This document shows positions 1 through 64,000 of a stretch of 64,000 bases of DNA, one piece after another. The DNA lies in IMG/VR virus record IMGVR_UViG_3300031772_000007, positions 1 to 64,000 of that record. One strand, written 5' to 3'. The notes beneath the pieces are model-generated. The model made no database searches and was not told where the DNA came from. It saw nothing but the letters and a program-made list of their open reading frames with translations. This DNA is from a virus. The position numbers and the translations under genes were made by a program. Each line of letters starts with the position of its first letter. Within the stretch, counting starts at the first letter, position 1.

Positions 1-1027
1 CCTTCAGAGCCGCACCGACTCCGTTGATGGCGGTCTGGATGAGCGCAGCCATCGCCGCCGCCGTCTCGACGCCCGTGTAGACGACCGCGACGTTCCCAGG
101 AGTGACGCCGCCACCATTGAGGTCGAACTCGAAGATGGTGGGCGGGTTGATGGTGCCGTCGTCGATGGTGAAGGTGTCCCCGTCGTTCGTGCTCGCTCCG
201 GCGACAGCCGTGATGGAGCCCGTAGCAGCGACGCCCGTGCCAGCTTGGGTGCGACCGAAGACGCGCCAGCCCTTCTGCGGGCCAGCCGCCTGCACTTCGA
301 TTTCTGAGCCGTCCGCGCTCTTGGTCAGCTCAACGAAGACCGCCTCGTTCGCGCCCGCGTCCGCGCCGTCGTTGATGGGGATGCCGGTGCGGTTGGTCGC
401 GTCGGCGTGCCTCATGTTGCCTTCGGACACCAGCTCCTTGTGGGTGTTACCCGCGGCGAGCACCAGCCCGCGCCACGCCTTGTTGACGACCAGCGCTTGC
501 GCGTCGGTGGTCTTCCCCGCGATGTTGGCGAGGTTCGCCGGAACGGTGGTGTCGGTGGTGTCGGTGGGGCGGGTGTAGACCGGAATCGCCGCGTCGAACG
601 TCACGCCCTTGATGGCAGCGCGGTCGGTGCGGGCGTAGTTGATGTCGTCCTCCAGGGAGTACGGCTTGCGCTCATCCCAGGTGACGCCCGCGGTCGGCCC
701 CTCGGCGATGCCGGTGGCGTTGGCGACCTTCACGCTGGTCGCGCTGACGTAATCCGTGATGAGCCAGGTGCCGTCGTTGCTGGCAGACCCGCTGATGACC
801 AGGAAGTTGCCCGGCGAGGCGACGGTGAAGGAGCCGCCGGTCATGCCGGCGATGGTCTGGATGCCCGACACCAGCGCGCTGAAGGTGAGGCTCTGCGTCC
901 CGGTGTTCCCCATCGGAGCGCCCAACCCCGCAGGCTCATCGACGCGGTTGCGTGAGCCGGACTGGGTGTACGACCCGGCGACATCGAGGGATTGGTCGAG
1001 GGCGTTGCTGTGCGTGTAGGCTGCCAT
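1..1027 (-). CDS. Tail fibre or receptor-binding structural protein, C-terminus cut off by the window
   Basis: The frame is open from an ATG at 1027 to the left edge (342 codons, no stop), so only the N-terminal part is present. The protein is rich in Thr, Ala, Gly and Asp. It contains a segment of the type GDTFTIDDG followed by a hydrophobic stretch and an Ala-rich helix, a pattern seen in repeated beta domains of large phage fibres. It is the last gene of the leftward tail module, after the fibre and small fibre-associated genes. The receptor-binding role is inferred from position and composition; no catalytic motif is visible. Confidence 0.6.
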   Translation of the reverse strand, partial: MAAYTHSNALDQSLDVAGSYTQSGSRNRVDEPAGLGAPMGNTGTQSLTFSALVSGIQTIAGMTGGSFTVASPGNFLVISGSASNDGTWLITDYVSATSVKVANATGIAEGPTAGVTWDERKPYSLEDDINYARTDRAAIKGVTFDAAIPVYTRPTDTTDTTVPANLANIAGKTTDAQALVVNKAWRGLVLAAGNTHKELVSEGNMRHADATNRTGIPINDGADAGANEAVFVELTKSADGSEIEVQAAGPQKGWRVFGRTQAGTGVAATGSITAVAGASTNDGDTFTIDDGTINPPTIFEFDLNGGGVTPGNVAVVYTGVETAAAMAALIQTAINGVGAALK

Positions 1028-1048
1028 TGGCGATGCTCCTGCTTGGGG

Positions 1049-1345
1049 TTAGGGGGCGATGACGTAGGAAGCTGAGAGGACGCTCTTGGGAATGGGGGCG
1101 AAGGTCAGGAAGGTGATGGTGTCGTAGCCGGTTCCCGGTCCTCCGCTCTCCGAGATGGTGAACTCCCCACCCGAGAGGAACATCTTGCGACCGTTGTGAT
1201 AGGCCGAGATGGCGATGGGGTCGAAGTGGTATGGCGTCGTGAACACGCGGTTCACCCCGTCCTTCACCCCCAGCAGCTCTGACTCGAAGAAGGTCCAGCC
1301 GGGCGTGAAGCTCGACGGGGCGTACCAGCCGAGCATCCTGGGCAC
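1049..1345 (-). CDS. Small tail-associated protein, unknown function
   Basis: 98 residues, rich in aromatic residues, Gly and Ser, with alternating beta-type hydrophobicity and a motif like NGRKMFLSGGEFTI in the centre. Such short beta-rich proteins next to fibre genes are often fibre tips or attachment domains. That is inference from context; no family is recognised with certainty. Confidence 0.6.
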   Translation of the reverse strand: MPRMLGWYAPSSFTPGWTFFESELLGVKDGVNRVFTTPYHFDPIAISAYHNGRKMFLSGGEFTISESGGPGTGYDTITFLTFAPIPKSVLSASYVIAP

Positions 1346-1348
1346 GAC

Positions 1349-1540
1349 CTACTTCCTCCAGTGCAGCACCACAAAGGCGCTCGTCACGAGCGCGGTGCCC
1401 CCTGCACAGGCCAACTGTACCGCTTCTGACCCCCTGTAGCCAAGGAAACCGAGGACGGCGACCGCAGCCAGCACTACCGGCCCCATGAAGCCGGAGCCCG
1501 GCGCTGCCTTCTTCTCCAAGCTCAACATGGACATCGCCAT
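1349..1540 (-). CDS. Small membrane protein, two predicted transmembrane helices (holin candidate)
   Basis: 63 residues. A short charged N-terminus is followed by two hydrophobic helices, about residues 18-35 and 41-58, and a C-terminal HWRK. Size, two membrane spans and basic end fit a class II holin, but holins cannot be identified by sequence alone and no endolysin lies beside it. It sits three bases from its neighbours inside the fibre operon, so a virion or unrelated membrane role is also possible. Confidence 0.5.
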   Translation of the reverse strand: MAMSMLSLEKKAAPGSGFMGPVVLAAVAVLGFLGYRGSEAVQLACAGGTALVTSAFVVLHWRK

Positions 1541-1543
1541 GGG

Positions 1544-1837
1544 CTACCTCGTGACCGCGTAGACCTCGACGTTGCGCGCCCCCGACGTGGACGGGGTGGC
1601 ATCCCGCAACCAGACCCGTCGCCGCAGGTGGTCCGACCAGACGATGGCCTTGCTCGGCCCGCTCGACTGGAGCCGCGCGTGGACGTTCACTCCGTCCCAG
1701 GACAGCTCCAGCGTCCCGTTATTGGCGTCGTTGTGGACGAGCTGTTCCGTCGCGTCAAACAGGAACTCGAACTGCGCCCGTGGGTCTGCGTAGCTCGTGA
1801 CCCCCTTGAGGTCGCGCCGGTCGAAGAAGTCAGCCAC
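1544..1837 (-). CDS. Small tail-module protein, paralogue of the next gene upstream
   Basis: 97 residues, no recognised family. The second half (a strand ending WDGV, then basic RRRVWLRDA and a final VEVYAV) lines up with the same region of the 90-residue product of 1848..2120 (LDGI, KKVWVRRA, VNVGAY). The two look like a tandem duplication of a small beta-rich structural protein in the fibre region. Function is unknown. Confidence 0.65.
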   Translation of the reverse strand: MADFFDRRDLKGVTSYADPRAQFEFLFDATEQLVHNDANNGTLELSWDGVNVHARLQSSGPSKAIVWSDHLRRRVWLRDATPSTSGARNVEVYAVTR

Positions 1838-1847
1838 GGATGCGCTC

Positions 1848-2120
1848 CTACAGCGTGTAGGCTCCGACGTTCACGCTCGCGGCCGTCCCCGCCGCCGCGC
1901 GCCGCACCCAGACCTTCTTGCAGCGGGCGTCGAGCCGGGTGGGTGAGGTGTCCGCCGCCTTGATGAGCTTGGCGTCGTTGATGCCGTCGAGGGAGACGTA
2001 GGCATCCCCGCCGGAGGTGACTTCGAGAAGGAGGTACAGCGGCTCGAAGTTGCAGGCGAGGTCAGGAAGGGTCGGGTAGGTTGCCCCCGAGGGGCTGGCG
2101 ACGGTGCTCTGAAAGGACAT
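1848..2120 (-). CDS. Small tail-module protein, paralogue of the next gene downstream
   Basis: 90 residues with the pattern LDGI, KKVWVRR and a terminal VNVGAYTL, matching the product of 1544..1837. It lies between the 749-residue fibre-type protein and its paralogue. A virion location is inferred from context only. Confidence 0.65.
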   Translation of the reverse strand: MSFQSTVASPSGATYPTLPDLACNFEPLYLLLEVTSGGDAYVSLDGINDAKLIKAADTSPTRLDARCKKVWVRRAAAGTAASVNVGAYTL

Positions 2121-2147
2121 GGGTTCTCCTCGTTGGGAAGGGTTCTA

Positions 2148-4397
2148 TCAGATTTCCGAGTCCGCAACCCAGTGGCCGCTCAGGTCGTCCCCGACCACCG
2201 GGGCACCCGCGGTGTTCAGCACCTCGAAGTTGCGGCGGGTGGGCTGGAACTCCGCGACGGCGATGAGCGTGACGGCGTTCTTGCGCCAGCTCCCCGTTCC
2301 ACCTGCCACGTTGTCGTAGAAGGTGAAGGTCGGAATGCGCCACTTCGGAGCACAGAACGCGATGCGCGGAGCGAACCGGGCGTTGTTGAGAGTCAGCGCA
2401 TCGACGCCCAGCGCTGTGACGGTCGCCGGGTCGGTGTCAACCTCGTAGGACTTCTCGAAGAAGCGCTGGCAGAGCGCCAGCTCGCCCTCGTAGCTTCCGC
2501 CTGCCCAGGCGAAGAAGCCCGTCGTCGCCCCGGCCCGCTGCACCTGGACGAGGGTGACGGAGAAGTTGTCCGTCGCCCCACCCACCCCGGTCGGGGTATG
2601 GACGAACAGGAGGCCGAGACAGGTGGCGTTGTTCGGCAAGGTGACACCTGCGGTGACGGTGAACACCCCGCCAGCCGACACGTCAGAATCGACGAGCACC
2701 GTGTTCCCGGTGGCGTAGGCCGCGCCGCCAGCGAACAGCGTCTCGCTGGTCGCCCCGGTGCCGTAGATGAGCTTGGCGTGCAGGGTGCCGGTGAAGCCCG
2801 CCCCCTTGCCGATGACGAAGGACGCCTGGAGGGTCTGCGTGAGCTGCGCGGAGCGGTGCAACAGGTCGCGGTCAATCTCTTGGCAGAGGTAGCGCGGAGC
2901 CGCCGATGCCTCTGCCGGACCGCGCTGCACCTGGAGGAAGTTGGTGCCCAGGACGGGGTACTTCGTGAGGACGCCCGCGCCCGCGGGGTCACTGTGCCAG
3001 GCGTGCCACCTGTCGGCCAAGAAGACCTGCGGGGTGTTACCGAAGTTGACCGGCCCGACCCCACGCTGCCAGAAGTCCATCTTGCCGTTGATGGCGAGGT
3101 TGGGCGACGCCATCGAGTCCACGTAGCCCTTGTTCGCCGCGTCGTGCCCGTCCACCGGGTCGGAGACTCCCTGAATGGCGCGGTAGTGGAAGAACGACAT
3201 CAGGTTGCCGGTCGTCGGGTCGATGCTCCACGTCGGCAGACCGTTGGCTACGAGGAGCAGCGGGTGGTTCGTCACCGAACCCATCAGCACGACGCCCGAG
3301 GGGTCGATGGGCTGCACCGTGGCGACGACCTGCCCGCCGCCAGCTCGGCTTTCGAGGAGGAGCGTTCCGTCCCCGTTGATGTAGCCGACCGTCTGCCCGG
3401 CTCCGTTCAGGATGTGAACCGCTCGCGTGGTCGCGTCAGGGGTTTGCAGCTTAAGGACGTGCCGACCAGGGACGGCGGACTTCAGGTACACCGTGTCAGG
3501 GATGGGGGTGGGACTCGCCGCGTCCACTCGAACGGCGTTGGGGAGCGCCCCAACTGGCGGACCGATGATGAGGTAGGGCTCGGCCAGCGTGCCGTCAGCT
3601 CCACCCACTCCGTCGAACCAGAGGTCGAAGCTGCCCGCGTAGGCTGCGCCCACCGCGCCAATCTGCCGCACGACGGTTCCAGGCGTCAGTGACGGGAGCG
3701 CGAGGTCGCTGACGTAGACCGCCTGCCCGAGCACCGCTCCGGGGATGGCGACGCCCTCGTACCGCCCGATGTAGCGCACTTGGATGAGGTCGCCCGGCGC
3801 GATGGCCCCGCCGCCCACCTTGCCGATGACGATGCACAGGGGTTGCTGCACGTCGAGCGCCGTCGTTGCGGTCGCCATGTCGAGGATGGGTAGGTTCTCC
3901 TGCCCCGGCAGGCCAATCTTGATGGCCTGCGTTCCAGTCATACGGACGATGTTGCCCGTTCCTGGGGTGCCTGCACCCGCGACGCCTACCATCACGCCGG
4001 GGTCGGCGAGCAGATGGTCGATGCGCTGGAGGTAGCCGTTGTTCGCCAGTGCCCAGCCTCGCGTCCCGTCCTCAACCGTCTCCCCCGCCGCCGGGATGCG
4101 CTCCCTCGTCTTGACTTGCCGCACCGCGCAGATGACTTGATTGCGCTGCTCGGTCGGCAGCGTGGCGTTGACCACCAGCTCGATGAGGTAGGTGCCCTCC
4201 TTCTTCGGCGTGAAGGTGGGATTCTGGAGCGTCGTCGAGGAAAGCGCGTCCGCCGTGCCCGCGGGCTGGTCGAGGACGCTCCACAGGTACGTCAGCTCCA
4301 ACCCGATGTTGGCGTTGTCGAGTTGGACGAGCAGGTTGATGGGCAGGTCGTTGTCGCTGCCCGGCGTGCCGTTCACAGTAATAAGAGCTTGGGGCAC
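2148..4397 (-). CDS. Large tail fibre protein
   Basis: 749 residues. The N-terminal ~100 residues resemble an Ig or PKD-like beta sandwich (ITVNGTPGSDN, then LTYLWSVLD and a GTYLIELVV strand). The middle is Gly/Ala-rich and beta-type. The C-terminal ~320 residues begin with an NLAINGKMDFWQRG motif, typical of the receptor-facing end of many phage fibres, which usually precedes a carbohydrate-binding jelly-roll. It lies beyond the baseplate genes and is the longest fibre candidate in the window. Host receptor binding is inferred. Confidence 0.75.
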   Translation of the reverse strand: MPQALITVNGTPGSDNDLPINLLVQLDNANIGLELTYLWSVLDQPAGTADALSSTTLQNPTFTPKKEGTYLIELVVNATLPTEQRNQVICAVRQVKTRERIPAAGETVEDGTRGWALANNGYLQRIDHLLADPGVMVGVAGAGTPGTGNIVRMTGTQAIKIGLPGQENLPILDMATATTALDVQQPLCIVIGKVGGGAIAPGDLIQVRYIGRYEGVAIPGAVLGQAVYVSDLALPSLTPGTVVRQIGAVGAAYAGSFDLWFDGVGGADGTLAEPYLIIGPPVGALPNAVRVDAASPTPIPDTVYLKSAVPGRHVLKLQTPDATTRAVHILNGAGQTVGYINGDGTLLLESRAGGGQVVATVQPIDPSGVVLMGSVTNHPLLLVANGLPTWSIDPTTGNLMSFFHYRAIQGVSDPVDGHDAANKGYVDSMASPNLAINGKMDFWQRGVGPVNFGNTPQVFLADRWHAWHSDPAGAGVLTKYPVLGTNFLQVQRGPAEASAAPRYLCQEIDRDLLHRSAQLTQTLQASFVIGKGAGFTGTLHAKLIYGTGATSETLFAGGAAYATGNTVLVDSDVSAGGVFTVTAGVTLPNNATCLGLLFVHTPTGVGGATDNFSVTLVQVQRAGATTGFFAWAGGSYEGELALCQRFFEKSYEVDTDPATVTALGVDALTLNNARFAPRIAFCAPKWRIPTFTFYDNVAGGTGSWRKNAVTLIAVAEFQPTRRNFEVLNTAGAPVVGDDLSGHWVADSEI

Positions 4398-4400
4398 TTG

Positions 4401-4937
4401 CTAGCCCTCCAGGTGTGCCCACCGAACGCCGGAGAGTATCCGGCTCACTGTGGACTGGTTGACTCCAAAGGAAGCAGCAACGCTGGCCTGCGTGGCTCCT
4501 CCAGCGACGGCGAGCTTGACCGCTAGAACCTCCCGAGCGCCAAGCCGCGCCATTCCGTTGCGCTCCCCGCGAGCGGCTACCTCGCGCATCTTGCTCCGAA
4601 GTGAATCACCGCGCGCCTGCCGCCCCTTACTAACGGCGTCCTCGGAATTATCCTTGTGCGAACCCAGGAACAGGTGAGTGTCATTCACGCACGAAGGGTT
4701 GTCGCAGCCGTGCAGCACAAGCCTTCCGGGCGGGATGGGACCGTGCTTTCGCTCCCACGCCCAACGGTGTGCGAGAACCTTCCCCCACCTTCCTCCAACC
4801 TCTACTGAGAACACGCCGTAACCATGACGGTTCCGAGCCGCAGTCCACTCGATACAACCGCGAGCGGAACCGTGCCGAGTTTTTGAGTTGAAGCGCTCTA
4901 CGTCTGAGGCAAATGACCATCTGGGCATGGTTGCCAT
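4401..4937 (-). CDS. HNH homing endonuclease with C-terminal helix-turn-helix
   Basis: 178 residues from ATG 4937 (an in-frame extension to 4982 lacks support). Residues 54-95 form an HNH_3-type site: H76, C78, N80, C83 and H88 in a HGCDNPSCVNDTHLFLG context, followed by the usual KDN and KGRQARGD segment. Residues 147-170 (GGATQASVAASFGVN and on) look like a helix-turn-helix for target recognition. It is inserted between two tail-fibre-region genes, a common place for free-standing homing endonucleases. It probably plays no part in virion assembly. Confidence 0.85.
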   Translation of the reverse strand: MATMPRWSFASDVERFNSKTRHGSARGCIEWTAARNRHGYGVFSVEVGGRWGKVLAHRWAWERKHGPIPPGRLVLHGCDNPSCVNDTHLFLGSHKDNSEDAVSKGRQARGDSLRSKMREVAARGERNGMARLGAREVLAVKLAVAGGATQASVAASFGVNQSTVSRILSGVRWAHLEG

Positions 4938-4994
4938 TATGCCACAGGTCATCACCGTTAGCGACCACCCCGCTTGGGGCATCGGAGCCTCCTG

Positions 4995-6188
4995 CTAGTA
5001 GTGGAAGTCCACTGAGAATCGGTATGCGGTCGGGTCTGGCCGGAAGGTGTCGGTCGTGGCCCCGTTCTGGTGAAACGTGTTCCAGAAGAGGAAGAAGCAC
5101 GGCTGCCCGAGGGCCACGTTCACCGTGGGTTGCGTCTTGGCCGGGTCCGCCAGGAATGTCTGCATCGCCGTGTTGACAGGGAAGTCGGCGCGGACCCCGA
5201 TGTTGGTGGGCACGAGGAAACCAGTCGAGGTGTAGAGAGGGTCAATCACTACCGAACCGAACCCTGCGGCAGACGCGGGAAGACCGCCGGCGAAGATGTA
5301 GATGCCGGTCGCGTCAGCGTTTATTGGGTTCTTGCGTGAGGCGACGACCATCACTCCCGGAGGGGCGGCCACTCCCGTCAGGGCAGGGGCGACCGTGGCG
5401 GGGAACGCGGGAAACTCAACCCGCCCCGCGGCGCGCCCCATCCCGCTCGGCAGCAGGAGGCTCCGCATGTCCCTGATGTACCCTTCAGCGACGGTGGTAG
5501 GCGACCCAGCCGGGAAGGCCACCTCTGCAACCTTCATGTAGCCCGCCGGAACCGTCGCCACCGCGCCGTCCGCCGCGTAGCGGTAGCTGATGCTCGCCGT
5601 GCTGCTTCCCGCGTCGCTGACGACCTCAGTGCTGCCGTCCATCAGGAAGGAGAGGGTCTTGTTCACCAGAGCCGGGTTGAACTTCTCGGTCCCCACGTCG
5701 AACACGTCCCGGCTGAGTAGGTCGCCGAGTGCTCGGCGATACTTCACGCACACGATGTCCGTCCGCCCGGTGGGGCCGCCGGTCGGGATGCCCGCCAGCT
5801 CGAACGATGGCGTCAGCGGGTTGGTCTGCTGATTCAGGATGAGAGGCTTGTACGCGGACGGATCGTTGAGACTCGGGACGCCGCCGATGTTCGAGGGCAC
5901 GTCGCCCGGCGCGTACATGAACCCGAAGCCGGGGTCCACCGTGACGGCGAGCGACACGGGACTGGTCGGTCGAACCTTGAACGCGCCTCCAATGACACCG
6001 TTCGGCGGGAGGGCGTTGTGGTCGTCAAAGTCGCCCGCCCGCGGGGAGAAGGAAGTCCCCAGCACGTCGCGCAGCGCGCGGTCCGTCTCCGTCTGGAGGT
6101 GCAGGATGTCGTCGGTGATGGGGCGCTCCAGCGGGTTGATGACGCTGCGGGCGAACGGGAAGTCCATCAGGGAGGCGGGAGTCGGCAT
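4995..6188 (-). CDS. Tail fibre or baseplate-attached structural protein
   Basis: 397 residues. The N-terminus (SVINPLERPITDDILHLQTE) looks like a short coiled segment that anchors to the baseplate. The rest is beta-rich with a VDPGFGFMYAP strand and an aromatic C-terminus. It follows the wedge genes and precedes the large fibre, the usual place for a fibre connector or short tail fibre. No enzyme motif is seen; the role is inferred from gene order. Confidence 0.65.
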   Translation of the reverse strand: MPTPASLMDFPFARSVINPLERPITDDILHLQTETDRALRDVLGTSFSPRAGDFDDHNALPPNGVIGGAFKVRPTSPVSLAVTVDPGFGFMYAPGDVPSNIGGVPSLNDPSAYKPLILNQQTNPLTPSFELAGIPTGGPTGRTDIVCVKYRRALGDLLSRDVFDVGTEKFNPALVNKTLSFLMDGSTEVVSDAGSSTASISYRYAADGAVATVPAGYMKVAEVAFPAGSPTTVAEGYIRDMRSLLLPSGMGRAAGRVEFPAFPATVAPALTGVAAPPGVMVVASRKNPINADATGIYIFAGGLPASAAGFGSVVIDPLYTSTGFLVPTNIGVRADFPVNTAMQTFLADPAKTQPTVNVALGQPCFFLFWNTFHQNGATTDTFRPDPTAYRFSVDFHY

Positions 6189-6190
6189 GG

Positions 6191-7648
6191 CTATTGTCCC
6201 TCAAGTTCCAGAACGGCGTTGATACCTGCCGCCTTCACATTCTGCAAGGTGGCGTAGAGGTTGGCGTACAGCGTGTTGAGCTTCTGGTCGTAGCCGTTCC
6301 AGCAACCCTGAAGGTAGCCGCCCGCCAAGGTGCTCGGGACGTTCCAGGCACAGAGCGCGCGCCGACCGTGCAGGTTGGCGAGCCCGCTCTCGTCGATGAA
6401 CGGATCAACGTAGGTGTCGTCGGGGTTCTTGTGGTTCCAAACCATCCCGAAGTCGGAGAGCGGGGAGAGCCCAGTGACCACCACGATGAAGCTCCCCCGC
6501 GCCAGGTTTTCACTCAACCAGCGGTTGCGGTACGGCACCGGGGGTCGCGGGTCGTTCCACACGAAGCAGTTGGGGTCGAAGTCCGTGCCGCCGTGAGTCT
6601 CGCCCGGCGCGTTCCAGCAGGTCTGAAGCCGGATGTCCCACGTCTCGATGAACACCGCGATGCCGTCCACCGGCTCCAGCAGCAGGCGCAGGTTCCGCAG
6701 CACGGCGTCCGGGCTGATGTTGTCCGGCAGCGCCCGGATGCGCGCCCGATAGGGGTCGTCCTGCTCACCGGGCTGCCGGAAGATGCCTCGGTCGGCCCCA
6801 TGCTGGTCGAGGGCCGCGTCGGAGCCGGGGGTGAAGCCAAGCGCCGGGGCTCCCGTCGCCTGAATCTGGAACACCGTGAAGGTGCGGTCCACCGAGTCGT
6901 AAGCAGGCTCGTAGACCGACCAGGCAACCACCGCCGGTCCGAACGCGCTGCCGGTCGGGTTCCGAACCTGCAACGTGCTCGTCGCTGAGTCGTACCCGGT
7001 GACGTAGAACGTCCCTGAGTCGTTCGGCCCAGCTCCGGTGAAGGAGATGAACTTGCCGATGAGCGCCTGCCCCGCCGCCGGAAGCCCGAGAACCGCCTGC
7101 GAGCCCAGCGAGGGAGCGGCGAAGGTCAGCGTGTTGCTCCCAGAGTTGGTCGGGGCGTCCGCTGGCGTGACTTCGACGGGGGTGACGAGGGTGTCGATCT
7201 CCCCCTCCAGCACCTCGCCGTCCGCCGCCGTTACCTGCCCTGGAACGTCGTACTCGTAGCCCTTGTAGAGCGCCACCACGTTCGCGGTGTGTCCGAGGTC
7301 AGCGGGCGTGAACACGGCGTCCGTCGTCGTCCGGTACTGCCGCCCGGACTTGCTCGCCTGCACGACGGTCCCCGCGCGCATGACGATGGGCACGGCGTTC
7401 GGTGCCTCCCGCGCGAAGGCCACCCGCCCCGTCGTGAACGCTCCCCCGGTGGCGGTAAGGATGAAGGCATCCTTCCCGAGCCGACTCACCGCCAGCGAGC
7501 CGCGCGCCGCGAGATTCGCGTAGGCTTGCAGCACCTCATATCCCGGTCCGGGGTCCTTGAGGGAGGACAGGTACTCGTCCGGCAGGAGCTTGGCGAACAG
7601 GTCCAGAACGTCCTGTTGCGTCAACGGCGTGATGAAGGGAGGGGGCAT
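6191..7648 (-). CDS. Baseplate wedge protein, second J-like protein
   Basis: 485 residues. The N-terminal part (LLPDEYLSSLKDPGPGYEVL) and the DDPYRARI segment near residue 300 resemble J-type wedge proteins, which carry a beta insertion (here about residues 85-260) before a C-terminal domain. The C-terminal third is Trp- and Cys-rich, ending in a helix. It lies three bases from the J-like gene upstream. A wedge or fibre-adaptor role is likely; the exact equivalent in P2 or T4 is not clear. Confidence 0.6.
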   Translation of the reverse strand: MPPPFITPLTQQDVLDLFAKLLPDEYLSSLKDPGPGYEVLQAYANLAARGSLAVSRLGKDAFILTATGGAFTTGRVAFAREAPNAVPIVMRAGTVVQASKSGRQYRTTTDAVFTPADLGHTANVVALYKGYEYDVPGQVTAADGEVLEGEIDTLVTPVEVTPADAPTNSGSNTLTFAAPSLGSQAVLGLPAAGQALIGKFISFTGAGPNDSGTFYVTGYDSATSTLQVRNPTGSAFGPAVVAWSVYEPAYDSVDRTFTVFQIQATGAPALGFTPGSDAALDQHGADRGIFRQPGEQDDPYRARIRALPDNISPDAVLRNLRLLLEPVDGIAVFIETWDIRLQTCWNAPGETHGGTDFDPNCFVWNDPRPPVPYRNRWLSENLARGSFIVVVTGLSPLSDFGMVWNHKNPDDTYVDPFIDESGLANLHGRRALCAWNVPSTLAGGYLQGCWNGYDQKLNTLYANLYATLQNVKAAGINAVLELEGQ

Positions 7649-7651
7649 GGG

Positions 7652-8869
7652 CTAGACCGCGGTGAAGGAATCCGGGTTTTGACCCGTCATCAAAGGTTGG
7701 TTGGTCTGCGCGGCGATAGCGGTGACGAGTCCCAGGCTCGTCCTGAGCACCTGAAGAGGCTTCGCCACGACGTTCCCGAGGGGGCTGACGATGCTCGCCG
7801 CTGCGAGCCCGGGGACGACCGCCAGAGCGTTCTGAAGGTCGATGAGGACGATGGGCTCGCCGGGGAACAGCGCGTTGACGTACCCCACTGCCGCTGCCCG
7901 TGCCTGGAGCGCAGCAGAGGACACGTCGATTCCCGCTTGGAAGGTCAGGGAGAGCTGGATGGCTTGGAGGACCGTGCTCGCCACGTAGACCTGCACGAAG
8001 ATACCCGCCGGTCGAACGTCCGCGAGGGCGTTGAACACCGTCTGCGCGAGGAGCTGACTCTGCGCCATGTACCTCGGGGGGATGGCACTCAGGTCCACGA
8101 ACTGCTCGGTGAAGGCGTCGCTGATGACGAGCTGCACGAGACGTGCAGGTCTACCCAGCGCGTCGATGACCTCGAAAGCCGTCGCCTTCTGCACCCCGGG
8201 TACACCCAGCGCTGCCTCTTCGATGGCCCCGATGGTGCCTCGCCGGACGGTCGTGAAGTACCGCCGCGCCCGATCCCGGAGGCTGTCGTCCGTCTCCGCA
8301 TCATCCCCACCGGAGGTGGCAAGGGGATTCGACACCGTGAGGTCCGACGGCGAGTTGGGAACGACCCCGAGGATGTTGATGAGGGTGTTCGCCTTCGCGT
8401 TCTGATTCGCCCCTGCCAGGACGCTTCGGACCGCCACCGTGACAGGTCCCGTCGTGCCCGTGGGGAAGGGTACGCTCTCCGTCGTGATGAACTGCACCCC
8501 GTCCGGTGTCTGGAGCTGGAGGTTCGCGGGGATGCTCAACAGGGGAGGCGCGGGAGCGATGGTCCTGAACTGCACGCTCCCAAGCGAGGCTGCCGCGGGC
8601 TTCCGCACGATGCCGTAGCGATCAAACACCACCCTGTCGAGCGCGGTGCTGTTCTGATCCGCACCCGGTGCGGAGTCGAGGTACACCCCCGCGGCCACCT
8701 CCGCGAGCTGTCCCATCACCTCGTCCGCCGCCGCCGATCCAGAGGCGACGAGGATGTTGGCGTCCGCCCCGTCCCGCTCCACCGCGTCACGGGACACCTG
8801 CGCGTTGCGCGTGAGAACTTCGTCCCGGGCGATGCGGAAGAGATCGTCGAAGTTGGGGAAATCCGGCAT
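7652..8869 (-). CDS. Baseplate J-like protein
   Basis: 405 residues with the layout of baseplate J/gp47 family proteins: an N-terminal helical region, a GVYLDSAPGADQNSTALDR segment near residue 80, a strand-rich centre containing GPVTVAVRSVLAGANQNAKA, and the DDSLRDRARRYF motif near residue 195. This family builds the wedge ring around the hub in contractile tails. The gp25-like gene lies directly upstream, as in P2-type operons. Confidence 0.85.
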   Translation of the reverse strand: MPDFPNFDDLFRIARDEVLTRNAQVSRDAVERDGADANILVASGSAAADEVMGQLAEVAAGVYLDSAPGADQNSTALDRVVFDRYGIVRKPAAASLGSVQFRTIAPAPPLLSIPANLQLQTPDGVQFITTESVPFPTGTTGPVTVAVRSVLAGANQNAKANTLINILGVVPNSPSDLTVSNPLATSGGDDAETDDSLRDRARRYFTTVRRGTIGAIEEAALGVPGVQKATAFEVIDALGRPARLVQLVISDAFTEQFVDLSAIPPRYMAQSQLLAQTVFNALADVRPAGIFVQVYVASTVLQAIQLSLTFQAGIDVSSAALQARAAAVGYVNALFPGEPIVLIDLQNALAVVPGLAAASIVSPLGNVVAKPLQVLRTSLGLVTAIAAQTNQPLMTGQNPDSFTAV

Positions 8870-8878
8870 TTTCGTCTC

Positions 8879-9715
8879 CTACAGGCTCACCGGGAAGCGT
8901 CCCAGCGGGATGTTGAAGCTGAAGGACTGCCCGGAGGGCTTGAGCTGCACCTGAAGCTGCAACAGCAAGATACCCTCCCGGTCGATGGTCAGCGACGCCA
9001 GTGCGTCCTGCACCTCGGGCTCCAGCTTCACCTGATTCTCGATGTCCGCCTTCATCTTCGTCAGGTTGGCGATCCGAACGGGCATCTTCTCCTGAATGCC
9101 CGCCCCGTAGTTCGGCAGATGGAAGAAGTCTCCCGGTCCGGTGGTCAGCCGCCGGATGATGAGCTTCTTCACGAGGTCCGGTCCCGTCACCGTGGCGTAG
9201 TCGCCCGCGGTGACAACGAGAGTCCCGCCTACCGAGTCCGGTACGGAGAAGGGCGGGTTCGCCAAGTCCTGCGAGTAGAGCTTCCTCGCGGCCAGCCGGG
9301 TCGCGCTGCTTTGCGCGTGCTCGTCCAGTACCCCCCGGAAGTCTGCCGAGTAGGGCGGGTGGATGAGATTACCCGAGGCGTCGTGCAGCGTCGTCGAGCT
9401 GACACGGTGGACGACGGTGTACGGCCCGAACTCCTCCAGGCAGAGGATCCGATAGACGCTCGGATTCACCTGCGCCACCGTCGTCGGTGTGAAGGAGTCC
9501 CCGGTGTCGAGACGAACGATGCCCCAGGTTGCCGGATTGAGTGCGTCCCCCTCGAAGTAAGGGCTGTTGTCCTGCGCTAGCCCGTTCACGGTCACTTCCA
9601 CTTCGTGGGTGGAGATCGCCAACGCCGAGGCGATGGACCCTCCCACTCCCGCGGCGGCTGCGCCGTAGGGGGAAGTGCCGTAAGGGTCGTAGCCCCACCC
9701 AAGAGGAGTCGTCAT
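8879..9715 (-). CDS. Baseplate wedge protein with gp25/W-like domain
   Basis: 278 residues. The C-terminal ~100 residues carry the gp25/gpW pattern: LIIRRLTTGPGDFFHLPNYG, then helical KMKADIENQVKLEPEV and a final beta hairpin ILLLQLQVQLK. The N-terminal ~170 residues are an extra beta-rich region not present in short gp25 proteins. The gene overlaps the one upstream by four bases and precedes the J-like gene, matching conserved wedge order. Confidence 0.75.
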   Translation of the reverse strand: MTTPLGWGYDPYGTSPYGAAAAGVGGSIASALAISTHEVEVTVNGLAQDNSPYFEGDALNPATWGIVRLDTGDSFTPTTVAQVNPSVYRILCLEEFGPYTVVHRVSSTTLHDASGNLIHPPYSADFRGVLDEHAQSSATRLAARKLYSQDLANPPFSVPDSVGGTLVVTAGDYATVTGPDLVKKLIIRRLTTGPGDFFHLPNYGAGIQEKMPVRIANLTKMKADIENQVKLEPEVQDALASLTIDREGILLLQLQVQLKPSGQSFSFNIPLGRFPVSL

Positions 9716-10179
9716 AGGATCGGTGTCACCACTGGACCGGGTAGAGTAGCACTTCCGCCGATGTTCGCGACGTGCAGAACCGCCGCGATGGCATCGCAGG
9801 CGTCCTGGAGACTCAGGCTACCGACCGTGTTGGCAAGGAAGACCGGCACCAGCACCGCCGCGATGGTTGCCAGGTTCGGGGGTGGGGTGACGACCGTGGC
9901 AGTCGGGAAGTAGAGGGTTGGGCTCGCGGCGAGCGCGCCCCAGAACGCCGCGACGCCCGCCTGGATGGCCACCGCGCCCGTCACGCTCATCCCCACCAGC
10001 GCCGCAGCCATCGCCGCCTTCGCCGCAGGCACCGTCGAGACGAAGGGTACCGCCCCCGCCGCCGCATCGGAGAAGTAGGTCTGCCACGCCTGCGCCAGCC
10101 GCGTCACCGCCGTCACCTCGTCTCCCGTCGGGGCGAGGGTCTGGAGCTGCGTGGAGAGGGTGGCGGAGGACATCGGCAT
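9712..10179 (-). CDS. Ala-rich baseplate-region protein, unknown function
   Basis: 155 residues, strongly Ala/Val/Thr-rich, with a central hydrophobic helical segment (about residues 55-85) that could be a buried helix or a membrane-interacting stretch. It lies between the spike and the wedge protein. No family recognised. Confidence 0.65.
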   Translation of the reverse strand: MPMSSATLSTQLQTLAPTGDEVTAVTRLAQAWQTYFSDAAAGAVPFVSTVPAAKAAMAAALVGMSVTGAVAIQAGVAAFWGALAASPTLYFPTATVVTPPPNLATIAAVLVPVFLANTVGSLSLQDACDAIAAVLHVANIGGSATLPGPVVTPIL

Positions 10180-10182
10180 GGC

Positions 10183-10881
10183 TTACCCGTCGGGGATGGT
10201 CACCTTGGAGGACTTCGCCAGCGTGCTCATGCTGGGGAGCGGGGTCGCGGTGTTGCCTGATGGCCCCACCCCGGTCGGGTGAATGTGCGCGTCGAAGATC
10301 GGCTTCGCCACGGTGTTCCAGAACGTCTCCAGAGCCTCGTAGATGGTGACGGACTTCGAGCCATCGAGCACCTTCAGCGTCCCCGCGTTGTCCCGCCCCA
10401 TCTCCACCGTCGGGCAGTTGACAATGACCTTCGTCTCGCTGTCCACCTGCACCTGCCCGCCACCGCTCACCTTGAGCCGCAGGTTGCGGTCCTTCTCGAC
10501 GACGAGCATCACCTCGGTCGGATCGCTGATGGCCTCCTGCGGCGGGAGGTCGGACGCGGAGTAGAGCCTCCGAGTGACAACGTACCCCTCCGCCGAATCT
10601 CCCGAAGGAGCCTCCACCAGCAGTTCGTCGTTCTTGTGGATCTGCCCCAGGTAGATGCCGAAGCCCGGACCCGAGTAGTCGAAGGCGACCCGCGCGGTGT
10701 GCTGTTCTCCGCTCGGAACGAGCGTCACGTCCACGAAGACCCCGTGCCACGGGTCCACCACCGACTCCCCACGGGCGTAGGCGAGCGAGATCCAGATGCG
10801 GGTGTCCATCCCCGGACGCGCGAGCATCTGCCCGAGCCGGTGCGCGTCCATCTGCCCGCTGACCCTGGAGCGTCGGAGCAT
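10183..10881 (-). CDS. Baseplate spike or hub-cap protein (gpV/gp45-like)
   Basis: 232 residues. The N-terminal half looks like an OB-fold (RIWISLAYA and VFVDVTLVP strands, then FGIYLGQI). The centre has repeated short beta strands (NLRLKVSGGG, TKVIVNCPTVEMG) as in trimeric beta-helix spikes. The C-terminus holds HIHPTGVGPSG, a motif often seen at the end of phage spike and lysozyme-related baseplate proteins, where the His residues can bind metal. It follows the hub gene without a gap, as gpV follows gpD. Confidence 0.65.
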   Translation of the reverse strand: MLRRSRVSGQMDAHRLGQMLARPGMDTRIWISLAYARGESVVDPWHGVFVDVTLVPSGEQHTARVAFDYSGPGFGIYLGQIHKNDELLVEAPSGDSAEGYVVTRRLYSASDLPPQEAISDPTEVMLVVEKDRNLRLKVSGGGQVQVDSETKVIVNCPTVEMGRDNAGTLKVLDGSKSVTIYEALETFWNTVAKPIFDAHIHPTGVGPSGNTATPLPSMSTLAKSSKVTIPDG

Positions 10882-12795
10882 CTATCCCCGCCCCTTCCCG
10901 AAGTGGATCTGACCCAGCGTTGCCGTGACCGTCTCCTCGCCCGTGCAGATCCCCAAGTCCGTCGGCGGGAAGTTGGGTGTCGGAATGCCTCGCGGGATGT
11001 CGATGTGGATCGGGTTCAGGACGAGCGCCTTGGGCGGTCCCTGCGTCGCGTCCTTCTGCACGTCGTACCGCGCCTCGACGTAATTCTGGAAGTCGAAGTC
11101 GATGGCGACGCCCGACTCTGCCCCCCAGGTGAACTTCACGTTGGACACCCGGAAGGTGCTCTGCAATCCTGTCACCGCTCCCCGTCCCGTCGCCGCTGCT
11201 ACCCGTGCCAGGTTCGCGTTCCCCAAGCGGGTCGTCAGCTCCTTCACGTCCTCTTGGAAGCTCCGTCCTTCGCGCGCGGTCAGAGCATGGACCGTCGGGG
11301 GGTAGCCTTCGGGGTCCATCGGCACCGTGCCGATGTTGATGGCGTCCCCCGGCTTCATCCTCACCAGATCGGGGTCCTGATTCCCCCCGCCGAAACTCGC
11401 CAAGTTCCGCGTCGAAATGGAGCCTCCCATCTCCTGCCGTCCGACCTCCTCGTAGATGCTCTTGGCGATCTGGAGGAGTTGCTTCTTGCTCCTGACGTTC
11501 GGAACCTTGATGACCGTGACATCCTGATGCGCCGACTGCCCGCTGGATGAAACGCTCGTCACCTTCGCTGCGTTCACCTTCTCGGTGTCGGTGTCTGAGG
11601 CTTGCGCGGGGTACGTCACGTCCAACAACTTGCCCGCTCCCCGCTGCTTAGAGCTGGAGTCCCAGCTCACACACTTCACCGCGGGGACCTTCTTGCCCCC
11701 CAGCTTGCGCTCAATCTTCAGGTTCAGGATGTCCCGCCCGAAAACGATGCGCCGGAAGGCGAACTTCAGCGGGTTCGACAGGAAGGGCTGCCCCACTTCG
11801 CGGTCCTTCCCGTTCTTGAACGGGGTGGGGAATCGCGCCTCTCGGTTGTTCGGGTTCTCCTGCATTCGGTAGTCGTACAGGTTCCGGGTCGGCTGGATGT
11901 GCAGCTCCTTCCCCACGAAGAAGGGGATGGCTCCGACGAGGAAGCAGTATTGGATGATGATGTCCCAGAAGCTCATCGTGTCCGCGCCGCCCGCGGTGGA
12001 GGTGGTCGGCTTCTGCCCCGCCGCATCCAAGGAGACGCGGGTCAGCCCATCCTTGTCCTTCGGGCTCGGGATGTACCCGTCCGGCCAGCTCGTCGGGTCC
12101 GCGGGGATGACGGGGATCTTCGCATCCGCCAGGAGTGGGTGCGCGCTGATGATCTGCTTCACCACCTCGGCGACGTTCTTCGACAGGTTCAACTTGGAAA
12201 GCATCGTCGGGGTCGTCGGGATGTCGAGGAGCACCCCTCGCAGGTCCCGCCCCTCCATGCGGACCTCAGAGCCCTTGTCGGTGTGGTCCACCGTGATGTC
12301 GTCCACCACCCCTGCAAGCACAAGGTTGTCCCGGCTGACCGCCAGGATGCTCTTGCGTGGAGGGTTGGTCCCCTTGAACGGGATGGCCCGCTCCAGCATT
12401 CCGTCCGCGAAGTCGTCGGCGGGAACCGCGTCGAGGTGGATCGCCACCGAGGCTGCGCGAATCGTCCGCGGGTCGAAGGGGAAGTCCCGGTACTCGTAGA
12501 GGAGGCTGAACTTCCCCGCCTGCCGGTAGCCGGACAACTCGACAGACGCCGACTTCGGCACCATCGCCAGGGTGTGCGTCAGCCCGTCTGCGCTCTCCCG
12601 GAAGACCAGGGGCTCCGTCGCCGGAGAGGTGGTCGGCGTCGTGCTCTGCGCCGCCGCATCGGTGGACAGCGGATCCGGGGTGTCCGGGTTGACCACCAGC
12701 GCCTCGTCGAAGCGGATCTCCACGAGCGCGGCGAGGCTCGGATAGTAGACCTGCGCCGTCTTCTTGATGTCGTAGATGGCTGGAGTCCGCGCCAT
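10882..12795 (-). CDS. Baseplate hub protein (gpD/gp27-like late control protein)
   Basis: 637 residues. The N-terminal part contains the recurrent strands of the family (FSLLYEYRDFPFDPRTIRAA, then NLVLAGVVDDITVDHTDKG and VRMEGRDLRGVLLDIP). A central SFWDIIIQYCFLVGAIPFFV helix precedes the FGRDILNLKIERKLGG strand. The length exceeds gpD of P2 (about 390), so extra insertions are present. It sits between the LysM protein and the spike. The assignment rests on pattern and order. Confidence 0.75.
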   Translation of the reverse strand: MARTPAIYDIKKTAQVYYPSLAALVEIRFDEALVVNPDTPDPLSTDAAAQSTTPTTSPATEPLVFRESADGLTHTLAMVPKSASVELSGYRQAGKFSLLYEYRDFPFDPRTIRAASVAIHLDAVPADDFADGMLERAIPFKGTNPPRKSILAVSRDNLVLAGVVDDITVDHTDKGSEVRMEGRDLRGVLLDIPTTPTMLSKLNLSKNVAEVVKQIISAHPLLADAKIPVIPADPTSWPDGYIPSPKDKDGLTRVSLDAAGQKPTTSTAGGADTMSFWDIIIQYCFLVGAIPFFVGKELHIQPTRNLYDYRMQENPNNREARFPTPFKNGKDREVGQPFLSNPLKFAFRRIVFGRDILNLKIERKLGGKKVPAVKCVSWDSSSKQRGAGKLLDVTYPAQASDTDTEKVNAAKVTSVSSSGQSAHQDVTVIKVPNVRSKKQLLQIAKSIYEEVGRQEMGGSISTRNLASFGGGNQDPDLVRMKPGDAINIGTVPMDPEGYPPTVHALTAREGRSFQEDVKELTTRLGNANLARVAAATGRGAVTGLQSTFRVSNVKFTWGAESGVAIDFDFQNYVEARYDVQKDATQGPPKALVLNPIHIDIPRGIPTPNFPPTDLGICTGEETVTATLGQIHFGKGRG

Positions 12796-12798
12796 GCT

Positions 12799-13935
12799 CT
12801 ACACCCCCGCCGCGCCGAACTTCGGCACGATGACCGTCGTGCCTGCCGTCAGCCTGCTCTGGTGAAGTCCGTTGAACTGCGCGAGGCGCTGCCACTCCGA
12901 CGGAGTGCCGTAGAACTGCGTGCTGATGTCCCGGAGGTTCTGCCCGTCCTTCGACACGATGATCGCCAGCACCGTCTGCCCGGGTTGCTGTGCGCTCATC
13001 TCCTGCGAGCGCCGGATGGCTGCCGCCCGAAGCTCCCGGAACTGCCGCTGGAGAGAGCGACTTCGGTGCGCCGAGTCCGTCAGCCGCCCGAGTCCCACCA
13101 CCGGCTGATTCGTGCCCTGCGTCACGAGAGTCTGAGCGGGTTGCTGGCGCAGCGAGGCAATCGCCTCCCCGGATTGCTGCCCCAACCGAAGGTAGATGCC
13201 GCCGAGCCGCTTCACCGTCGAGCCGGTGTCCACCACCGCCAGGTAGTTCCGCGACACGACATCCATGCTCTCCCCGACAAGGTTGGAGATCGCCGCCGTG
13301 TACCGAACCACCTCGTCCGCGACTCCCTTCACCACGTTGACCGCCGCCAGCCAGCTCGACGCGGTGGCGAGCGCCTTCAAGAACCAGTTGTTGATCTCCT
13401 CATTCGCTTGCGAGGGGTCGGTCGGCGCGTTGAAGGCGACGGCTTGCTGTGGCTCACCTTGCGACACCCACTCGAACTCCATCTCCCAATTCACGTCCTC
13501 GCGTCGGTCCCAGGCGTGCGAGAACTTGCGGAGGATGCCGTGGTACACCAGCTCGTCCCAAGTGACGCGGAGGAGCTGCCCGCGCCGCCTGATGCGGTCG
13601 GCCATCTTCACGAGATTCATCACATCGCGCACGTCTTGGTCGCAGAAGAGGGCGATGCCGGTATTCTGCACAAACTTGACGTTGCCTGCGGCGTCCGGGT
13701 CGGTGAGCTGCCGGATGAAGCGGTCCTTCCACATCCCCTGGAACGTCGTGCTCCCCTCGTTCGCTCCGAGAACCTGGACCGTGGCAACGGGGTTCCCGGG
13801 GTAGCGGGTGAACTCCGCGCGCATCTCCCCGGTGAACTTCGGGCCACGGTACGGCATCGCCCGCCCGAACAGCTCCAGGGAGAGGGGGTTGTTGCCGGTG
13901 ATCTCCTGAATCTTGAAGGAGGTGGGGTCGCCCAT
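12799..13935 (-). CDS. Tail protein with C-terminal LysM domain
   Basis: 378 residues. The last ~50 residues form a LysM-like motif (GQNLRDISTQFYGTPSEWQR, a FNGL turn, then LTAGTTVIVP). The N-terminal ~170 residues resemble tail-hub adaptor proteins that join tape measure, tube and hub. In P2- and Mu-related phages a LysM-bearing protein sits at this place, between tape measure and hub gene. LysM here probably helps assembly rather than wall binding; that is inference. Confidence 0.75.
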   Translation of the reverse strand: MGDPTSFKIQEITGNNPLSLELFGRAMPYRGPKFTGEMRAEFTRYPGNPVATVQVLGANEGSTTFQGMWKDRFIRQLTDPDAAGNVKFVQNTGIALFCDQDVRDVMNLVKMADRIRRRGQLLRVTWDELVYHGILRKFSHAWDRREDVNWEMEFEWVSQGEPQQAVAFNAPTDPSQANEEINNWFLKALATASSWLAAVNVVKGVADEVVRYTAAISNLVGESMDVVSRNYLAVVDTGSTVKRLGGIYLRLGQQSGEAIASLRQQPAQTLVTQGTNQPVVGLGRLTDSAHRSRSLQRQFRELRAAAIRRSQEMSAQQPGQTVLAIIVSKDGQNLRDISTQFYGTPSEWQRLAQFNGLHQSRLTAGTTVIVPKFGAAGV

Positions 13936-13939
13936 CGCT

Positions 13940-15694
13940 CTACCTCACAACCGGGACAGAGAAGGGGCTGATGCCCTGAACGCGCCGCTCCCCCAGCGTC
14001 GCCAGATCGTTCGTGAACGCCACCGCGATGCGGTCGGGATCGAAGCCTTCCGCGAATTTTTGAGATATGTCGAAGCGCGCGTTGGGAAAATTGAAGTTGG
14101 TTCCGCCCTTCGCCTTGTCCAGCGCCCCCTCTTTCCGTCGTCTAGCACCCTCTGCGAGCGCTTGCTCTCCCGCGCGCCTAGCGGCGGCCTCCTCCGCCTT
14201 CCGGTCGGCCTCGCGCCAGTAGTCCGTCTTGCGGAACTTGCCCCAATCCCCCGCAGAAACGTCGCGCAGCATCATCACGATGACCTGTACGACCTTAAAC
14301 ACCCAGTCGATGACATCCCCGACCTGCATCGCCATCGCGGCGATGCCCTTGGTTACGCCCTCAAGCGGTCCTCCGGTCCCGAACGTTTCGCCCAGCAAGT
14401 CCACGATGTAGGAAACGCGGTCGGACACCCGGTTCCAGGTGTCGATAAAGAAGTCGCGGATGCTGTAGGTGTTGTTCTTAATCATCACGAACACCGCGCC
14501 GACGGCAGCAGCTACGACGGCCAGCAGCGCTATAACGGAGGCGGCTATCGCGAGGGCGGGAAGTGCCGCCGCAATCTTGGCGAACAGCGCGGTAGCCGGG
14601 GCCGCCGCAGCGGGCGCTGCACCCGCGGCCGAAGAGGCGGCCAGCATTCCGGCCATCGGCGTCGCAGCCTTCGCGAATACTCCCTCCGAGACGTTGGCCG
14701 CGACCCCCTTCCGACCAAACCGCTTCATGACTGTTTCCGCAACCGACCCGGCAGCACCGAACCCCTTTCTTCCCGCGCCAATTACCAAGTCCCCGAGCCC
14801 CTTGCCCGTCAACCGCATGAGAGCGAAATTGAACAGGAGCACCTTGGAGATTTTCATAAGCGTCTCCAGATGGTCGCGCAGGTAGCTGCCAAGCGCCTTA
14901 CCGAACTTCTGCGCCTTCTCCGCCCACACGTCCAAGTTGTCGCGGACGTAGGTGAGCATCTTCTCGATGGCGGGCAGGAGCCTCACCGCTAGGAGCATCT
15001 GGATGTCGCCCCACTTGTTCTTGATTTGGAACTGAAGCTTGCGGATGCGGTCCACCATCGAGACATTTTCCTCGGTGGCGATGCCGAGCCTCTTGAACTC
15101 ATCGACGCTCTTTTTCAGCTCCACCGGCCCCTTGCTCAGCATGTCGATGAACTTGCGCGCCGTCTCCGGTTGCATTCGGTAGAGGTTCATCAACTGCTGC
15201 TGGGTAAGCTTGTTCTTCTCGGCCAGCTCCGCCATCTTGAAGATGGCCTTCTCCGGCCCCTTGTTGATGTCGATGCCCATCGCCTTGAACTGCGCGCGCA
15301 TCCCGCCGCCCATGCCGGAGACGCGGCCCATCGACATCTCCATGCGCGCGCCGACCTTGCTCATCATCGTCAGGGCGCGGGTGGCCTCGTGCCCCTCGAT
15401 GCCGAACGACTCCATCGCGTCGAGCATCCCGCCCGTGCTCTGCGTGGTCATGTGCGTCAGGTCACTGATGCGCTTGACGTTGGTGAGGAAGTCCATCGTC
15501 TCGCCGACGGCGTGCTTCAGCGAGAGCGCGCCCATCGCCGCGCCAGCGATGACGGACATCGTGCCAAGCGTGTTCGACATGCTGTTGAACAGCCCGTTGA
15601 CCTTGCTCGCCGCGCCGTGGATAGCGCGCAGCGGGCCGGTCGCCGCGTCGATGACGCGCAGGTAGGTGTTGACGTTCTGCTGTACGTCCGCCAC
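13940..15694 (-). CDS. Tail tape measure protein
   Basis: 584 residues, short for a tape measure, which suggests a short tail. The N-terminus (YLRVIDAATGPLRAIHGAAS) is typical of the family. The middle contains long amphipathic helices (MSKVGARMEMSMG, ELKKSVDEFKRLG). Around residues 395-425 there is a strong hydrophobic stretch of about 30 residues, usual for tape measures that reach the host membrane. It follows the tail assembly chaperone pair, the diagnostic order. It sets tail length and may aid DNA passage. Confidence 0.9.
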   Translation of the reverse strand: MADVQQNVNTYLRVIDAATGPLRAIHGAASKVNGLFNSMSNTLGTMSVIAGAAMGALSLKHAVGETMDFLTNVKRISDLTHMTTQSTGGMLDAMESFGIEGHEATRALTMMSKVGARMEMSMGRVSGMGGGMRAQFKAMGIDINKGPEKAIFKMAELAEKNKLTQQQLMNLYRMQPETARKFIDMLSKGPVELKKSVDEFKRLGIATEENVSMVDRIRKLQFQIKNKWGDIQMLLAVRLLPAIEKMLTYVRDNLDVWAEKAQKFGKALGSYLRDHLETLMKISKVLLFNFALMRLTGKGLGDLVIGAGRKGFGAAGSVAETVMKRFGRKGVAANVSEGVFAKAATPMAGMLAASSAAGAAPAAAAPATALFAKIAAALPALAIAASVIALLAVVAAAVGAVFVMIKNNTYSIRDFFIDTWNRVSDRVSYIVDLLGETFGTGGPLEGVTKGIAAMAMQVGDVIDWVFKVVQVIVMMLRDVSAGDWGKFRKTDYWREADRKAEEAAARRAGEQALAEGARRRKEGALDKAKGGTNFNFPNARFDISQKFAEGFDPDRIAVAFTNDLATLGERRVQGISPFSVPVVR

Positions 15695-15695
15695 G

Positions 15696-15947
15696 CTATC
15701 CTCCGCCGTTGGCGAGCCGCATCGCCTCGCCTTCCTTCTCCACCAACTCGGCCACCTTCACGGACAGCTTCCTCAAGTCCGCGACCGGCAGGCGCAGCAT
15801 CGCGTCCGCCGGTTGGTGGCCGTACCTGCCGAGGAAGGCCACCGTCTCCCAAATCTCGTCTTCGTGAGACTTTCCCTCGCCGAGCCGAGCGAACGCGAAG
15901 CAGAGCGACGCCAGCGCTAGGCCACGCGAACCTGTCGGCTGCGAAGA
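15696..15947 (-). CDS. Frameshift extension of the tail assembly chaperone (T-like part)
   Basis: This reading frame (83 codons) is in the -1 frame relative to 15917..16285, overlaps its end, and stops one base before the tape measure start. It has no convincing ATG, GTG or TTG start of its own before its conserved-looking body (KSHEDEIWETVAFLGRYG, then a helical C-terminus). The overlap contains GGATTTTCTT on the - strand (15953-15944), where a -1 slip after the TTT codon would give a fusion of about 196 residues. This matches the G/G-T arrangement of lambda and its equivalents in contractile-tailed phages. The exact slip site is inferred. Confidence 0.65.
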   Translation of the reverse strand, partial: SSQPTGSRGLALASLCFAFARLGEGKSHEDEIWETVAFLGRYGHQPADAMLRLPVADLRKLSVKVAELVEKEGEAMRLANGGG

Positions 15948-16285
15948 AAATCCTCGGCAGCTCCCTCCGGCGGAGAGTGCAGCTCCGCGTAGGCCGACAG
16001 GACGAGGTTGCGGACCTTGGGGTTCATCTTGCCCCAAGCGGTGTCGGCGCTCCCGTCCGCAAGCTTGACCGGCTGACCGTTGACCTCGACGAGGCACTGC
16101 TTCGCCAGCTCGTAGGCGAGCCGGATGGGGTCGTTCTTGGCGCGCTTCGTCGCCAGGACTTCCTCCTCCGCCGTCAGCTCAACGAGCCCGACCACCGTCA
16201 CGTCGCCGCCCACGTTCTCAGGCACTTCGTAGACGTACACCGGCCTCGACGCCCTCTGTCCTGCTCTCTCCAGCTCGTTGCCCAT
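15917..16285 (-). CDS. Tail assembly chaperone (G-like)
   Basis: 122 residues, acidic and helical, without a recognisable enzyme motif. It lies between tail tube and tape measure, as gpG of lambda and the E/E-prime genes of P2 do. The first segment (RPVYVYEVPENVGGDVTVVG) is beta-type and the rest helical. A -1 frameshift near codon 113 would join it to the downstream frame at 15696..15947. It probably binds the tape measure during tube polymerisation and is not in the virion. Confidence 0.7.
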   Translation of the reverse strand: MGNELERAGQRASRPVYVYEVPENVGGDVTVVGLVELTAEEEVLATKRAKNDPIRLAYELAKQCLVEVNGQPVKLADGSADTAWGKMNPKVRNLVLSAYAELHSPPEGAAEDFLRSRQVRVA

Positions 16286-16313
16286 GTTCTACCCCCTGCC
16301 TTTGGTGTTGGTG

Positions 16314-16742
16314 TTACAGCTTCTGGACGTCCGATCCCTCGAAGTCCAACGTGACCGCGCCGTAGTCCGCGCGTCCCGCGAAGTTCATCGGCAGCTCGCC
16401 GAAGAACACGTCCGGCAGGAAGACGCGAGGCGTCTCGCCGTTCGGGAAGTTGAGGGTCGCCTTGACGTTGATCTTCGTCCCCGGGGTGCGCCGCTTCGCG
16501 CGGTCGATGATGGCGAAGGCCAGGTCCAGGATGTCCTGATTCTCGAAGTGCAGCTCCATCCGTCCGCGGACCCCGTTGTAGATCTCGTCGTAGCGGTTGG
16601 TCTTCTCCCCGAGGTAGCCTTCCTCCTTCTTCTCCAGCTTCGCGGCGACCTCGAAGCTCCGAACGTCGGTGATGGTGTCCTGGATGACGCCGTCCGCCAC
16701 CAGGATAACTTCGACCTCTTGGCCCTTAATTCTTTGCGACAT
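16314..16742 (-). CDS. Tail tube protein
   Basis: 142 residues, almost wholly beta-type, with a central YNGVRGRMELHFEN strand and a terminal VTLDFEGSDVQKL. Size and position (after the sheath in transcription order, before the chaperone) match tube proteins of contractile tails. The sheath lies upstream, separated only by an inserted homing-type gene on the opposite strand. No conserved signature decides the family. Confidence 0.75.
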   Translation of the reverse strand: MSQRIKGQEVEVILVADGVIQDTITDVRSFEVAAKLEKKEEGYLGEKTNRYDEIYNGVRGRMELHFENQDILDLAFAIIDRAKRRTPGTKINVKATLNFPNGETPRVFLPDVFFGELPMNFAGRADYGAVTLDFEGSDVQKL

Positions 16743-16806
16743 ACCGTTTTCACCTTTCCTTTTCGGCCTTGTTTTGTTATGCTACCCCGGCCAAGGAGGG
16801 CGCAGC
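16743..16806 (+). promoter_or_regulatory. Possible promoter region of the + strand HNH gene
   Basis: The 64-base gap between the tube start and the HNH start holds a T-rich stretch and a TATGCT hexamer at 16778-16783 that could be a -10 element. No convincing -35 hexamer is seen at the right distance. Since no + strand gene lies upstream, the HNH gene needs its own promoter or read-through; this is the only candidate I see. Confidence 0.25.
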
Positions 16807-17361
16807 ATGAGCTTGAAAATCAACCTGACTGGAGAGCGGTTCGGTAGATGGGTGGTACTGGAAATGGTGCAGGAGCGGCATCGAGGGCAGCTTTGCTGGC
16901 GCTGCCGCTGCGACTGCGGAACCGAGGAGATGCTGCCGGGATTCATCCTCCGCAGCGGCAAGTCGAAGTCCTGCGGCTGCCTGCGCCGAGAGATGGGTGT
17001 TGCGCGGGGTGGTGCAAGTAGGAGGCACGGTGAAGGGATGAACGGCAAGGAGACGCCTGAGTACCGAGCCTGGACGAACATGCTCAGTCGTTGTCGAAAT
17101 CCCAACCACAAGATGTACCCCGACTACGGTGGTCGAGGCATCTCGGTCTGCAAGCGCTGGGAGCTGGCCTACGAGAACTTCCTCACAGACGTTGGCCGCC
17201 GCCCTACCGAGTTCCACTCCATCGACCGCATCAACAACGATGGGAACTACGAGCCTGGAAATGTGCGCTGGGCCACCTACCAGGAGCAGAATCGAAATCA
17301 GCGTCGTCGAGGCGAAGGTTCCAAAGCTCGTCTGAAGTCGGTTCAGCATCCATCTCCTTAA
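16807..17361 (+). CDS. HNH homing endonuclease with N-terminal zinc-ribbon-like domain, opposite orientation
   Basis: 184 residues; the only convincing + strand gene. The ATG at 16807 has a strong AAGGAGGG site just upstream. Residues 10-60 hold RFGRW and two Cys pairs (C33/C35/C37 and C56/C58) in the CRCDCG and SKSCGCL pattern known from phage endonuclease DNA-binding domains. Residues 86-165 contain YRAWTNMLSRCRNPNH, YGGRGI, a SIDRINNDGNYEPGNVRWAT block and a final Gln/Asn-rich helix, typical of these HNH-type proteins. It is inserted between sheath and tube genes, so it is likely a mobile gene. Confidence 0.85.
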   Translation: MSLKINLTGERFGRWVVLEMVQERHRGQLCWRCRCDCGTEEMLPGFILRSGKSKSCGCLRREMGVARGGASRRHGEGMNGKETPEYRAWTNMLSRCRNPNHKMYPDYGGRGISVCKRWELAYENFLTDVGRRPTEFHSIDRINNDGNYEPGNVRWATYQEQNRNQRRRGEGSKARLKSVQHPSP

Positions 17362-17365
17362 ACAC

Positions 17366-17399
17366 AAAACGCGCGAGTCCCGGGAGGGAAACTCGCGCG
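17366..17399 (-). terminator. Intrinsic terminator after the tail sheath gene
   Basis: On the - strand a 9-bp GC-rich stem (arms 17391-17399 and 17370-17378, CGCGCGAGT with its complement) and a 12-base loop are followed by TTTTGTGTTT. It lies about 90 bases past the sheath stop, so it would end or reduce leftward transcription before the tube gene. The stem is also the 3' flank of the + strand HNH gene, but the T run is only on the - side. Confidence 0.7.
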
Positions 17400-17407
17400 C
17401 CCTATTT

Positions 17408-17427
17408 CCAGGGGGCTCATTCCCTGG
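17408..17427 (-). repeat. Small hairpin downstream of the sheath gene
   Basis: Inverted repeat CCAGGG / CCCTGG with an 8-base loop, one of three hairpins in a row between the sheath stop and the terminator. It has no T run. It may stabilise the 3' end of the sheath transcript; that is inference. Confidence 0.45.
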
Positions 17428-17445
17428 ACGAAGCCGCTCACTACA

Positions 17446-17474
17446 GGAGGACCCAAGAATGCCTCGGGTCCTCC
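17446..17474 (-). repeat. 9-bp hairpin immediately after the sheath stop
   Basis: Perfect inverted repeat GGAGGACCC / GGGTCCTCC with an 11-base loop, 15 bases beyond the sheath stop codon. There is no T run on either side, so it is not a classical terminator. It may protect the mRNA end from exonuclease. With the neighbouring hairpins it fills most of the 127-base gap 17362-17488. Confidence 0.5.
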
Positions 17475-17488
17475 CCGCCCGTCAAGTG

Positions 17489-19708
17489 CTAGGTGGTCGT
17501 CACGCGGAGGCTGTTCAGGCCGACCTCGCACTGCGCCACGATGAAGTCCCCCGTGGCGAGCATCTGCACCTTGAAGATGATGACCCAGATGCCCTGCGCC
17601 GACAGGACCGTGGTGTTCCCGCTCTTGTCGTCCACGATGTAGTCCGCGATCCGCTGCGCCGGAGGGTTGTTCCGCGAGAGCAGAGTCTCGCCGAAGCCCA
17701 CCAGCTCACCCACCGCCGAGTCCTTGAGTTGCTTCGTCAGCGGCAGCTTGGTGAACGCCTGGAGCGCGCCCGCCACGCTGTCCTCGATGAAGTCCGCGAA
17801 GCGCCGCCGGTTGATGTTCTTCTTCCCGGAGATGAGCGAGGAGGTGATGCCCGACTGGAAGATGAACCCGCCGGTCGTCCGGTCGAAGTGCAGACCGCAG
17901 ATGCCGTTCGAGCGCATGGCGATGTAGTCGGACATCTTCAGGTTCGGCGCTCCCCGCTGGAGTCCGATGACCGAAGCCATCACGTCCGGCACAGGCGGAG
18001 CCGCCTGCCCGGGGTTGTTCTCCGGGGGCAGGTTGGACAGCACCGCGCCGAGCCAGTTGGCTCCCGACACGTCCAGGAGCCCGTCGGTGGTGGTGTGCCC
18101 GTCCGAGGTGCCGAGGGCGTACCCCACCGCCTCGGGCACGCTGGTCATCGCGCCCGGCCAGGAGTAGTCCACCCGCTCGTCGCGGGTAGCGCCCACGCCC
18201 GGATCGCTGCCGAGCAGCGCCGTGTTGAGGGCGAGAACCTTCAGGTTCGGCCACACCACGGTCGTCCGGCCCACGCCTTCGGAGCTGGACGTGAGGACGT
18301 GCGCCCGCTGCTTGTTGCGGATCGTCGCGCTCGTGCGCGCCACCAGCATCACGTTCGCGTCCCGGGCGGGTGCGGCGTCACCCAGAAGCCCGTCGATGGC
18401 GGCTTGGTACGCCGCATCGAGGGTGGCGTTGGCCGCGACGTTCGGATCCTGGAGGTTCGACACGTGCTTGAAGCCCACGACGTTCGGGTCTGCGTTTGTC
18501 GAGTGGGAGAGCAGCGTCAACCCGGACAGCGGATCCCAGAAGCTCGCGGAGCCCGCCGCAGCCGCCAACGTCGGCAAGCACTTGGTCGAAGCCGCGATGT
18601 CCGCGTCCAGCGGACGGCACGGGATGGAGAAGCCCGCGTCGTCCCCGTAGGCTGCCGGAGCGGTCGCCGTGTCGGCGTCGCTGCCCGGGTGGATGCGCCA
18701 CGGGAGCAGGGTCGCCGTGCTCCAATCGAAGCTGGAGCCGTCCATCTGCTCGACTTCCACGGAGTCCGCCGCGAGAGCGGTCGCTTGCACCCGGTAGGTG
18801 CCTGCGCTGCCCACGCCGAGGACGCCCAGTGCCAAAACGTCACCCTTCGTGACCGGCCCGCCGCCCTTCGCGGTGAGCAGGTTGAAGAGGCTGAAGGTCT
18901 GGATCGCGCCGCTCACCACGTCGCTGCCCGCCTCGTAGTAGGTGAACGTGGTCGTGCCAACGGTCGTGATGACCTTCTTCCCGTTGGCGAAGTTGGCCTC
19001 GCCCGCGGAGATCATCTCCACCACGTCCCCGACGTGGAAGTTGTGCGCGGAGACGGTCGCCGTGACGACGTTCGTGGACCGCGCGAGGCTGCCGATGGAG
19101 ACGGCCACGCCGACCTTGAACGCCTGATGCTCCGCCGGGGCTCCGGCGTTGGTGACCTTGCCCTCCGCGCTCGCGGCGTAGGCTCCGAAGCCCGTGAAGG
19201 CAACCGCCTTCGCGCTGCGGACCCGGCTCGCGCCGTTCTTGAACTCGGTGCCCGCGTCCACGCCCGCCGCTCCGACCGGGATGATCGGCTGCGGGGTGGT
19301 GCCGTTGAGGTTGGTCGGCAGCTCGCGCCACATGCGCCCCGCGCCGCCGGAGGCGATGTTGATGGGCACGCAGATGAGCCGGGAGAACCGCTTGTTCCGC
19401 AGCTCCGCGAAGGCGTTGCCGCCGGAGTTGCCGAACTCGCCCAGTGTCGGGTCGAACCCGCCGACCTTGGAGAGCATGTCCTGTGCGCTGAACACCTCGA
19501 CCGGCTGGACGTTGGTGGTGACGATGCCCGTGTTGCTCACCGCGACCGCGTTGGTGACATCGGGGTACTCACCTACCATCGCCACGGTCCCCGTGCCCAC
19601 GCCACTGATGACGCCCGGCGGAGGGAGGTCCACGATGATGATGCCTTCGATGAGGGTGATGACCTCGGTGCCCGGGAAATAGCCGTACCTGCGAACGAAG
19701 CCTGCCAA
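17489..19708 (-). CDS. Contractile tail sheath protein
   Basis: 739 residues, in the upper range for phage sheaths. The N-terminus (PPPGVISGVGTGTVAMVGEY) and the early PVEVFSAQDMLSKVGGFDP segment are the usual sheath opening. The C-terminal ~130 residues (FIEDSVAGALQAFTKLPLTK, then AQRIADYIVDDKSG and a final beta hairpin) are the conserved interlocking domain. The long middle is likely a surface insertion. This gene shows that the phage has a contractile tail. Confidence 0.92.
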   Translation of the reverse strand: MAGFVRRYGYFPGTEVITLIEGIIIVDLPPPGVISGVGTGTVAMVGEYPDVTNAVAVSNTGIVTTNVQPVEVFSAQDMLSKVGGFDPTLGEFGNSGGNAFAELRNKRFSRLICVPINIASGGAGRMWRELPTNLNGTTPQPIIPVGAAGVDAGTEFKNGASRVRSAKAVAFTGFGAYAASAEGKVTNAGAPAEHQAFKVGVAVSIGSLARSTNVVTATVSAHNFHVGDVVEMISAGEANFANGKKVITTVGTTTFTYYEAGSDVVSGAIQTFSLFNLLTAKGGGPVTKGDVLALGVLGVGSAGTYRVQATALAADSVEVEQMDGSSFDWSTATLLPWRIHPGSDADTATAPAAYGDDAGFSIPCRPLDADIAASTKCLPTLAAAAGSASFWDPLSGLTLLSHSTNADPNVVGFKHVSNLQDPNVAANATLDAAYQAAIDGLLGDAAPARDANVMLVARTSATIRNKQRAHVLTSSSEGVGRTTVVWPNLKVLALNTALLGSDPGVGATRDERVDYSWPGAMTSVPEAVGYALGTSDGHTTTDGLLDVSGANWLGAVLSNLPPENNPGQAAPPVPDVMASVIGLQRGAPNLKMSDYIAMRSNGICGLHFDRTTGGFIFQSGITSSLISGKKNINRRRFADFIEDSVAGALQAFTKLPLTKQLKDSAVGELVGFGETLLSRNNPPAQRIADYIVDDKSGNTTVLSAQGIWVIIFKVQMLATGDFIVAQCEVGLNSLRVTTT

Positions 19709-19719
19709 GGGGGGACCTC

Positions 19720-20433
19720 CTATGGTTTGGTGGTAACGATTATCACATCAGACTCTGCGCTGACAGCGCCCAAGCCGACTTCCAGCTTCACCCTCGGCTG
19801 GAAGCCCGGCAGCTCGACGATCTTCGTCAGAGGAATGCGCCCCTCCAAGATGAAGGTCGCCTTGCGATGCCGTTGCAGCGCCTCCCCCTCGTTGTCCGTG
19901 TAGGTCAGCGACTTCATGGCGTAGACGGCCCGTTGGTTGAAGTAGAACGGCAGTTCCAACACGAACCCGAAACGGTACCCGACCGGGATGAAGGCGTCCT
20001 CCAAGACCGCCACCAGCGCCGCGCGCTCGCGGTGGTCGTTCGCCCACAACTCCACGGAGATGTCCTGCACGTACTCGCACGCCTTCTGGACGTAGCGCCC
20101 ATCCGGCTCCGGCACGCGCTCCTTCCTGTTGACCCCCGGCGTCAGGCTGCTTGCGTCGTAGGTGCCCTCTCCGATGGTGTAAATGGCGACGCTCGGGAAC
20201 TTGGCCTTCTCCTCGGGCTCCCCCCATTGCTGGAGCACCTTCTTGAACCGGAGCGCCCGCCCCCCTACCGCGTAGCCCTCCTGCTCCCGCAGGTACTCCG
20301 CCAGCCCGCGGGTCAGCGCCGAGCGAACATCGACCTCCCGGTTCGCCGTGTAGACCTGTGGCGTCGGTTCCGTGATGAGCTTGGTCGTCCCGGCGGGTGC
20401 CGCAGGGACTTCGGTTTCGCTCGTGTCGCTCAT
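19720..20433 (-). CDS. Tail terminator or head-tail joining protein
   Basis: 237 residues. The central part (DVRSALTRGLAEYLREQEG and VQDISVELWANDHRERAALV) resembles tail terminator proteins that cap the tube and meet the neck. It overlaps the upstream gene by four bases and lies directly before the sheath, the normal place of this protein. The function is inferred from order and fold type. Confidence 0.55.
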   Translation of the reverse strand: MSDTSETEVPAAPAGTTKLITEPTPQVYTANREVDVRSALTRGLAEYLREQEGYAVGGRALRFKKVLQQWGEPEEKAKFPSVAIYTIGEGTYDASSLTPGVNRKERVPEPDGRYVQKACEYVQDISVELWANDHRERAALVAVLEDAFIPVGYRFGFVLELPFYFNQRAVYAMKSLTYTDNEGEALQRHRKATFILEGRIPLTKIVELPGFQPRVKLEVGLGAVSAESDVIIVTTKP

Positions 20434-20939
20434 CGCTTCCCCGTCAGCGCCTTGCTCAACTCCGCGCGGACTTCCTCGTTCAAGAACCGCTGCACCTTTG
20501 GGAGCAGGTTGGTCATCACCTTGCGCGGCTTCAACCCTCGCCGCGCGATGGCCCGCGCGATGACGAAGGCGGCTCCCTGCGCCTCCTTCCGCGTCAGCCC
20601 CATCCGCCGCTGCGCCCAGCGGGCGATGGGCTCCGTCGGCGGGAACTTGCCCTTGCGCCGTCCGTGCTCGATGACCCCCGAGTAGGGAGCGATGTTGAAC
20701 ACCCGCGCGCCGAACTCCTCCGCCCGAGACTTCCAGCTCCGCTTGTAGTGCCCGGTGTTGTGCGCGCCCGGCTTCCCGTTGGGGCTCGCCGGAGGCGCGG
20801 TGTCGGTGGCGGACACCATCTCACGGACCGAGCGCGCCGCCGCGAGCACCGCTCCGCGCTTCGCCGCAGGCACGAAGTCCTTGCCCAACGCCGCGAGCCA
20901 GCCGTTCCACTGCGACATGGTGAGGGTGACGGTGGGCAT
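20430..20939 (-). CDS. Neck / tail completion protein (HK97 gp10-like)
   Basis: 169 residues, very basic. The segment GAHNTGHYKRSWKSRAEEFG followed by VFNIAPYSGVIEHGRRKGK is characteristic of HK97-gp10-like and Mu-type virion morphogenesis proteins. The C-terminal helices are typical of the group. It lies between connector genes and tail terminator. Confidence 0.7.
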   Translation of the reverse strand: MPTVTLTMSQWNGWLAALGKDFVPAAKRGAVLAAARSVREMVSATDTAPPASPNGKPGAHNTGHYKRSWKSRAEEFGARVFNIAPYSGVIEHGRRKGKFPPTEPIARWAQRRMGLTRKEAQGAAFVIARAIARRGLKPRKVMTNLLPKVQRFLNEEVRAELSKALTGKR

Positions 20940-21469
20940 CAGCCGTGCGCCTCCCCATCGCGATCCCGGTCTTTGTGCTGCCGCTCCAGCCGCACTTCCC
21001 AGCTCAGTTTGCCGGGGTAGTAGGTGGGGACGCTCTTGGGGTAGAACCTGCGCTTCTCGCTCGGCCCGCCGTCCACCCGGGGGTACTCCACCTCGTAGAA
21101 CACCTCTTGGTCCTCGGGGATCTCCTCGCCGCGCTTCGACTGTCCCAGCAAGTCCTCCTCGGTGTAGGTGCCACTGATCTTCGACAGCTTGATGCCTCCC
21201 TCTTCGTGCTGCCCGATGGGCTGGATGATCTCGTCGATGCTTTCGAGGGTCGAAATCTTAGGCGTAGGCTGGAGGATCTTGACGGAGACAACCTCGGGCA
21301 CTCCCACGCCGCGCTCCCCGCCGCTCCAGCGCACCCGGATGACGCTGACCTTGTAGACGCGCAAGCCGAACTGGCTCAAGAGATCCCTGAGATTGTCGGC
21401 GAGGGGAACCAAACTACGTGCGAGGGTTCCCCGGATTTGCTGCGCGGTGATCTCGGTGAACTTCGCCAT
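20939..21469 (-). CDS. Neck-region protein, unknown
   Basis: 176 residues, charged, with a beta-type middle and acidic EEIPEDQEVFYEVEYP segment. The start overlaps the upstream gene region without a gap, and the stop overlaps the next start by one base. Probably part of the head-tail connector by position; no family recognised. Confidence 0.65.
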   Translation of the reverse strand: MAKFTEITAQQIRGTLARSLVPLADNLRDLLSQFGLRVYKVSVIRVRWSGGERGVGVPEVVSVKILQPTPKISTLESIDEIIQPIGQHEEGGIKLSKISGTYTEEDLLGQSKRGEEIPEDQEVFYEVEYPRVDGGPSEKRRFYPKSVPTYYPGKLSWEVRLERQHKDRDRDGEAHG

Positions 21470-21472
21470 GGT

Positions 21473-21889
21473 TCAGAACCCGTTGCTGACTGGAATCATC
21501 CGCGCCTGATTGGCGCTCCCGCCGCGGTAGCGCATCGAGTACGGGTAGATGGGACAGCCGATGATGTCGGCCAGCCGGTAACCCCACCGCCGGTACTCCG
21601 CCTCCAGCATGTCGGGCTCGTTCTCCCGGAGGGTCAAGTCTTCCAGCTTGCTCGCGGCGAGGCGGTCCTGCGCCGAGATGAGCTTCAGGTCGATGCCGTC
21701 CATCACCCGAACGACCTGCCGCACAAGGTCGGTGGCGGAGTCGAGGAGCTTCCTCACGTTGTTGTCGAAGAGGAAGTTGGTCTGCGCCAGCGCGGGCACC
21801 CCGAACTGGATGGAGGCTGCCGTCGTCACCGCCGGGTAGCCGAGGTGGTATCTGGCTCGGTCGATCTCCTCAGTGGTCAATGCCGCCAT
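21473..21889 (-). CDS. Head-tail connector (adaptor) protein candidate
   Basis: 138 residues, mostly helical. The N-terminus LTTEEIDRARYHLGYP followed by helices resembles small head-completion adaptors that bind under the portal. It is the second gene of the neck set between capsid and sheath. The assignment rests on position and size. Confidence 0.5.
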   Translation of the reverse strand: MAALTTEEIDRARYHLGYPAVTTAASIQFGVPALAQTNFLFDNNVRKLLDSATDLVRQVVRVMDGIDLKLISAQDRLAASKLEDLTLRENEPDMLEAEYRRWGYRLADIIGCPIYPYSMRYRGGSANQARMIPVSNGF

Positions 21890-21901
21890 GCCCGCCTCCG
21901 G

Positions 21902-22201
21902 CTACTGCACCTTCTCCAGCTCTACGCCCGCGTCGATGATGCGCTGCACGCCCTCGTGCCCGTAGCTGTCCGCGCCCACGACGGTGTCCGGGGGCAGGTA
22001 GACGATCTGCCCGAACAGGCTGACCTGCTTGCCCACCTTCACGCGGTACTTCTGGGTGTGCGTCACCTTCGGCGGAGCGGGGGGCGGAGGAGGCGGAGCT
22101 GCCACAACCACCGGCTGCTTCGGGGTGGGAGGTGGAGGAGGCGGAGGATTGATGATCTTCGCGGACTCCAGGGGGTCAACCGACGCTTGCTTCCTTGACA
22201 T
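21902..22201 (-). CDS. Proline-rich small structural-region protein
   Basis: 99 residues from ATG 22201. Residues 19-45 contain two runs of seven and six prolines. The C-terminal half (VTHTQKYRVKVGKQVSLFG and on) looks like a small beta domain. Polyproline linkers often join domains in virion proteins. It follows the inserted HNH gene and starts the neck operon. Function unknown. Confidence 0.65.
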   Translation of the reverse strand: MSRKQASVDPLESAKIINPPPPPPPTPKQPVVVAAPPPPPPAPPKVTHTQKYRVKVGKQVSLFGQIVYLPPDTVVGADSYGHEGVQRIIDAGVELEKVQ

Positions 22202-22226
22202 GCTTGGACTCCTTTGCGGGTGGATG

Positions 22227-22892
22227 CTACGCCAACGCAGCGGACTTTGCACGAACCGCTGCTTCGTCAATCCGCCGCTCGGCGCAGAACTGCACGAGGG
22301 TCTTTCTCCACTTCTGCGCGTTGCACGGGCGGCACGCTGGAACGACGTTGCCGGGGACGTTGTGCCCACCCTGATCGATGGCGTCGAGGTGTTCCATGTC
22401 GAGCAGCGCGCCGGTCGCACCGCAGAAGGCGCAGGCGTGCCCGTAGTGCTCAAGTGTTCGCACCCAGTCGATGAACTGGAAGGTGCTCGGGACGCCGAGC
22501 CGCTTGCATCGCGCGCTGTTGTTGTGAATCTGATTCATCTGCCTGCGGCGCTCCGGGTCGCGTTGCTTGTACGCGAGCTGCCACGCGCGCTGCCTCGCCT
22601 TGTTTTCGGGGCTCTTGTTGACCCACTCTTTGAATTGCTCGTATCGCTTCTTGTGGAAGCGCAGCTTCTCATCCGCGGGCAAGTTCTTGATTCGCGCGTG
22701 GTCACGTTCATCCTTGGCCCGCCGAAGGTCCTCGGGAAGCGCACGCCGCCACTCCTTCGCCGCCTCGCGCGTGCAGTTGATGCAGTGCCCGGAGTAGCCG
22801 TCCGAACTCTGCCCCGACTTATAGAAGTTGCCCCCGGCCAGCTTGGTTTCGCTGCACCGGGGGCATCTCTTAGTTCCGTCTGGGTTGAGCAT
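22227..22892 (-). CDS. HNH endonuclease, homing type
   Basis: 221 residues. An N-terminal zinc-ribbon-like part has C10, C13, C37 and C40. A long charged helical linker follows. The HNH core is C154, C157, H168 (in LDMEHLDAIDQGG), N182 and C187/C190. This layout matches recombination or homing endonucleases found free-standing in phages. It separates the capsid gene from the neck genes, which are normally adjacent, so it looks like an insertion. A 7-bp hairpin covers the region directly upstream of its start. Confidence 0.85.
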   Translation of the reverse strand: MLNPDGTKRCPRCSETKLAGGNFYKSGQSSDGYSGHCINCTREAAKEWRRALPEDLRRAKDERDHARIKNLPADEKLRFHKKRYEQFKEWVNKSPENKARQRAWQLAYKQRDPERRRQMNQIHNNSARCKRLGVPSTFQFIDWVRTLEHYGHACAFCGATGALLDMEHLDAIDQGGHNVPGNVVPACRPCNAQKWRKTLVQFCAERRIDEAAVRAKSAALA

Positions 22893-22894
22893 GG

Positions 22895-22917
22895 GGCGCA
22901 GAGTGCTCTACTGCGCC
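22895..22917 (-). repeat. Hairpin at the ribosome-binding region of the HNH gene
   Basis: Inverted repeat GGCGCAG / CTGCGCC with a 9-base loop ends two bases before the ATG at 22892. No T run follows. In mRNA this would cover the place where a ribosome binds, which could keep expression of the endonuclease low. Confidence 0.4.
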
Positions 22918-22936
22918 TCAAAAGTCAAGCGATGCT

Positions 22937-24349
22937 TCACTCACCGTGCATAACAACGCAGGTGCGCTTGATACGCGCGGCGTCGCCGGTCGCGGAGTCG
23001 GTCCTCACCGGCCAATCTCCTATGAACTTCCAGGTAGTGCTCACCATGTCCTGGAGCCGGTTCAACGGCGCGCGGATGATGAGCTGGATGCGGTCGCTCA
23101 TCACCTCGATGCTGTTGTTGGTGATCTTCGGCTCGGCCACCCGACCCGTCACTCCGGCGTCGGTGATGAGGTTCATCAGGTCCTGGTAGTACTCGTGGAT
23201 GAGTCCCTGACCCACGAAGATCGCCCGGTGGACCTTCACGCCACCGACCGCGCCCGTGTTGTAGAGTTCCGGCGCGAACGGATCGTCCTGGGAGTACGTC
23301 GCGGTGAGCCCGCCGTCCACAGTTTCGGGAACGGGGCACTCGCTGTTGCGGAAGAAGATGGCTCCGAGCAGCTTGCCGATGGCGAACTCGCTGTAGATGA
23401 AGTAGTCGGGCAGCGAGGTCAGGAGGCGCTGGAACTCGGGGTCGGCGTAGATCTGCGCTTCCGAGGTGGGGTCCAGGTGGCAGTGGAAATACTTGTCCGG
23501 CTGCTCCGGGACGTTCTCCTGACGGAACCGCGCCATCGCGGAGCGGATGTCCGCGAGCCGCAGCAGGTCGGACGAGCCGATGTCGTCCACCTTGAGTCCG
23601 CCACCGACCCGCACGATGAAGGTGCGGTCCGCGGCGTACACGTAGTCGCGGTCGTTGACCGTGACGTTGCCGCCGGTCAGGGTGATGGTGCCGGGGCCAG
23701 ACTCGTCGCCCGGGGTGTCCGGCGTGAAGCCGACGATGTTCCGGGTGACCGGAGCCGGAGGACCCGTCCGGTCGAGGATGGTGACGACCAGCGGGTTGCC
23801 GCTGGACACGGGGTCGAACCGGACCGGCGAACCGGTCGGCAGGCTCGGGTTGCGCGCACGGGTGAAGCCGTTGAGGCGCTTCACGCGAAGCACGCTCACC
23901 GCGGTCTGCGCGGTGTCGGTCACGGTCCAGCCACTCTCCGCCGCGTTGTAGAGCTTGTTGCGGGTGATCCGGTTCATCGCCTGCGCCGCCGAGAGCCCGA
24001 GCTGCTGGGCGTTACGGAGGAACAGGTTGACGATGGACACGATGCTGTCCGGCATCCGGGTGTCGATGCTGTCCGCGTACTGCTGCAGCTGCGCGGACCA
24101 CTGCTCCGAGGTGTAGCTTGACGGCTCGGGGTCGGTGTTCGGCACCAGCGGGCGCATCTTCGGCTTGATGAGTCCCGCCCCGGTGAAGCTCATCGTGTCG
24201 CCCACGTTCGCGGGCCACAGGACCGGAGCTGCCTCGCCGCGGAAGAGCATGCGGGGGAACAGCGCATCGTGGAAAGCCCTCTCCAGCATGTTCTGCTGAA
24301 CCAGGGCACGCATCTGCGGGGTCTGGGTGATCGTTGAGAAGTCGGGCAT
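22937..24349 (-). CDS. Major capsid protein
   Basis: 470 residues. The N-terminal region (MRALVQQNMLERAFHDALFP), the GDTMSFTGAG strand and the C-terminal LMNLITDAGVTGRVAEPKIT resemble large HK97-fold capsid proteins, possibly of the N4 gp56-like group. A likely scaffold gene lies directly upstream and neck genes downstream. The ATG at 24349 has GAGGA ten bases before it, and that site lies inside the arm of a 15-bp inverted repeat. Confidence 0.8.
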   Translation of the reverse strand: MPDFSTITQTPQMRALVQQNMLERAFHDALFPRMLFRGEAAPVLWPANVGDTMSFTGAGLIKPKMRPLVPNTDPEPSSYTSEQWSAQLQQYADSIDTRMPDSIVSIVNLFLRNAQQLGLSAAQAMNRITRNKLYNAAESGWTVTDTAQTAVSVLRVKRLNGFTRARNPSLPTGSPVRFDPVSSGNPLVVTILDRTGPPAPVTRNIVGFTPDTPGDESGPGTITLTGGNVTVNDRDYVYAADRTFIVRVGGGLKVDDIGSSDLLRLADIRSAMARFRQENVPEQPDKYFHCHLDPTSEAQIYADPEFQRLLTSLPDYFIYSEFAIGKLLGAIFFRNSECPVPETVDGGLTATYSQDDPFAPELYNTGAVGGVKVHRAIFVGQGLIHEYYQDLMNLITDAGVTGRVAEPKITNNSIEVMSDRIQLIIRAPLNRLQDMVSTTWKFIGDWPVRTDSATGDAARIKRTCVVMHGE

Positions 24350-24350
24350 T

Positions 24351-24441
24351 TTGGCTACGTCCTCGCTGGTTAGGGTTTCCGGTACGGCATCCTCTCACAA
24401 AGCACTTCAAAAACTCCAGCCTGAAACGAGGACGTAGCCAA
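24351..24441 (-). promoter_or_regulatory. 15-bp inverted repeat in the capsid gene leader
   Basis: TTGGCTACGTCCTCG (24351-24365 on +) is exactly complementary to the stretch at 24427-24441; the arms are 61 bases apart. In leftward mRNA the second arm contains the GAGGA ribosome-binding site of the capsid gene and ends two bases before its ATG. The folded form would hide the site, and the first arm lies in the spacer after the scaffold stop. It may set the scaffold to capsid ratio or be a processing site. The repeat is seen directly; the role is inferred. Confidence 0.55.
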
Positions 24442-24451
24442 CCCCTCTCCG

Positions 24452-25303
24452 CTACAGCGTCGGGTTGAACCCCCACTTCGCCATCTCGCGTTGAACTTCG
24501 TCAGGCTTCGCGTTCCGTGCATCGAACGCTCCCGCCTTCGCTCCGTTCTGCGTGGTAGCGCCTGGCTTCGGCGCAGGTGGCGTTGCTACCGTTCCCGTTC
24601 CGGTGGTGATCGGCTGCGTGGCCTCGCCGAACAGGTAGGGCTTCTCCGCCTTCAGCGCGTCGAAGTACGCCCGCTCGTCGAAGTTTTGCAGCTCTGCCTC
24701 GGGCACAGTCTCCAGCTTGCGCGTGAGCAGCCGCAAGCAGTAGTCCACGTCCTTGGCTCCGCAGGCGACCGCGACCTCCCTGAGCGCCATTTCGGCGTCC
24801 TTCGCGTCGAGCTGCGCTTGCAGCTCCTTCACCTGCCGGGTCGCATCAGAAGCTCGCGCCACTGCGGCGTCCCGGTCCCTCTGGTACTTCTCCAGGTCAC
24901 GCTGATACTTCGCAGTCGCTCGCTGGTCGTCCTTGACGTTGCTGCCCGGCGCGGGTGGCGTCAGTGGCTCGGTCTTGGGCGGTTCCTGCCGGGGCTCCGC
25001 GGGTGCCTGCCCCGTCTTCAGCTTCTGGAGCGCCGCCACCATCTCGGTGTGCGAGCTGTACCCAGCCGCCTCGGCCAGAGCTTGCAGTGCCTCGTTCCTG
25101 CCCTTCTCGTACTCCTCCTGCCTGATGCGTGCCATCGCCGCATGCGGGATGGTGGTTACCTGCCCACGCGCCGTCTGCTCAACCTCACGCTGCGGGGGTG
25201 CCGCGGGCGAAGGGGGAGCAGCCGGTGGGGTCGCCGTGATGGGCGGCTCAACCGGAGCTTGAGGTGCGGGGATTGCTACGGGGTTGTTCGGGTCCACAGG
25301 CAT
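24452..25303 (-). CDS. Scaffolding protein candidate
   Basis: 283 residues from ATG 25303, which has GAGGAGAAG upstream; a GTG at 25339 is an alternative. The N-terminus is rich in Pro and Ala, the centre (about residues 125-190) is a charged coiled coil (KYQRDLEKYQRDRDAAVARA), and the C-terminus is a short charged tail. That is the typical make-up of phage scaffolds, and it directly precedes the capsid gene. It would guide shell assembly and then leave. Confidence 0.7.
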   Translation of the reverse strand: MPVDPNNPVAIPAPQAPVEPPITATPPAAPPSPAAPPQREVEQTARGQVTTIPHAAMARIRQEEYEKGRNEALQALAEAAGYSSHTEMVAALQKLKTGQAPAEPRQEPPKTEPLTPPAPGSNVKDDQRATAKYQRDLEKYQRDRDAAVARASDATRQVKELQAQLDAKDAEMALREVAVACGAKDVDYCLRLLTRKLETVPEAELQNFDERAYFDALKAEKPYLFGEATQPITTGTGTVATPPAPKPGATTQNGAKAGAFDARNAKPDEVQREMAKWGFNPTL

Positions 25304-25412
25304 CGCTTCTTCTCCTCGTACTGTCTCCGACTCGTTCACCGCCTGTCGTCTGCGTGGTGAGGTGGTCGAAGCAGCCTGGCAATTCCCGGGGGTGCTCTCC
25401 CGGTACGGTTAA

Positions 25413-25434
25413 GGGGGCGGGTTGCCCCGCCCCC
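25413..25434 (-). repeat. GC-rich hairpin upstream of the scaffold gene
   Basis: Stem GGGGGCGGG / CCCGCCCCC with a TTGC-type 4-base loop in the 203-base gap 25304-25506. On the - strand it is followed by TTAACC, so at best it is a weak terminator after the upstream gene. Apart from this hairpin I see no convincing gene or promoter in the gap. Confidence 0.45.
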
Positions 25435-25506
25435 GGAAAGTGCCGCAACCTTCGTCGGCCCAGGTCCCTGCCGCGTGGACCAGCCGCCCCCGGCCTTGGC
25501 TTGAAC

Positions 25507-25914
25507 CTAGACCCGCTCGAACAGCGCGGTCAGCGCGGTCGCGGGGGCGGCGACGTACTCCACGACCACTTGGGTCGCGTCCGTCGCCTCGAAGGTGATC
25601 GTCTTGCCGTCCGCGCCGAGGGTGGCGATGCCGACCGCGCCGGAGGTCCCGGCGGTCAGCTTGGTCACGCCCAGATCAGGGGTCACCAGATAGGTGCCGA
25701 CCTTGCTCGCGGTGGTCGCGCTCACGATGCGAGCGCTGTGGACGAACAGAGCCGCCTCGGGCAGCACAACGTGGTCGGTGCCGCTGATGACGCCCGAGTC
25801 GTAGCTCTTGATCTTGAGCATGTTGCCCAGGTCCACCTGACGCAGCGCATCCGGCAGGGTGTCGGGGTCAGCGAGGGACAGCTCGGAACCGAGGGTCTTG
25901 GGGGCGATTGACAT
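25507..25914 (-). CDS. Small virion protein, possible head decoration protein
   Basis: 135 residues, beta-type with Ala/Thr/Val-rich strands (YLVTPDLGVTKLTAGTSGAV), acidic, no enzyme motif. It lies two genes before the capsid gene, a place often held by decoration proteins. The role is inferred. Confidence 0.55.
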   Translation of the reverse strand: MSIAPKTLGSELSLADPDTLPDALRQVDLGNMLKIKSYDSGVISGTDHVVLPEAALFVHSARIVSATTASKVGTYLVTPDLGVTKLTAGTSGAVGIATLGADGKTITFEATDATQVVVEYVAAPATALTALFERV

Positions 25915-25946
25915 CGTGAAGCTCCTTGCTTCGAGGGGGTGAAGTG

Positions 25947-26327
25947 CTAGGCCAGCTCTCCGAGGAACACGCGGACGGTGGTTTCTACACCAGCCACGCG
26001 CGTCAGGTCCAGCGCCGTCACAGGCACGGACTCGGACATGAGGATGAAGTAGGTGTCGAAGGGGGCAGACTGCGCGACTCCGTCGGCGCTCGTGAGGCGC
26101 GCACGAACCTTCCCGCCGACTGCCTTGAGGATGATGACGTTCGCGTTGATGACTCCGCCGAACGGGACGACGACCGGCGTGTCCACCGTCAGTGTCACCT
26201 CGTCAACATGCTTCGCGCCGAGCGTCGCGCTCTCGTCGATCTGCGTCTCGACCATCTGCGCGAACGAGGTGGGCTGCCCCAGCGGAGTTGAGGTGTAGCC
26301 GCCTTGCAACACGAATTGGTCTGCCAT
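25947..26327 (-). CDS. Small beta-rich structural protein, unknown
   Basis: 126 residues from ATG 26327, chosen because GGAG lies five bases before it. The sequence is a run of short strands (VDEVTLTVDTPVVVPFGGVI, then VGGKVRARLT and FDTYFILMSE), resembling small virion-surface or fibre-like proteins. No family recognised. Confidence 0.65.
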   Translation of the reverse strand: MADQFVLQGGYTSTPLGQPTSFAQMVETQIDESATLGAKHVDEVTLTVDTPVVVPFGGVINANVIILKAVGGKVRARLTSADGVAQSAPFDTYFILMSESVPVTALDLTRVAGVETTVRVFLGELA

Positions 26328-26347
26328 CGGCGCTCCAGAAAGAGCCA

Positions 26348-26382
26348 ACCCGAGCGGGGGAGGGGGGTGGCCTCGCTCGGGT
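26348..26382 (-). repeat. 9-bp inverted repeat before the small structural gene
   Basis: ACCCGAGCG / CGCTCGGGT with a 17-base loop lies in the 76-base gap between two small genes. On the - strand TTGGCTCTTT follows, a poor T run. It may be a leaky terminator or an mRNA end-stabilising structure before the genes for abundant head proteins. Confidence 0.45.
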
Positions 26383-26403
26383 CAGCGGGAGGGGGCTTCG
26401 CTG

Positions 26404-26607
26404 TTAGCGTTGCCCGGTCGTCATCGGTCCCAGCTTGAACGGAGACGGATCCGGCGACTTGGGAAACTGCGCGGTCGGCAGCTTCTCGTCGGTGTTGGTG
26501 TTCTGCTCCACCGGATCGGCGTAGGTGCCGCCCTGCTTGGTCACCTGCTCCATGATGTTGGGGTTCTCACCAGCGGACTGCACCAGCTCGACGTTGCTCT
26601 GTGCCAT
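26404..26607 (-). CDS. Small unknown protein (67 aa)
   Basis: 67 residues from ATG 26607. Polar, with many Pro, Asn, Gln and Thr and no hydrophobic core, so it is probably unstructured alone. It is one of four consecutive short, Pro-rich genes (26404-27385) with related composition. Function unknown. Confidence 0.6.
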   Translation of the reverse strand: MAQSNVELVQSAGENPNIMEQVTKQGGTYADPVEQNTNTDEKLPTAQFPKSPDPSPFKLGPMTTGQR

Positions 26608-26641
26608 GTTCCTCGTCTCCTGAAGGCTTGCGCCGTGCGCG

Positions 26642-26821
26642 TTACTTCGGGCTCTGCATCGAGCCGAAGGGCTTGGGGTCGTGCTTCGACATCGGGTTGG
26701 TGGTCGGAGTGGCGGGCTTCTCCGTCTCCTTGTACGAGCCGTGCTTCGAGTCGTACTCCGGCGTGACGTGGGTATCGCCCTTCGAGGCGACCGCGTTGGC
26801 GTATTCAACGGCGCTGCACAT
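26642..26821 (-). CDS. Small unknown protein (59 aa)
   Basis: 59 codons from ATG 26821 to a TAA at 26642, preceded by a strong GGAGGAG site. The product begins MCSAVEYANAVASKGD and continues as a polar, Lys/Pro-rich chain ending in MQSPK. It fills the space between two other small genes with no room for another frame. Function unknown. Confidence 0.65.
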   Translation of the reverse strand: MCSAVEYANAVASKGDTHVTPEYDSKHGSYKETEKPATPTTNPMSKHDPKPFGSMQSPK

Positions 26822-26833
26822 GGGACTCCTCCT

Positions 26834-27067
26834 CTACTTCTTGATGGTGAAGGGGGAAGGGTTGAACGTCGCGCCGCCGCTCGCCACCGGAGGCTTCGTG
26901 TTGTCCGCGTAGTTGCACACGGGATGGTCCTTGTCGATGGGATGCCCGCCCCGCGCGTCGTAGTTCGGCGCGTCCTTGAAGCCTGCGGAGTCGGTGCCGA
27001 TCTCCAGCGCCCGCTGCCGCGGGGTGCGGACTGCCGCCTGAGCAACACCCTTGAACGCTTCCGCCAT
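26834..27067 (-). CDS. Small unknown protein (77 aa)
   Basis: 77 residues, polar, with a helical N-terminus (AEAFKGVAQAAVRTPRQRA) and an Asn/Pro/Asp-rich remainder ending FTIKK. Part of the block of short Pro-rich genes upstream of the head proteins. No family recognised. Confidence 0.65.
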   Translation of the reverse strand: MAEAFKGVAQAAVRTPRQRALEIGTDSAGFKDAPNYDARGGHPIDKDHPVCNYADNTKPPVASGGATFNPSPFTIKK

Positions 27068-27070
27068 GAC

Positions 27071-27385
27071 CTACCGTCCCTTCTTCAGCCCGGTGAACGG
27101 GCGCTTGACGTTCTCCACCTCGTGCCCCTTGGGGTCCACCTGCATCGTGCCCTCGGCGTCGCGGATGTCCGGGGCGCGCGGGTCGGGCTGCGGAGTCGGT
27201 CCCCAAGGCGAGCTGTTACCCGTTGCCATCCTCGTCGGCGGCTCGATGTGGAAGTCAGCCTCCGAATCCGCGAACGGATGCCGAACCGGCGGAGGCGTCC
27301 AGGGTGTGGACACCACGCCGAAGGGCTCGGGGGATGCGTTCTTCTCGACCTCGACAGGCTCCGGGTCGTAGAGCTTGATGGGCAT
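27071..27385 (-). CDS. Small Pro-rich unknown protein (104 aa)
   Basis: 104 residues with about one in six being Pro (VVSTPWTPPPVRHPF, WGPTPQPDPRAPDI), basic at the end (GLKKGR). Probably disordered. First gene after the membrane-protein genes. Function unknown. Confidence 0.65.
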   Translation of the reverse strand: MPIKLYDPEPVEVEKNASPEPFGVVSTPWTPPPVRHPFADSEADFHIEPPTRMATGNSSPWGPTPQPDPRAPDIRDAEGTMQVDPKGHEVENVKRPFTGLKKGR

Positions 27386-27430
27386 GGGACGATACTACGT
27401 GTAGTGCCGTGTTGGGCGCAAGTGCCCGCT

Positions 27431-27697
27431 TCAGCGCTTCCGCTGGAAGTAGGTGACGTGCAGGATGCTCCCGCCTACCAGTCCCGCCGTGACGAGCAAG
27501 GCGAGCTTGACTCCCAGGAGCCCCAGGGGGTGACCAGCCATCCGGTCAGCGACACCGAGCGCCGCACACCCGAACGCCATGAGAGCGAGCGAGAAGCTGA
27601 CCAGGACTCTGGTGACGCGAAGAAAGCGGTCGAGGAAGTACGCGCCGATTGCCCCCCAAAAAATGAGCAGCGCGAGGTCAAGTAGGCTCTCCATCAT
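27431..27697 (-). CDS. Membrane protein with three transmembrane helices, holin candidate
   Basis: 88 residues from ATG 27697. Three hydrophobic helices are visible, about residues 4-22, 29-49 and 56-80, and the C-terminus is basic (FQRKR). This is the layout of class I holins. The neighbours on the right are another single-span membrane protein and small charged proteins, which could form a lysis group, but no endolysin or clear spanin is nearby. Confident that it is a membrane protein, less so that it is a holin. Confidence 0.55.
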   Translation of the reverse strand: MMESLLDLALLIFWGAIGAYFLDRFLRVTRVLVSFSLALMAFGCAALGVADRMAGHPLGLLGVKLALLVTAGLVGGSILHVTYFQRKR

Positions 27698-27887
27698 CGT
27701 CGGGGTCCTTCCCTTCCATCTCCAACTCCAGCGCAACGCGCTCGCGCCTGATGCCCTCGACCCCCCGACGCAACCTCTCGTGCAGCTCCTTCATCTTCTC
27801 CCGGTGCTCTTGCGTCCCTACCGGCTGGACTGCTTTCTTGCTCCCACGACCGATGTGCCCAAAAAGGAAGTGTGCCGTCATCGCCAC
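27678..27887 (-). CDS. Small charged protein (69 aa)
   Basis: 69 residues, highly charged and helical in the second half (EKMKELHERLRRGVEGIRRE), with an acidic tail (DPDDDGEPT). It overlaps the start of the three-span membrane gene by about 20 bases, suggesting coupled translation. Function unknown. Confidence 0.6.
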   Translation of the reverse strand: MAMTAHFLFGHIGRGSKKAVQPVGTQEHREKMKELHERLRRGVEGIRRERVALELEMEGKDPDDDGEPT

Positions 27888-27890
27888 TCG

Positions 27891-28199
27891 CTACCCCCTT
27901 GCCCTACTCGGTGGGCTCGTTCGGTTGCGGTAGTCCGCCATACGCGCCGTCAGCTTGATCATCTCGTCGCTCGCGTCGGTCATCGTCTGCGCCAGCGGGA
28001 GGACTTCCTTCAGGTCGTCCACGCGCGCCGTGTTCAGCTCCTTGATCTCCTTCTGCGAGGAGCGCGCGTCCAATCGCCAGATGGTGAAGATGCCCACGAG
28101 CCCCGCGATGGCGAGCGCCGCGATTGCGGTGACGGGCTCGGTGTCGAGGAACTTCTTCACCCAGGTGGGCGAGAGCTGTGCAAGGAAGAGGAGGTCCAC
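27891..28199 (-). CDS. Single-span membrane protein with helical tail
   Basis: 102 residues. One hydrophobic segment at about residues 22-41 (EPVTAIAALAIAGLVGIFTI) is followed by a long charged helix (SSQKEIKELNTARVDDLKEV). The architecture fits an inner-membrane spanin subunit or a holin-like protein. No lipobox partner was found. The role is uncertain. Confidence 0.6.
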   Translation of the reverse strand: MDLLFLAQLSPTWVKKFLDTEPVTAIAALAIAGLVGIFTIWRLDARSSQKEIKELNTARVDDLKEVLPLAQTMTDASDEMIKLTARMADYRNRTSPPSRARG

Positions 28200-28208
28200 C
28201 TCTCCATG

Positions 28209-28409
28209 TTACCCGGAGAGCAGGTCGCTGTGAAGCCGGTAGAACTGAACACGAAGGTCCACCGGGCTCGCCAACTCCCTCGACGCTGTCGGCTCGGAGG
28301 GGATGCTCTCATCGTGCAACGTCACCCGTTCCTGCGGCGCAGCCTTGACAACGAGTTGCTGCGCGACCGGGTTCAGATTGTGAGTGGTGCCAACGGGTGC
28401 GACGCGCAT
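28209..28409 (-). CDS. Small unknown protein (66 aa)
   Basis: 66 residues; ATG 28409 overlaps the stop of the upstream gene by one base (TGATG). Mixed polar and hydrophobic, no motif recognised. Coupled to the gene encoding a C-terminal GPKGGR element. Confidence 0.55.
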   Translation of the reverse strand: MRVAPVGTTHNLNPVAQQLVVKAAPQERVTLHDESIPSEPTASRELASPVDLRVQFYRLHSDLLSG

Positions 28410-28777
28410 CACTTCACGTAGACCTTCTCCCCCGTGCGAGAGCTGACGTAGTACCGCCCTCCCTTGGGACCTGTGAGAATGTCCGCGTCGCCGGGTGGAT
28501 CCTTGCGTGGCTCGACGCCCAACCGCTGCGCCATCAGAACTTCCGCGTTCGAGGGCTTGCGCGACTTCGTCGGCGGAGTGCCCTCGGGAGCTGGGTGGAA
28601 CACCTGCACGCCCCACGTCGAGGACTTCCCCGCGTAGAGCCCGCCACCTGTATGCGCCACGCGGTACTCCCGACCCGTCTCAGCAGTCAACGCTCGCCGC
28701 TCCTCATGCGCCGAGGAGTGATCGGAGTGCTCCTTTTCGGATGCCGGATACCACCCCCGCTTGCGTTGCTCCGCCAC
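28409..28777 (-). CDS. Protein with C-terminal GPKGGR-YV element (122 aa)
   Basis: 122 residues. The last 21 residues (TGPKGGRYYV, then TGEKVYVK) nearly match the end of the next protein upstream (GPKGGRFYV, TGEKVYLSK). This short two-strand element is known as a repeated tail in several phage head-region proteins. The rest is charged and without known motifs. The shared tail suggests a docking element for a common partner; that is inference. Confidence 0.7.
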   Translation of the reverse strand: MAEQRKRGWYPASEKEHSDHSSAHEERRALTAETGREYRVAHTGGGLYAGKSSTWGVQVFHPAPEGTPPTKSRKPSNAEVLMAQRLGVEPRKDPPGDADILTGPKGGRYYVSSRTGEKVYVK

Positions 28778-28789
28778 AGCCCGCGCTCC

Positions 28790-29032
28790 TTACTTGGACA
28801 GGTAGACCTTCTCGCCCGTCTTGGGGTTGACGTAGAAGCGCCCGCCCTTCGGTCCTACCTGCGCTTCGGGAACGCCCTCCGCCCGGTTGCGCGCCTGAAT
28901 CGCGGCCAACTTCGTCTGCGTCGCCGCCAGTCGCGCCTGCGCGGAGATGTGCCGATCCGCCGCTTGCGACAGCGCCTTCACCGCCTTGTCGGAGGGAGAG
29001 TGCCCTGGGAAGGGAATGACGGTTCCAGCCAT
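28790..29032 (-). CDS. Protein with C-terminal GPKGGR-YV element (80 aa)
   Basis: 80 residues. The N-terminal ~55 residues are helical (KAVKALSQAADRHISAQARL), and the C-terminus is VGPKGGRFYVNPKTGEKVYL, shared with the neighbouring 122-residue protein. Located in the head assembly region between the repeat-containing protein and small genes. Function unknown. Confidence 0.7.
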   Translation of the reverse strand: MAGTVIPFPGHSPSDKAVKALSQAADRHISAQARLAATQTKLAAIQARNRAEGVPEAQVGPKGGRFYVNPKTGEKVYLSK

Positions 29033-29041
29033 CGAAGGCTC

Positions 29042-30025
29042 CTACTTCTCCGCCTTGCCCCCGCCCTTCCCGACTGTACCGCCAAGCGCCTTGTAGACGT
29101 GCGCGACGACGTGGTACGGCTTCGCGTGGCTCTCCCAATTGGGCTTCACCGCCGCCTCCGCCGCCGCCCACACGTCCGTGTCGGTGGCCCATGACGGAGG
29201 CTTGCCATCGGTGGCAGGGTCGTAGCTCTCCATCATCTTCTCCACCTCGGGATCCGGCTCCTCCTTCGCCTGCTGTGCCGCGCGCCCGACGATGTGACCT
29301 GTGAGGTTGCCGTCGTGCTGCGGAGCCGCGCCTTCCTCGGGCTTCGCGCCAGGAGCAGCGGGCGGCTTCTGCGCGCCCTGCTTCGCAGCCAGCAGCTTGC
29401 CCGCCGCTGCGCGGACGTGCTCGGGCTTGACACCGGAGGTGTCCTCGCCGGGAGCCGCCGGGGGCTTGGGCGGCTGCGCGCCCGGTTCGCCTTCTGCCGG
29501 AGGTGCCGCCGCGCCGGTCATCGCCCCGCCGAGCTTCTTGTAGAGGTACGCCGCGACGGCCACAGGCTCGTCGAAGGCATCAGCCTTCGGAGTCCCCAGG
29601 CCAACCGCTTCGGCGGCTTCCGCCCACTTGTCCTTGTCGGACGCGAACGCGGGAGGAGCATCAGCGGTCGCACCGGGGTCGTGCCCCACCAGCGCGTCCT
29701 CGACCTCGGAGTCCTGCGCGGCCTGAGCTTCCTTCGCGGCCTCGTCCACGAGGTCTTGGATGTGGACTTCCTGCCCGTCGTCTTCGGGCTTCGCGCCTAC
29801 CAGCGCCTTCAGTTTCGAGGCGAGGGGATTGACCTTCGCGGGAGCGGCGCCCGGTGCGCCTGGAGCTGCCGCCGGGGGGATGTGCGTCGCCGCTCCCGGA
29901 GGAGCCCCACCCGCGAGCTGCGGAGCCGCCGGAGGGAAGCCCGGCTTCTTCAGCTTGGCGAGGGGAAGGTTCACCGGAGACTGCTTCTTCACCATCACGC
30001 CGAGCTTCCGCTTGTCGAGGTTCAT
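29042..30025 (-). CDS. Pro/Ala-rich protein with two copies of a small helical domain
   Basis: 327 residues. Two similar segments, about residues 123-168 and 277-320, share the pattern PP-[FW]-A-[ST]-D-x-D-x-W, then a helix, then VA-[AH]-[YV]-[LV]-YK-x-LGG. They are joined by long Pro/Ala/Gly-rich linkers that are probably flexible. It is encoded just before the head morphogenesis and HNH genes. The domain copies may be binding modules for a head component. No enzyme motif is seen. Confidence 0.7.
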   Translation of the reverse strand: MNLDKRKLGVMVKKQSPVNLPLAKLKKPGFPPAAPQLAGGAPPGAATHIPPAAAPGAPGAAPAKVNPLASKLKALVGAKPEDDGQEVHIQDLVDEAAKEAQAAQDSEVEDALVGHDPGATADAPPAFASDKDKWAEAAEAVGLGTPKADAFDEPVAVAAYLYKKLGGAMTGAAAPPAEGEPGAQPPKPPAAPGEDTSGVKPEHVRAAAGKLLAAKQGAQKPPAAPGAKPEEGAAPQHDGNLTGHIVGRAAQQAKEEPDPEVEKMMESYDPATDGKPPSWATDTDVWAAAEAAVKPNWESHAKPYHVVAHVYKALGGTVGKGGGKAEK

Positions 30026-30052
30026 GGGTTCTCCAGAAGGGAATGGGGGATT

Positions 30053-30502
30053 CTATACCACAGGAGGGGTTGGTAGGGGACCGCGAGCTTCGTAGAGGCG
30101 CTTGGCCTTCGCCAGCGCCTCCACCTTCGGACGCTGATCCGGCGCGAGTCGCACCGTCTGCGAGTCGAGAGCCACGTCAGGGTTGAACGCCTTGAAGTCG
30201 TCCCCGTGTCCGATGCGAATGTGGCACTCGAACGCGCCCATGCAGAGCCCGATGAGGTTGCTCGGGTCCAGCTCTAGCGCCGGGAACAGGTGGAAGGGCT
30301 TGCGGTGGTGAACCTGGAGCCGTGTCGATCCGCCGCATGCCGCGCAGGAGGGGTGCTCCTTGACGTAGGCGTGCTGCACCTCGTCCCAATGCGGACTGCG
30401 CGCCGTGCGCTTCCGGCGCTCGCGGAGCAAGCTCTTGGCGACGCGGTAGGCGTGGCGTATCTTGTGGAACACCGACGGCTTCTTCTCTTCGGTCACTGCC
30501 AT
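30053..30502 (-). CDS. HNH endonuclease of the packaging-region type
   Basis: 149 residues from ATG 30502. The HNH core is C53/C56, H65-H66 (RLQVHHRKPFHLFP), N82 (DPSNLIGLC) with C87, and C93/H94. Such HNH proteins are often encoded in head and packaging operons and can assist terminase cleavage in HK97-like phages. Here it lies between the head morphogenesis gene and the repeat protein, overlapping the former by ten bases, so it is probably a resident gene rather than a homing insertion. Confidence 0.8.
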   Translation of the reverse strand: MAVTEEKKPSVFHKIRHAYRVAKSLLRERRKRTARSPHWDEVQHAYVKEHPSCAACGGSTRLQVHHRKPFHLFPALELDPSNLIGLCMGAFECHIRIGHGDDFKAFNPDVALDSQTVRLAPDQRPKVEALAKAKRLYEARGPLPTPPVV

Positions 30503-31485
30503 ATCCTCCTCCCAGCTTCGTAGCGCCATCCCGGCACGCCCCACGACTTCATCCACGGCGAGAGCGTGCTCCGGTCGTTCGGTCGGTTCGGCGGGAAGTC
30601 CCAGCTCCGCCCGACCAGCTTGTGGTACACCGCCGTCTTGCCATCCTCCCCAGGGAACGGTGCGTGCGCGGGCATCGTGAAGTAGCCGCCCGCCGGAGCA
30701 ACCTGAAGGTGCATGGCGATGGAGTCGGTGCCCACCCGGTCGTCCAAGGGCATCCCATTCGGCAGGCAGTGCTCCACCCACTGCATCATCATCTCCGGCA
30801 CCTCGTCCGCGATCTCCAGAATCCCGTTCCGGTGCGCGAGGTTGTACGCAAAATTCATCTCCGTGCGGACGATGCGCTCGCCCTGCCACCACTCCCCGCT
30901 GATGGTGTCGGCCACGTCGTCGATGACCTCGCCCGTCGGCGTTCCCGCGAGCAGCGATACCGAGAGCTTCTGCTCCACGTCCCCGACGACGCGCGCCCCG
31001 TACCGCAACCACACCTTCCTCCGCGGCTGCGCCGTGGCGTCCTCGACGTTCGCGTACTCGCGCAGCAGGCTTCGCTTCCCCTTCTCGACAACACCCTGGA
31101 AGGTCGCCGCTTCCTCGATGGGCAGTGGTATCTCCGCCCCGGTGAAGTGGGTGTGCAGCCGCTGCACTTGATTGATGAGTCCCTTCAGCGCAGCCTCCTG
31201 CGCCTTGTGCGAGAGCGGTCCCATCTGTCCCGCCAGCGCCTGCGCCGCCGCCATCTGCCCGTGCCGCACCTGCGCCAGCACGATGCGCTGTTGATGCGCC
31301 GTGAAGGTGTCACCCTTCTGCGCCTTCAGCAGATGACTCAGCCGCCGGTTCACCTCGGCGTTCGCTTGGTCGTAGATGCGCTTGAGCCGCGCCGCGGAGG
31401 GTTTCGTCAGCACCTTCTCCAGCCGGTTGCGGTGCTCCGCGACCGCCTTCAGGAACTCCACCGGCACCTTGGGATGGCTCGCCAC
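30493..31485 (-). CDS. Phage head morphogenesis protein (Mu F / SPP1 gp7-like)
   Basis: 330 residues. The segment QGERIVRTEMNFAYNLAHRN is the signature of the Mu F-like/SPP1 gp7 family, which binds the portal and enters the prohead in small numbers. The N-terminal two thirds are helical and basic. It follows the portal, separated by three small genes, as is usual for the family. Confidence 0.85.
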   Translation of the reverse strand: MASHPKVPVEFLKAVAEHRNRLEKVLTKPSAARLKRIYDQANAEVNRRLSHLLKAQKGDTFTAHQQRIVLAQVRHGQMAAAQALAGQMGPLSHKAQEAALKGLINQVQRLHTHFTGAEIPLPIEEAATFQGVVEKGKRSLLREYANVEDATAQPRRKVWLRYGARVVGDVEQKLSVSLLAGTPTGEVIDDVADTISGEWWQGERIVRTEMNFAYNLAHRNGILEIADEVPEMMMQWVEHCLPNGMPLDDRVGTDSIAMHLQVAPAGGYFTMPAHAPFPGEDGKTAVYHKLVGRSWDFPPNRPNDRSTLSPWMKSWGVPGWRYEAGRRIWQ

Positions 31486-31489
31486 GGGC

Positions 31490-31651
31490 TCACTTTGGAG
31501 GGGGTGGGACCTGCTTGCCCGCTGCCCGCGCCTTGGAGAGCTTGATGGCTGTCTCCTGCGCCTCCGCCTTCACGTTGGACTCATGGACGCCGAGCCGCTT
31601 GCTGCCGTCGGCGCTGTAGAGGACGAACTTGCCCTTCTGCTTGCGGATCAC
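31490..31651 (-). CDS. Small unknown protein (53 aa)
   Basis: 53 codons from GTG 31651, overlapping the upstream stop by four bases (GTGA). The product starts VIRKQKGKFVLYSADGSKRL, a beta hairpin resembling the short strand-turn-strand tails in this region, then a helix and a Pro-rich end. Function unknown. Confidence 0.6.
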   Translation of the reverse strand: MIRKQKGKFVLYSADGSKRLGVHESNVKAEAQETAIKLSKARAAGKQVPPPPK

Positions 31652-31866
31652 GTCGGCTTCTCCTTCCCGCTTGCCCCATTCGGAGGGGGTCCAAAGGTCG
31701 CACCATACTCCTTCATCGCAACCGTGAGGAAGTCCCTCGCGTCCGTCAACGCCTTCCTCGCCGATTTCGGCGTCTCGCCCGCCTCCACCCAACAGTTGAG
31801 CAAAGCGGAAGGAATCTCCGCCTCCCCGTGGTGCAGGTAGAGGTTCAACGTCAGCCTGATCCGCAC
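31648..31866 (-). CDS. Small unknown protein (72 aa)
   Basis: 72 residues with an N-terminal strand (MRIRLTLNLYLHHGE) and a central helix (TPKSARKALTDARDFLTVAM). Sits between the zinc-binding protein and a 53-residue gene. No family recognised. Confidence 0.6.
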   Translation of the reverse strand: MRIRLTLNLYLHHGEAEIPSALLNCWVEAGETPKSARKALTDARDFLTVAMKEYGATFGPPPNGASGKEKPT

Positions 31867-31869
31867 TGG

Positions 31870-32304
31870 TCAGTTCACCGTGCCGGGAACCGCTGCCTGA
31901 ATGGTGTCCTTGATGTTGCGCTCGATCTCCACAAAGCACCTGTCGCTGTGCGGGCTTCGCGCCACAGTGACCTCTGCTTCCTTCTTGCAGAGCTTGCAGA
32001 AGCAGTTGTCCGAGATGCAGACCATCTCTCGCACGCTCCCGCCGAACTTCATCTTGGCGCTCGGAACGTAGGGTCCGTTCGGGTTCGTGCCCTTGATGAG
32101 CGCGATGATGTCCGGGCACTCCTGCTCCAGCTCATCGAGCCGCCGCCACACCTTGATGCGAATCTCCGGCGGTCCCTTGCAGATGGTGCAGCGCTTCCCG
32201 AGCGCGAGAGCCGCGTGGACCTCACTCGGCTTGAACTCGCCGTTCATGAACTTCTTGAGGTGGATGACCTCTCCCCCCTGCTTCAACCTGCCACGCTTCG
32301 ACAT
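31870..32304 (-). CDS. Putative zinc-binding protein near portal
   Basis: 144 residues with two Cys pairs, CTIC in the first third and CFCKLC near residue 103, plus a CISDN segment and conserved-looking His. These could bind one or two zinc ions. It is encoded directly after the portal. Function unknown; a DNA- or protein-binding role during packaging is possible. Confidence 0.65.
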   Translation of the reverse strand: MSKRGRLKQGGEVIHLKKFMNGEFKPSEVHAALALGKRCTICKGPPEIRIKVWRRLDELEQECPDIIALIKGTNPNGPYVPSAKMKFGGSVREMVCISDNCFCKLCKKEAEVTVARSPHSDRCFVEIERNIKDTIQAAVPGTVN

Positions 32305-32357
32305 CGTTCCCCTCCTCCGGTTGCCCGCAGCCTAACCACTCTGCGCTCCAACTCTAG

Positions 32358-34061
32358 CTACCCCACTCCACCGAAGCCTGCGTCCGCCGTGTTGTGGACG
32401 TAGCCCCCCAGCGCCATCGACTCCAATTCCGCCTGCTTCTTCGTCGTCTCCTGCTGAACCTTGAGGAGCATCGCCTGCACGTCCTCGACCTTGAAATAGG
32501 GTGCAACGAACTTCGCCCCACTCTCTTGGTCGATGAGCCCACCCGCGGTAGCACCTGCGGCAGCCTGGGCAGCCTGGAGGGAATCCTGAAGGGTCGGCTC
32601 GAAGTACGGGGGCCACTTCAACCGAATGGTCCCGCCCGTACCCGGCTTCCTATCGACATGCTGGTAGGTGCCGTCCGGGTTCTTGACGTGCCGTGGAGGC
32701 AGAGTCAGCGTGCCGCGCAACATCCCCGGCTGTCCAGGCTCCGTCGCCTGCGGGTTCGGCTGCGCCTGCGTCATCTTCTGAACCACGTCGAACATCATCC
32801 CGAGGAGCTTCTTGACCCCGTTCTCCCCGTACTGCTCGCGGAGCATGTCGCTCTTCGACATCATCGAGCTGTAGGCACGCAGAATCTCCGTCGCCGTCTT
32901 CAGCGCGTCGCCCGTGTGCTCCAGAACGCACTGTGCGCTCTCCAGCGCGTAGCGGCGCATCACCTCGATGAACTCCACCGCCGACTTCGGCGCGGACGCG
33001 CTCATTTCGAGGAAGGACGCGCTCCCCGTTTCGGTGAGCTTGATGCACTCCTCGTTGCCCTTGTGGACCTCGGAGAGATCGCTCTTGTCGGAAATGACCA
33101 ACGTAGCCGAGCAATTGTGCAGCAGGGTCTTGTTCGCCTGCGCCAGCAGCGCGTCGATGGCCTTCACCGTGTCGTAGATGCCGTCGCAGTCCGAGCGCCC
33201 GTCGATGTCGTCCTGCACCGGGAGATTCTGAATCCACACCACCGGGCAGAAGCCGAAGCCGTGGACGACTTCCTTCCTCTCCACCTCGTCCCAGTTGGGC
33301 TCCTCGCCCTTCCCGACAGGGCACGGTGCGAACAGGACATCCTTCTCCTGATCGATGATGCGCCTGTACCAGTACGACTCCTCCTTGATGACGCCCGTGA
33401 TCTGGTCCATCACCTCCATCGGGTACTGGTACCGCTTCTCGATGGACTCCAGGATGAGAGCGTGCCGGTCGATGAACTTCGGCGTCGTCCACAGCGGATC
33501 GTGAACCTCGATGACCGGCTTGCCGCCGAGGAACTGGAACCCAATGCAGGCGCTCCCGGTCGCCCCGCCGTACTGCCGCGCCAGAATCATCGCAGGCCAG
33601 AGCCGCGCCACGTCCGCTACGCAGTTGATGAAGTCCTCGGTGTCCGGGTCGCCGTCCACCTGAATCTGCGGCGACTGGCGCTCGCTGAACAACATCCCCG
33701 TGAAGCGGTCCACGATGACTTTGACCAGCGGGTAGGGAGCCGTCGGCTTGCGGAACTTCAACGGGACGTTCTGCTTGCTGGCGTCGTAGAAGCCCGGCGG
33801 GATGATGCCGGAGGTGGCGATGTTCTCCGTCGCAATCGGATCCGCTTCCTCCTGCGCGTTCCAGTCCAGCTTCCGAGTAGCGTAGGCTTCGCAGTTGTAC
33901 CAAGCCCACAGTCGGTTAAGGCGCTGCTGACGCGGGCTTATCCCCAGGCGCTTGACCTTATTCGTCGCTTGGTCAGGTCGGTCGCCCGAGCCCAGCTTCC
34001 CGACAACGCTTCCCAGCACCCGGCTGACGATGCTCGGGTTGGACGCCATGCCGCTTCCCAT
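32358..34061 (-). CDS. Portal protein
   Basis: 567 residues. The overall pattern (PLVKVIVDRFTGMLFSERQS in the first third, DDIDGRSDCDGIYDTVKAID and LAQANKTLLHN in the centre, a helical C-terminus with coiled-coil character) fits portal proteins of the SPP1 gp6-like group. The head morphogenesis gene follows. Unusually, about 6.7 kb of small genes separate it from the large terminase. It forms the ring at the DNA entry vertex. Confidence 0.85.
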   Translation of the reverse strand: MGSGMASNPSIVSRVLGSVVGKLGSGDRPDQATNKVKRLGISPRQQRLNRLWAWYNCEAYATRKLDWNAQEEADPIATENIATSGIIPPGFYDASKQNVPLKFRKPTAPYPLVKVIVDRFTGMLFSERQSPQIQVDGDPDTEDFINCVADVARLWPAMILARQYGGATGSACIGFQFLGGKPVIEVHDPLWTTPKFIDRHALILESIEKRYQYPMEVMDQITGVIKEESYWYRRIIDQEKDVLFAPCPVGKGEEPNWDEVERKEVVHGFGFCPVVWIQNLPVQDDIDGRSDCDGIYDTVKAIDALLAQANKTLLHNCSATLVISDKSDLSEVHKGNEECIKLTETGSASFLEMSASAPKSAVEFIEVMRRYALESAQCVLEHTGDALKTATEILRAYSSMMSKSDMLREQYGENGVKKLLGMMFDVVQKMTQAQPNPQATEPGQPGMLRGTLTLPPRHVKNPDGTYQHVDRKPGTGGTIRLKWPPYFEPTLQDSLQAAQAAAGATAGGLIDQESGAKFVAPYFKVEDVQAMLLKVQQETTKKQAELESMALGGYVHNTADAGFGGVG

Positions 34062-34088
34062 CCGAAGCTCCTTGGTTGAGGCGGCAGA

Positions 34089-34670
34089 CTACACCGCTGG
34101 AGGCGGCTGCGTGAAGTCCTTGGGCTCGGGGCGGTCGAAGTTGTACCGGAGCCCGCGCTTCTTCATCTTCACGTACTTCGCCTTCAGCATATCCCGCGCC
34201 ACCGGCCCGAGACGGTCGCTGATGAGCTTCCCATCCAGGTGGTCGATCTCGTGTTGGAGCGCGAGCGCCAGCAGCCCGTCGCCCTCGACCTCGATGGGGT
34301 TGCCGTTTTCGTCCAGCGCCTTCACCTTTACCCACTTCGCGCGCCCGACGACCTTCACCGCGGTTCCGGGGAAGGACAGACAGCCCTCACCGCCGGTCTG
34401 CTCTCCCTGCCGCTCGACGATCTCCGGGTTGACGAGCTTGATGACGGTCTTCTCGCCCTCCTTGCCGATGTCCTTCTGCTCCGCCAGCAGCACCACCAGT
34501 GGAAGAGGGTAGCCGAGCTGTGGAGCCGCGAGTCCCGCTCCCTTCGCCGCGAGCATCGCCTCCTCCATGTCGGCGAGGAGCCGCTTCACGTCCTCGGTGA
34601 TCGCGATCTTCGTCGGTGGCACCGGACGCGAGAGAATCGGGTCCGGCCAGATGATGATCTGTCGCTTCAT
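34089..34670 (-). CDS. def: Peptide deformylase
   Basis: 193 residues from ATG 34670. All three deformylase motifs are present: GAGLAAPQ (44-51), EGCLS (95-99, metal ligand C97) and QHEIDHLDG (139-147, metal ligands H140 and H144, catalytic E141). The enzyme removes the formyl group from new polypeptides. Length is near that of bacterial enzymes (about 170) with a short C-terminal extension, so it is likely active. Phage-borne copies are known from other environmental phages; here it sits between portal and two HExxH proteins. Confidence 0.93.
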   Translation of the reverse strand: MKRQIIIWPDPILSRPVPPTKIAITEDVKRLLADMEEAMLAAKGAGLAAPQLGYPLPLVVLLAEQKDIGKEGEKTVIKLVNPEIVERQGEQTGGEGCLSFPGTAVKVVGRAKWVKVKALDENGNPIEVEGDGLLALALQHEIDHLDGKLISDRLGPVARDMLKAKYVKMKKRGLRYNFDRPEPKDFTQPPPAV

Positions 34671-34692
34671 GGTGCTCTCCCCCTGCCTTTGC

Positions 34693-35193
34693 CTACTGCG
34701 TGTACGGCAGACCGGCCTTGTACGCCGTCTCCGCCTTGTCGAAGCCCCTCGCGGGCCAACTACCGTGGTCGGCATCCTCGTCACCGAGAACCAGCGCGCC
34801 GATGATGTGCTCCGGCTCGTGAACGAGGTTATGCAGCGCCGGGTCCACCCAGATGGTGCGGGTCGGAGCCCACGCACAGCCGGTCATCATCGTTCCGGTC
34901 CCAGCCACCGGGTCGGAGAAGGGTGAGGTCGGCATCACGATGACCGTCAACCCACGCAGAGCGCCGTCCACCTGCGCTTGTGTGCAGGAGGGGAGCGCGT
35001 GCAGCGCGTCCACTGCCGCATCCGCTGCCCGGAGAAGTTGGAACGGATTGCCCCCGCGGTACTTCCAGCCCAGGGTGTTGCCGAGCGGAATCGGCTCCGG
35101 CAGCGCCGGTCCCGGCTTGGTCTTGACGTAGGCGTCCCAGATGGCCCAGGCGATGAGCCCCGCGATAGGAAGTGAGAGGAGGATGGCGAGCAT
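34693..35193 (-). CDS. Membrane-anchored protein with HExxH motif (166 aa)
   Basis: 166 residues. The first ~20 residues are a hydrophobic anchor or signal segment. HEPEH at 125-129 is an HExxH zinc-protease motif, with acidic residues and H143 following as a possible third ligand. It overlaps the next gene upstream, also HExxH-bearing, by one base. A small metallopeptidase facing the periplasm or membrane is possible; no known family is recognised. Confidence 0.55.
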   Translation of the reverse strand: MLAILLSLPIAGLIAWAIWDAYVKTKPGPALPEPIPLGNTLGWKYRGGNPFQLLRAADAAVDALHALPSCTQAQVDGALRGLTVIVMPTSPFSDPVAGTGTMMTGCAWAPTRTIWVDPALHNLVHEPEHIIGALVLGDEDADHGSWPARGFDKAETAYKAGLPYTQ

Positions 35194-35594
35194 CAGACCT
35201 TCTCCCCGGCTGCGCGCCGCGCGTCCTTCTCGAAGATGTTGCCGCGATAGATGCCCTGCCCCAGCGCCCACGACACCAGCGAGGCAACGCCGTAGCAGAT
35301 GAACCGGACAGGACCGAGCCACCAGCCCTGCCGGACGTGTCGCAGCTCGTGGACGACGAGTTGGCGCACCTGGATGTAGGTGCGCTCCTTGAGGAAGATG
35401 AACCCACCGCAGGTGATGCCCGCGAACTGGAAGCGGTCGAACCACCAGTTGAGCAGCCCACCCTTGTTCGAGGAGTAGAAGGCGATGCCGTCATTCCAGC
35501 AGATGAAGCTCGGCTTGCCGAGCAGGAGAATCAACGCCCCGAACAGGCTCTCCGGCAGGGTCCACAGCAGGTAGAGCGGCCACCACCACTTCAC
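35193..35594 (-). CDS. Membrane protein with HExxH motif (133 aa)
   Basis: 133 residues from GTG 35594, which overlaps the upstream stop by four bases. Hydrophobic helices at about residues 3-26 and 95-112 flank VVHELRHVRQGWW, with H82, E83 and H86 as an HExxH site. Small proteins with this site between membrane segments occur in other phages but have no established role. The next gene downstream also has HExxH, suggesting a functional pair. Confidence 0.55.
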   Translation of the reverse strand: MKWWWPLYLLWTLPESLFGALILLLGKPSFICWNDGIAFYSSNKGGLLNWWFDRFQFAGITCGGFIFLKERTYIQVRQLVVHELRHVRQGWWLGPVRFICYGVASLVSWALGQGIYRGNIFEKDARRAAGEKV

Positions 35595-36067
35595 GGCGTC
35601 ACCTGGCCTTCGAGCGGGTTGCAGTCCGCGTCGGTGACCTGCGCTTCGTGAATGCGCCGCTCGTGCTCCGCCCGGCGCTGCGCGGAGTCCACTTCCTCCT
35701 TGGCCCGCTTCGCCATCTCCTCGTCGAGCTTCGCCATGATGGCGTCGGCATACTCGATGGAGAGGTCGGCCACCTGCCGCGCCTCCATGCGCTTGCCCAC
35801 CGCGCCCTCGCCAATCCAGGCGGCTGCGACGCGCGAGATGAGGTCGTGCCGGAACCGGGTGCGCGAGTCCTCGACCTTCCACTTGTCGCGCTCCCGACGC
35901 TCCGCGTCCCACTTGAGCTGCATCCGGGCTTCGACCTTCTCCGCGGCGTCCTTCATCTGCCGGGAGACGTGCTCGACGAGCTGCCCAGGCAGGGCCAGCG
36001 CGGAGCCTGCGTCCACCGGCTGCGCTCCCTGCTCCAGCACCGCCTCGGTCGCCTTCTTCTTCGACAT
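35591..36067 (-). CDS. Charged helical protein (158 aa), unknown
   Basis: 158 residues, mostly alpha-helical and highly charged with long coiled-coil stretches (about residues 35-70 and 110-145). One Cys near the C-terminus. Could be a scaffold or regulator; no family recognised. Confidence 0.65.
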   Translation of the reverse strand: MSKKKATEAVLEQGAQPVDAGSALALPGQLVEHVSRQMKDAAEKVEARMQLKWDAERRERDKWKVEDSRTRFRHDLISRVAAAWIGEGAVGKRMEARQVADLSIEYADAIMAKLDEEMAKRAKEEVDSAQRRAEHERRIHEAQVTDADCNPLEGQVTP

Positions 36068-36094
36068 GCGTTCCTCCCCTGCGAAGCCGCAGTT

Positions 36095-36316
36095 CTACGC
36101 CCGGCGAGGCTTGGTGTCGAGCGCGGCTCGCGCGGCGCAGGCAGCGTCAAGGGCTGCCTCGTCCTTGACGCTGGTGTAGAAGTACCGCTGGTCGTACCGC
36201 CAGCAAGCCATCGCCGCCCGCACGATAGCCTTGTCCGCGCGCCGGACGGCGTAGGCTCGCTCGGCGTGCAGCGCACAAGGACGGTTCGGTTCGCAGCAGC
36301 ACGAGCGGGCTTTCAC
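36095..36316 (-). CDS. Small Cys-rich N-terminus protein (73 aa)
   Basis: 73 codons from GTG 36316 (GTGA overlap with the upstream stop). The first 20 residues hold CCC, then C and H (SCCCEPNRPCALH), a possible metal site; the remainder is helical and Ala/Arg-rich. Function unknown. Confidence 0.6.
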   Translation of the reverse strand: MKARSCCCEPNRPCALHAERAYAVRRADKAIVRAAMACWRYDQRYFYTSVKDEAALDAACAARAALDTKPRRA

Positions 36317-36516
36317 GGCCCCTCCTTCCGAACGTACTTCGCCACGCGGTACTTCCAGATGCTCGCCGTCACGCGGCGCATCTCGTGCGCGAGGAACTGC
36401 GCCTTCGCCTTCTTCACCGACGCCTGGCGAGAGCAGGGGTTCCACTCTCGCAGCTCGGGCTCCTGCGCGCTCGGCATCTTGGCCTCGACAACGTACAGCA
36501 CCGGGTTCTTCTTCAT
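36313..36516 (-). CDS. Small basic protein, paralogue of 37075..37284
   Basis: 67 residues. It shares with the 69-residue product of 37075..37284 the layout LY-[VM]-VE-x-[KR]-x-P near the start, a helix in the middle and a final R-V-x-[KR]-Y-V-R-[KE]. The two lie on either side of one other gene. Function unknown. Confidence 0.6.
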   Translation of the reverse strand: MKKNPVLYVVEAKMPSAQEPELREWNPCSRQASVKKAKAQFLAHEMRRVTASIWKYRVAKYVRKEGP

Positions 36517-36526
36517 GGCGTTCTCC

Positions 36527-37075
36527 TCAGTCCAGCGGCGTCGTCAACGGCCCGCCGTTCTCCATCTCGGCTTGGTGCATCCCCTTGCACCGCCGCACGC
36601 CTTCCTTGAAGTCCTCATTGTAGAGCGGCAGCTTGAGCAAGCACTCGCAGGTTCGGATGCACTTGGCGTAGGTCTTCCGTTGGATGGACGCCACCTCCGC
36701 CCGCGCCTCGTTGAACTGCCGCGCCAAGTCCTTCGCGCTCGCGTGCTGAAGCGCAGCGTCGGCACGAGCCTTGGCAAGCTCCCTTCCAAGCCAGCTCCAC
36801 GGCGGACAGTTGACCTCCTCGCTCCAGCCTATCGCCAGCGCCTCCTGCTCGACACAGGTGTTGACGGTGGCGTAGGACTCCTGCGCCTTGGCAAGCCGCT
36901 CCCCCAAGCTCGCGCACTTCGCACCCAGCTCGCGGTAGCCGTCGAGCCGGTTGTTGGGCTGCTGCATCAGGAGGTCGCGCTCCCGTTCCGCCTCCGCCAG
37001 CTTCTTCCGCAGCCCCTCCGTCTCAACCCCGACGGCCGAAGGCGGCGCTCGGTGAACCATGCCGGTGCCTTCCAT
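36527..37075 (-). CDS. Coiled-coil protein with Cys residues (182 aa)
   Basis: 182 residues from ATG 37075, overlapping the upstream stop by one base. Residues 20-70 and 95-135 are charged coiled-coil helices. Six Cys residues are spread through the protein, including a CIRTCECLL cluster near residue 143. Function unknown. Confidence 0.65.
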   Translation of the reverse strand: MEGTGMVHRAPPSAVGVETEGLRKKLAEAERERDLLMQQPNNRLDGYRELGAKCASLGERLAKAQESYATVNTCVEQEALAIGWSEEVNCPPWSWLGRELAKARADAALQHASAKDLARQFNEARAEVASIQRKTYAKCIRTCECLLKLPLYNEDFKEGVRRCKGMHQAEMENGGPLTTPLD

Positions 37076-37284
37076 CACTTGCCCTCCCGAACGTAGCGAA
37101 CCACGCGAGCTTGGACGTACTGGTCCCCGTCGTCCCGGCGAAGCTGCGCCGCCCACTCCCGCGCCTCTCGCAACGAGTAGCACGCCAAGTCCGTTTCGTC
37201 GTAGTGGGTGCTCCAATGGTGATACTGCATCCCGCGCGCATCCGGCCTTCGCGTCTCGACCATGTAAAGATACTGCCGAGTCAT
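37075..37284 (-). CDS. Small protein, paralogue of 36313..36516
   Basis: 69 residues from ATG 37284 (ATGA overlap with the upstream stop). YLYMVETRRP near the start and RVVRYVREGK at the end match the pattern of the product of 36313..36516. Strand-helix-strand order suggests a small alpha/beta fold. Function unknown. Confidence 0.6.
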   Translation of the reverse strand: MTRQYLYMVETRRPDARGMQYHHWSTHYDETDLACYSLREAREWAAQLRRDDGDQYVQARVVRYVREGK

Positions 37285-37511
37285 CGCCACTCCTCCAAAA
37301 TCGACAGCGCGCCCATCAGCTCTTGCTCAGCCTCGAACTCCCACTTCGGCGGGTTCGTCCGCGCGAGGTCTTTGCCGATGAAGCTGCGCGCCTTCGCCAC
37401 GCGCTCCCGCACCGTTCGCAGCGCCTTCTCCGCCCTTCGCAGCCGCGCCTCGGTCTTCGCTTCGCGGGCGCAGATGGCCTCGATGTCTTTGTTGTGCCAG
37501 TCGCTGCTCAC
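37281..37511 (-). CDS. Small helical protein (76 aa)
   Basis: 76 codons from GTG 37511 (GTGA overlap). Nearly all helix, with a basic coiled coil (EARLRRAEKALRTVRERVAK). No motif recognised. Confidence 0.6.
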   Translation of the reverse strand: MSSDWHNKDIEAICAREAKTEARLRRAEKALRTVRERVAKARSFIGKDLARTNPPKWEFEAEQELMGALSILEEWR

Positions 37512-37729
37512 GGCTTCCTCCTGTGCTGCTCCCGAATTGCCCGAGCCCGAAGCTGCGCCGCCTCGCGGTCCATGTGCCCATCGTCTCCGTCGGTCTGCAT
37601 CCAGTCCCCGCGCCCGTTGTAGATGTCGCAGACCCAATTCCCGTGCTTGCCGCCGTACTCCCTCTCCAAGCGGTCGGACGGGCGCACCCGGACCTCCAGC
37701 TTGATTGGCCTGCCGCGCGAGTCGTTCAT
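37508..37729 (-). CDS. Small unknown protein (73 aa)
   Basis: 73 codons from ATG 37729. Trp- and Gly-rich centre (KHGNWVCDIYNGRGDWMQTD) followed by a basic helix. One base separates it from the gene upstream. Function unknown. Confidence 0.6.
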   Translation of the reverse strand: MNDSRGRPIKLEVRVRPSDRLEREYGGKHGNWVCDIYNGRGDWMQTDGDDGHMDREAAQLRARAIREQHRRKP

Positions 37730-37731
37730 CG

Positions 37732-37983
37732 TCAGTCCTCCTCCACCTCTACCTCGGGTCCTGCCGCCTCCAGAATCAGCTCTCCCGCGGCGAACAAGTC
37801 CTTGATGGCCTCGCGGAACGCCGTCAGGTCCAAGTCCGCCTTCGCCTTCTTCACCCGCTGCCCGACCTCCGCTCCCATCACCACCGCCTCGAAGAAGTTG
37901 CGGAGCTGCGGGTCCTTCACCGTCTTGAGCTTGGCCTTGGCCCGCTCCAGCTCCTCCAGCGTCAACGGCCCTTCGTCTGCCAT
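37732..37983 (-). CDS. Small acidic helical protein (83 aa)
   Basis: 83 residues from ATG 37983; an ATG at 37995 would add four residues. Helical with an acidic tail (EVEVEED). It overlaps the end of the 142-residue gene upstream by about 20 bases. Function unknown. Confidence 0.6.
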   Translation of the reverse strand: MADEGPLTLEELERAKAKLKTVKDPQLRNFFEAVVMGAEVGQRVKKAKADLDLTAFREAIKDLFAAGELILEAAGPEVEVEED

Positions 37984-38390
37984 GCCTTCCTCCACCGCCG
38001 GTACTCCGCTTCCGCCGCCCGCCTCGCTCGGGATGCGCTGCTACGGCTCCCGCGGTACTCGCCCCCCACTGCGTCGATGAGGGTCCACTCCCACTTCCGG
38101 GTGTTGATCTGCTCAACCCAGGCGTGACAGAGCCCGAGTCGAACCTCATAGCCAAAGGGCTTCCACCTTGGCGCACTCACCGCTTTTCCGCCTTCCGCTT
38201 CGACGCTTCTTGGAGAATCAAACCCTCTATCTATCCACTCTAGGGCTTGTTGCGCTCCTCCGCAGCGCAAGGCGATGGTGTAGTTCTTCCCCGCGGCAGC
38301 GTCGTCCTCCATTCGCTTCCACTCCCTGCGCGCCTTCGCTACAAGCTTGGCGCACTCGACGAAGTGCTCCTGCCGCTTGGTCCGTCTCAT
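37962..38390 (-). CDS. Basic protein (142 aa), unknown
   Basis: 142 residues from ATG 38390. A helical N-terminus is followed by a beta-type core with PFGYEVRLGLCHAW and a strongly basic C-terminal helix (RGSRSSASRARRAAEAEYRR). The final region could bind nucleic acid. Some resemblance in layout to the small paralogous proteins at 39-48 kb, but without their RLxG ending. Confidence 0.6.
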   Translation of the reverse strand: MRRTKRQEHFVECAKLVAKARREWKRMEDDAAAGKNYTIALRCGGAQQALEWIDRGFDSPRSVEAEGGKAVSAPRWKPFGYEVRLGLCHAWVEQINTRKWEWTLIDAVGGEYRGSRSSASRARRAAEAEYRRWRKAWQTKGR

Positions 38391-38392
38391 AA

Positions 38393-38692
38393 CTACCTTC
38401 CAACGTCTCCGAACCCACCAACCACTCGCGCGTGCCCCCACCCGTCCCGCTCGGTGACGGTCCGTGCTTCTACTTTGCCCGGCAGGAGAGCTTTGTCCGC
38501 TTCCGCCAGCGCCTCCTCCATCACCCGCGCCGCGCGTTGGCAGAGGATGTGCTCCTTCCGATCCTCCTCGGCGATGTGCTTCTTCAGGCGGCACCGTTCG
38601 CAGACGAGCTTCCTGGCGTGGAGAGAGATGCGCCGGAGAGCCTGCTGAGTGCGATCCAGGTGCGCGCGTAGGAGATCGGCTTCCGGGTTCAC
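38393..38692 (-). CDS. Small protein with Cys pair (99 aa)
   Basis: 99 residues; ATG 38692 overlaps the upstream stop by four bases. A helical first half carries LVCERCRLKKHIAEED, a Cys pair that may bind metal with C51 nearby. The C-terminus is Gly-rich. Function unknown. Confidence 0.6.
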   Translation of the reverse strand: MNPEADLLRAHLDRTQQALRRISLHARKLVCERCRLKKHIAEEDRKEHILCQRAARVMEEALAEADKALLPGKVEARTVTERDGWGHARVVGGFGDVGR

Positions 38693-39249
38693 GACTTCCC
38701 CACCGCCTTCAGCAACCCGTCCGTCACTTCCAACGCCTTCGTCACCGCCGCGTCGATGTCACTCGCGGACCAATCCCAGCAGCTCGGCTTGCCCAGCCTG
38801 GAGGGGTCGGCGGAGAGCCCGCACATCGCGGCGAGGAGGTGGGAGGCGATGTCGGTGCGAAGCGCCTCCTTGCGCCGCTGGACAATCTGCTCGTCCGTCG
38901 GATGGCTCCCGTCACCCGGCCACTTCGGCTTCAACGGCTGCCGGTAGGCACCTGGCGGGAGCTTCGCTGCCTCCTCCGGCGTGATGAACTCGGGTGGCTC
39001 CCCGTAGATCGCCTGATGCCGTTCCTCTACCGCCTTCTGCTCCTCGACGGTCGGCGGGAGAACCACCGGCTTCAGTTTCGCGGGTGGCGGGACCGGCCTG
39101 GCAACCCGCTCCGGTACCGGAATCATGGAAGAGGTCAGCAGCTCCTTCGCCGCTGCGAACTTCTCCTTGTGCATCTCCAGCGTGTTCGCTTCCGCCTTCT
39201 TCCGTGCCTCGTCGTCCTTCAACGCCTGCTCCAGCTCCATGTCGGTCAT
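38689..39249 (-). CDS. Charged helical protein (186 aa), unknown
   Basis: 186 residues: an acidic/basic helical N-terminus, a Pro-rich linker (residues 44-65) and a C-terminal helical domain with DIASHLLAAMCGL. It has its own upstream copy of the bipartite motif at 39269-39298, so it may begin a transcription unit running leftward toward the portal. Function unknown. Confidence 0.65.
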   Translation of the reverse strand: MTDMELEQALKDDEARKKAEANTLEMHKEKFAAAKELLTSSMIPVPERVARPVPPPAKLKPVVLPPTVEEQKAVEERHQAIYGEPPEFITPEEAAKLPPGAYRQPLKPKWPGDGSHPTDEQIVQRRKEALRTDIASHLLAAMCGLSADPSRLGKPSCWDWSASDIDAAVTKALEVTDGLLKAVGKS

Positions 39250-39268
39250 GTCCCTCTCCTTGGAAAGC

Positions 39269-39298
39269 TACTTTGCCCGGGGCTTACCCGGTTGTCCC
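39269..39298 (-). promoter_or_regulatory. Bipartite conserved motif upstream of 38689..39249
   Basis: On the - strand: GGGACAACCGG, ten bases, GGCAAAGTA, ending 19 bases before the ATG at 39249. The same two blocks with the same spacing occur at 40687-40716 and 63368-63397. It also lies after the stop of the gene upstream. Interpreted as a candidate phage-specific promoter or regulator site; the function is inferred. Confidence 0.5.
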
Positions 39299-39311
39299 CT
39301 TCGGTGTCCAA

Positions 39312-39671
39312 TCAGAAGCTCCCTGTGAGCCGTCGGGCCGCTTCCCGGGCTCGCATCACCTGCTCGACGTGCGCCAGCACGTCCCGGAAGCGCTTGAAGC
39401 ACACGCCCACCCCGAGCGTGAGGGTGTTCCCCGGTGGCGAGCGGTCGTAGAAGACGTATTCCGTCCGCGTTCGGAACCGATGCCCCACCCACTCGTGCCG
39501 GGAGATGCGGTAGAAGAAGATCGCCTCCCCCGATGTCTCCCACGGGTTCTTCACCAGAAGAAAGGCGTTTCCCTTCTCGCGGGTGAGCGCCATCCCGTTC
39601 GACAGCCGGACGTGGCAGCCCACTCGGAGCTTGGAGGGAGCGCAACGAATCTCTTGGGTGAGGTTGCCCAT
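39312..39671 (-). CDS. RLxG-tail family protein (119 aa)
   Basis: 119 residues; its start overlaps the upstream stop by one base. A beta-rich N-terminal part (VGCHVRLSNGMALTREKGNA, then IFFYRIS) is followed by a C-terminal helix ending EQVMRAREAARRLTGSF. The helix and the R-L-x-G end recur in many small genes from 39 to 48 kb. It is the last gene of its unit before the bipartite motif. Function unknown. Confidence 0.65.
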   Translation of the reverse strand: MGNLTQEIRCAPSKLRVGCHVRLSNGMALTREKGNAFLLVKNPWETSGEAIFFYRISRHEWVGHRFRTRTEYVFYDRSPPGNTLTLGVGVCFKRFRDVLAHVEQVMRAREAARRLTGSF

Positions 39672-40111
39672 CAGTAATACCCCACGGACTCAGGCTTCCC
39701 GCCCAGCCGCGTTACCGCATCCCACCGGGTGAACAGCGCGTTAGCTTGGTCCAGACACGCCTCCGTGCTCCCCCGATAGAGCACCTTCCTCACTCGGCGC
39801 TTCCGAACCCTGTACCAGTGCGACGAGAGCCACCCGTCATGCAGCTCCGCTTCGTGGTAGTGGTAGTGCCACCTCGGGCGAACCCAGAGATCAAGCCTGT
39901 ATCCCTCTGCCAAGACGACCCAAGTGTTCCTGATGTGGTTCGGCTCCACGGTGAGCCCGAGCTGCGTCCCCACAAAGCGCGTCGCCCCGCCCAACGCGCA
40001 GATTTCGAGAAAGCGCCTGCGCGCCGTGCTCGCTCCCTGCTCCTTGAGCAAGTCCTGCCGCGCCCGCTCGCGCATCACCTGCCACTTCCTGTGCCCCTGC
40101 CAGTCGCTCAC
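39671..40111 (-). CDS. RLxG-tail family protein (146 aa)
   Basis: 146 codons from GTG 40111 (GTGA overlap). Strand-rich middle with aromatic residues (RLDLWVRPRWHYHYHEAELH) and a C-terminal helix ALFTRWDAVTRLGGKPESVG. The WDAV-x-RLGG end is nearly the same as in the products of 45203..45568 and 46075..46410. Function unknown. Confidence 0.65.
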   Translation of the reverse strand: MSDWQGHRKWQVMRERARQDLLKEQGASTARRRFLEICALGGATRFVGTQLGLTVEPNHIRNTWVVLAEGYRLDLWVRPRWHYHYHEAELHDGWLSSHWYRVRKRRVRKVLYRGSTEACLDQANALFTRWDAVTRLGGKPESVGYY

Positions 40112-40461
40112 ACCACGAACCTTGCCCCGAGGCGCTTCCGCTGTCCCGTCAGCCGTGCAACCGTCTCCGCAGCCTGAAGGCACTGCCTTCCCACCGCGAA
40201 CGCTTCCTTCACCGTCAGGCAGGACTGCTCCCACCTGACGTGGACGCTTGTGGCTGTCTTCTCGAACACCCGGACAAACCACAGGTGCGAAAGCAATGGC
40301 TCCAGCATCTTCTGCACAACCACGTGATGACGGTCGGTGGTGAGCCCCCGCCACCAAAGCACGTAGAACTCCTTGCAGTACGAAACCGTAACCTCCCCCC
40401 AGTAGCACTGGCGGTCGGGAATGCCCCGCCCGTGGACCGGATCCAGCGGAACTCGCTGCAT
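40108..40461 (-). CDS. RLxG-tail family protein (117 aa)
   Basis: 117 residues from ATG 40461. Beta-type segments (WGEVTVSYCKEFYVLWW, then SHLWFVRVFEKTATSVHVRW) precede a helix CLQAAETVARLTGQRKR with a short extension. Belongs to the same small-protein family as its two downstream neighbours. Function unknown. Confidence 0.65.
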   Translation of the reverse strand: MQRVPLDPVHGRGIPDRQCYWGEVTVSYCKEFYVLWWRGLTTDRHHVVVQKMLEPLLSHLWFVRVFEKTATSVHVRWEQSCLTVKEAFAVGRQCLQAAETVARLTGQRKRLGARFVV

Positions 40462-40556
40462 CACGCCCCCAACCGAAGTGCCGCGTCCTCGATTGCCAGC
40501 CACACGAGCGCCACCGCCGCCCAGGCTGCCCAGAACGCTGCTTCGAGGTGGCTCAC
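40461..40556 (-). CDS. Very small membrane protein (31 aa)
   Basis: 31 codons from GTG 40556 to TGA at 40461; both ends overlap neighbours (GTGA upstream, TGATG downstream), which supports it as real. Residues 8-23 (FWAAWAAVALVWLAIE) form one hydrophobic helix. Function unknown. Confidence 0.45.
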   Translation of the reverse strand: MSHLEAAFWAAWAAVALVWLAIEDAALRLGA

Positions 40557-40669
40557 GTTCCCCCCGGGGCTCCCACCTTCACGTCGTAGTCCTTCCTGTA
40601 GAAGTCAACCCACTTGACCCCGTTGGGGACGTACACTCCTCGTGCTCGCATGATGTCGTGCAGGCGCAT
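40553..40669 (-). CDS. Very small protein (38 aa)
   Basis: 38 codons from ATG 40669, with GGAGAGAG just upstream and the bipartite motif ending 18 bases further up. The product starts MRLHDIMRARGVYVPNGVKW and is basic and aromatic. It is the first gene after the large terminase. Function unknown. Confidence 0.5.
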   Translation of the reverse strand: MRLHDIMRARGVYVPNGVKWVDFYRKDYDVKVGAPGGT

Positions 40670-40686
40670 GTCTCTCTCCTCCCCAG

Positions 40687-40716
40687 AACCTTGCCCGCCG
40701 CGCCGCCGGTTGTCCC
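40687..40716 (-). promoter_or_regulatory. Bipartite conserved motif after the large terminase
   Basis: On the - strand: GGGACAACCGG, ten bases, GGCAAGGTT, the second copy of the motif also seen at 39269-39298 and 63368-63397. It begins two bases after the terminase stop codon and ends 18 bases before the ATG at 40669. Candidate promoter or processing signal. Confidence 0.5.
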
Positions 40717-40717
40717 G

Positions 40718-42274
40718 CTACCGGCGCACCACGTCCAAGTGGGTCTGCACCGCCTTGAGCGCGCCGAGGCGCACGCCCTCCCGCGCGAACCAGCTCGCCA
40801 TGAGGCGGTCCCCGGTGTGCGCCCGCGGGTCATAGAACAGCATCTCGTTCACCCACTCGTAGAGCTGCGGGTGGAGGCTGCCGTCCGTGTTGGGGATGAT
40901 CCACTTCCGCCCCGCCATCTCCGCCGCGATGGACTCAATGCCGAATTCAGGGTGCGCCTTGTTCCTGCCCGTCGTGAACGCCCTGATCGGCACCGCGAAG
41001 TCCCGCCGTGCGAACTGGATGATGAAGTCCTGCGCCGCGTTGTTCTCCACGATGCAGATGGAGAAGTAGCGCCGATGGTGGTCGATGATCTTCAGGATGA
41101 TTTCCGGCCCAGCCCAACGTCCCGCCTCGACGTTCAACACCTCGCGGTCGCCGTTCGGGTGCGCCGCGATGGTGAACAGGCAGGTGAGGTCCGCGCCGTC
41201 CTTCTGTTGCACCGCCAGGTCCACCCCGGTGTACGTCTTGATGCCGTTCGGTAGCGCCTGGAGCCCGTGGCAGAGCCGCTTCCCATTCCCGCGCTCCAAG
41301 CACCAGCCCACCCACTCCTTGCGGAAGCGCGCTTCCTCATCGCTTCGGGCGACGCAGAGCATCGTGCGCGCGAACTCCAACGGCCCCCGCTCCTCCTTCA
41401 CCCGCTGGATGCGCTCCATCGGCCACCGCTCGGGCCAACGCGGCTGCCCGTCGTCCCCCAGCACCGGGTAGCGCATCGCCACCCACCCTGGGAGCTTCGC
41501 CAGCCGGTGGAGGGCGTCATCTGGGTGGAAGGCGGTCCCAATCACCAGCACCCGCGCCTTCGCCGTGAGACGGGAGAAGAGGGACGCCTGAATCCACTGG
41601 AAGCAGTCCTCCCGCATCTTGGCGGAGCGGGTGTTCTCCGTGTCGAGGAGGTCGTCCACGATGAGGATGTCGATGCGGCTTCCCAGCACGTTGCCGTGGA
41701 CGCCGAGGGTCTGCACGCTCGGGTCCTTGCTCTGGTAGGGGCGCGCAATCGTGATGGCACGGCTGGTCCACTGCTCCTTGCCAGGACGAAGCTCGGGGAA
41801 GACGGCGTGCAGCTCCGGGCTCGCCTCGATGTACCGCTTGATGGTGCGGAGGATCTTGTCCGCCTGCCCCGCAGTGTTACTGACAACGGCCACGCGGAGC
41901 GTCGGGTCCTGCCCAAGAAGCCAGAGCGTCCGGGCAATCGCCACCTGCCACGTCTTGCCCGACTCGACCGAACTCCAGATGATAAGCCGGTCGTGCAGCT
42001 CCGCCAGCTCGTGCCAGGCGACGTGGCAGGAGGCTTGGTCCAGCGGGAGCCCCGTCTTCTCGTCCCGCATGACCGCGGTGGAGAAGGCGTCGATGTCAAT
42101 GCGCGCCGCTTCGACCAGCTCCCGGTTCAGGAAGGCGTCCGCCTCGGGGTCGAACTCCAGCTCGTCGGGGATGGCGGTCACGGTCGGAGGCATTCCAGCA
42201 GGCCAGCCCTGCGCGTCAGCTCTTCCCAGCCCCCGTTTGAGGATGTTGTTCAGCCCCAGATGTTGGACCAGCAC
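40718..42274 (-). CDS. terL: Large terminase subunit
   Basis: 518 residues from GTG 42274, which has AAGGAGG five bases before it. The ATPase domain has Walker A SSVESGKT (101-108) and Walker B ILIVDDLLD (203-211), with a coupling-type segment RVLVIGTAFH around 241-250. The nuclease domain starts with TYTGVDLAVQQKDGAD (D352 likely metal ligand). It cuts and pumps DNA into the prohead at the portal. It overlaps the end of the small subunit gene by 59 bases. Confidence 0.92.
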   Translation of the reverse strand: MLVQHLGLNNILKRGLGRADAQGWPAGMPPTVTAIPDELEFDPEADAFLNRELVEAARIDIDAFSTAVMRDEKTGLPLDQASCHVAWHELAELHDRLIIWSSVESGKTWQVAIARTLWLLGQDPTLRVAVVSNTAGQADKILRTIKRYIEASPELHAVFPELRPGKEQWTSRAITIARPYQSKDPSVQTLGVHGNVLGSRIDILIVDDLLDTENTRSAKMREDCFQWIQASLFSRLTAKARVLVIGTAFHPDDALHRLAKLPGWVAMRYPVLGDDGQPRWPERWPMERIQRVKEERGPLEFARTMLCVARSDEEARFRKEWVGWCLERGNGKRLCHGLQALPNGIKTYTGVDLAVQQKDGADLTCLFTIAAHPNGDREVLNVEAGRWAGPEIILKIIDHHRRYFSICIVENNAAQDFIIQFARRDFAVPIRAFTTGRNKAHPEFGIESIAAEMAGRKWIIPNTDGSLHPQLYEWVNEMLFYDPRAHTGDRLMASWFAREGVRLGALKAVQTHLDVVRR

Positions 42275-43187
42275 CCGCCCCTCCTTGCACCAGAATCAAT
42301 CCCTTGGCCTTCGCCCGCTCCAGCGCCCGCGCAACCGCTTTCAGCTTGATTTCCCGCTCCTCGATGCTGGAGTCCATGCTCTGCACCCCGATGACCTCGG
42401 TGGGCTGCCCCACCCGGAGCCGTTCCCCTTGGAGAGCCAGGATGATCGTCCGCTCCCCCATCTCCGCCAGGTGCATCATGTCCCTCGCCGTCTTGATGGC
42501 TTCCCGCGGAGACAGCTTGGACAGGTCCCCGAGCGCGGTGTGGAGCTGAGCAGCGATGGTCTGCGCGTCCTTCAGGAGCAGCGCCACGATGGCAGCGGCG
42601 GACAGCGCCGCCTTCCGCCCGAACTTCGCCGCGTTCGCCTCATCCGCCAGCGTCTCCGCGGCGTCCACCTTCGCCTTCACCAGCAGGTCCGCCAGCCGCC
42701 GCTTGGCCTCAATCTCCGCCCCCTGGAGGGTCGCCTGCGCCGCCTTCTGCGCGTCATCCACCTTGGACCGTGCCAGCTCCTCCACCTTGGCGAGCTGCGC
42801 CTGCGCGGCATCCAGGGTCGCCATCGCCTTGGCTTCCGCCACCCGGGCGTTCTCCGCCGCCTTCACCAGCATGTCGGTGGCGTCGATGGCCTCCGTTCGC
42901 GCCTGCGCCAACGAGGTGGATAGAACGGACTCCACCACTTCCTTCTGCTCCTCAGTGGTGATACCCGCTCGCGCCGCCCGGGCGAGGAGACTGTCCATCT
43001 GGAGCTGATCGCGGACGGGAAGTGCGCCTTGAACGGTCGGCCAGCCCCGCTCGTACAACCGTTTCGCCGTGAGTCGGTCCATCTTGACCCTATCGGCGAC
43101 CAGTTGGTGATGCACCCCCAGCTCGCGGTACGCTGCAAGCACCGCGTTGTAGCGTTGGATGGTCCGCGCTCGGTTGCCCCTCGCCAT
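42216..43187 (-). CDS. Small terminase subunit candidate
   Basis: 323 residues from ATG 43187. Residues 20-48 look like a helix-turn-helix (LGVHHQLVADRVKMDRLTAK). A long Ala-rich coiled coil of roughly 150 residues follows, which is unusual: most small terminases are under 200 residues. The position directly before the large subunit supports the call. It would recognise the packaging site and stimulate the large subunit. Confidence 0.65.
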   Translation of the reverse strand: MARGNRARTIQRYNAVLAAYRELGVHHQLVADRVKMDRLTAKRLYERGWPTVQGALPVRDQLQMDSLLARAARAGITTEEQKEVVESVLSTSLAQARTEAIDATDMLVKAAENARVAEAKAMATLDAAQAQLAKVEELARSKVDDAQKAAQATLQGAEIEAKRRLADLLVKAKVDAAETLADEANAAKFGRKAALSAAAIVALLLKDAQTIAAQLHTALGDLSKLSPREAIKTARDMMHLAEMGERTIILALQGERLRVGQPTEVIGVQSMDSSIEEREIKLKAVARALERAKAKGLILVQGGAGAGPTSGAEQHPQTGAGKS

Positions 43188-43310
43188 GCTCAATACCCCC
43201 TCGCAACCCCTTCCGAATAGCACGAGGAGGCTCGCGCGGTCCAGCCTCCCTCGGGCAATACCCGGCGTCCGGTGCTCCCCGTGACCTAATACCCGGTGAA
43301 CCCCCGCGGG
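43188..43310 (-). repeat. Intergenic region with three AATACCC repeats before the small terminase gene
   Basis: The 123-base gap contains AATACCC at 43192, 43257 and 43288 (+ strand), the last two extended to AATACCCGGYG and 31 bases apart. A GC-rich stretch surrounds them. Direct repeats next to the small terminase gene can be the packaging recognition site or a promoter/operator. The repeats are seen; the role is inferred. Confidence 0.4.
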
Positions 43311-43646
43311 TTAATCCTCCGTGTTCCCGCGAAGACGCCCCGCCGCTTCTACTGCGCGCAGGTACACTTCCACGCCTTCCGCTGCTTCTCGAAGGTTCCG
43401 GTAGGGCGGGAGGGGGGATTCACCCTGGTTGAAGACCTCCAACCCTGACTGAACGAGCCACCAGCGTCGGACCCTCCTCTCGTTCCTCCCGGGAGGGTAA
43501 TACTCCGCGTCCACCTGCGCCTTCCGGTAACGGGTGCCACTGCCCCAAGAACCCGGTTCCCCCTGGACACACACTGTAACGACCCACATGCCCCTGCCGC
43601 GCACGGTTAGGCTCAGCCCGGGGCGGATTCGTTGCCAGCACCTCAT
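43311..43646 (-). CDS. RLxG-tail family protein (111 aa), tandem paralogue
   Basis: 111 residues. Closely parallel to the next gene upstream: both start MR-x-W-x-x-IRPG, have a strand ending TVC, and end in a helix with LRA, then R-L-x-G or M-L-x-G and -TED. Last gene before the terminase region. Function unknown. Confidence 0.7.
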   Translation of the reverse strand: MRCWQRIRPGLSLTVRGRGMWVVTVCVQGEPGSWGSGTRYRKAQVDAEYYPPGRNERRVRRWWLVQSGLEVFNQGESPLPPYRNLREAAEGVEVYLRAVEAAGRLRGNTED

Positions 43647-43978
43647 CAGTCTTCCGTGTCCCCCTGGAGCATCCGTGCTGCCGCTCGGGCTCTCAGGTGC
43701 TCCTCTCCCTTCGCTGCCGCTACCTCCACCGTGCTAAACACCCCGAAGGGGAGATCCTGCCGATGGGTTCCTCGAAAGGCTCCGTTCGAGACGTACTCCA
43801 TCAACCGCCACCCGTGGACCTTCTTGGTCGCCGTCACCTCGGGGACGATGTAGACCGCCTCGTGCCGAACGAAGCCTGTCTCCTCCATGCTCCCTGCGGT
43901 GCAGACCGTGAGGAACCAGAAACCGTTGGCCTGCCGGGTGAGGTTCACCCCGGGACGGATGCCCTCCCACTTACGCAT
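43646..43978 (-). CDS. RLxG-tail family protein (110 aa), tandem paralogue
   Basis: 110 residues. N-terminus MRKWEGIRPGVNLTRQANGF with a following FLTVC strand, C-terminus HLRARAAARMLQGDTED. Clear paralogue of 43311..43646, showing recent duplication within the family. Function unknown. Confidence 0.7.
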   Translation of the reverse strand: MRKWEGIRPGVNLTRQANGFWFLTVCTAGSMEETGFVRHEAVYIVPEVTATKKVHGWRLMEYVSNGAFRGTHRQDLPFGVFSTVEVAAAKGEEHLRARAAARMLQGDTED

Positions 43979-44291
43979 CCCCGCCCCCGAGCCGCCGGAC
44001 GGCTTCCCTCACCCTCAACAGCTTCTTCGCGCCAGCCACGGCTTGCCGAAGGTAATGGTAGCGCGGTCGCGGGTCCACGAGCACCCGCAACCTCCAATCC
44101 AAGATGTCACCCCGCTCCCGTAGCTCATACACCTCGTAAACACGCCAGAACCTTAGTTCTTTGCGGAGAGTGCAGCTCAACCCGCCGCACCGGACTATCC
44201 ACTCCCGGGGCTCGTCCTCGTGCCCCGTCTTGGCCGGATGAGAAGCGACAAAGAAGCCCTCTCCTTGGTCCCTGGTGACACCGCGGGCCAT
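43971..44291 (-). CDS. RLxG-tail family protein (106 aa)
   Basis: 106 residues from ATG 44291, with AAAGGGGTAGG upstream (a GTG three bases earlier is also possible). Beta-rich N-terminal part (EWIVRCGGLSCTLRKELRFW) and a C-terminal helix LLRVREAVRRLGGGDA. Function unknown. Confidence 0.65.
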   Translation of the reverse strand: MARGVTRDQGEGFFVASHPAKTGHEDEPREWIVRCGGLSCTLRKELRFWRVYEVYELRERGDILDWRLRVLVDPRPRYHYLRQAVAGAKKLLRVREAVRRLGGGDA

Positions 44292-44590
44292 CACCCTACC
44301 CCTTTCAGCCGGTCCACCGCATCCATCGCTCTCAGGGCAGCCTCCGCCGCCTGGAAGGCTTCCCGGACCGTGCCCGTGGCGATCCGCCGGATACCTGGCG
44401 GGAAGACGGCAATCCAGGTCCCACCCAGCGTCCGGTACACCTCGGCGTCCCGCGTGACGTAGGGCTCGAAGTCCGTATGTCTTTGTAGACCCACCCCTGT
44501 ACCCAAGGACAGCAGGTAGTCGGGTGCGCCAACCTCGCTGGAAGGCGCGTTGTCGATGACCAGCCCGGTCTTGGTGACGACGCGCCTCAT
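44291..44590 (-). CDS. RLxG-tail family protein (99 aa)
   Basis: 99 residues; ATG 44590 overlaps the upstream stop by four bases. Ends in a helix FQAAEAALRAMDAVDRLKGV after a strand-rich body with TWIAVFPPGIRRI. Function unknown. Confidence 0.65.
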   Translation of the reverse strand: MRRVVTKTGLVIDNAPSSEVGAPDYLLSLGTGVGLQRHTDFEPYVTRDAEVYRTLGGTWIAVFPPGIRRIATGTVREAFQAAEAALRAMDAVDRLKGVG

Positions 44591-44949
44591 CGCCGCCGCT
44601 CCCCCGCCGTCAGCCGGTAGATGGCGTCCGTTCGCTCCGCCCACCGCAGCACCCCCTCCGGGTGCAAGAACTTCATGCTCCGAACCCGAAAGGCTCCCCA
44701 GCGCAGGTTCCGGCGGTCCTCGATGATGGCGATCCGCCCCATCGCCGCTATCACCACCCGGAAGACGTAGTCCGGTCGCGTTCCGACGGACTCCGGGGTG
44801 TCCCCTCCGAACCGGATACCCAACGCCTCCACCCGCCATCTCCCGCTTTGCTCTACGAGCTGGTCGAACAGGGAATGGTAGACCTCCTGCATCGCCGACA
44901 CGGGCATCACCTTCTCCCACCGAAGCCCGCGTTGCGCTTCCAGCCTCAC
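44587..44949 (-). CDS. RLxG-tail family protein (120 aa)
   Basis: 120 codons from GTG 44949 (GTGA overlap). Strand-rich centre (YVFRVVIAAMGRIAIIEDRR) and a C-terminal helix RWAERTDAIYRLTAGERRR, a variant of the shared ending. Function unknown. Confidence 0.6.
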   Translation of the reverse strand: MRLEAQRGLRWEKVMPVSAMQEVYHSLFDQLVEQSGRWRVEALGIRFGGDTPESVGTRPDYVFRVVIAAMGRIAIIEDRRNLRWGAFRVRSMKFLHPEGVLRWAERTDAIYRLTAGERRR

Positions 44950-45218
44950 ACTTTCCAACCCGCCTTCCTGATGTCGTCCCAACTGTAAACCGCGACCGAT
45001 TCGTGCCCGTCCGGCTCGTGTCCACCCACGCTGAGGAACCAGTTGCCGGTGAGCCGATGCACTGCGTCAACCAGCGAGGCGTACTCGGCGTCGTGATCTG
45101 CCGCCGTATGCGGGCTGTCGAACCGCCGCACCCGCCCGTGGTGTACCTGCTCGTCGAGCCATCCCCGGGGGAGCTTGTGCTTCCGCCAGAGCTGCCCGTA
45201 GGTCAGCCATTCGCCCAA
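44946..45218 (-). CDS. Small protein with YxxLWR motif and internal RLTG (90 aa)
   Basis: 90 codons from TTG 45218, chosen because GGAGGGAGGG lies just upstream and no ATG or GTG is available. Residues 5-30 (LTYGQLWRKHKLPRGWLDEQ) look like a helix-turn-helix and recur in the product of 48446..48979. The helix DAVHRLTGN appears in the middle rather than at the end. Possibly a fusion of two modules found separately in neighbours. Function unknown. Confidence 0.55.
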   Translation of the reverse strand: MGEWLTYGQLWRKHKLPRGWLDEQVHHGRVRRFDSPHTAADHDAEYASLVDAVHRLTGNWFLSVGGHEPDGHESVAVYSWDDIRKAGWKV

Positions 45219-45568
45219 GGGTCTGCCCTCCCTCCCAACCGCCGCTGCGCGTCCCAAATCCTGAAGGCTCGCACCGACCGCCGCTGTGCTTCCTCGAAGG
45301 TCGGGAACCAGTGCTGCACGCCCGACGGTCCATCCACCCGCCACCGCACCTCCGCGAAGGTCGGCGGGAAGATGCTCATCTCGACCGGGTGGTAGAAGGC
45401 AATCTTCTCCGGGTTGCCGGGGTCCAGGTAGTCCCCTCCGACCGGAATGCTCAACCGGACGATGAAGTACGCCTGCCCCGACTTCCCCTTGTCGTCGAGT
45501 GGCATCACCCTCTGAAGGTCGATGCCTCCCCCCAGCTTCCGCTCCCACACGACGACCGGGACAGTCAT
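45203..45568 (-). CDS. RLxG-tail family protein (121 aa)
   Basis: 121 residues from ATG 45568 (TGATG junction). Beta-rich N-terminal part (TVPVVVWERKLGGGIDLQRV, then QAYFIVRLSIPVGG) and helix AFRIWDAQRRLGGRADP. Function unknown. Confidence 0.65.
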   Translation of the reverse strand: MTVPVVVWERKLGGGIDLQRVMPLDDKGKSGQAYFIVRLSIPVGGDYLDPGNPEKIAFYHPVEMSIFPPTFAEVRWRVDGPSGVQHWFPTFEEAQRRSVRAFRIWDAQRRLGGRADPWANG

Positions 45569-45792
45569 CAATGCCCCCCGGAGCGCCGAAGGTCCGCCCA
45601 AGCGGGCCAGACGTGGACCGTGCGCCCCTTTCCGGGGATGCCCGCCTCCCCCAGCTCCGCTCGACAGACGGCGCACTGCACCGCCGGTCCACACCGGCAG
45701 GTCTTGCTCTCCTCGTGCGCCGTGTCGAGCCCTTCCCGGTGGAGCACCACCAACCCATTCCGATGCCCACAGGTGTTCTTCGGCTGCGCCAT
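45568..45792 (-). CDS. Small zinc-ribbon-like protein (74 aa)
   Basis: 74 residues from ATG 45792. Cys/His residues are clustered: C8/H10 near the start and a CRCGPAVQCAVC block near residues 32-43, likely binding zinc. Short Cys-rich proteins of this type are often nucleic-acid or protein-interaction modules. Function unknown. Confidence 0.6.
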   Translation of the reverse strand: MAQPKNTCGHRNGLVVLHREGLDTAHEESKTCRCGPAVQCAVCRAELGEAGIPGKGRTVHVWPAWADLRRSGGH

Positions 45793-45793
45793 C

Positions 45794-46084
45794 CTAAGCC
45801 CCCAACCTTTCCGCCGCTTCCTCTGCGCGGACGTGCTGCCGGACCAACCGAAAAACCGCGAGCGGGCTCGGGCAGTAGACGTGCGGGCGCACATCGACGT
45901 GCCGCCCGTCCCGGAACCCCGTCAGCAGCACGTCGTAGCCCGCCAAGTGCCGGGTGACGATGGCGCGAATCTTCCAGCTCCCGCGGAGCGCGAGCCAGCA
46001 CACCCCGTACTTCTGCGGCATCACCACGAGCCCGGCGACCTCGCGGACCTTCCGATTCCGCAGCCTGTCCCAAATCAACCGCAC
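45794..46084 (-). CDS. RLxG-tail family protein (96 aa)
   Basis: 96 codons from GTG 46084. Strand-rich N-terminus (VAGLVVMPQKYGVCWLALRG) and C-terminal helix RQHVRAEEAAERLGA. Function unknown. Confidence 0.6.
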   Translation of the reverse strand: MRLIWDRLRNRKVREVAGLVVMPQKYGVCWLALRGSWKIRAIVTRHLAGYDVLLTGFRDGRHVDVRPHVYCPSPLAVFRLVRQHVRAEEAAERLGA

Positions 46085-46410
46085 GCCCCGAGCCTCCTCA
46101 CCGCGTCCCACAGGGTAAGAGCCCTCTCCGCCGCTGCCTGCGCTTCCTCCTCCTGCTCGTGCAAGGTCGTCGCCCGAAAGGGATGAAACCCGCTGTAGTG
46201 GCACACCCAATCTCCACCCGGCTCTCCCTTTGTCGCCCGCTCCTCGACCCAGGCATGAGGACGCTGTTCTATCGGAACGCCGTCGTAGGTCCGCAGTTCC
46301 ACCAGAACCATCCGGCGTTGATTGGGCTCCATGCCCACCCGGCTCTCACCTCGGCGAAAGAGCCCTTCCTCCCCCCGAGGAGCCGTCGTTCTTGTCCTGC
46401 GCGGCTTCAC
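46075..46410 (-). CDS. RLxG-tail family protein (111 aa)
   Basis: 111 codons from GTG 46410 (GTGA overlap). A basic N-terminus, strands (RRMVLVELRTYDGV, then WVCHYSGFHPF) and a helix ending LTLWDAVRRLGACG. Function unknown. Confidence 0.65.
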   Translation of the reverse strand: MKPRRTRTTAPRGEEGLFRRGESRVGMEPNQRRMVLVELRTYDGVPIEQRPHAWVEERATKGEPGGDWVCHYSGFHPFRATTLHEQEEEAQAAAERALTLWDAVRRLGACG

Positions 46411-46652
46411 GCCTTCTGCCACCGTGCCTTCTTCAGCACGCCCTTCTTCCGCCGCGGAATCATGTTCATGTAGAGCATGTCCTTCTCGTCGAAGCAGCCG
46501 GAGTGGGCCACCATCGCCCCAAGGGCGACGGACAGCGCCTCCTCGTGTTGCTCCTGCTCGAACGTCTGCGCCTTCCGCGACACGCACTGCATCAGCTCCA
46601 GCTTGCGCCGGAGGTTGTCGAATGCCCCTCGATACGTCAGCTTGCTTCTCAT
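46407..46652 (-). CDS. Small helical protein (81 aa)
   Basis: 81 residues; ATG 46652 overlaps the radical SAM gene stop by four bases. Helical, basic at the end (MIPRRKKGVLKKARWQ), with two Cys. The middle (HEEALSVALGAMVAHSG) resembles the product of 50214..50432 (DEETLALALGALARRRG), so the two may be related. Function unknown. Confidence 0.6.
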   Translation of the reverse strand: MRSKLTYRGAFDNLRRKLELMQCVSRKAQTFEQEQHEEALSVALGAMVAHSGCFDEKDMLYMNMIPRRKKGVLKKARWQKA

Positions 46653-48148
46653 GGCCCCTCCAAGTCGAACGCCTCGAACGTCTCCTTCAGCTTGCCCTTC
46701 TTCAGCGGACGGTACTGCTCCACGCGGCAGAACGAGGACGGCCCTACCTTCCCCGCCACCGCGTCCACGTACATCGAGAAGGCTCCGTCCTCGACAGTGT
46801 AGAACCACTTCGGAACGTGCGCTGCCTTCAGCGCCGACTCGCTCTCCCGAGCCAGCGCGGTGTCGATGCCGATGCTACGCGCCCGCGGATAGCCGCCGTC
46901 CAGCCGGTCCCCGGCGTCGAGCGCCAACACCTGCTTCACCCACTCGTCGTAGGAGTACGGCTGGAACGTCTCCGCCCGCCCCTGCCGCTTGAAGCCCAAC
47001 AGCTTCACCTGCACCTTGCACCGCTCCGCTTCGGTGAGGATGTCCCCCAGCACCTCCAACGGCGTCGAGCCCATGACGTACTGCGCCGTAAGCCGCCCCT
47101 CTAAAAGCCAATCCTGCCCCTTCTCGTGATAGCCCGCCGCATGGGAGAGAGCTGTGACCTCGTCCGGGCTCGCAACCGTGTACGCGCAGGAGGAGTAGTA
47201 CGCCATCGCCACTTTCATGTCCCCCGAGCCGAGATAGTGGATGTCCCGAGTGGTGAAGTTGGCGACCATGCCGTGCTCCCGGCACTCCCTCCCGATGTCG
47301 ATGAACTTCGGATGCGAGGTGGGCTCCCCGCCACCCACCGCGATCTCCAGCACGCCCACCCCCGCCAGCTCCTTGATGATGCCCTTGAGCTTCGGGAACG
47401 ATGCCGTCTCGCCGGTCGGGGTGCTCCCCTGGTAGCAGTAGGCGCACCCGTTCATGCAGCGGTCGGTGACCTTCAGGTCCACCAGCTCCGGCACCGATGC
47501 TCGCCACACCTTCGGGTGGCAGCCCTCGTCGGCGAACGAGAGGCGCGTCCGTGCGCCCGTCTCCCGGTTGAACAGGACCCAGTAGCCGTACTTAGGGTCC
47601 TTCCGCGCCACGATGTTCACCCCCCGTTGGAAGTCGCTGCCGAAGTCCACCGGAACCCTCTCAACACCCCCCGCCTCAAGGGTTGGGTGCGTGTCCCCGT
47701 TGTCGTTCCCCCCGAGAACGGCCACCCTGTCGCTCAACACGAAGTCTCGCAGGTCCCGCGCGAACTCCAGATTGGGCTCCTTCTGCGTGCCCACCTGCGC
47801 CGGTAGCTTGTCCATCAGGCTTTGGTGGTCCACGTAGCCCTCGGGCTCCGGCCCGTCCGCCTTCTGCTTCCACTCCAGCACGCCCGGCAGCAAGTCCTCG
47901 ACGAACCGCCGCGCCATTTCCCTGTCCGGGTGGAACTGCACCCTGAACACCTCCCAGAACTGGAGCGCCACGTACTTCGCCTTCTCCTCGCGCGACGTGA
48001 GCGTGAACATCTCCCACCCAAACTCGGGGCTGCACCACGCCTCCTCGCGCGCTTCGCCGGGGCGCAGGAAGATGAGGGTGTGATCCGAGCTGCTGTTGTT
48101 CGCAAAGCCCAGCCTGACGTTATGAATCCTCGCGGTCCTCAAGCCCAC
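46649..48148 (-). CDS. Radical SAM enzyme, second copy, with long N-terminal domain
   Basis: 499 codons from GTG 48148. The cluster-binding site is C231, C235, C238 in DRCMNGCAYCYQG, and VGGGEP (271-276) is the SAM-binding strand. About 220 residues precede the radical SAM core, starting with FANNSSSDHTLIF, a pattern also seen in other phage radical SAM proteins. Substrate unknown. It is embedded among the small RLxG family genes, about 2.3 kb from the first radical SAM gene. It could act on DNA bases or on small peptides; neither is shown. Confidence 0.85.
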   Translation of the reverse strand: MGLRTARIHNVRLGFANNSSSDHTLIFLRPGEAREEAWCSPEFGWEMFTLTSREEKAKYVALQFWEVFRVQFHPDREMARRFVEDLLPGVLEWKQKADGPEPEGYVDHQSLMDKLPAQVGTQKEPNLEFARDLRDFVLSDRVAVLGGNDNGDTHPTLEAGGVERVPVDFGSDFQRGVNIVARKDPKYGYWVLFNRETGARTRLSFADEGCHPKVWRASVPELVDLKVTDRCMNGCAYCYQGSTPTGETASFPKLKGIIKELAGVGVLEIAVGGGEPTSHPKFIDIGRECREHGMVANFTTRDIHYLGSGDMKVAMAYYSSCAYTVASPDEVTALSHAAGYHEKGQDWLLEGRLTAQYVMGSTPLEVLGDILTEAERCKVQVKLLGFKRQGRAETFQPYSYDEWVKQVLALDAGDRLDGGYPRARSIGIDTALARESESALKAAHVPKWFYTVEDGAFSMYVDAVAGKVGPSSFCRVEQYRPLKKGKLKETFEAFDLEGP

Positions 48149-48449
48149 CTCCCAGCCGGTAGGTGGATTCCCACCGGGCCATGATTTCCTCTGCGTCGTA
48201 GAGCGCCTGCACCAACGTCGGACGCCAGCGCCCCGTCTCCAGTTGGGACGCCCTCTGGTACTGGAGCATCCCCTGTGGCGTCCGTCGCGTCTCCTGCATC
48301 TCCACCGAGGCGAACCAGCCCCCGGCTCCCTTCCGCAGCCATCCCGTCATGCACCTTTCCTCGGGAGCCAACCTGACCACCCTCACGTAGCTGCCACGGG
48401 ATATGCTCCATCCCTTCTCGGTGAGTCCCGTGCCTTCCTCGTCCGTCAC
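48120..48449 (-). CDS. RLxG-tail family protein (109 aa)
   Basis: 109 codons from GTG 48449 (GTGA overlap). Strands (WSISRGSYVRVVRLAPEERC, then WFASVEM) and a C-terminal helix EEIMARWESTYRLGGGLE. It overlaps the start of the radical SAM gene. Function unknown. Confidence 0.6.
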   Translation of the reverse strand: MTDEEGTGLTEKGWSISRGSYVRVVRLAPEERCMTGWLRKGAGGWFASVEMQETRRTPQGMLQYQRASQLETGRWRPTLVQALYDAEEIMARWESTYRLGGGLEDREDS

Positions 48450-48979
48450 GGGCCACTCCCGAACGTCTCGTAGCGCCGTGGCGCGCAGATGATGCAGCCC
48501 CGCGGCGTCAGTTGCTCGGTGGGGACCTCCGCGCCACAGTTGGGGCACCGGGACAGTTCCGCGTACAGCTTCACCTTCCCCGCTCCCGAGATGTTGACCC
48601 CCGACTGCTCGACCACCCGCTGCGCCGGAGATTCCTCCCCGGTGAGCCGCGCCGCCGCGTCGTTCACGATGAACTGCCCCACGTCGTAGTACGTCTCGCC
48701 GGGGCTCACCTTCGTCCCATCAGCCAACTCCGCCAAGACGATGCTGTTGTCCGGCTTGAACATCCACGCCTTCGAGCCGCCCGCCGGGAACTGCGCGATG
48801 TGCTTCAGCAGGCTCTCCCCCTGCACCCACCGGACCTCGCCACTTCGCACCAGCACGTCGAGCCCGCCCCGCGTCATCTTCAGGTCCCGCCAGATGTCCG
48901 TGTACGTGCGCCACTGGCGGTCGGCGTCCCCCGGCTGGAGGACGTACTCGCTCGACCCGACGTAGCCCCAGCGGTTCAT
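48446..48979 (-). CDS. Protein with YxxIWR motif and C-terminal zinc ribbon (177 aa)
   Basis: 177 residues from ATG 48979 (ATGA overlap). Residues 25-48 (TYTDIWRDLKMTRGGLDVLV) match the helix-turn-helix-like module of the 90-residue product of 44946..45218. The C-terminus has CPNCG near residue 143 and CIIC near 162, a typical zinc ribbon. An FIVNDAAARLTG helix lies between. Possibly a regulator or recruitment factor; function unknown. Confidence 0.6.
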   Translation of the reverse strand: MNRWGYVGSSEYVLQPGDADRQWRTYTDIWRDLKMTRGGLDVLVRSGEVRWVQGESLLKHIAQFPAGGSKAWMFKPDNSIVLAELADGTKVSPGETYYDVGQFIVNDAAARLTGEESPAQRVVEQSGVNISGAGKVKLYAELSRCPNCGAEVPTEQLTPRGCIICAPRRYETFGSGP

Positions 48980-49212
48980 AGCTCCAGAGTTACCTCCAGC
49001 ACGTCGTACAACCTGCTCCCGAGTGCCCTGATGGTTTCCAAGTCGCCGTCCACCACGAGAAGCGCCTGCGCTCGTATCGGCTTCCCCGCCAGGACGCGCT
49101 CCGCCTTCATCGCCATGATCGCCTGCGCGCACTGCGTCAGAGATTCCGCAAGGCACTCGCCCGTCTCATCCACCACCGTTGCAACCGGCGTTGCCTTCGC
49201 TCGGAGCTTCAT
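48976..49212 (-). CDS. Small unknown protein (78 aa)
   Basis: 78 residues from ATG 49212 (ATGA overlap with the upstream stop). Helical first half (ESLTQCAQAIMAMKAERV) and strand-helix-strand second half (ALLVVDGDLETIRALGSRLY). No family recognised. Confidence 0.6.
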   Translation of the reverse strand: MKLRAKATPVATVVDETGECLAESLTQCAQAIMAMKAERVLAGKPIRAQALLVVDGDLETIRALGSRLYDVLEVTLEL

Positions 49213-49706
49213 AGGTGCCTCGGCTTCGGCGGTCGGGGCTCCCTCCCCTGAAGACGGTCCACCGATTCCCGAGAGGCCAACTCCATGCGCTTCGCCTCGT
49301 AGGCGTCGGCCAGCACCTTGCGACAGACCGGGTCCGCTACCCTGTAGACGTGCTCCCCCGCGGGGAACAGCTTGCCGAAGCGCCAAAGCTGCCCGTACTC
49401 CTCCACGAAGCCCGACCCGGCGAAGCGCTTCGTCTGCTCGAAGATGCCGAGCTGTAGGAGAGTCCGCTGGATGCGCCATCGGGCGGATCTGCCCTCCCGC
49501 GCCCCCGTCACCGGGATGAAGAACTCGTCAGGCTCCACCTTCTCGTCCACGAGGTTCACCGTCAGCTTGTCCAGCGCCTCCCCCGCGTCGGTGGTGACGT
49601 AGAGCGCCCCGTTCCCGTTGCTGTAACGCCCCCCGTGAAGAACACAGGGATCCTCATCGAGATAGAAGCGGAACCCGTCCGCCGCCTTGAAGGGGTCCAC
49701 CCTCAC
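49209..49706 (-). CDS. Protein with DUF4313-like beta segment and RLxG-type end (165 aa)
   Basis: 165 codons from GTG 49706 (GTGA overlap with the methyltransferase stop). Residues 28-62 (GNGALYVTTDAGEALDKLTV and on) resemble a small beta domain found in phage and plasmid proteins. An EEYGQLWRFGKLF segment near residue 107 recalls the YxxLWR module, and the C-terminal helix ends ESVDRLQGREP. It therefore combines features of several neighbours. Function unknown. Confidence 0.6.
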   Translation of the reverse strand: MRVDPFKAADGFRFYLDEDPCVLHGGRYSNGNGALYVTTDAGEALDKLTVNLVDEKVEPDEFFIPVTGAREGRSARWRIQRTLLQLGIFEQTKRFAGSGFVEEYGQLWRFGKLFPAGEHVYRVADPVCRKVLADAYEAKRMELASRESVDRLQGREPRPPKPRHL

Positions 49707-50302
49707 CGCCCGCCCCCGTACCAGATAACGAGGACGCTCGGGAAGCTGGCGGAGTCCCGCTTCACTCCCTCGGGGTTCCCGGGGCACCCGAAGGTGATGC
49801 GCCCTGGGAGGAACCGCGTCGTCACCGAATTCCACGGCTTGTCCCGCGAGTGCTCGATGTGCTCCTGCCACCACTTCCTGTCCGTCCAGCTCGGGAGCAA
49901 CGCGACCACCAGACAGCAGTGCGCCACAATCTCCTTCCGCGCCTTCTCCAGCCACGCCCCGATGTTGGAATAGGGCGGATTGAGGAACACCCGCGCACCC
50001 CTCCACGACTGGCGGAGCCCGTTCTTCTTCTTGGTGAAGTACCGGCGGCACTTCGCGCTCTCCCTGGAAGCGCACGGGTCCAGGGTGAAGTGGAACTCCG
50101 CGTCGAGCTTCTTGTAGAACTCCGTCGGCGTGAACTGATCGTCGAGCGACTTGGTAGGCGGAGCGTTCCGGCAGGCGTCCTCCGGCAGCCACCCCATCTG
50201 CCCCGTCTCCGGGTCAACCGTCAAAGCCAAGCTGACGCGCCGCTTCGAGCGCAACCGCTTCTTCAACGTCCGCCGCTTCGTAACAGGCATAGAATTTCCC
50301 AT
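49703..50302 (-). CDS. dam: Phage DNA N6-adenine methyltransferase
   Basis: 199 residues from ATG 50302, which has GAGGAAA upstream. Basic N-terminus, then TPTEFYKKLDAEFHFTLDPC (59-77), where the TLDPC strand is the typical start of the SAM domain in phage Dam-type enzymes, and catalytic NPPY at 108-111. The family methylates adenine, often at GATC; the site here is unknown. It adds a second kind of modification to DNA that may also carry a hypermodified thymine, probably for protection from restriction. Confidence 0.85.
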   Translation of the reverse strand: MGNSMPVTKRRTLKKRLRSKRRVSLALTVDPETGQMGWLPEDACRNAPPTKSLDDQFTPTEFYKKLDAEFHFTLDPCASRESAKCRRYFTKKKNGLRQSWRGARVFLNPPYSNIGAWLEKARKEIVAHCCLVVALLPSWTDRKWWQEHIEHSRDKPWNSVTTRFLPGRITFGCPGNPEGVKRDSASFPSVLVIWYGGGR

Positions 50303-50432
50303 CGCGTTTCCTCGCCGCGCAGATAGCTGCCCCGCCCCGCCGCCGGGCAAGAGCGCCCAGCGCCAGGGCCAACGTCTCCTCGTCGATGTCGTACATGATG
50401 GAGGCTTCCAAGAGGGTGAGCAGCTTCTTCAC
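50214..50432 (-). CDS. Small helical protein (72 aa)
   Basis: 72 codons from GTG 50432 (ATG at 50396 possible). The segment DEETLALALGALARRRGGA resembles one in the 81-residue product of 46407..46652; both follow a radical SAM gene in the operon. It overlaps the start of the methyltransferase by 89 bases. Function unknown; it may serve the radical SAM enzyme. Confidence 0.5.
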   Translation of the reverse strand: MKKLLTLLEASIMYDIDEETLALALGALARRRGGAAICAARKRDGKFYACYEAADVEEAVALEAARQLGFDG

Positions 50433-50457
50433 CTGGAAACCTTGCCCGGACGCAGGC

Positions 50458-51897
50458 TCATTTTCCCTTCGGCAGCTCCGCGCCACCCGGAAGGGCTCCG
50501 GCCATCTGCCGCCCGAACTCCTCCAACCCACTCGCCGCAACCCCGAACTTCTCTAGCTCCGTGCGGGTTTCGTACAGTCCCCGCTTGTAGTCGAAGAAGT
50601 AGACGAGGTCGTTGTTGGAGTCCACCGCCGCCGGAACGAGAACCCGGTCGAAGAAGTTGTAGACCCCCATCGCGCTCTTGGTCGGGATGTTCCACGCCCC
50701 GCGCACCCGGTCGAAGACCGACTCCTGCCGGAGCTTCCGCATCAGGCGGTCCTTCCCGCGCACCCCGTCGTCCTGCAACGGGTCCAACGTCACCCGCGCG
50801 TCACCGCTAATGTCCGCGAAGCGCACGCTGCCCCGTCGGAAGGCGATTCGGATGGCCTCGGTGAATGTACCCCGCGTCACCTGCCCGCCCTCCAAGTCCT
50901 CCGGGGAAAGCCCACAGCAAGTGGAGGCGTTGGTCAGCTCCTTGTAGTCAGGGTCCGAGCAAGCGAACCGCACCCCGCGCTTCTCGCACTCCTCCCACAT
51001 CCCGTAGACGTAAGGCTTCTTCCAGTGCCGCGACAGGCGAGGCTGCCCGCGAGCGTGCCGAGACATCGCCTTGTAGATGGCCGTGAAGTCGAAGTCCGCC
51101 GCCTTGCCCATCCGGTCGAAGTACCGCCTGGAGAACTCGAAGTCCGGGAAGGGGATGCACAGAAACTCGGTGGACAGCGCCTTCGCTCCGGCGTCCGCCG
51201 CCGCCGTCAACAGCTCCCGCCAGGTTCCGGTCGAGATGCCGGGGCAGAAGGGGCGGAAGCGCAGAATCGTCCTGATTCCCCGCTTCGACAGCGCCTCCAC
51301 CGTTTTGATGCGGTCCTGCGGGCTCGGGGCGCTGACCTCGATCTTCCGCGCGATCTCCGGGTCGTAGGTGATGATGCTCGACTGGAAGCCCCATCTGCCC
51401 GCGTTCGCCGCGAACACCTCCAGAAGCTCCTCGTCCTGCCAGAACGCGCCCTTCGAGCTGAAAAGCACGGGCCATTTGATGTCGGTGAGGAAGCGGAGAA
51501 CTTCCAGCGTCTTCTCTCGGTACTTCCCGAGCGCGTAGTGATCGAAGGCGTCCGCCAGCCCGCCCCAGTGGAGGATGAGATGCTGGTCAACAAACGCCTG
51601 CCGGTGCGCCTTCTGGTCCTTCGACAAGTCCTCGGGCGCTCCCTGGAACAACCGCCTGAACCGGGGGATGTTGATGAACGACAGGTCCGGCAGCCCGCCG
51701 TAGTCCTGATCGTCCTCGCCGTGCGGAACGCGCGAGCTGTCCTTGATGGGTCCGGCAAAGCAGTAGAGGCACCCGTAGCTGCACCGGCTGATGGCGTCGA
51801 ACGTGAAGGGCAGCCCGCACTCGTAATACTCGCTGGAGAGGCGCGGGGAGTTGTAGCAATCAGCCACCGAGCACCACCCGCGCGAGCGCGCTGCCAT
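50458..51897 (-). CDS. Radical SAM enzyme of the hypermodification cluster
   Basis: 479 residues from the start at 51897 (AAGGAG ten bases upstream; a GTG at 51867 is possible). The cluster site is C39, C43, C46 in SRCSYGCLYCFAG. The core (VLFSSKGAFW, SSIITYDPEIARKIEV, LRFRPFCPGIS) resembles spore photoproduct lyase-type enzymes, which act on thymine in DNA. In phage M6 a radical SAM enzyme rearranges an amino-acid-modified thymine. Its place after the kinase, transferase and PLP genes suggests a similar step here; substrate and product are inferred. Confidence 0.85.
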   Translation of the reverse strand: MAARSRGWCSVADCYNSPRLSSEYYECGLPFTFDAISRCSYGCLYCFAGPIKDSSRVPHGEDDQDYGGLPDLSFINIPRFRRLFQGAPEDLSKDQKAHRQAFVDQHLILHWGGLADAFDHYALGKYREKTLEVLRFLTDIKWPVLFSSKGAFWQDEELLEVFAANAGRWGFQSSIITYDPEIARKIEVSAPSPQDRIKTVEALSKRGIRTILRFRPFCPGISTGTWRELLTAAADAGAKALSTEFLCIPFPDFEFSRRYFDRMGKAADFDFTAIYKAMSRHARGQPRLSRHWKKPYVYGMWEECEKRGVRFACSDPDYKELTNASTCCGLSPEDLEGGQVTRGTFTEAIRIAFRRGSVRFADISGDARVTLDPLQDDGVRGKDRLMRKLRQESVFDRVRGAWNIPTKSAMGVYNFFDRVLVPAAVDSNNDLVYFFDYKRGLYETRTELEKFGVAASGLEEFGRQMAGALPGGAELPKGK

Positions 51898-52507
51898 CCA
51901 AGGTGGGCTCCTTCGCCGCCGCGTTGTCCAGCCGGTACTTCCCCAGCACCTCCAGCGCCGCCGTCGCCGTCGGGAAGACGACCGGAACGTTCAGCGGATC
52001 CGGGGCTGCCTCGGGCTCCGCTGGCGACAACCCCGCGCCCACCGCCTCCTCGACCCGCCCGAGCGATGTCTTGAGCACTTCGATCTCATCCGCAGAGAAG
52101 CCCGTCACCCCCTGGAACCACTTGCCGTCGTCCCCGTTCTCCGCCAGCCACGAGCTGACGTAGGAGGACAGAGCTTGCTGGTCCCAATCCGCGCTGATCT
52201 GATTCAGCGCGAGGACGAGAGCCCTCGCCTTCTGGTCGTCGGGGAGGTCCACGACAACAACCTCCGCCTTGGGCAGCCCAGCTTCCTTCATCACGTCGTA
52301 ACGGTGGTGCCCGTTGATGATCTCGTAGCGGTCCGGCGCTCCCGGGGATTCCCGAACGATGATGGGCTGCACCACCCCCAGCTCCTCCATCGAGGTACGC
52401 AGGTGCGCCCGCATCGCATCGCCCATGACCCTCGGGTTGCCGAACTTGAACGGGTCCAGGCTCGACACCGGGACCGTCTTCAACGCCTTCAGCCGTGACT
52501 GAATCAT
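51860..52507 (-). CDS. ParB-like domain protein, second copy
   Basis: 215 residues from ATG 52507 (ATGA overlap). The N-terminal ParB/sulfiredoxin-type domain has VVQPIIVRESPG and YEIINGHHRYDVMKEAG, with the GHHRY nucleotide-binding motif. Closely related to the gene upstream over the first ~140 residues, with a diverged C-terminus. ParB-like proteins were noted beside phage base-modification genes in published comparative work (Iyer et al., 2013). They may bind or hydrolyse nucleotides; a role in the pathway is not proven. Confidence 0.85.
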   Translation of the reverse strand: MIQSRLKALKTVPVSSLDPFKFGNPRVMGDAMRAHLRTSMEELGVVQPIIVRESPGAPDRYEIINGHHRYDVMKEAGLPKAEVVVVDLPDDQKARALVLALNQISADWDQQALSSYVSSWLAENGDDGKWFQGVTGFSADEIEVLKTSLGRVEEAVGAGLSPAEPEAAPDPLNVPVVFPTATAALEVLGKYRLDNAAAKEPTLDGSALARVVLGG

Positions 52508-53196
52508 TGCCCCTCCAGGAACTTCGCCAGAGCCCCGCCGTCGATGGCGTCCGCCCTCAGAGTCCCGAAGCGGGTGCCCAGCCTGAACTTCCCCAGCACC
52601 GCGTCCGCCTCCTCCCGGGTGGCGAACTGCGCCTTCAACACCTTCGGCTGGTTCGCGGCGACAGCCTCCTCCGCCATCTTCGCCACGAGATCGCTCGGGT
52701 CCTTCTCCGGTGCCTCCGAGAGCTGTTGATTCGTGGCGTCGATGGTCCCCGCCGACAGCACCTCGATCTCGTCCCCCGAGAAGCCTGTTACCCCCTTGAA
52801 CCACTCCCCGCCCGCCGTGTTGTCGTTGAGCCACGCCGAGACGTAGTTCGACAGCGCGCTGTAATCCCACTCCGCGCCGATCTGGTTCAGGGCCAGCACG
52901 AGCGCCCGTGCCTTCCGGTCGTCCGGCAGGTCCACCACCACCGCCTCGATCTCCGTCGCCCCCGAGTCCTTCAGCACCCCGTAGCGATGGTGCCCGTTCA
53001 GAATCTCGTAGCGCCCCTTCGTCCGGGGGCTCGGTCGGACGACGATGGGCTCCACCACCCCCATCTCGGTGAGAGACTGCTTCAGCGTCTCCGTCATCCG
53101 GTCCGTCATCTTGCGCGGGTTCCCGAACGCGAACGGGTCCACCGCGCCGATGGCGATGCGCTTCAACGCCTTCAGCTTCGACTCGATGTTGCTCAT
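52504..53196 (-). CDS. ParB-like domain protein, first copy
   Basis: 230 residues. ParB-like domain with VVEPIVVRPSPR and YEILNGHHRYGVLKDSG (residues 63-79), followed by helices containing ARALVLALNQIGAEWDYSAL. It is a tandem paralogue of 51860..52507. It overlaps the kinase stop by four bases, so the two are probably translated together. No partition partner (ParA) is present, which argues against a plasmid-type partition role. Confidence 0.87.
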   Translation of the reverse strand: MSNIESKLKALKRIAIGAVDPFAFGNPRKMTDRMTETLKQSLTEMGVVEPIVVRPSPRTKGRYEILNGHHRYGVLKDSGATEIEAVVVDLPDDRKARALVLALNQIGAEWDYSALSNYVSAWLNDNTAGGEWFKGVTGFSGDEIEVLSAGTIDATNQQLSEAPEKDPSDLVAKMAEEAVAANQPKVLKAQFATREEADAVLGKFRLGTRFGTLRADAIDGGALAKFLEGQ

Positions 53197-53735
53197 GTCC
53201 CCTCCTGCCTCAGAAACTCCCTGAGCGACCGCTCCAGAACCTCGGGCACTCGCCGGGCATCCAGCTCGACCCTATCCCCTTCCGGGAAGGTTTCCCAGAA
53301 ACGGCGAGACTTCGTCTCCCGCCCCTTCACCCACGAGGCGTTCTGCTTGCTCCCACGGGTGTCCCTGCGCGCCTGCGCCTCCTCCGGTGGGAGCGTCAAC
53401 AGCGCGCACACCAGCCGGATGTTCGGGGCGTAGGGCAGCGAACGGAAGAAGCTCACCGGGAGCGCGTTGCTGAACCTGTCCCCGTCGAACAGCGTCAGCT
53501 CCGCGCGCATCGCCAGGTGCGTCGTCCAGAAGTTCAGCGCCTCCGCCGCCCCGTTGTAGGGCACGGTGTCCGCCCCATCGAACGGCCCGCCCGCGTAGTG
53601 CCCCGCGGCAACGATGCGCTGCCCGATGGTCCACTTCGGCTTCGGGTTGAGGCGACTGAGCGGTTCGAGGAGCCTCCGCGCCAGCGTCGTCTTGCCCACC
53701 CCCGGCGTCCCCACCAACCAAAGTACGGTCTTCAC
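53193..53735 (-). CDS. P-loop kinase, predicted 5-hydroxymethyl-dU DNA kinase
   Basis: 180 residues. Walker A is GTPGVGKT (9-16). The GGPFDGADTVPYNG segment near residue 50 and the following helices resemble phage P-loop kinases that phosphorylate 5-hydroxymethyluracil in DNA, the activating step in thymidine hypermodification. It lies between the transferase-like gene and the ParB pair, overlapping each by four bases. P-loop kinases are varied, so the substrate is inferred mainly from context. Confidence 0.7.
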   Translation of the reverse strand: MKTVLWLVGTPGVGKTTLARRLLEPLSRLNPKPKWTIGQRIVAAGHYAGGPFDGADTVPYNGAAEALNFWTTHLAMRAELTLFDGDRFSNALPVSFFRSLPYAPNIRLVCALLTLPPEEAQARRDTRGSKQNASWVKGRETKSRRFWETFPEGDRVELDARRVPEVLERSLREFLRQEGT

Positions 53736-54862
53736 TTCTGCGCCCTCCTCACCTCATCGTTGAAGTCGTTGGCAAAGCAGCCCCACTCCTTGTCCATCAT
53801 GATCACCTGTCCGGTCAGCCGGTAGTGGTTCATCTTGCGAGGACAGAGCCCCGGGTCCTTGGGGTTGTCCTCCAGCCGCAGGTGCTCCGGCAGGCATTCC
53901 TTCCGCGCGTCCCAGAACAGATGCAACCGTTCCCCCCATGCCTCCTCGGTCTTCTTCAGCCGGAGGTAGAGCATGTCGTTGTAGACGTTCGGGTAGCGTC
54001 GGTTGACCCGGTGCCAGCCCTTGTACGTACAGAGGGTGCTCTCCATCGTGAAGTAGCCCACGTCCCGGTAGAAGCTCTCCCCCGCCGCGCGGACCTTCAT
54101 CTCCTCCAACAGCTCCGCCGCCTCCTTCTCCAGCCAGCGCAGGACCGCGGGGCTGTAGGTGCCGTCAAAGCTCGTATTGTCGTCGTGCCAGTCCAGGTCG
54201 TCCCGGCCCAACACCTTGCAGAGCCCATTCCGGTGACTCTTGCTGCCCTGCATGTCGTCGAGAAAGAGCTGATCGCAGTCGATCCTCACCCCGTTGATGC
54301 GTAGGTACTCCGCGTAGCTGAACGAACTCAACCGCCCGAAGTAGACGAAGAAGGTGTTGATCGCCTGCCAGAGCTGTCGGAAGTTGGTGCGCTCGTCCGC
54401 CGGGGTCAGCCGATTGAAGAACTCCTCTTGCGAGCGCCCGCCCAACAGCGTGACGTAGTTCTGAACGCAGGTGAGGAACTTGGTCTTAAAGTACCGCCGG
54501 TCGGTGTCGAACTCCAACCGCGTGTAGTTCTCCGCGAACCACCGCTTCATCCGGTCGAAGTCCACCCCCACGAGAGGGAATTCCCGGAAGATGAGCCAGC
54601 TCGTCGGCGGGTGCTGCGTGTTCCCGTTGATGAAGGCGAACCACAGCCGTTGCTCCGTGCTCCACCCCAGCCGGTCTGCCAGGTAGGGAAGAACGTAATA
54701 CACCCCCCCTGGATGAGAACGGTAGCGAAGGTGAAACTCCCAGAACCGAAGGAAGACCTCCCGGCGGTAGCGGGACTCACGGAAGTCCGTGCCCACGCGG
54801 AGCGCCGTCTCCTCTGTCTGCCTGTGGAGGGCGCAGTAGCGCCCCGGTTCCGCCGTCTTCAT
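53732..54862 (-). CDS. Amino-acid:DNA transferase-like protein (hypermodification)
   Basis: 376 residues, all-helical in appearance. The GSKSHRNGLC motif at 206-215, the WFAFINGNTQ segment near residue 75 and a Trp/Tyr-rich centre match what I recall of the amino-acid:DNA transferase family, which replaces the activated group on 5-hydroxymethyluracil with an amino acid such as glycine or serine. Directly coupled to the kinase (four-base overlap) and to the PLP enzyme. The family assignment is from memory of its pattern, not from a search. Confidence 0.6.
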   Translation of the reverse strand: MKTAEPGRYCALHRQTEETALRVGTDFRESRYRREVFLRFWEFHLRYRSHPGGVYYVLPYLADRLGWSTEQRLWFAFINGNTQHPPTSWLIFREFPLVGVDFDRMKRWFAENYTRLEFDTDRRYFKTKFLTCVQNYVTLLGGRSQEEFFNRLTPADERTNFRQLWQAINTFFVYFGRLSSFSYAEYLRINGVRIDCDQLFLDDMQGSKSHRNGLCKVLGRDDLDWHDDNTSFDGTYSPAVLRWLEKEAAELLEEMKVRAAGESFYRDVGYFTMESTLCTYKGWHRVNRRYPNVYNDMLYLRLKKTEEAWGERLHLFWDARKECLPEHLRLEDNPKDPGLCPRKMNHYRLTGQVIMMDKEWGCFANDFNDEVRRAQK

Positions 54863-55902
54863 GGTTCCCCCAAGGCTCCTCGCATCGCGGCGAGCGTCGG
54901 GCGCGACCCGACAATCCAGAACAGCGCCTTCCCGCTCCCCCAGAAGTGGACGAACTCCTTGGCGTGCTTCCGCAGGTACGTCATCACCTTGCCCTCGTAG
55001 GTGGGGTGGAAGTCGATGCCGCCGTAGGTGAAGGGCATCTCGTCCTGATAGCTGGCGAAGTGCGTCGCATGCAAGTCGTAGTGAACCAGCCGGTAGGGAG
55101 CGCGCTTCGTCGGTTGGAAGCTCGCCGCCTGATCCGGGTCGTTCTTGTAGTCCCGGTTGAACAACGCCCGAATCTGGATGCCCGAGAACTGCTCGATGGC
55201 GCGAAGCCGGTCCTCAATCCAGACCAGCTTCGTCGGCCCTACTCCAAACAGGACGACCTCCCGAAGCCGCGGGGGCAGCCTGCGCGCGATGCCGTACAGC
55301 ACCGAGACACAGCTATTGCAGCTCCCCGCGGGCATGTAGATGGCCTCCACGTCATCCGGGATGTTGAGAACCTGCTCGCTTCCGAGTCGGTGGAAGGCGT
55401 CAATCTCCGCAGGGTCGTCGTCCACCGTGATGCCGTACTTCAAGACGTAGTGCCCGGGGTGCTCCTTAGCCAGCTCCGCCACCGCCCGTTGCAGCGCCGG
55501 ATTGTAGGCCACCGGGTTGTACCTAAAGCGGGCTCCGAGCGCCCGAGCGATGGCGACGTTCTCATGCTTCCCCGCCGCCTTTTCCGTCGTCGCACCGATG
55601 ACCAACAGCGTCTCCAACCCAAAGTGCCGAGCAACCGCGGTGCCCATGCAGAGTTGCGGGCTCTTGACGCTCGCCCCGGAGAGCAACCCCTTCGCCCCCG
55701 CCGCCGCTGCCCGGCTCACAAGCCAGATGCACTGGCGGAGCTTCGCCCCGTTGATGCCTCCGTACCCGAGAGGCGCGAAGCGGTCCTCCCGCTTGAACCG
55801 GATCGCCCCCATTTCCTCCACCGGGGTCCGGGTAAGCAGGTGCTTCTCCCACCGCGACTGCTCCCGGTCCAAGCTCAACGTGTCGAAGACGGACCCTCTC
55901 AC
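54859..55902 (-). CDS. PLP-dependent enzyme of the ACC deaminase / tryptophan synthase beta type
   Basis: 347 codons from GTG 55902, which overlaps the upstream stop by four bases. The likely PLP-binding lysine is K54 in YGGINGAKLRQC. LSGASVKSPQLCMGTAVARH and later MPAGSCNSCVSVLYGIA match the phosphate- and substrate-binding loops of fold type II enzymes. PLP enzymes act after the amino-acid transferase in known thymidine hypermodification pathways (decarboxylation). The same may hold here; a metabolic role is the alternative. Confidence 0.8.
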   Translation of the reverse strand: MRGSVFDTLSLDREQSRWEKHLLTRTPVEEMGAIRFKREDRFAPLGYGGINGAKLRQCIWLVSRAAAAGAKGLLSGASVKSPQLCMGTAVARHFGLETLLVIGATTEKAAGKHENVAIARALGARFRYNPVAYNPALQRAVAELAKEHPGHYVLKYGITVDDDPAEIDAFHRLGSEQVLNIPDDVEAIYMPAGSCNSCVSVLYGIARRLPPRLREVVLFGVGPTKLVWIEDRLRAIEQFSGIQIRALFNRDYKNDPDQAASFQPTKRAPYRLVHYDLHATHFASYQDEMPFTYGGIDFHPTYEGKVMTYLRKHAKEFVHFWGSGKALFWIVGSRPTLAAMRGALGEP

Positions 55903-56171
55903 TTTCGCAGCTCCGCGTCGCGCACTCCACGAACCCCCAAGGACAGCAACGCCCTCCACACCTTCATCCTGCCCCACCGCTCCTCGTTGGTGATGGCGTA
56001 CCAGGCACCCCCACGGGGACCGAGGGGCTTGTAGGTGATCGCCCCGATGGAGAGCCCCTTCTTGATCATCGTGTACGAGAGACAGGGAACGTCATACCAC
56101 TCCTGCGCGGGGCGGTAGTTCCCCACCCCGAACTGCTTCAGAATGGCGTCGAAGTCGGGCTCGTACTCCAT
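55899..56171 (-). CDS. Small unknown protein in the hypermodification cluster (90 aa)
   Basis: 90 residues; start overlaps the gp46-like stop by one base and its stop overlaps the PLP gene by four. Aromatic-rich (YRPAQEWYDVPCLSYTMI, then AWYAITNEERWGRM) and basic at the end. No family recognised. Coupling on both sides suggests it belongs functionally to this operon. Confidence 0.6.
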   Translation of the reverse strand: MEYEPDFDAILKQFGVGNYRPAQEWYDVPCLSYTMIKKGLSIGAITYKPLGPRGGAWYAITNEERWGRMKVWRALLSLGVRGVRDAELRK

Positions 56172-57787
56172 CAGGCCACTTCCACCCGTCCTTCAGCCAC
56201 CTTCCACCGCTGCACGCACGGAACCCGCGCCGCCAGCTCCTCGTTGTGCGTGATGATGACGACCGCTCGTTCCCGGGCCAGATCGTCGAGCACACCCACA
56301 ACCGCCTCGATTCCAGCCGAGTCGAGCCCGTCCAGAATTTCGTCAAGGAACAGGGTTCCCCGCCCCGCGAAGGCAAGAAGTAGGGCCAGGTCTATCCTCC
56401 TCCGCTCCCCCGCAGAAGTGGCCTTGTAGCCGTAGCCACCGCCAGCTCCCTGCACCTGCAAACTGATGGCGTCCGACACCCCGCCAGTCTTCTTCTCGGA
56501 GTACGGCTTCAGCTCCAGCTTGAGCCCCTTCCCCGCGAGCCGCGGGAGCCAGGCGTTCGCCGCCGCCTCCAGCCCCCCAAGCAGCTTCGCCAGGATGCCA
56601 GCCCGCGCCCCGCGGAGCCCCAACACCATCTCCGCCGCCTTCAACACCTCAACCTCGTGCTCCTGCTTCGCCCGCGCTGCTTCCGCCTTGGCGATGTTGT
56701 CGGCGCAGACCTCCTCCGCCTTAGCCGCCAGCACCCGTACCTTCTCGGTGTTCGCCCTGAGAGCCGCCGAACGTTCGATGTTCCCCAGCTCCGCGTCGAG
56801 CGCCGTGGCCTTCTCCCGGAGCTTGCGGAGGGCTTCCTGTACGTCCCGCGCCTCGTCCCGGGTGTCCGACACCGCCTCGTTCGCCTGCGCCTGCTCTGCG
56901 CGGGTGTCGGTCTGAATCTTCTGGATCTGCTCCTTCAGCCCCTTCCGCAGTTCCTCCGGCACAGCCTGCCCGCAAGAGTCGCAGATGCCTGACTCCCCCA
57001 GCCGGTTGAGCCGCCGGGTCAACGCCGCCAGCTCCCGCTCCGCGCCGCCCGTGTTGACGCTGTGCTTGGCGATCTCGTCTTGGAGCGACGCCAGCTCGGT
57101 GTCCCCCTTCCTGATGTGCTCCCGTAGGTGGTCCCGCCGCTGCTTCAGCGCCCCCACCGCTTCCTCGGTCCCCATCGGCATCCCCGCGAGCGCCTGCTTC
57201 GCATCTTGCTGCCGCTGCCGCGCGTGCTCGATCTCCACCTCCGCTATGCGCTTTCGGTTCGCCGCGTCACCCAACTCCCGCTCCGCGGTGTGGAGCTGCG
57301 CCCGGCATTTCTCCAGCGCGGCATCAAAGCGACCAAGCCCCAACATCGACTCCAAGAACAGCTTGCGCTCCTTGTCGGTGGCCTGCGTGAAGTGCGCCGC
57401 GTCCGCCGAGCTGAAGACGTGAGTGCGCCTCCAAATCTCGAACGAGCCGATGATCTCCTCCAGCGCCTCCTGCGCCTTGGTCGTCGTCTCGTAGTCGCGC
57501 CCCTTCCCTTCGTAGGTGAAGGTCAGCGCGGTCTTGGCTCCCTTGCGCTCCCGCCGAGCCACCAGAGCCCCCGCGGTGAACTCCGCAAAGCCCTTCAGCG
57601 AGTCGATGGCGAACGGGAGGACGCCCCGAAGCGTCTCACCCCATCCTGGGTACGCCACCCCCTCGATGATGCTCGACTTGCCCGAGCCATTCGGCCCCAC
57701 AACCAAAACAACTCCTCTCTTGGGAAAGGCCAGCTCCGTCTTCTCGTGCGTCGTGAAATTCACCAGCTTGAGTGTCCCGAGATCCAT
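56171..57787 (-). CDS. SbcC/gp46-like recombination ATPase subunit
   Basis: 538 residues. Walker A GPNGSGKS (31-38), a zinc-hook CDSC at 269-272 between coiled-coil arms (about 160-270 and 280-390), ABC signature SAGERRR (458-464), and Walker B/D-loop FLDEILDGLD (480-489) with THNEEL after it. Together with the gp47-like nuclease at 59855..60964 it would form the Mre11/Rad50-type complex that resects DNA ends for recombination-dependent replication. The two subunits are separated by six genes here. Confidence 0.92.
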   Translation of the reverse strand: MDLGTLKLVNFTTHEKTELAFPKRGVVLVVGPNGSGKSSIIEGVAYPGWGETLRGVLPFAIDSLKGFAEFTAGALVARRERKGAKTALTFTYEGKGRDYETTTKAQEALEEIIGSFEIWRRTHVFSSADAAHFTQATDKERKLFLESMLGLGRFDAALEKCRAQLHTAERELGDAANRKRIAEVEIEHARQRQQDAKQALAGMPMGTEEAVGALKQRRDHLREHIRKGDTELASLQDEIAKHSVNTGGAERELAALTRRLNRLGESGICDSCGQAVPEELRKGLKEQIQKIQTDTRAEQAQANEAVSDTRDEARDVQEALRKLREKATALDAELGNIERSAALRANTEKVRVLAAKAEEVCADNIAKAEAARAKQEHEVEVLKAAEMVLGLRGARAGILAKLLGGLEAAANAWLPRLAGKGLKLELKPYSEKKTGGVSDAISLQVQGAGGGYGYKATSAGERRRIDLALLLAFAGRGTLFLDEILDGLDSAGIEAVVGVLDDLARERAVVIITHNEELAARVPCVQRWKVAEGRVEVA

Positions 57788-58000
57788 CTACTCGCCCTCC
57801 CCGAGCATCTGCTCCAGCGCCAACGCAACCTCCGCATGGGCATCCGCCCCTGTGTATTCAACAGAGCGCAATTGCTTTACTGCGTCCCAAGCTGTATCCA
57901 GCATCTCCGGCAAATGCCGCCTGACATTTCGATTCGCCGCTGCGAACGCCGCCGCCCAGACCATCTGCTCGCCCCTCGACATCTTCTTCCATGCACTCAT
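57788..58000 (-). CDS. Small unknown protein (70 aa)
   Basis: 70 residues from ATG 58000, overlapping the upstream stop by four bases. Helical (SRGEQMVWAAAFAAANRNVR) with an acidic end. Its stop is directly before the gp46-like start. Function unknown. Confidence 0.6.
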   Translation of the reverse strand: MSAWKKMSRGEQMVWAAAFAAANRNVRRHLPEMLDTAWDAVKQLRSVEYTGADAHAEVALALEQMLGEGE

Positions 58001-58224
58001 GGCCGGTCCCACCCCACTCGCTTGCTCGCTGCCGCCGGGTTGTCCGCGGGACCTCCCAGCCGTTCCGTCGCATCCATCGCCTGCTCCTTCTCGCGCATCC
58101 GCTTCAGGTAGTAGTCCCCGACCCCGCCTTGAAAGAGGGGATCTCCCATCGGCGCGAACCTCCAGCGCCGAAGCAGCTCCTCGTAGGAAGCGTTATCGAT
58201 CCACTGCTTCGTCGCGGCATCCAT
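57997..58224 (-). CDS. Small protein with WIDNAS-type start (75 aa)
   Basis: 75 residues. The N-terminus TKQWIDNASYEELLRRWRFA with GDPLFQG is a motif I have seen in small proteins of unknown function in bacteria and phages. The middle (EKEQAMDATERLGGPADN) has the A-x-x-RLGG pattern of the small family further left. Function unknown. Confidence 0.65.
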   Translation of the reverse strand: MDAATKQWIDNASYEELLRRWRFAPMGDPLFQGGVGDYYLKRMREKEQAMDATERLGGPADNPAAASKRVGWDRP

Positions 58225-58882
58225 CGTTCCAGACCTCCTCCTCCACCGGGGGTGCCGGTGGGAAGCCCTCCCTCTGAATCCAGATCAGCTTGAAGCCCTG
58301 CTCCCGAAGCCGCCCCAGCAACTTCGAGTAGGCGTGCTCCGCGTAAATCCACCAGACCTTCGCCTCCGGCCACCAGCCCGTGCGGACCAGAGACTCCTTC
58401 GCCGGGGTGTGCCCCCAGATGGCGTTGAACTGCTCCTTGAGCCTGTCCTTCATGTCGAAGTGCGTGCGGAAGGCCAGCGCCAGCCCCGGACACGAACGGT
58501 CCGGGACGAACGCCCAGAAGGCGTAGGCGGTCCGCTTCAACGGCTTCACGAAGGGAAGGTCCGCAGGGCTGTCCTCCGCCCCGAGCGCGACAGCCCCCAC
58601 CCGCGCGCTGTTCTCCTGCGCGTGGTCCAGCACCGCCCGGTAGATGCGCTCCATCAGCCTGCGCGCTTCTCGGTGCTCCAGGGGTTGCGCCAGCTCCAGG
58701 TACACCGTGTACGCGCTCTTGCCCGCCGCCGGGTAGTTCGTCCCCGCCGCGCACACCGCGCCACCAGGAAGACCATCGACCTTCAGCGCGTACATCGGAA
58801 CCCCAAGCTCCCAGCGAGCGATGCGCTTCTCCCTCGGGTCCTTGCGATTCCCGCGCGGGATGTCGCCGATGTCGTAAGGCAT
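58193..58882 (-). CDS. Unknown protein (229 aa)
   Basis: 229 residues. Mixed alpha/beta with strands YALKVDGLPGGAVCAAG and TAYAFWAFVPDRSC, a helix MKDRLKEQFNAIWG and an aromatic GWWPEAKVWWIYAEHAYSKL region. No family or catalytic motif recognised. It is five bases from the dNMP kinase stop and overlaps the next gene, so it belongs to the replication/modification operon. Confidence 0.65.
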   Translation of the reverse strand: MPYDIGDIPRGNRKDPREKRIARWELGVPMYALKVDGLPGGAVCAAGTNYPAAGKSAYTVYLELAQPLEHREARRLMERIYRAVLDHAQENSARVGAVALGAEDSPADLPFVKPLKRTAYAFWAFVPDRSCPGLALAFRTHFDMKDRLKEQFNAIWGHTPAKESLVRTGWWPEAKVWWIYAEHAYSKLLGRLREQGFKLIWIQREGFPPAPPVEEEVWNDGCRDEAVDR

Positions 58883-58887
58883 GGCTC

Positions 58888-59526
58888 CTACCCCGCCCGG
58901 TGCTCACGAGCCGCCGCCACCGCTGCGTTGATCTGCGCCGCCGTCTCCTCCTGCGTCCCCCGGGCGTTCACCACCACCCATCGAGTGGGCTCCACCGCAC
59001 GCTGCCGGTCCCACAGCTCCCGATAGAACCCAGCCACTTGCGGCATGAAGCTCGCCGCCTTCTCGTAACGGTCCCGGCGGTCCGGTCGGCGCTCCGCAGA
59101 GTCCTTCTCGTCCACGTCGAGCAGGATGAACAAGTCCGGCTGCGGGAGCCATCGGTGCAACCCGATCAGGTAATCCCCGTCGAGCCCGTCCGCCCGCCCG
59201 TAGGCATAGCCGCTCGGCCAGTAGCGATCCAGCACCACGTTCCCGCGAGATGCCACCTCGAACAGCTCGGTGGCGACCTCCATCCGATTGGCGACCTGGA
59301 GAGCCTGAAACACGAGAGGGTCCAGCAGATTTCCGTACTGCGCCGACCACTCCCCCAATTTCGCCGGTTGCGCCCGCCAAAGCCTATCGAGGTGCGCGTA
59401 GATGAGCTTCCCAGTGATGGTTTCCTTGTTCGGGAACTTCCAGACCCGCGCGCCCATGCGCTTCGCCAGCAGCTCGGTGTGCGTCCCCTTGCCGCAGGCG
59501 TCGATGCCCTCAAGACAGATGATCAC
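58888..59526 (-). CDS. tmk: Thymidylate kinase-like dNMP kinase
   Basis: 212 codons from GTG 59526 (GGAGGGTGGG upstream). P-loop GIDACGKGT at 7-15, a DR-type segment LDRYWPSGYAYG near residue 98, and a LID-like RRPDRRDRYE region. Length matches bacterial enzymes. It converts dTMP to dTDP. In phages that build 5-hydroxymethyl-dUMP, a dNMP kinase accepting the modified nucleotide is needed, so it may supply the hypermodification pathway. That second role is inferred. Confidence 0.88.
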   Translation of the reverse strand: MIICLEGIDACGKGTHTELLAKRMGARVWKFPNKETITGKLIYAHLDRLWRAQPAKLGEWSAQYGNLLDPLVFQALQVANRMEVATELFEVASRGNVVLDRYWPSGYAYGRADGLDGDYLIGLHRWLPQPDLFILLDVDEKDSAERRPDRRDRYEKAASFMPQVAGFYRELWDRQRAVEPTRWVVVNARGTQEETAAQINAAVAAAREHRAG

Positions 59527-59543
59527 CTTCCCACCCTCCCCCT

Positions 59544-59858
59544 CTACGAGCGAAGCTCGCGTAAGTCGAATACCCCTGCCAAGTCCTTCTCCTGCTTCAT
59601 GATGAGGCGCGCGTACCGGCTCGGGTAGTTGTTGCACAGCTTGAACTCGCTGCCGTCGTCGGTCGTCTCCAACCACACGTTCCAGCGCAAGACCTCCCAG
59701 AGCATCTTGATACCGACCTTCCTCTTGCCCTTGCACACCGCCGCCCGGGCGAGCCTCACCAGCTCGTCGTAGACGTTTGGGTTCTCCCCGTGGAACTTCA
59801 GGAACGATCTCTGGATCTTCGAGGTGGGCTCCTCGAACAGTGGCAGTTGCGTCGTCAT
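59544..59858 (-). CDS. Small phage protein with winged-helix-like pattern (104 aa)
   Basis: 104 residues from ATG 59858 (ATGA overlap). The pattern FLKFHGENPNVYDELVRLAR, GKRKVGIKMLWEVLRW and NNYPSRYARLIM is common in small phage proteins of unknown function. Possibly DNA-binding. It lies between the gp47-like nuclease and the dNMP kinase. Confidence 0.7.
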   Translation of the reverse strand: MTTQLPLFEEPTSKIQRSFLKFHGENPNVYDELVRLARAAVCKGKRKVGIKMLWEVLRWNVWLETTDDGSEFKLCNNYPSRYARLIMKQEKDLAGVFDLRELRS

Positions 59859-60964
59859 GCCGCCCCCCCAAGTAGCTGCGTCACCCGCTCCTTGACCTCT
59901 GGGCGCAGAGCCTCGTTCTCCAGGGGCATCTGCGCGATGTAGTCGGACACCGCCTGCTCCGCCGTCTCCGCACTCCGCGTCACCCCCGCCGCCGTCCGCA
60001 GAGCCACCTCCGCCTCGGTCGTGTCCGGCACCACCTCGCCCACCACCCCCAACCGCTCCGCCAGCGCCTCCAGCTTCCCCTGCGCCGCCGCCACCGCCGT
60101 CGGCGTTCCGTCTGCCTTCAGCCGGAGGAACAGCTTGCACCCCTCGGGTGCCTTCAACACCTCCTCCTCGGTGGTGACGAACCGCGGACCGGAGATGGCC
60201 TTCTTCGTCCAGTTCCCCCTCTTGGAGTCCCAAACGAGAATGGTCCCGTATCCCTCCAACCCCGGGTTGCGCCAGTCGGTCGGCACGAGCGCCCCGATCT
60301 GCACGAGGTCCACCCCCTGCACCCCGTCGTGCCCCGACCAGCTCCGGTGAGGGTGCCAGTGCCCCGCCACCACCAGAGCGATGCCCAAAGAGGAACACTG
60401 CCCCGCTACGCTGTCCAGCGTCACCGCGTCCGAGGAACCCTTCAACCAAGGTGGCGTCGCCCCGTCTTGAAGACCAAGGTGTAGCGCAAGAACTCTCGGC
60501 GTAGGAGCCCCGTCCGTCGTGCCCCGAAGATCGTTCACAACCCGCGGGAGCCAGTCCTCCGCCTTCCCCGTGCGAAACGGAACCGCCCAGACCTCCCCGC
60601 CATCGACGTAGTACCGAAGCGGCTGGTCGAGAACGTGCGCCACCGGCACCAACGGTCCCAGTGCGTTGTCCCCCTCGGCGTCGCTCGTCATGTCGTGATT
60701 GCCCGAGAGGATGTACGTCGTCACCTTCTCCGCGTACCGGGCGATGATCTCCTGCACCGCCCGGATGACCTGCGGCTCGGGACGGGAGGAGTCGAACAGG
60801 TCCCCGCAGATGAACAGCGCGCCGCAGTCCTTGCTGATCTCCTCGTAGGCGCGCTTCAGGGCATCGAGCGTTAGGCGGCAACGGTCGTTGATGCCCGCCT
60901 TCGTCTGCCCGCCGTAGAGCTTCGAGTTCCCGATGTGACAGTCCGCTATGAAGGCAACGCGCAT
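59855..60964 (-). CDS. SbcD/gp47-like recombination nuclease subunit
   Basis: 369 residues from ATG 60964. Calcineurin-type metallophosphoesterase motifs: DCH (D8, H10), GDLFD (54-58), GNHD (88-91), H162 and GHWHPH (201-206). The C-terminal ~100 residues are helical and would bind the gp46-like partner. It makes 3' single-stranded ends for strand invasion. The start overlaps the end of recA by 19 bases. Confidence 0.92.
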   Translation of the reverse strand: MRVAFIADCHIGNSKLYGGQTKAGINDRCRLTLDALKRAYEEISKDCGALFICGDLFDSSRPEPQVIRAVQEIIARYAEKVTTYILSGNHDMTSDAEGDNALGPLVPVAHVLDQPLRYYVDGGEVWAVPFRTGKAEDWLPRVVNDLRGTTDGAPTPRVLALHLGLQDGATPPWLKGSSDAVTLDSVAGQCSSLGIALVVAGHWHPHRSWSGHDGVQGVDLVQIGALVPTDWRNPGLEGYGTILVWDSKRGNWTKKAISGPRFVTTEEEVLKAPEGCKLFLRLKADGTPTAVAAAQGKLEALAERLGVVGEVVPDTTEAEVALRTAAGVTRSAETAEQAVSDYIAQMPLENEALRPEVKERVTQLLGGAA

Positions 60965-61941
60965 GGTTCCTTCTCCTTCTTGCCGGTGATCTTCCCTTCC
61001 ATCACCGAGTCCTCCCCCTTCGGATCGGTGTCCGCCCACCCCAGCGCCTTCAGAGCCTCGGCGTGCCCCTTGTCGGTCGCCTTCGTACCCGCAGGTATCA
61101 GCTCGCGGTCCTTGGCGTGGTTCACCGTCGTCCAGCGGTCGTCCCACCCGCCCGCAACATGGAGGCGAGTGTCCAACTCGTGCTGCGCCTCCGCCACCTT
61201 GTTCTTCACGCACTTCATGTGAACCCCGATGAAGCTCCCATCCCTCTTGTCCGGGCGCATCCTCACGCGGACCGAGGAGTAGAACTTGATGGCGTTGCCC
61301 CCGGGGGTCGTCTCCGGGTTCCCGTAGACCACCCCGATCTTCATCCGTGTCTGGTTCACGAACATCATGTGCGCCCGCTTCTTCGGAAGGATCTTCACGA
61401 GGTACGTGCAGAGCTTCGAGTAGAACCTTGCCCGGATGCCCATGTATTCGTCTCCGGGGTCGCCCTCCAGCTCCTCCCTCGTTGGCAGAGCAGGTACCGA
61501 GTCGAGAACGATGAGCGTCGGAGGTCCATCGTCCGGCAACGACTTCAAGAACTGGATGAGCATGTTGCCTCCTTCCTGGAGATTCGGCGGGTCCAGCGCC
61601 AGCACCTCGTCCGGATCCACCCCGAAGGTCCGCGCCCGCGTCTCCGTGAAGGCGTGCTCCGCGTCGATGAGCGCGAAGATGCCCTTCATCTTCTGCACCG
61701 CCGCCCCTGCCGAAGCGACCAGACTGCTCTTGCCCGAGGACTCCGGCCCGAACCACTCGCTCATTCGACCGATGGGGAGCCCACCGACCCCGAGCAGGTG
61801 ATGGTCCACCGCCACAATGCCTGTGGGGATGGCCTCCTTCACGTCCGCGCCGCCGCCCCCCGAGAGGGTTGCGATGGAGCCCGCCCCATACTTCTTCTCG
61901 ATGCCCGCCTGAATCTTCGCCAGCAGTTGCAGCCTGTCCAT
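60946..61941 (-). CDS. recA: RecA/UvsX-type recombinase
   Basis: 331 residues from ATG 61941, chosen because GGAGGGG lies just upstream; the frame is open further but passes through a terminator hairpin. Walker A GPESSGKS (65-72), an IDAEHAFTE strand, Walker B LIVLDSVPALP and the L2 region NPETTPGGNAIKFYSSVRVR match RecA. It lacks the long C-terminal domain of some bacterial RecA proteins. It forms filaments on ssDNA coated by the gp32-like protein. Confidence 0.93.
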   Translation of the reverse strand: MDRLQLLAKIQAGIEKKYGAGSIATLSGGGGADVKEAIPTGIVAVDHHLLGVGGLPIGRMSEWFGPESSGKSSLVASAGAAVQKMKGIFALIDAEHAFTETRARTFGVDPDEVLALDPPNLQEGGNMLIQFLKSLPDDGPPTLIVLDSVPALPTREELEGDPGDEYMGIRARFYSKLCTYLVKILPKKRAHMMFVNQTRMKIGVVYGNPETTPGGNAIKFYSSVRVRMRPDKRDGSFIGVHMKCVKNKVAEAQHELDTRLHVAGGWDDRWTTVNHAKDRELIPAGTKATDKGHAEALKALGWADTDPKGEDSVMEGKITGKKEKEPCALPS

Positions 61942-61958
61942 GCGCTCCCCTCCGGTGG

Positions 61959-61995
61959 AAAAACCGGAGATCGGCCAGCTTCGACCGATCTCCGG
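61959..61995 (-). terminator. Intrinsic terminator between gp32-like gene and recA
   Basis: On the - strand a perfect 11-bp stem (CCGGAGATCGG with its complement; arms 61985-61995 and 61964-61974), a 10-base loop and TTTTT at 61963-61959. It sits 17 bases past the gp32-like stop and ends 18 bases before the recA start. This would make more mRNA for the SSB than for recA and the genes after it, as suits a protein needed in bulk. Confidence 0.85.
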
Positions 61996-62011
61996 TACTA
62001 CCCCCCTGCAC

Positions 62012-62797
62012 CTAGTAGTCGAAGTCCCCACCAGCCTCGCCGGACTTCGCCTTCCCACCACCCCGCGGCGTCACATCCTTCTCTCGCCGCTTCCCGCCGC
62101 CCGTCTTGTCCTCCCACTCGCCCTCCAGAGCCGCATCCTGATCCTCATCCGAGGGCGGTCCCTCCACCGCTTCCAGGTCCATCTGCGTCGGCATCAACTC
62201 CACCGCGCCCGGCAACGGCGACGGCTGCCGCGCCACCGCCACAGGGTCGTACTCGGTGTCGTTCGGTCCGGTCCCAGTGCGGTTGAACACGATGTTGTAG
62301 CCGCTCTGCGGATCGGTGAACACCTTGCCCACCTCGGCGATGTCGATGGCCTTGCGGACCTTCTTGAACAACCCCTGCGGAATGGTCCAGAGCTGAACCC
62401 CCTTCTCCGGGTTCTGCATGTCCACGATGTTCGCGTAGACGTGCGCGCTCGGCTCGAACGCCCGAGCCTTCTTCAAGTCCAGCTTGTTCCCCGAAGACCG
62501 GAGCCGAGCTGCCCGCTCGCAGATGGGGCAATGCTCGTTATACTGGTACTTGACGCAGACGATGTTCTTCTTCTCCCCGCCCGCGGAGAAGAAGTGCTTG
62601 TACCAGATTTTCACCGGGGGCTTGCCCGCGATGGGGGGCATGAACCGGACGACGTTCTTGCCCTCCTTGGGCTTGAAGAAGTTGCCACCGCCCGCGGGGA
62701 GAGCCTTCTCCGCCTCCTCCATCATCGTGAGGTCGAACTCCCCGTACTGCACCATGCCCTGCTGTCCTACCTTCTCGATCTCATTGCCAGTTGCCAT
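62012..62797 (-). CDS. gp32-like single-stranded DNA-binding protein
   Basis: 261 residues. Zinc ligands H68, C81, C90 and C93 are spaced 13, 9 and 3 residues, very close to T4 gp32 (13, 10, 3). NFFKPKEGKNVVRFMPP before them is the typical first strand of the OB-fold. The C-terminus is Gly-rich and acidic (EDQDAALEGEWED and terminal DFDY), the usual partner-binding tail. It coats ssDNA in replication and recombination. Confidence 0.9.
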   Translation of the reverse strand: MATGNEIEKVGQQGMVQYGEFDLTMMEEAEKALPAGGGNFFKPKEGKNVVRFMPPIAGKPPVKIWYKHFFSAGGEKKNIVCVKYQYNEHCPICERAARLRSSGNKLDLKKARAFEPSAHVYANIVDMQNPEKGVQLWTIPQGLFKKVRKAIDIAEVGKVFTDPQSGYNIVFNRTGTGPNDTEYDPVAVARQPSPLPGAVELMPTQMDLEAVEGPPSDEDQDAALEGEWEDKTGGGKRREKDVTPRGGGKAKSGEAGGDFDY

Positions 62798-62852
62798 CTG
62801 TCTTCTTCCTTCTGTCGTTGTGAGTGCCCCCGAACAGCGCCGGGGCTCGCGC

Positions 62853-62871
62853 CTGCTCGTCCACCGAGCAG
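62853..62871 (-). repeat. 7-bp hairpin between UvsY-like and gp32-like genes
   Basis: CTGCTCG / CGAGCAG with a 5-base loop, directly after the UvsY-like stop. No T run follows on the - strand, so it is not a normal terminator. It may be an mRNA processing or stabilising structure before the gp32-like gene, which has GAAGGAAG upstream of its start. Confidence 0.4.
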
Positions 62872-62875
62872 AAGT

Positions 62876-63340
62876 CTAGAAGCCTTCGCGCGCCACCCGG
62901 TCCGTGTTCACCCGATCCCGGATGAGAGGGTCGCCCTTCATCTCCTCACGAAGCTGTGCGCCCGCACTGACCAGCATCTCACGCTTCGTCCGCAGCGTTT
63001 CGAGGATGCCCTTCAGGTAGTCCCGCTCCGCCTGAAGCGAAATGACATCCAGGTGCGCCTGCTCATAGGCAGGGTCCGTCTTCACCATCGCGTCTACCGC
63101 CGCCTCGGTCGGCGGCTTCTTCCCCTCGGGCGCTTCCTTCTTCGCCAGGTAGAGCTGCGCCTGCACCTTCTCCTCGCGCCACTCCGCCTGGAGGAGCCCC
63201 CGGTTGGCCGCAGAGAACTTCTCGTTCCAGTAGGCGAAGTCCCCCGACATCCGCCCGTACTCCTCGTTGATGAACTCCGGCTTCAGGTCCACACAGTCCT
63301 TCAGGTAGTCGTCGATCTCCAAGTCCTTGAGCTTTGCCAC
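62876..63340 (-). CDS. UvsY-like recombination mediator candidate
   Basis: 154 residues, helical. The pattern matches UvsY: a first helix, YWNEKFSAANRGLLQAEWRE, a linker, then helices with VISLQAERDYLKGILETL and a final KREMLVSAGAQLREEM. T4 UvsY has 137 residues and the same order. The gene lies beside gp32-like and RecA-like genes, the proteins UvsY works with when it loads recombinase. Assignment by pattern and context. Confidence 0.65.
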   Translation of the reverse strand: MAKLKDLEIDDYLKDCVDLKPEFINEEYGRMSGDFAYWNEKFSAANRGLLQAEWREEKVQAQLYLAKKEAPEGKKPPTEAAVDAMVKTDPAYEQAHLDVISLQAERDYLKGILETLRTKREMLVSAGAQLREEMKGDPLIRDRVNTDRVAREGF

Positions 63341-63367
63341 GGTTCAACCTCCCTTTCGTGAGTCCCT

Positions 63368-63397
63368 TACTTTGCCCCGCCCTTCCCCGGTTATCCC
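63368..63397 (-). promoter_or_regulatory. Bipartite conserved motif upstream of the UvsY-like gene
   Basis: On the - strand: GGGATAACCGG, ten bases, GGCAAAGTA, ending 27 bases before the ATG at 63340. Third copy of the motif (others at 39269-39298 and 40687-40716). It follows the polymerase stop by nine bases, so it may start transcription of the recombination genes. Confidence 0.5.
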
Positions 63398-63406
63398 CTC
63401 CCCCTC

Positions 63407-64000
63407 CTAATTCAGCTCCACCGTCTCCATGCTGCCCCACCGCGTACCCGCCTTGCAGTCCACTTCCAGAGGCACGAAACTTGTAGCCCACGGGTATGAC
63501 ACCATCTGCTCGCGCGCCGCTTGTGCCGTCTCCTTCCAAGTCTTCTCGGGACACAGCAGCATGATGGAGTCGTGAATCGGCAGGATGACCTCGGCGTCCA
63601 TCTTGCCCGCCTCAATCAGATTGACCAGACGCACGATACTCGACACGCAGAAGTCGCTCGCCGTGCCCTGAATGGGGCTGTTGATGGAACCGTTGCGCGC
63701 CGTGGATGCCGCGTGCGAGCCCTCCTCCGACTCGTCCGCGATCCTCCACAGAGGACGCCACCGCGCTCGCTGCCCTTCCCACTCGGTCCAACAGCCCCCG
63801 TTCGCCTTGGCGTAGGAGAGAGCCGTCTTGCTCCACCTGCCGAAGTTGATGAACGCGCCGAAGATGGCTGCCCGGATGGCTGCCGCCGCCTCGACCGGAA
63901 TGCCCAGCTCCCGAGCCAGAGTACGATCCGTCTTACCGTAAGCGAGCCCGAAGTTGAACGCCTTGGCTCCAGTCCGGTGAACCTTCGTGACCTGCTCCGG
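63407..64000 (-). CDS. Family A DNA polymerase, C-terminal part
   Basis: 197 codons from the window edge to the stop at 63407; the N-terminal part lies outside. Motif B is RTGAKAFNFGLAYG, where K contacts the nucleotide and F-N-F is in the O-helix; GSINSPIQGTASDF follows, and motif C is LPIHDSIML with the catalytic Asp. So the polymerase domain is intact here. It is the replicative or repair polymerase of the phage. Family A enzymes are common in phages with modified thymine. Confidence 0.95.
   Translation of the reverse strand, partial: PEQVTKVHRTGAKAFNFGLAYGKTDRTLARELGIPVEAAAAIRAAIFGAFINFGRWSKTALSYAKANGGCWTEWEGQRARWRPLWRIADESEEGSHAASTARNGSINSPIQGTASDFCVSSIVRLVNLIEAGKMDAEVILPIHDSIMLLCPEKTWKETAQAAREQMVSYPWATSFVPLEVDCKAGTRWGSMETVELN

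Follow-up and report, generated by a model that had tools for sequence, protein, structure and literature searches.

In phage T4, a helix that hides the ribosome-binding site (RBS) forms on the long early transcripts of e (lysozyme), soc, 49 and I-TevI, genes that also have a nested late promoter, and the synthesis of e from long transcripts is lowered about 100-fold (PMC3014915, PMC2988022). RBS-hiding hairpins are likewise found at the homing endonuclease genes segB of T4 and mobE of phage Aeh1 (PMC2988022). Termination-reinitiation coupling depends on genes that overlap or lie very close together; reinitiation drops sharply with distance, and in E. coli a separation of 38 nt already costs at least 80-90% of it (PMC10666635).

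For the head genes of tailed phages, it is a standing question how far more capsid than scaffold is made from neighbouring genes, and how this is correctly timed. Here, the gap between the scaffold and capsid genes of an uncultured tailed phage is analysed, together with the equivalent gaps of its relatives.

The scaffold-capsid gap and its inverted repeat

The window, meaning the whole stretch of DNA analysed, is 64 kb out of a 93.8-kb IMG/VR virus record. The features of the locus are as follows.

22937-24349, minus strand: major capsid gene, 470 aa (PHROG 1357 major head protein, E 3.4e-13); AUG at 24349-24347
24351-24365, minus strand: 3' arm of the stem, RNA 5'-CGAGGACGUAGCCAA, which includes the capsid Shine-Dalgarno sequence (SD) GAGGA
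24366-24426, minus strand: loop of 61 nt with a weak inner helix; position of the putative sigma70-like promoter in relatives
24389-24418, minus strand: weak and uncertain candidate promoter, TGGAGT (24418-24413), 18 nt, GAGGAT (24394-24389); not a consensus match
24427-24441, minus strand: 5' arm of the stem, RNA 5'-UUGGCUACGUCCUCG, able to pair with the capsid SD region
24452-25339, minus strand: scaffolding protein gene (PHROG 194 head scaffolding, E 2.3e-8); stop codon at 24454-24452

The scaffold gene product also reaches 34.7 bits against Pfam PF06810, just under the cut-off of 35. The two genes are separated by 102 nt on the minus strand, and the arms at 24351-24365 and 24427-24441 form the sole inverted repeat that a repeat search finds in 24000-25000. 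The arms are 15 nt long, 100% complementary and 61 nt apart, exactly as in the original prediction, which had placed GAGGA in the capsid-proximal arm and the other arm 61 bases upstream, between the scaffold stop and the capsid start. GAGGA lies at 24364-24360, 10 nt upstream of the AUG. The 5' arm begins 10 nt past the scaffold stop and is lengthened to 24425 by G-U pairing; once G-U and flanking pairs are counted, the helix comprises 17 bp plus a short inner helix.

A chance origin, already held improbable in the original prediction, is disfavoured by the numbers: the 64 kb contain one perfect 15-bp inverted repeat with a loop of at most 120 nt against a shuffle mean of 0.1, and in 3,000 shuffles the 102-nt gap never yields even a 12-bp perfect inverted repeat. 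The folding check gives the same picture. The minus-strand RNA has a predicted fold of -53.5 kcal/mol against -38.9 for shuffles (z -3.84), equalled by 0/200 shuffles, and the predicted pairing probability of the capsid SD in the long RNA is 0.99-1.00. Rfam 15 covariance models find no match in 24200-24600 up to E 1. The arm sequence has no second copy in the 93.8-kb record at up to one mismatch, and two other repeats considered as second cases of the pattern were dropped, since one (41940-42034) sits within the terminase gene and the other (4225-4283) has no adjoining gene start. The loop also holds a small open frame, AUG CCG UAC CGG AAA CCC UAA (24371-24391, minus strand), with GAGAGG closely before it; inspection by eye found no consistent counterpart in the loops of relatives.

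Two kinds of gap among the relatives

An exact search for the arms in viral contigs returned single matches only, with no listed stretch carrying both arms and no close relative of the window. The capsid protein of the window has relatives that are 56-72% identical to it. After viral contigs had been scanned twice and genome contigs once, 78 further relatives had an upstream region available, and selection tests were run on 61 non-redundant loci. The scaffold-capsid gap is 33-153 nt in the first relative set. The phages Kromp and phiKX1 were rejected for comparison as too distant (27-30% capsid identity); the gap of Kromp is 4 nt, and phiKX1 has no SD-hiding stem. Two contigs from metagenome-assembled genomes, assigned to Methylocystis sp. 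(L086, 40% identical in capsid) and Armatimonadetes (L085, 60%), are possible prophages or misbinned phages and give the sole host hint for the group.

By eye, the gaps are of two kinds. In most long gaps, the stretch following the scaffold stop can pair with the SD region; the 5' arm usually starts 2-20 nt past the stop, and the perfect stem is only 7-12 bp in many relatives. Short gaps, of about 35-60 nt, have a small hairpin ahead of a mostly free SD. One clade of the second kind (L014, L016, L017, L018, L022 and L030) has gaps of 42-59 nt, no SD-hiding stem, a small hairpin and a mostly free SD; it often carries TTGACG or CTGACA directly after the scaffold stop and a -10-like box ~24-29 nt before the AUG.

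The sister of the window on the capsid tree, L013 (support 96/93), illustrates how the arms diverge. Its arms are CGUCCUCGUCUUGG and CCAAGACGAGGACG, against UUGGCUACGUCCUCG and CGAGGACGUAGCCAA in the window: the CGUCCUCG core is common, and the remainder differs on both sides yet still pairs. Elsewhere the gaps of L033 and L034 are near-identical across the 5' arm and inner part and differ in the last ~15 nt, the SD arm; L033 pairs well and L034 uses another register with 8 Watson-Crick pairs, possibly reflecting a recombination point at the capsid start. The gap of L353 contains competing strong nested hairpins, GGGCCGUGG...CCACGGCCC and GCACCCAU...GUGGGUGC, with TTGACG alongside.

An HNH or endonuclease VII-like gene lies directly after the capsid gene of the window (22227-22892, minus strand). 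HNH-type genes 28-44% similar occur within a few kb of the capsid gene in L012, L009, L016, L020, L080 and L015, which suggests that a mobile endonuclease has inserted repeatedly beside the capsid gene.

Maintenance of the stem

Pairing was measured between the last 24 nt before the AUG and the rest of the gap, the upstream part being shuffled for comparison. For gaps of at least 85 nt, the mean z is -3.1, with p < 0.05 in 19/25 loci. In a swap test, the upstream parts were exchanged among the 25 long-gap loci; because the pairing is re-optimised every time, this test is free of register bias. It gives z -10.3 (0/20,000), and a locus ranks its own partner first in 16/25 cases. Shorter-gap loci show an excess too (z -6.2), which comes partly from local hairpins.

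A whole-gap MAFFT alignment was too gappy for pair scoring. The SD instead served as the anchor for the arms, and constant letters were put in as spacers to keep the columns in register, so that the resulting pair counts lean to the chosen register: across 16 loci, 73.9% of cells are paired and 14/17 pairs have changes on both sides. The covariation score of these 16 anchored loci is 0.511, compared with 0.200 when shuffled and 0.12-0.20 when slid. Over 20 loci, each flank of the SD core pairs above permutation (0/20,000 apiece).

The pairing is specific to the capsid gene. Long-gap capsid starts have a mean z of -3.33, with 42% below -4; mechanically called tandem gene starts with long gaps elsewhere on the same contigs have a mean z of -0.17, and none falls below -4. 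The swap signal is less pronounced in a held-out set of 16 new non-redundant loci from further scans (z -1.5, n=5; z -2.7, n=7), of which L280, L361 and L351 have clear stems. On the capsid tree the stem is patchy, with at least 14 gains or losses for a stem label that depends on the threshold.

The pairing, swap, covariation and specificity tests therefore establish the stem as a real and maintained feature of the capsid start in long-gap loci. Comparison with related phages, on which the original prediction turned, has a divided outcome: short-gap lineages mostly have no stem, but where the stem is present its changes are compensated. The central proposal that the repeat hides the RBS is well supported, by predicted structure, by covariation in relatives and by specificity to the capsid start.

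A possible capsid message starting in the loop

Removal of the 5' arm is predicted to free the SD. In the window, opening the SD and AUG would cost 22.8 kcal/mol in the long RNA and 6.0 in a short RNA starting in the loop, which has no notable fold (z +1.5). The predicted mean for stem loci is 14.7 kcal/mol in the long RNA against 6.4 in the short, and for loci without the stem 7.7 against 6.3. In two loci the short RNA is predicted to bring no gain (4.8 vs 6.8 kcal/mol in L036, 8.1 vs 8.1 in L033).

Several relatives carry TTGACG or TTGACA and TAnnnT-like boxes in the loop, spaced 17-18 nt. They were scored by position with a sigma70 weight matrix built from approximate, self-made frequencies. 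For best sites whose -10 element ends 40-55 nt upstream of the AUG, a bin that had been spotted prior to testing, z is 8.5 over shuffles and 10 loci score at least 6 against 0.6 expected; the other bins range from z -1.4 to 2.3. The held-out set, the only one free of that bias, gives z 2.9 for the promoter segment (n=8, 0/200 shuffles) and nothing elsewhere. Taken together with no selection for the stem, the 27 loci whose gap is 80 nt or longer give z 6.0 for the segment from -84 to -40 against local shuffles, and the sense score exceeds the antisense in 23/27. Among stem loci, z is 6.5 against local shuffles, with a score of 4.3 in sense and -0.06 in antisense (20/22 loci). The predicted transcription start, 33-48 nt before the AUG, falls between the arms, with the 5' arm mostly upstream and the SD arm downstream; in the window it would lie at about 24382-24397 on the minus strand.

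Several relatives (L058 and L071) have a promoter-like site with no strong stem, and several others (L026, L041 and L012) have a stem but score weakly for the promoter. The loop of the window itself has no match to a consensus sigma70 promoter, and its sense score of -1.4 is lower than the antisense score of 1.2. The candidate TGGAGT-18-GAGGAT is marginal (p 0.037, leave-one-out group model). No sigma70 site scoring at least 11 occurs anywhere in the 64-kb window, and therefore its phage or host may use another promoter type. A nested promoter is thus indicated statistically for the group, and for the window itself we infer one.

Proposed mechanism

The best-supported mechanism, and one that we consider fairly probable, is a nested-promoter RBS lock at the capsid start. 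The stem would lock capsid translation in cis on read-through mRNA: when transcripts enter via the scaffold gene, their segment just past the scaffold stop would pair with the capsid SD region, so that these transcripts would yield scaffold and little capsid. A promoter in the loop would give rise to a second, shorter mRNA starting about 33-48 nt ahead of the capsid AUG. Since such an mRNA has no 5' arm, its SD would be free and it would supply the capsid protein. With the short mRNA free and the long mRNA locked, capsid output would thus follow its own promoter and be independent of transcription arriving from upstream. Scaffold and capsid are presumably both late, and the biological reason for the arrangement may be timing or the scaffold:capsid ratio.

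Tentatively, the group may share a two-message device that has been re-made many times with new sequences: a read-through mRNA would make scaffold only, a nested mRNA capsid only, and the scaffold:capsid ratio would be set by promoters, not by ribosome affinity, possibly with assembly feedback on the stem. If the lock is real, the supply of capsid over scaffold would be solved by concealing the ribosome site on the long message and placing a separate promoter in the loop. A caution would follow for sequence-based work, as neither operon structure nor SD strength alone could predict capsid output.

Alternative explanations

Translational coupling, in which ribosomes finishing scaffold open the stem and capsid is made only where scaffold is, would suit the closeness of the 5' arm to the scaffold stop, and capsid assembly requires scaffold. 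Masking 26 nt beyond the stop cuts the SD pairing of the window from 1.00 to 0.49; a ribosome running that far is thus modelled to open much of the stem. When a terminating ribosome is modelled by excluding everything as far as 11 nt beyond the stop from pairing (an assumed footprint), the SD remains paired in the majority of stem loci (1.00 in the window, 1.00 in L013, 0.93 in L003), the exceptions being L004, L041 and, partly, L024. The gap of 102 nt also sits poorly with the steep loss of reinitiation over distance (PMC10666635), and the promoter-like boxes of the loop are left unexplained. With the 5' arm mostly out beyond a ribosome halted at the scaffold stop, coupling by ribosomes is unlikely; as the main reading, its simple form was rejected after footprint masking. 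Release of the fold by a ribosome, which the original prediction had envisaged, accordingly has less behind it than the hiding of the site, since a ribosome ending at the scaffold stop misses the stem in most loci.

A cut by RNase III or another nuclease could separate the scaffold and capsid messages and free or stabilise the latter. RNA processing between late genes is known from T7, and the helix measures about 20 bp with flanking pairs and has internal irregularities. The SD, however, is inside this helix and could be damaged by such a cut, and the perfect stem is only 7-12 bp in many relatives. Processing is quite unlikely as an explanation.

As a feedback from head assembly, capsid translation might be switched on or off by something bound to the stem-loop: the capsid protein, the scaffold, a further phage factor or a host signal. 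Phages do use protein-bound RNA operators, such as those of T4 gp32 and gp43, and the loops often hold further helices. An alignment of 12 loci, however, shows neither sequence conservation in the loop nor an inner structure in common, promoter-like words excepted; with no Rfam match besides, an operator of this kind is distinctly improbable.

That the repeat has no regulatory role, being a by-product of chance or composition, is very improbable: some relatives do exist without it, but the gap shuffles (0/3,000 at 12 bp), the swap test (0/20,000) and the stem-free starts of other genes all speak against it. Terminal repeats of a mobile element were rejected because the arms vary between phages while their position stays fixed.

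Comparison with known systems

A nested-promoter lock remains the preferred reading, and it can be set against the described systems point by point. An RBS lock of the T4 type at a major capsid gene was not found in the open literature, which is weak evidence of novelty given that most subscription journals lay outside the scope of the search.

Like termination-reinitiation coupling, the locus has a downstream start next to an upstream stop; unlike it, the two are 102 nt apart, with the stem placed past the terminating ribosome. With segB and mobE it shares the arrangement of hairpin, late promoter and gene, here in putative form. Those are mobile endonuclease genes, whereas here the gene is structural, the stem standing before the capsid gene and the HNH gene after it.

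The likeness is closest to e, soc, 49 and I-TevI of T4. In both cases the SD and/or AUG lies in a stable helix on long transcripts (here predicted), and the SD of the short transcript is accessible (here predicted, at 6.0 kcal/mol to open). In T4 a promoter yields a transcript that lacks the 5' strand of the helix; here such a promoter is indicated statistically in relatives, held-out loci included, and is not recognisable in the window. The differences are that the gene is that of the major capsid protein, downstream of scaffold, in unrelated phages and known from sequence alone; that the loop is about 60-80 nt, with the promoter-like boxes mostly inside it; and that the promoter is sigma70-like, unlike the T4 late TATAAATA. 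If the lock is real, a mechanism that T4 is known to use for genes of lysis, decoration and mobile elements would also operate on the gene for the major capsid protein, in a diverse group of uncultured phages.
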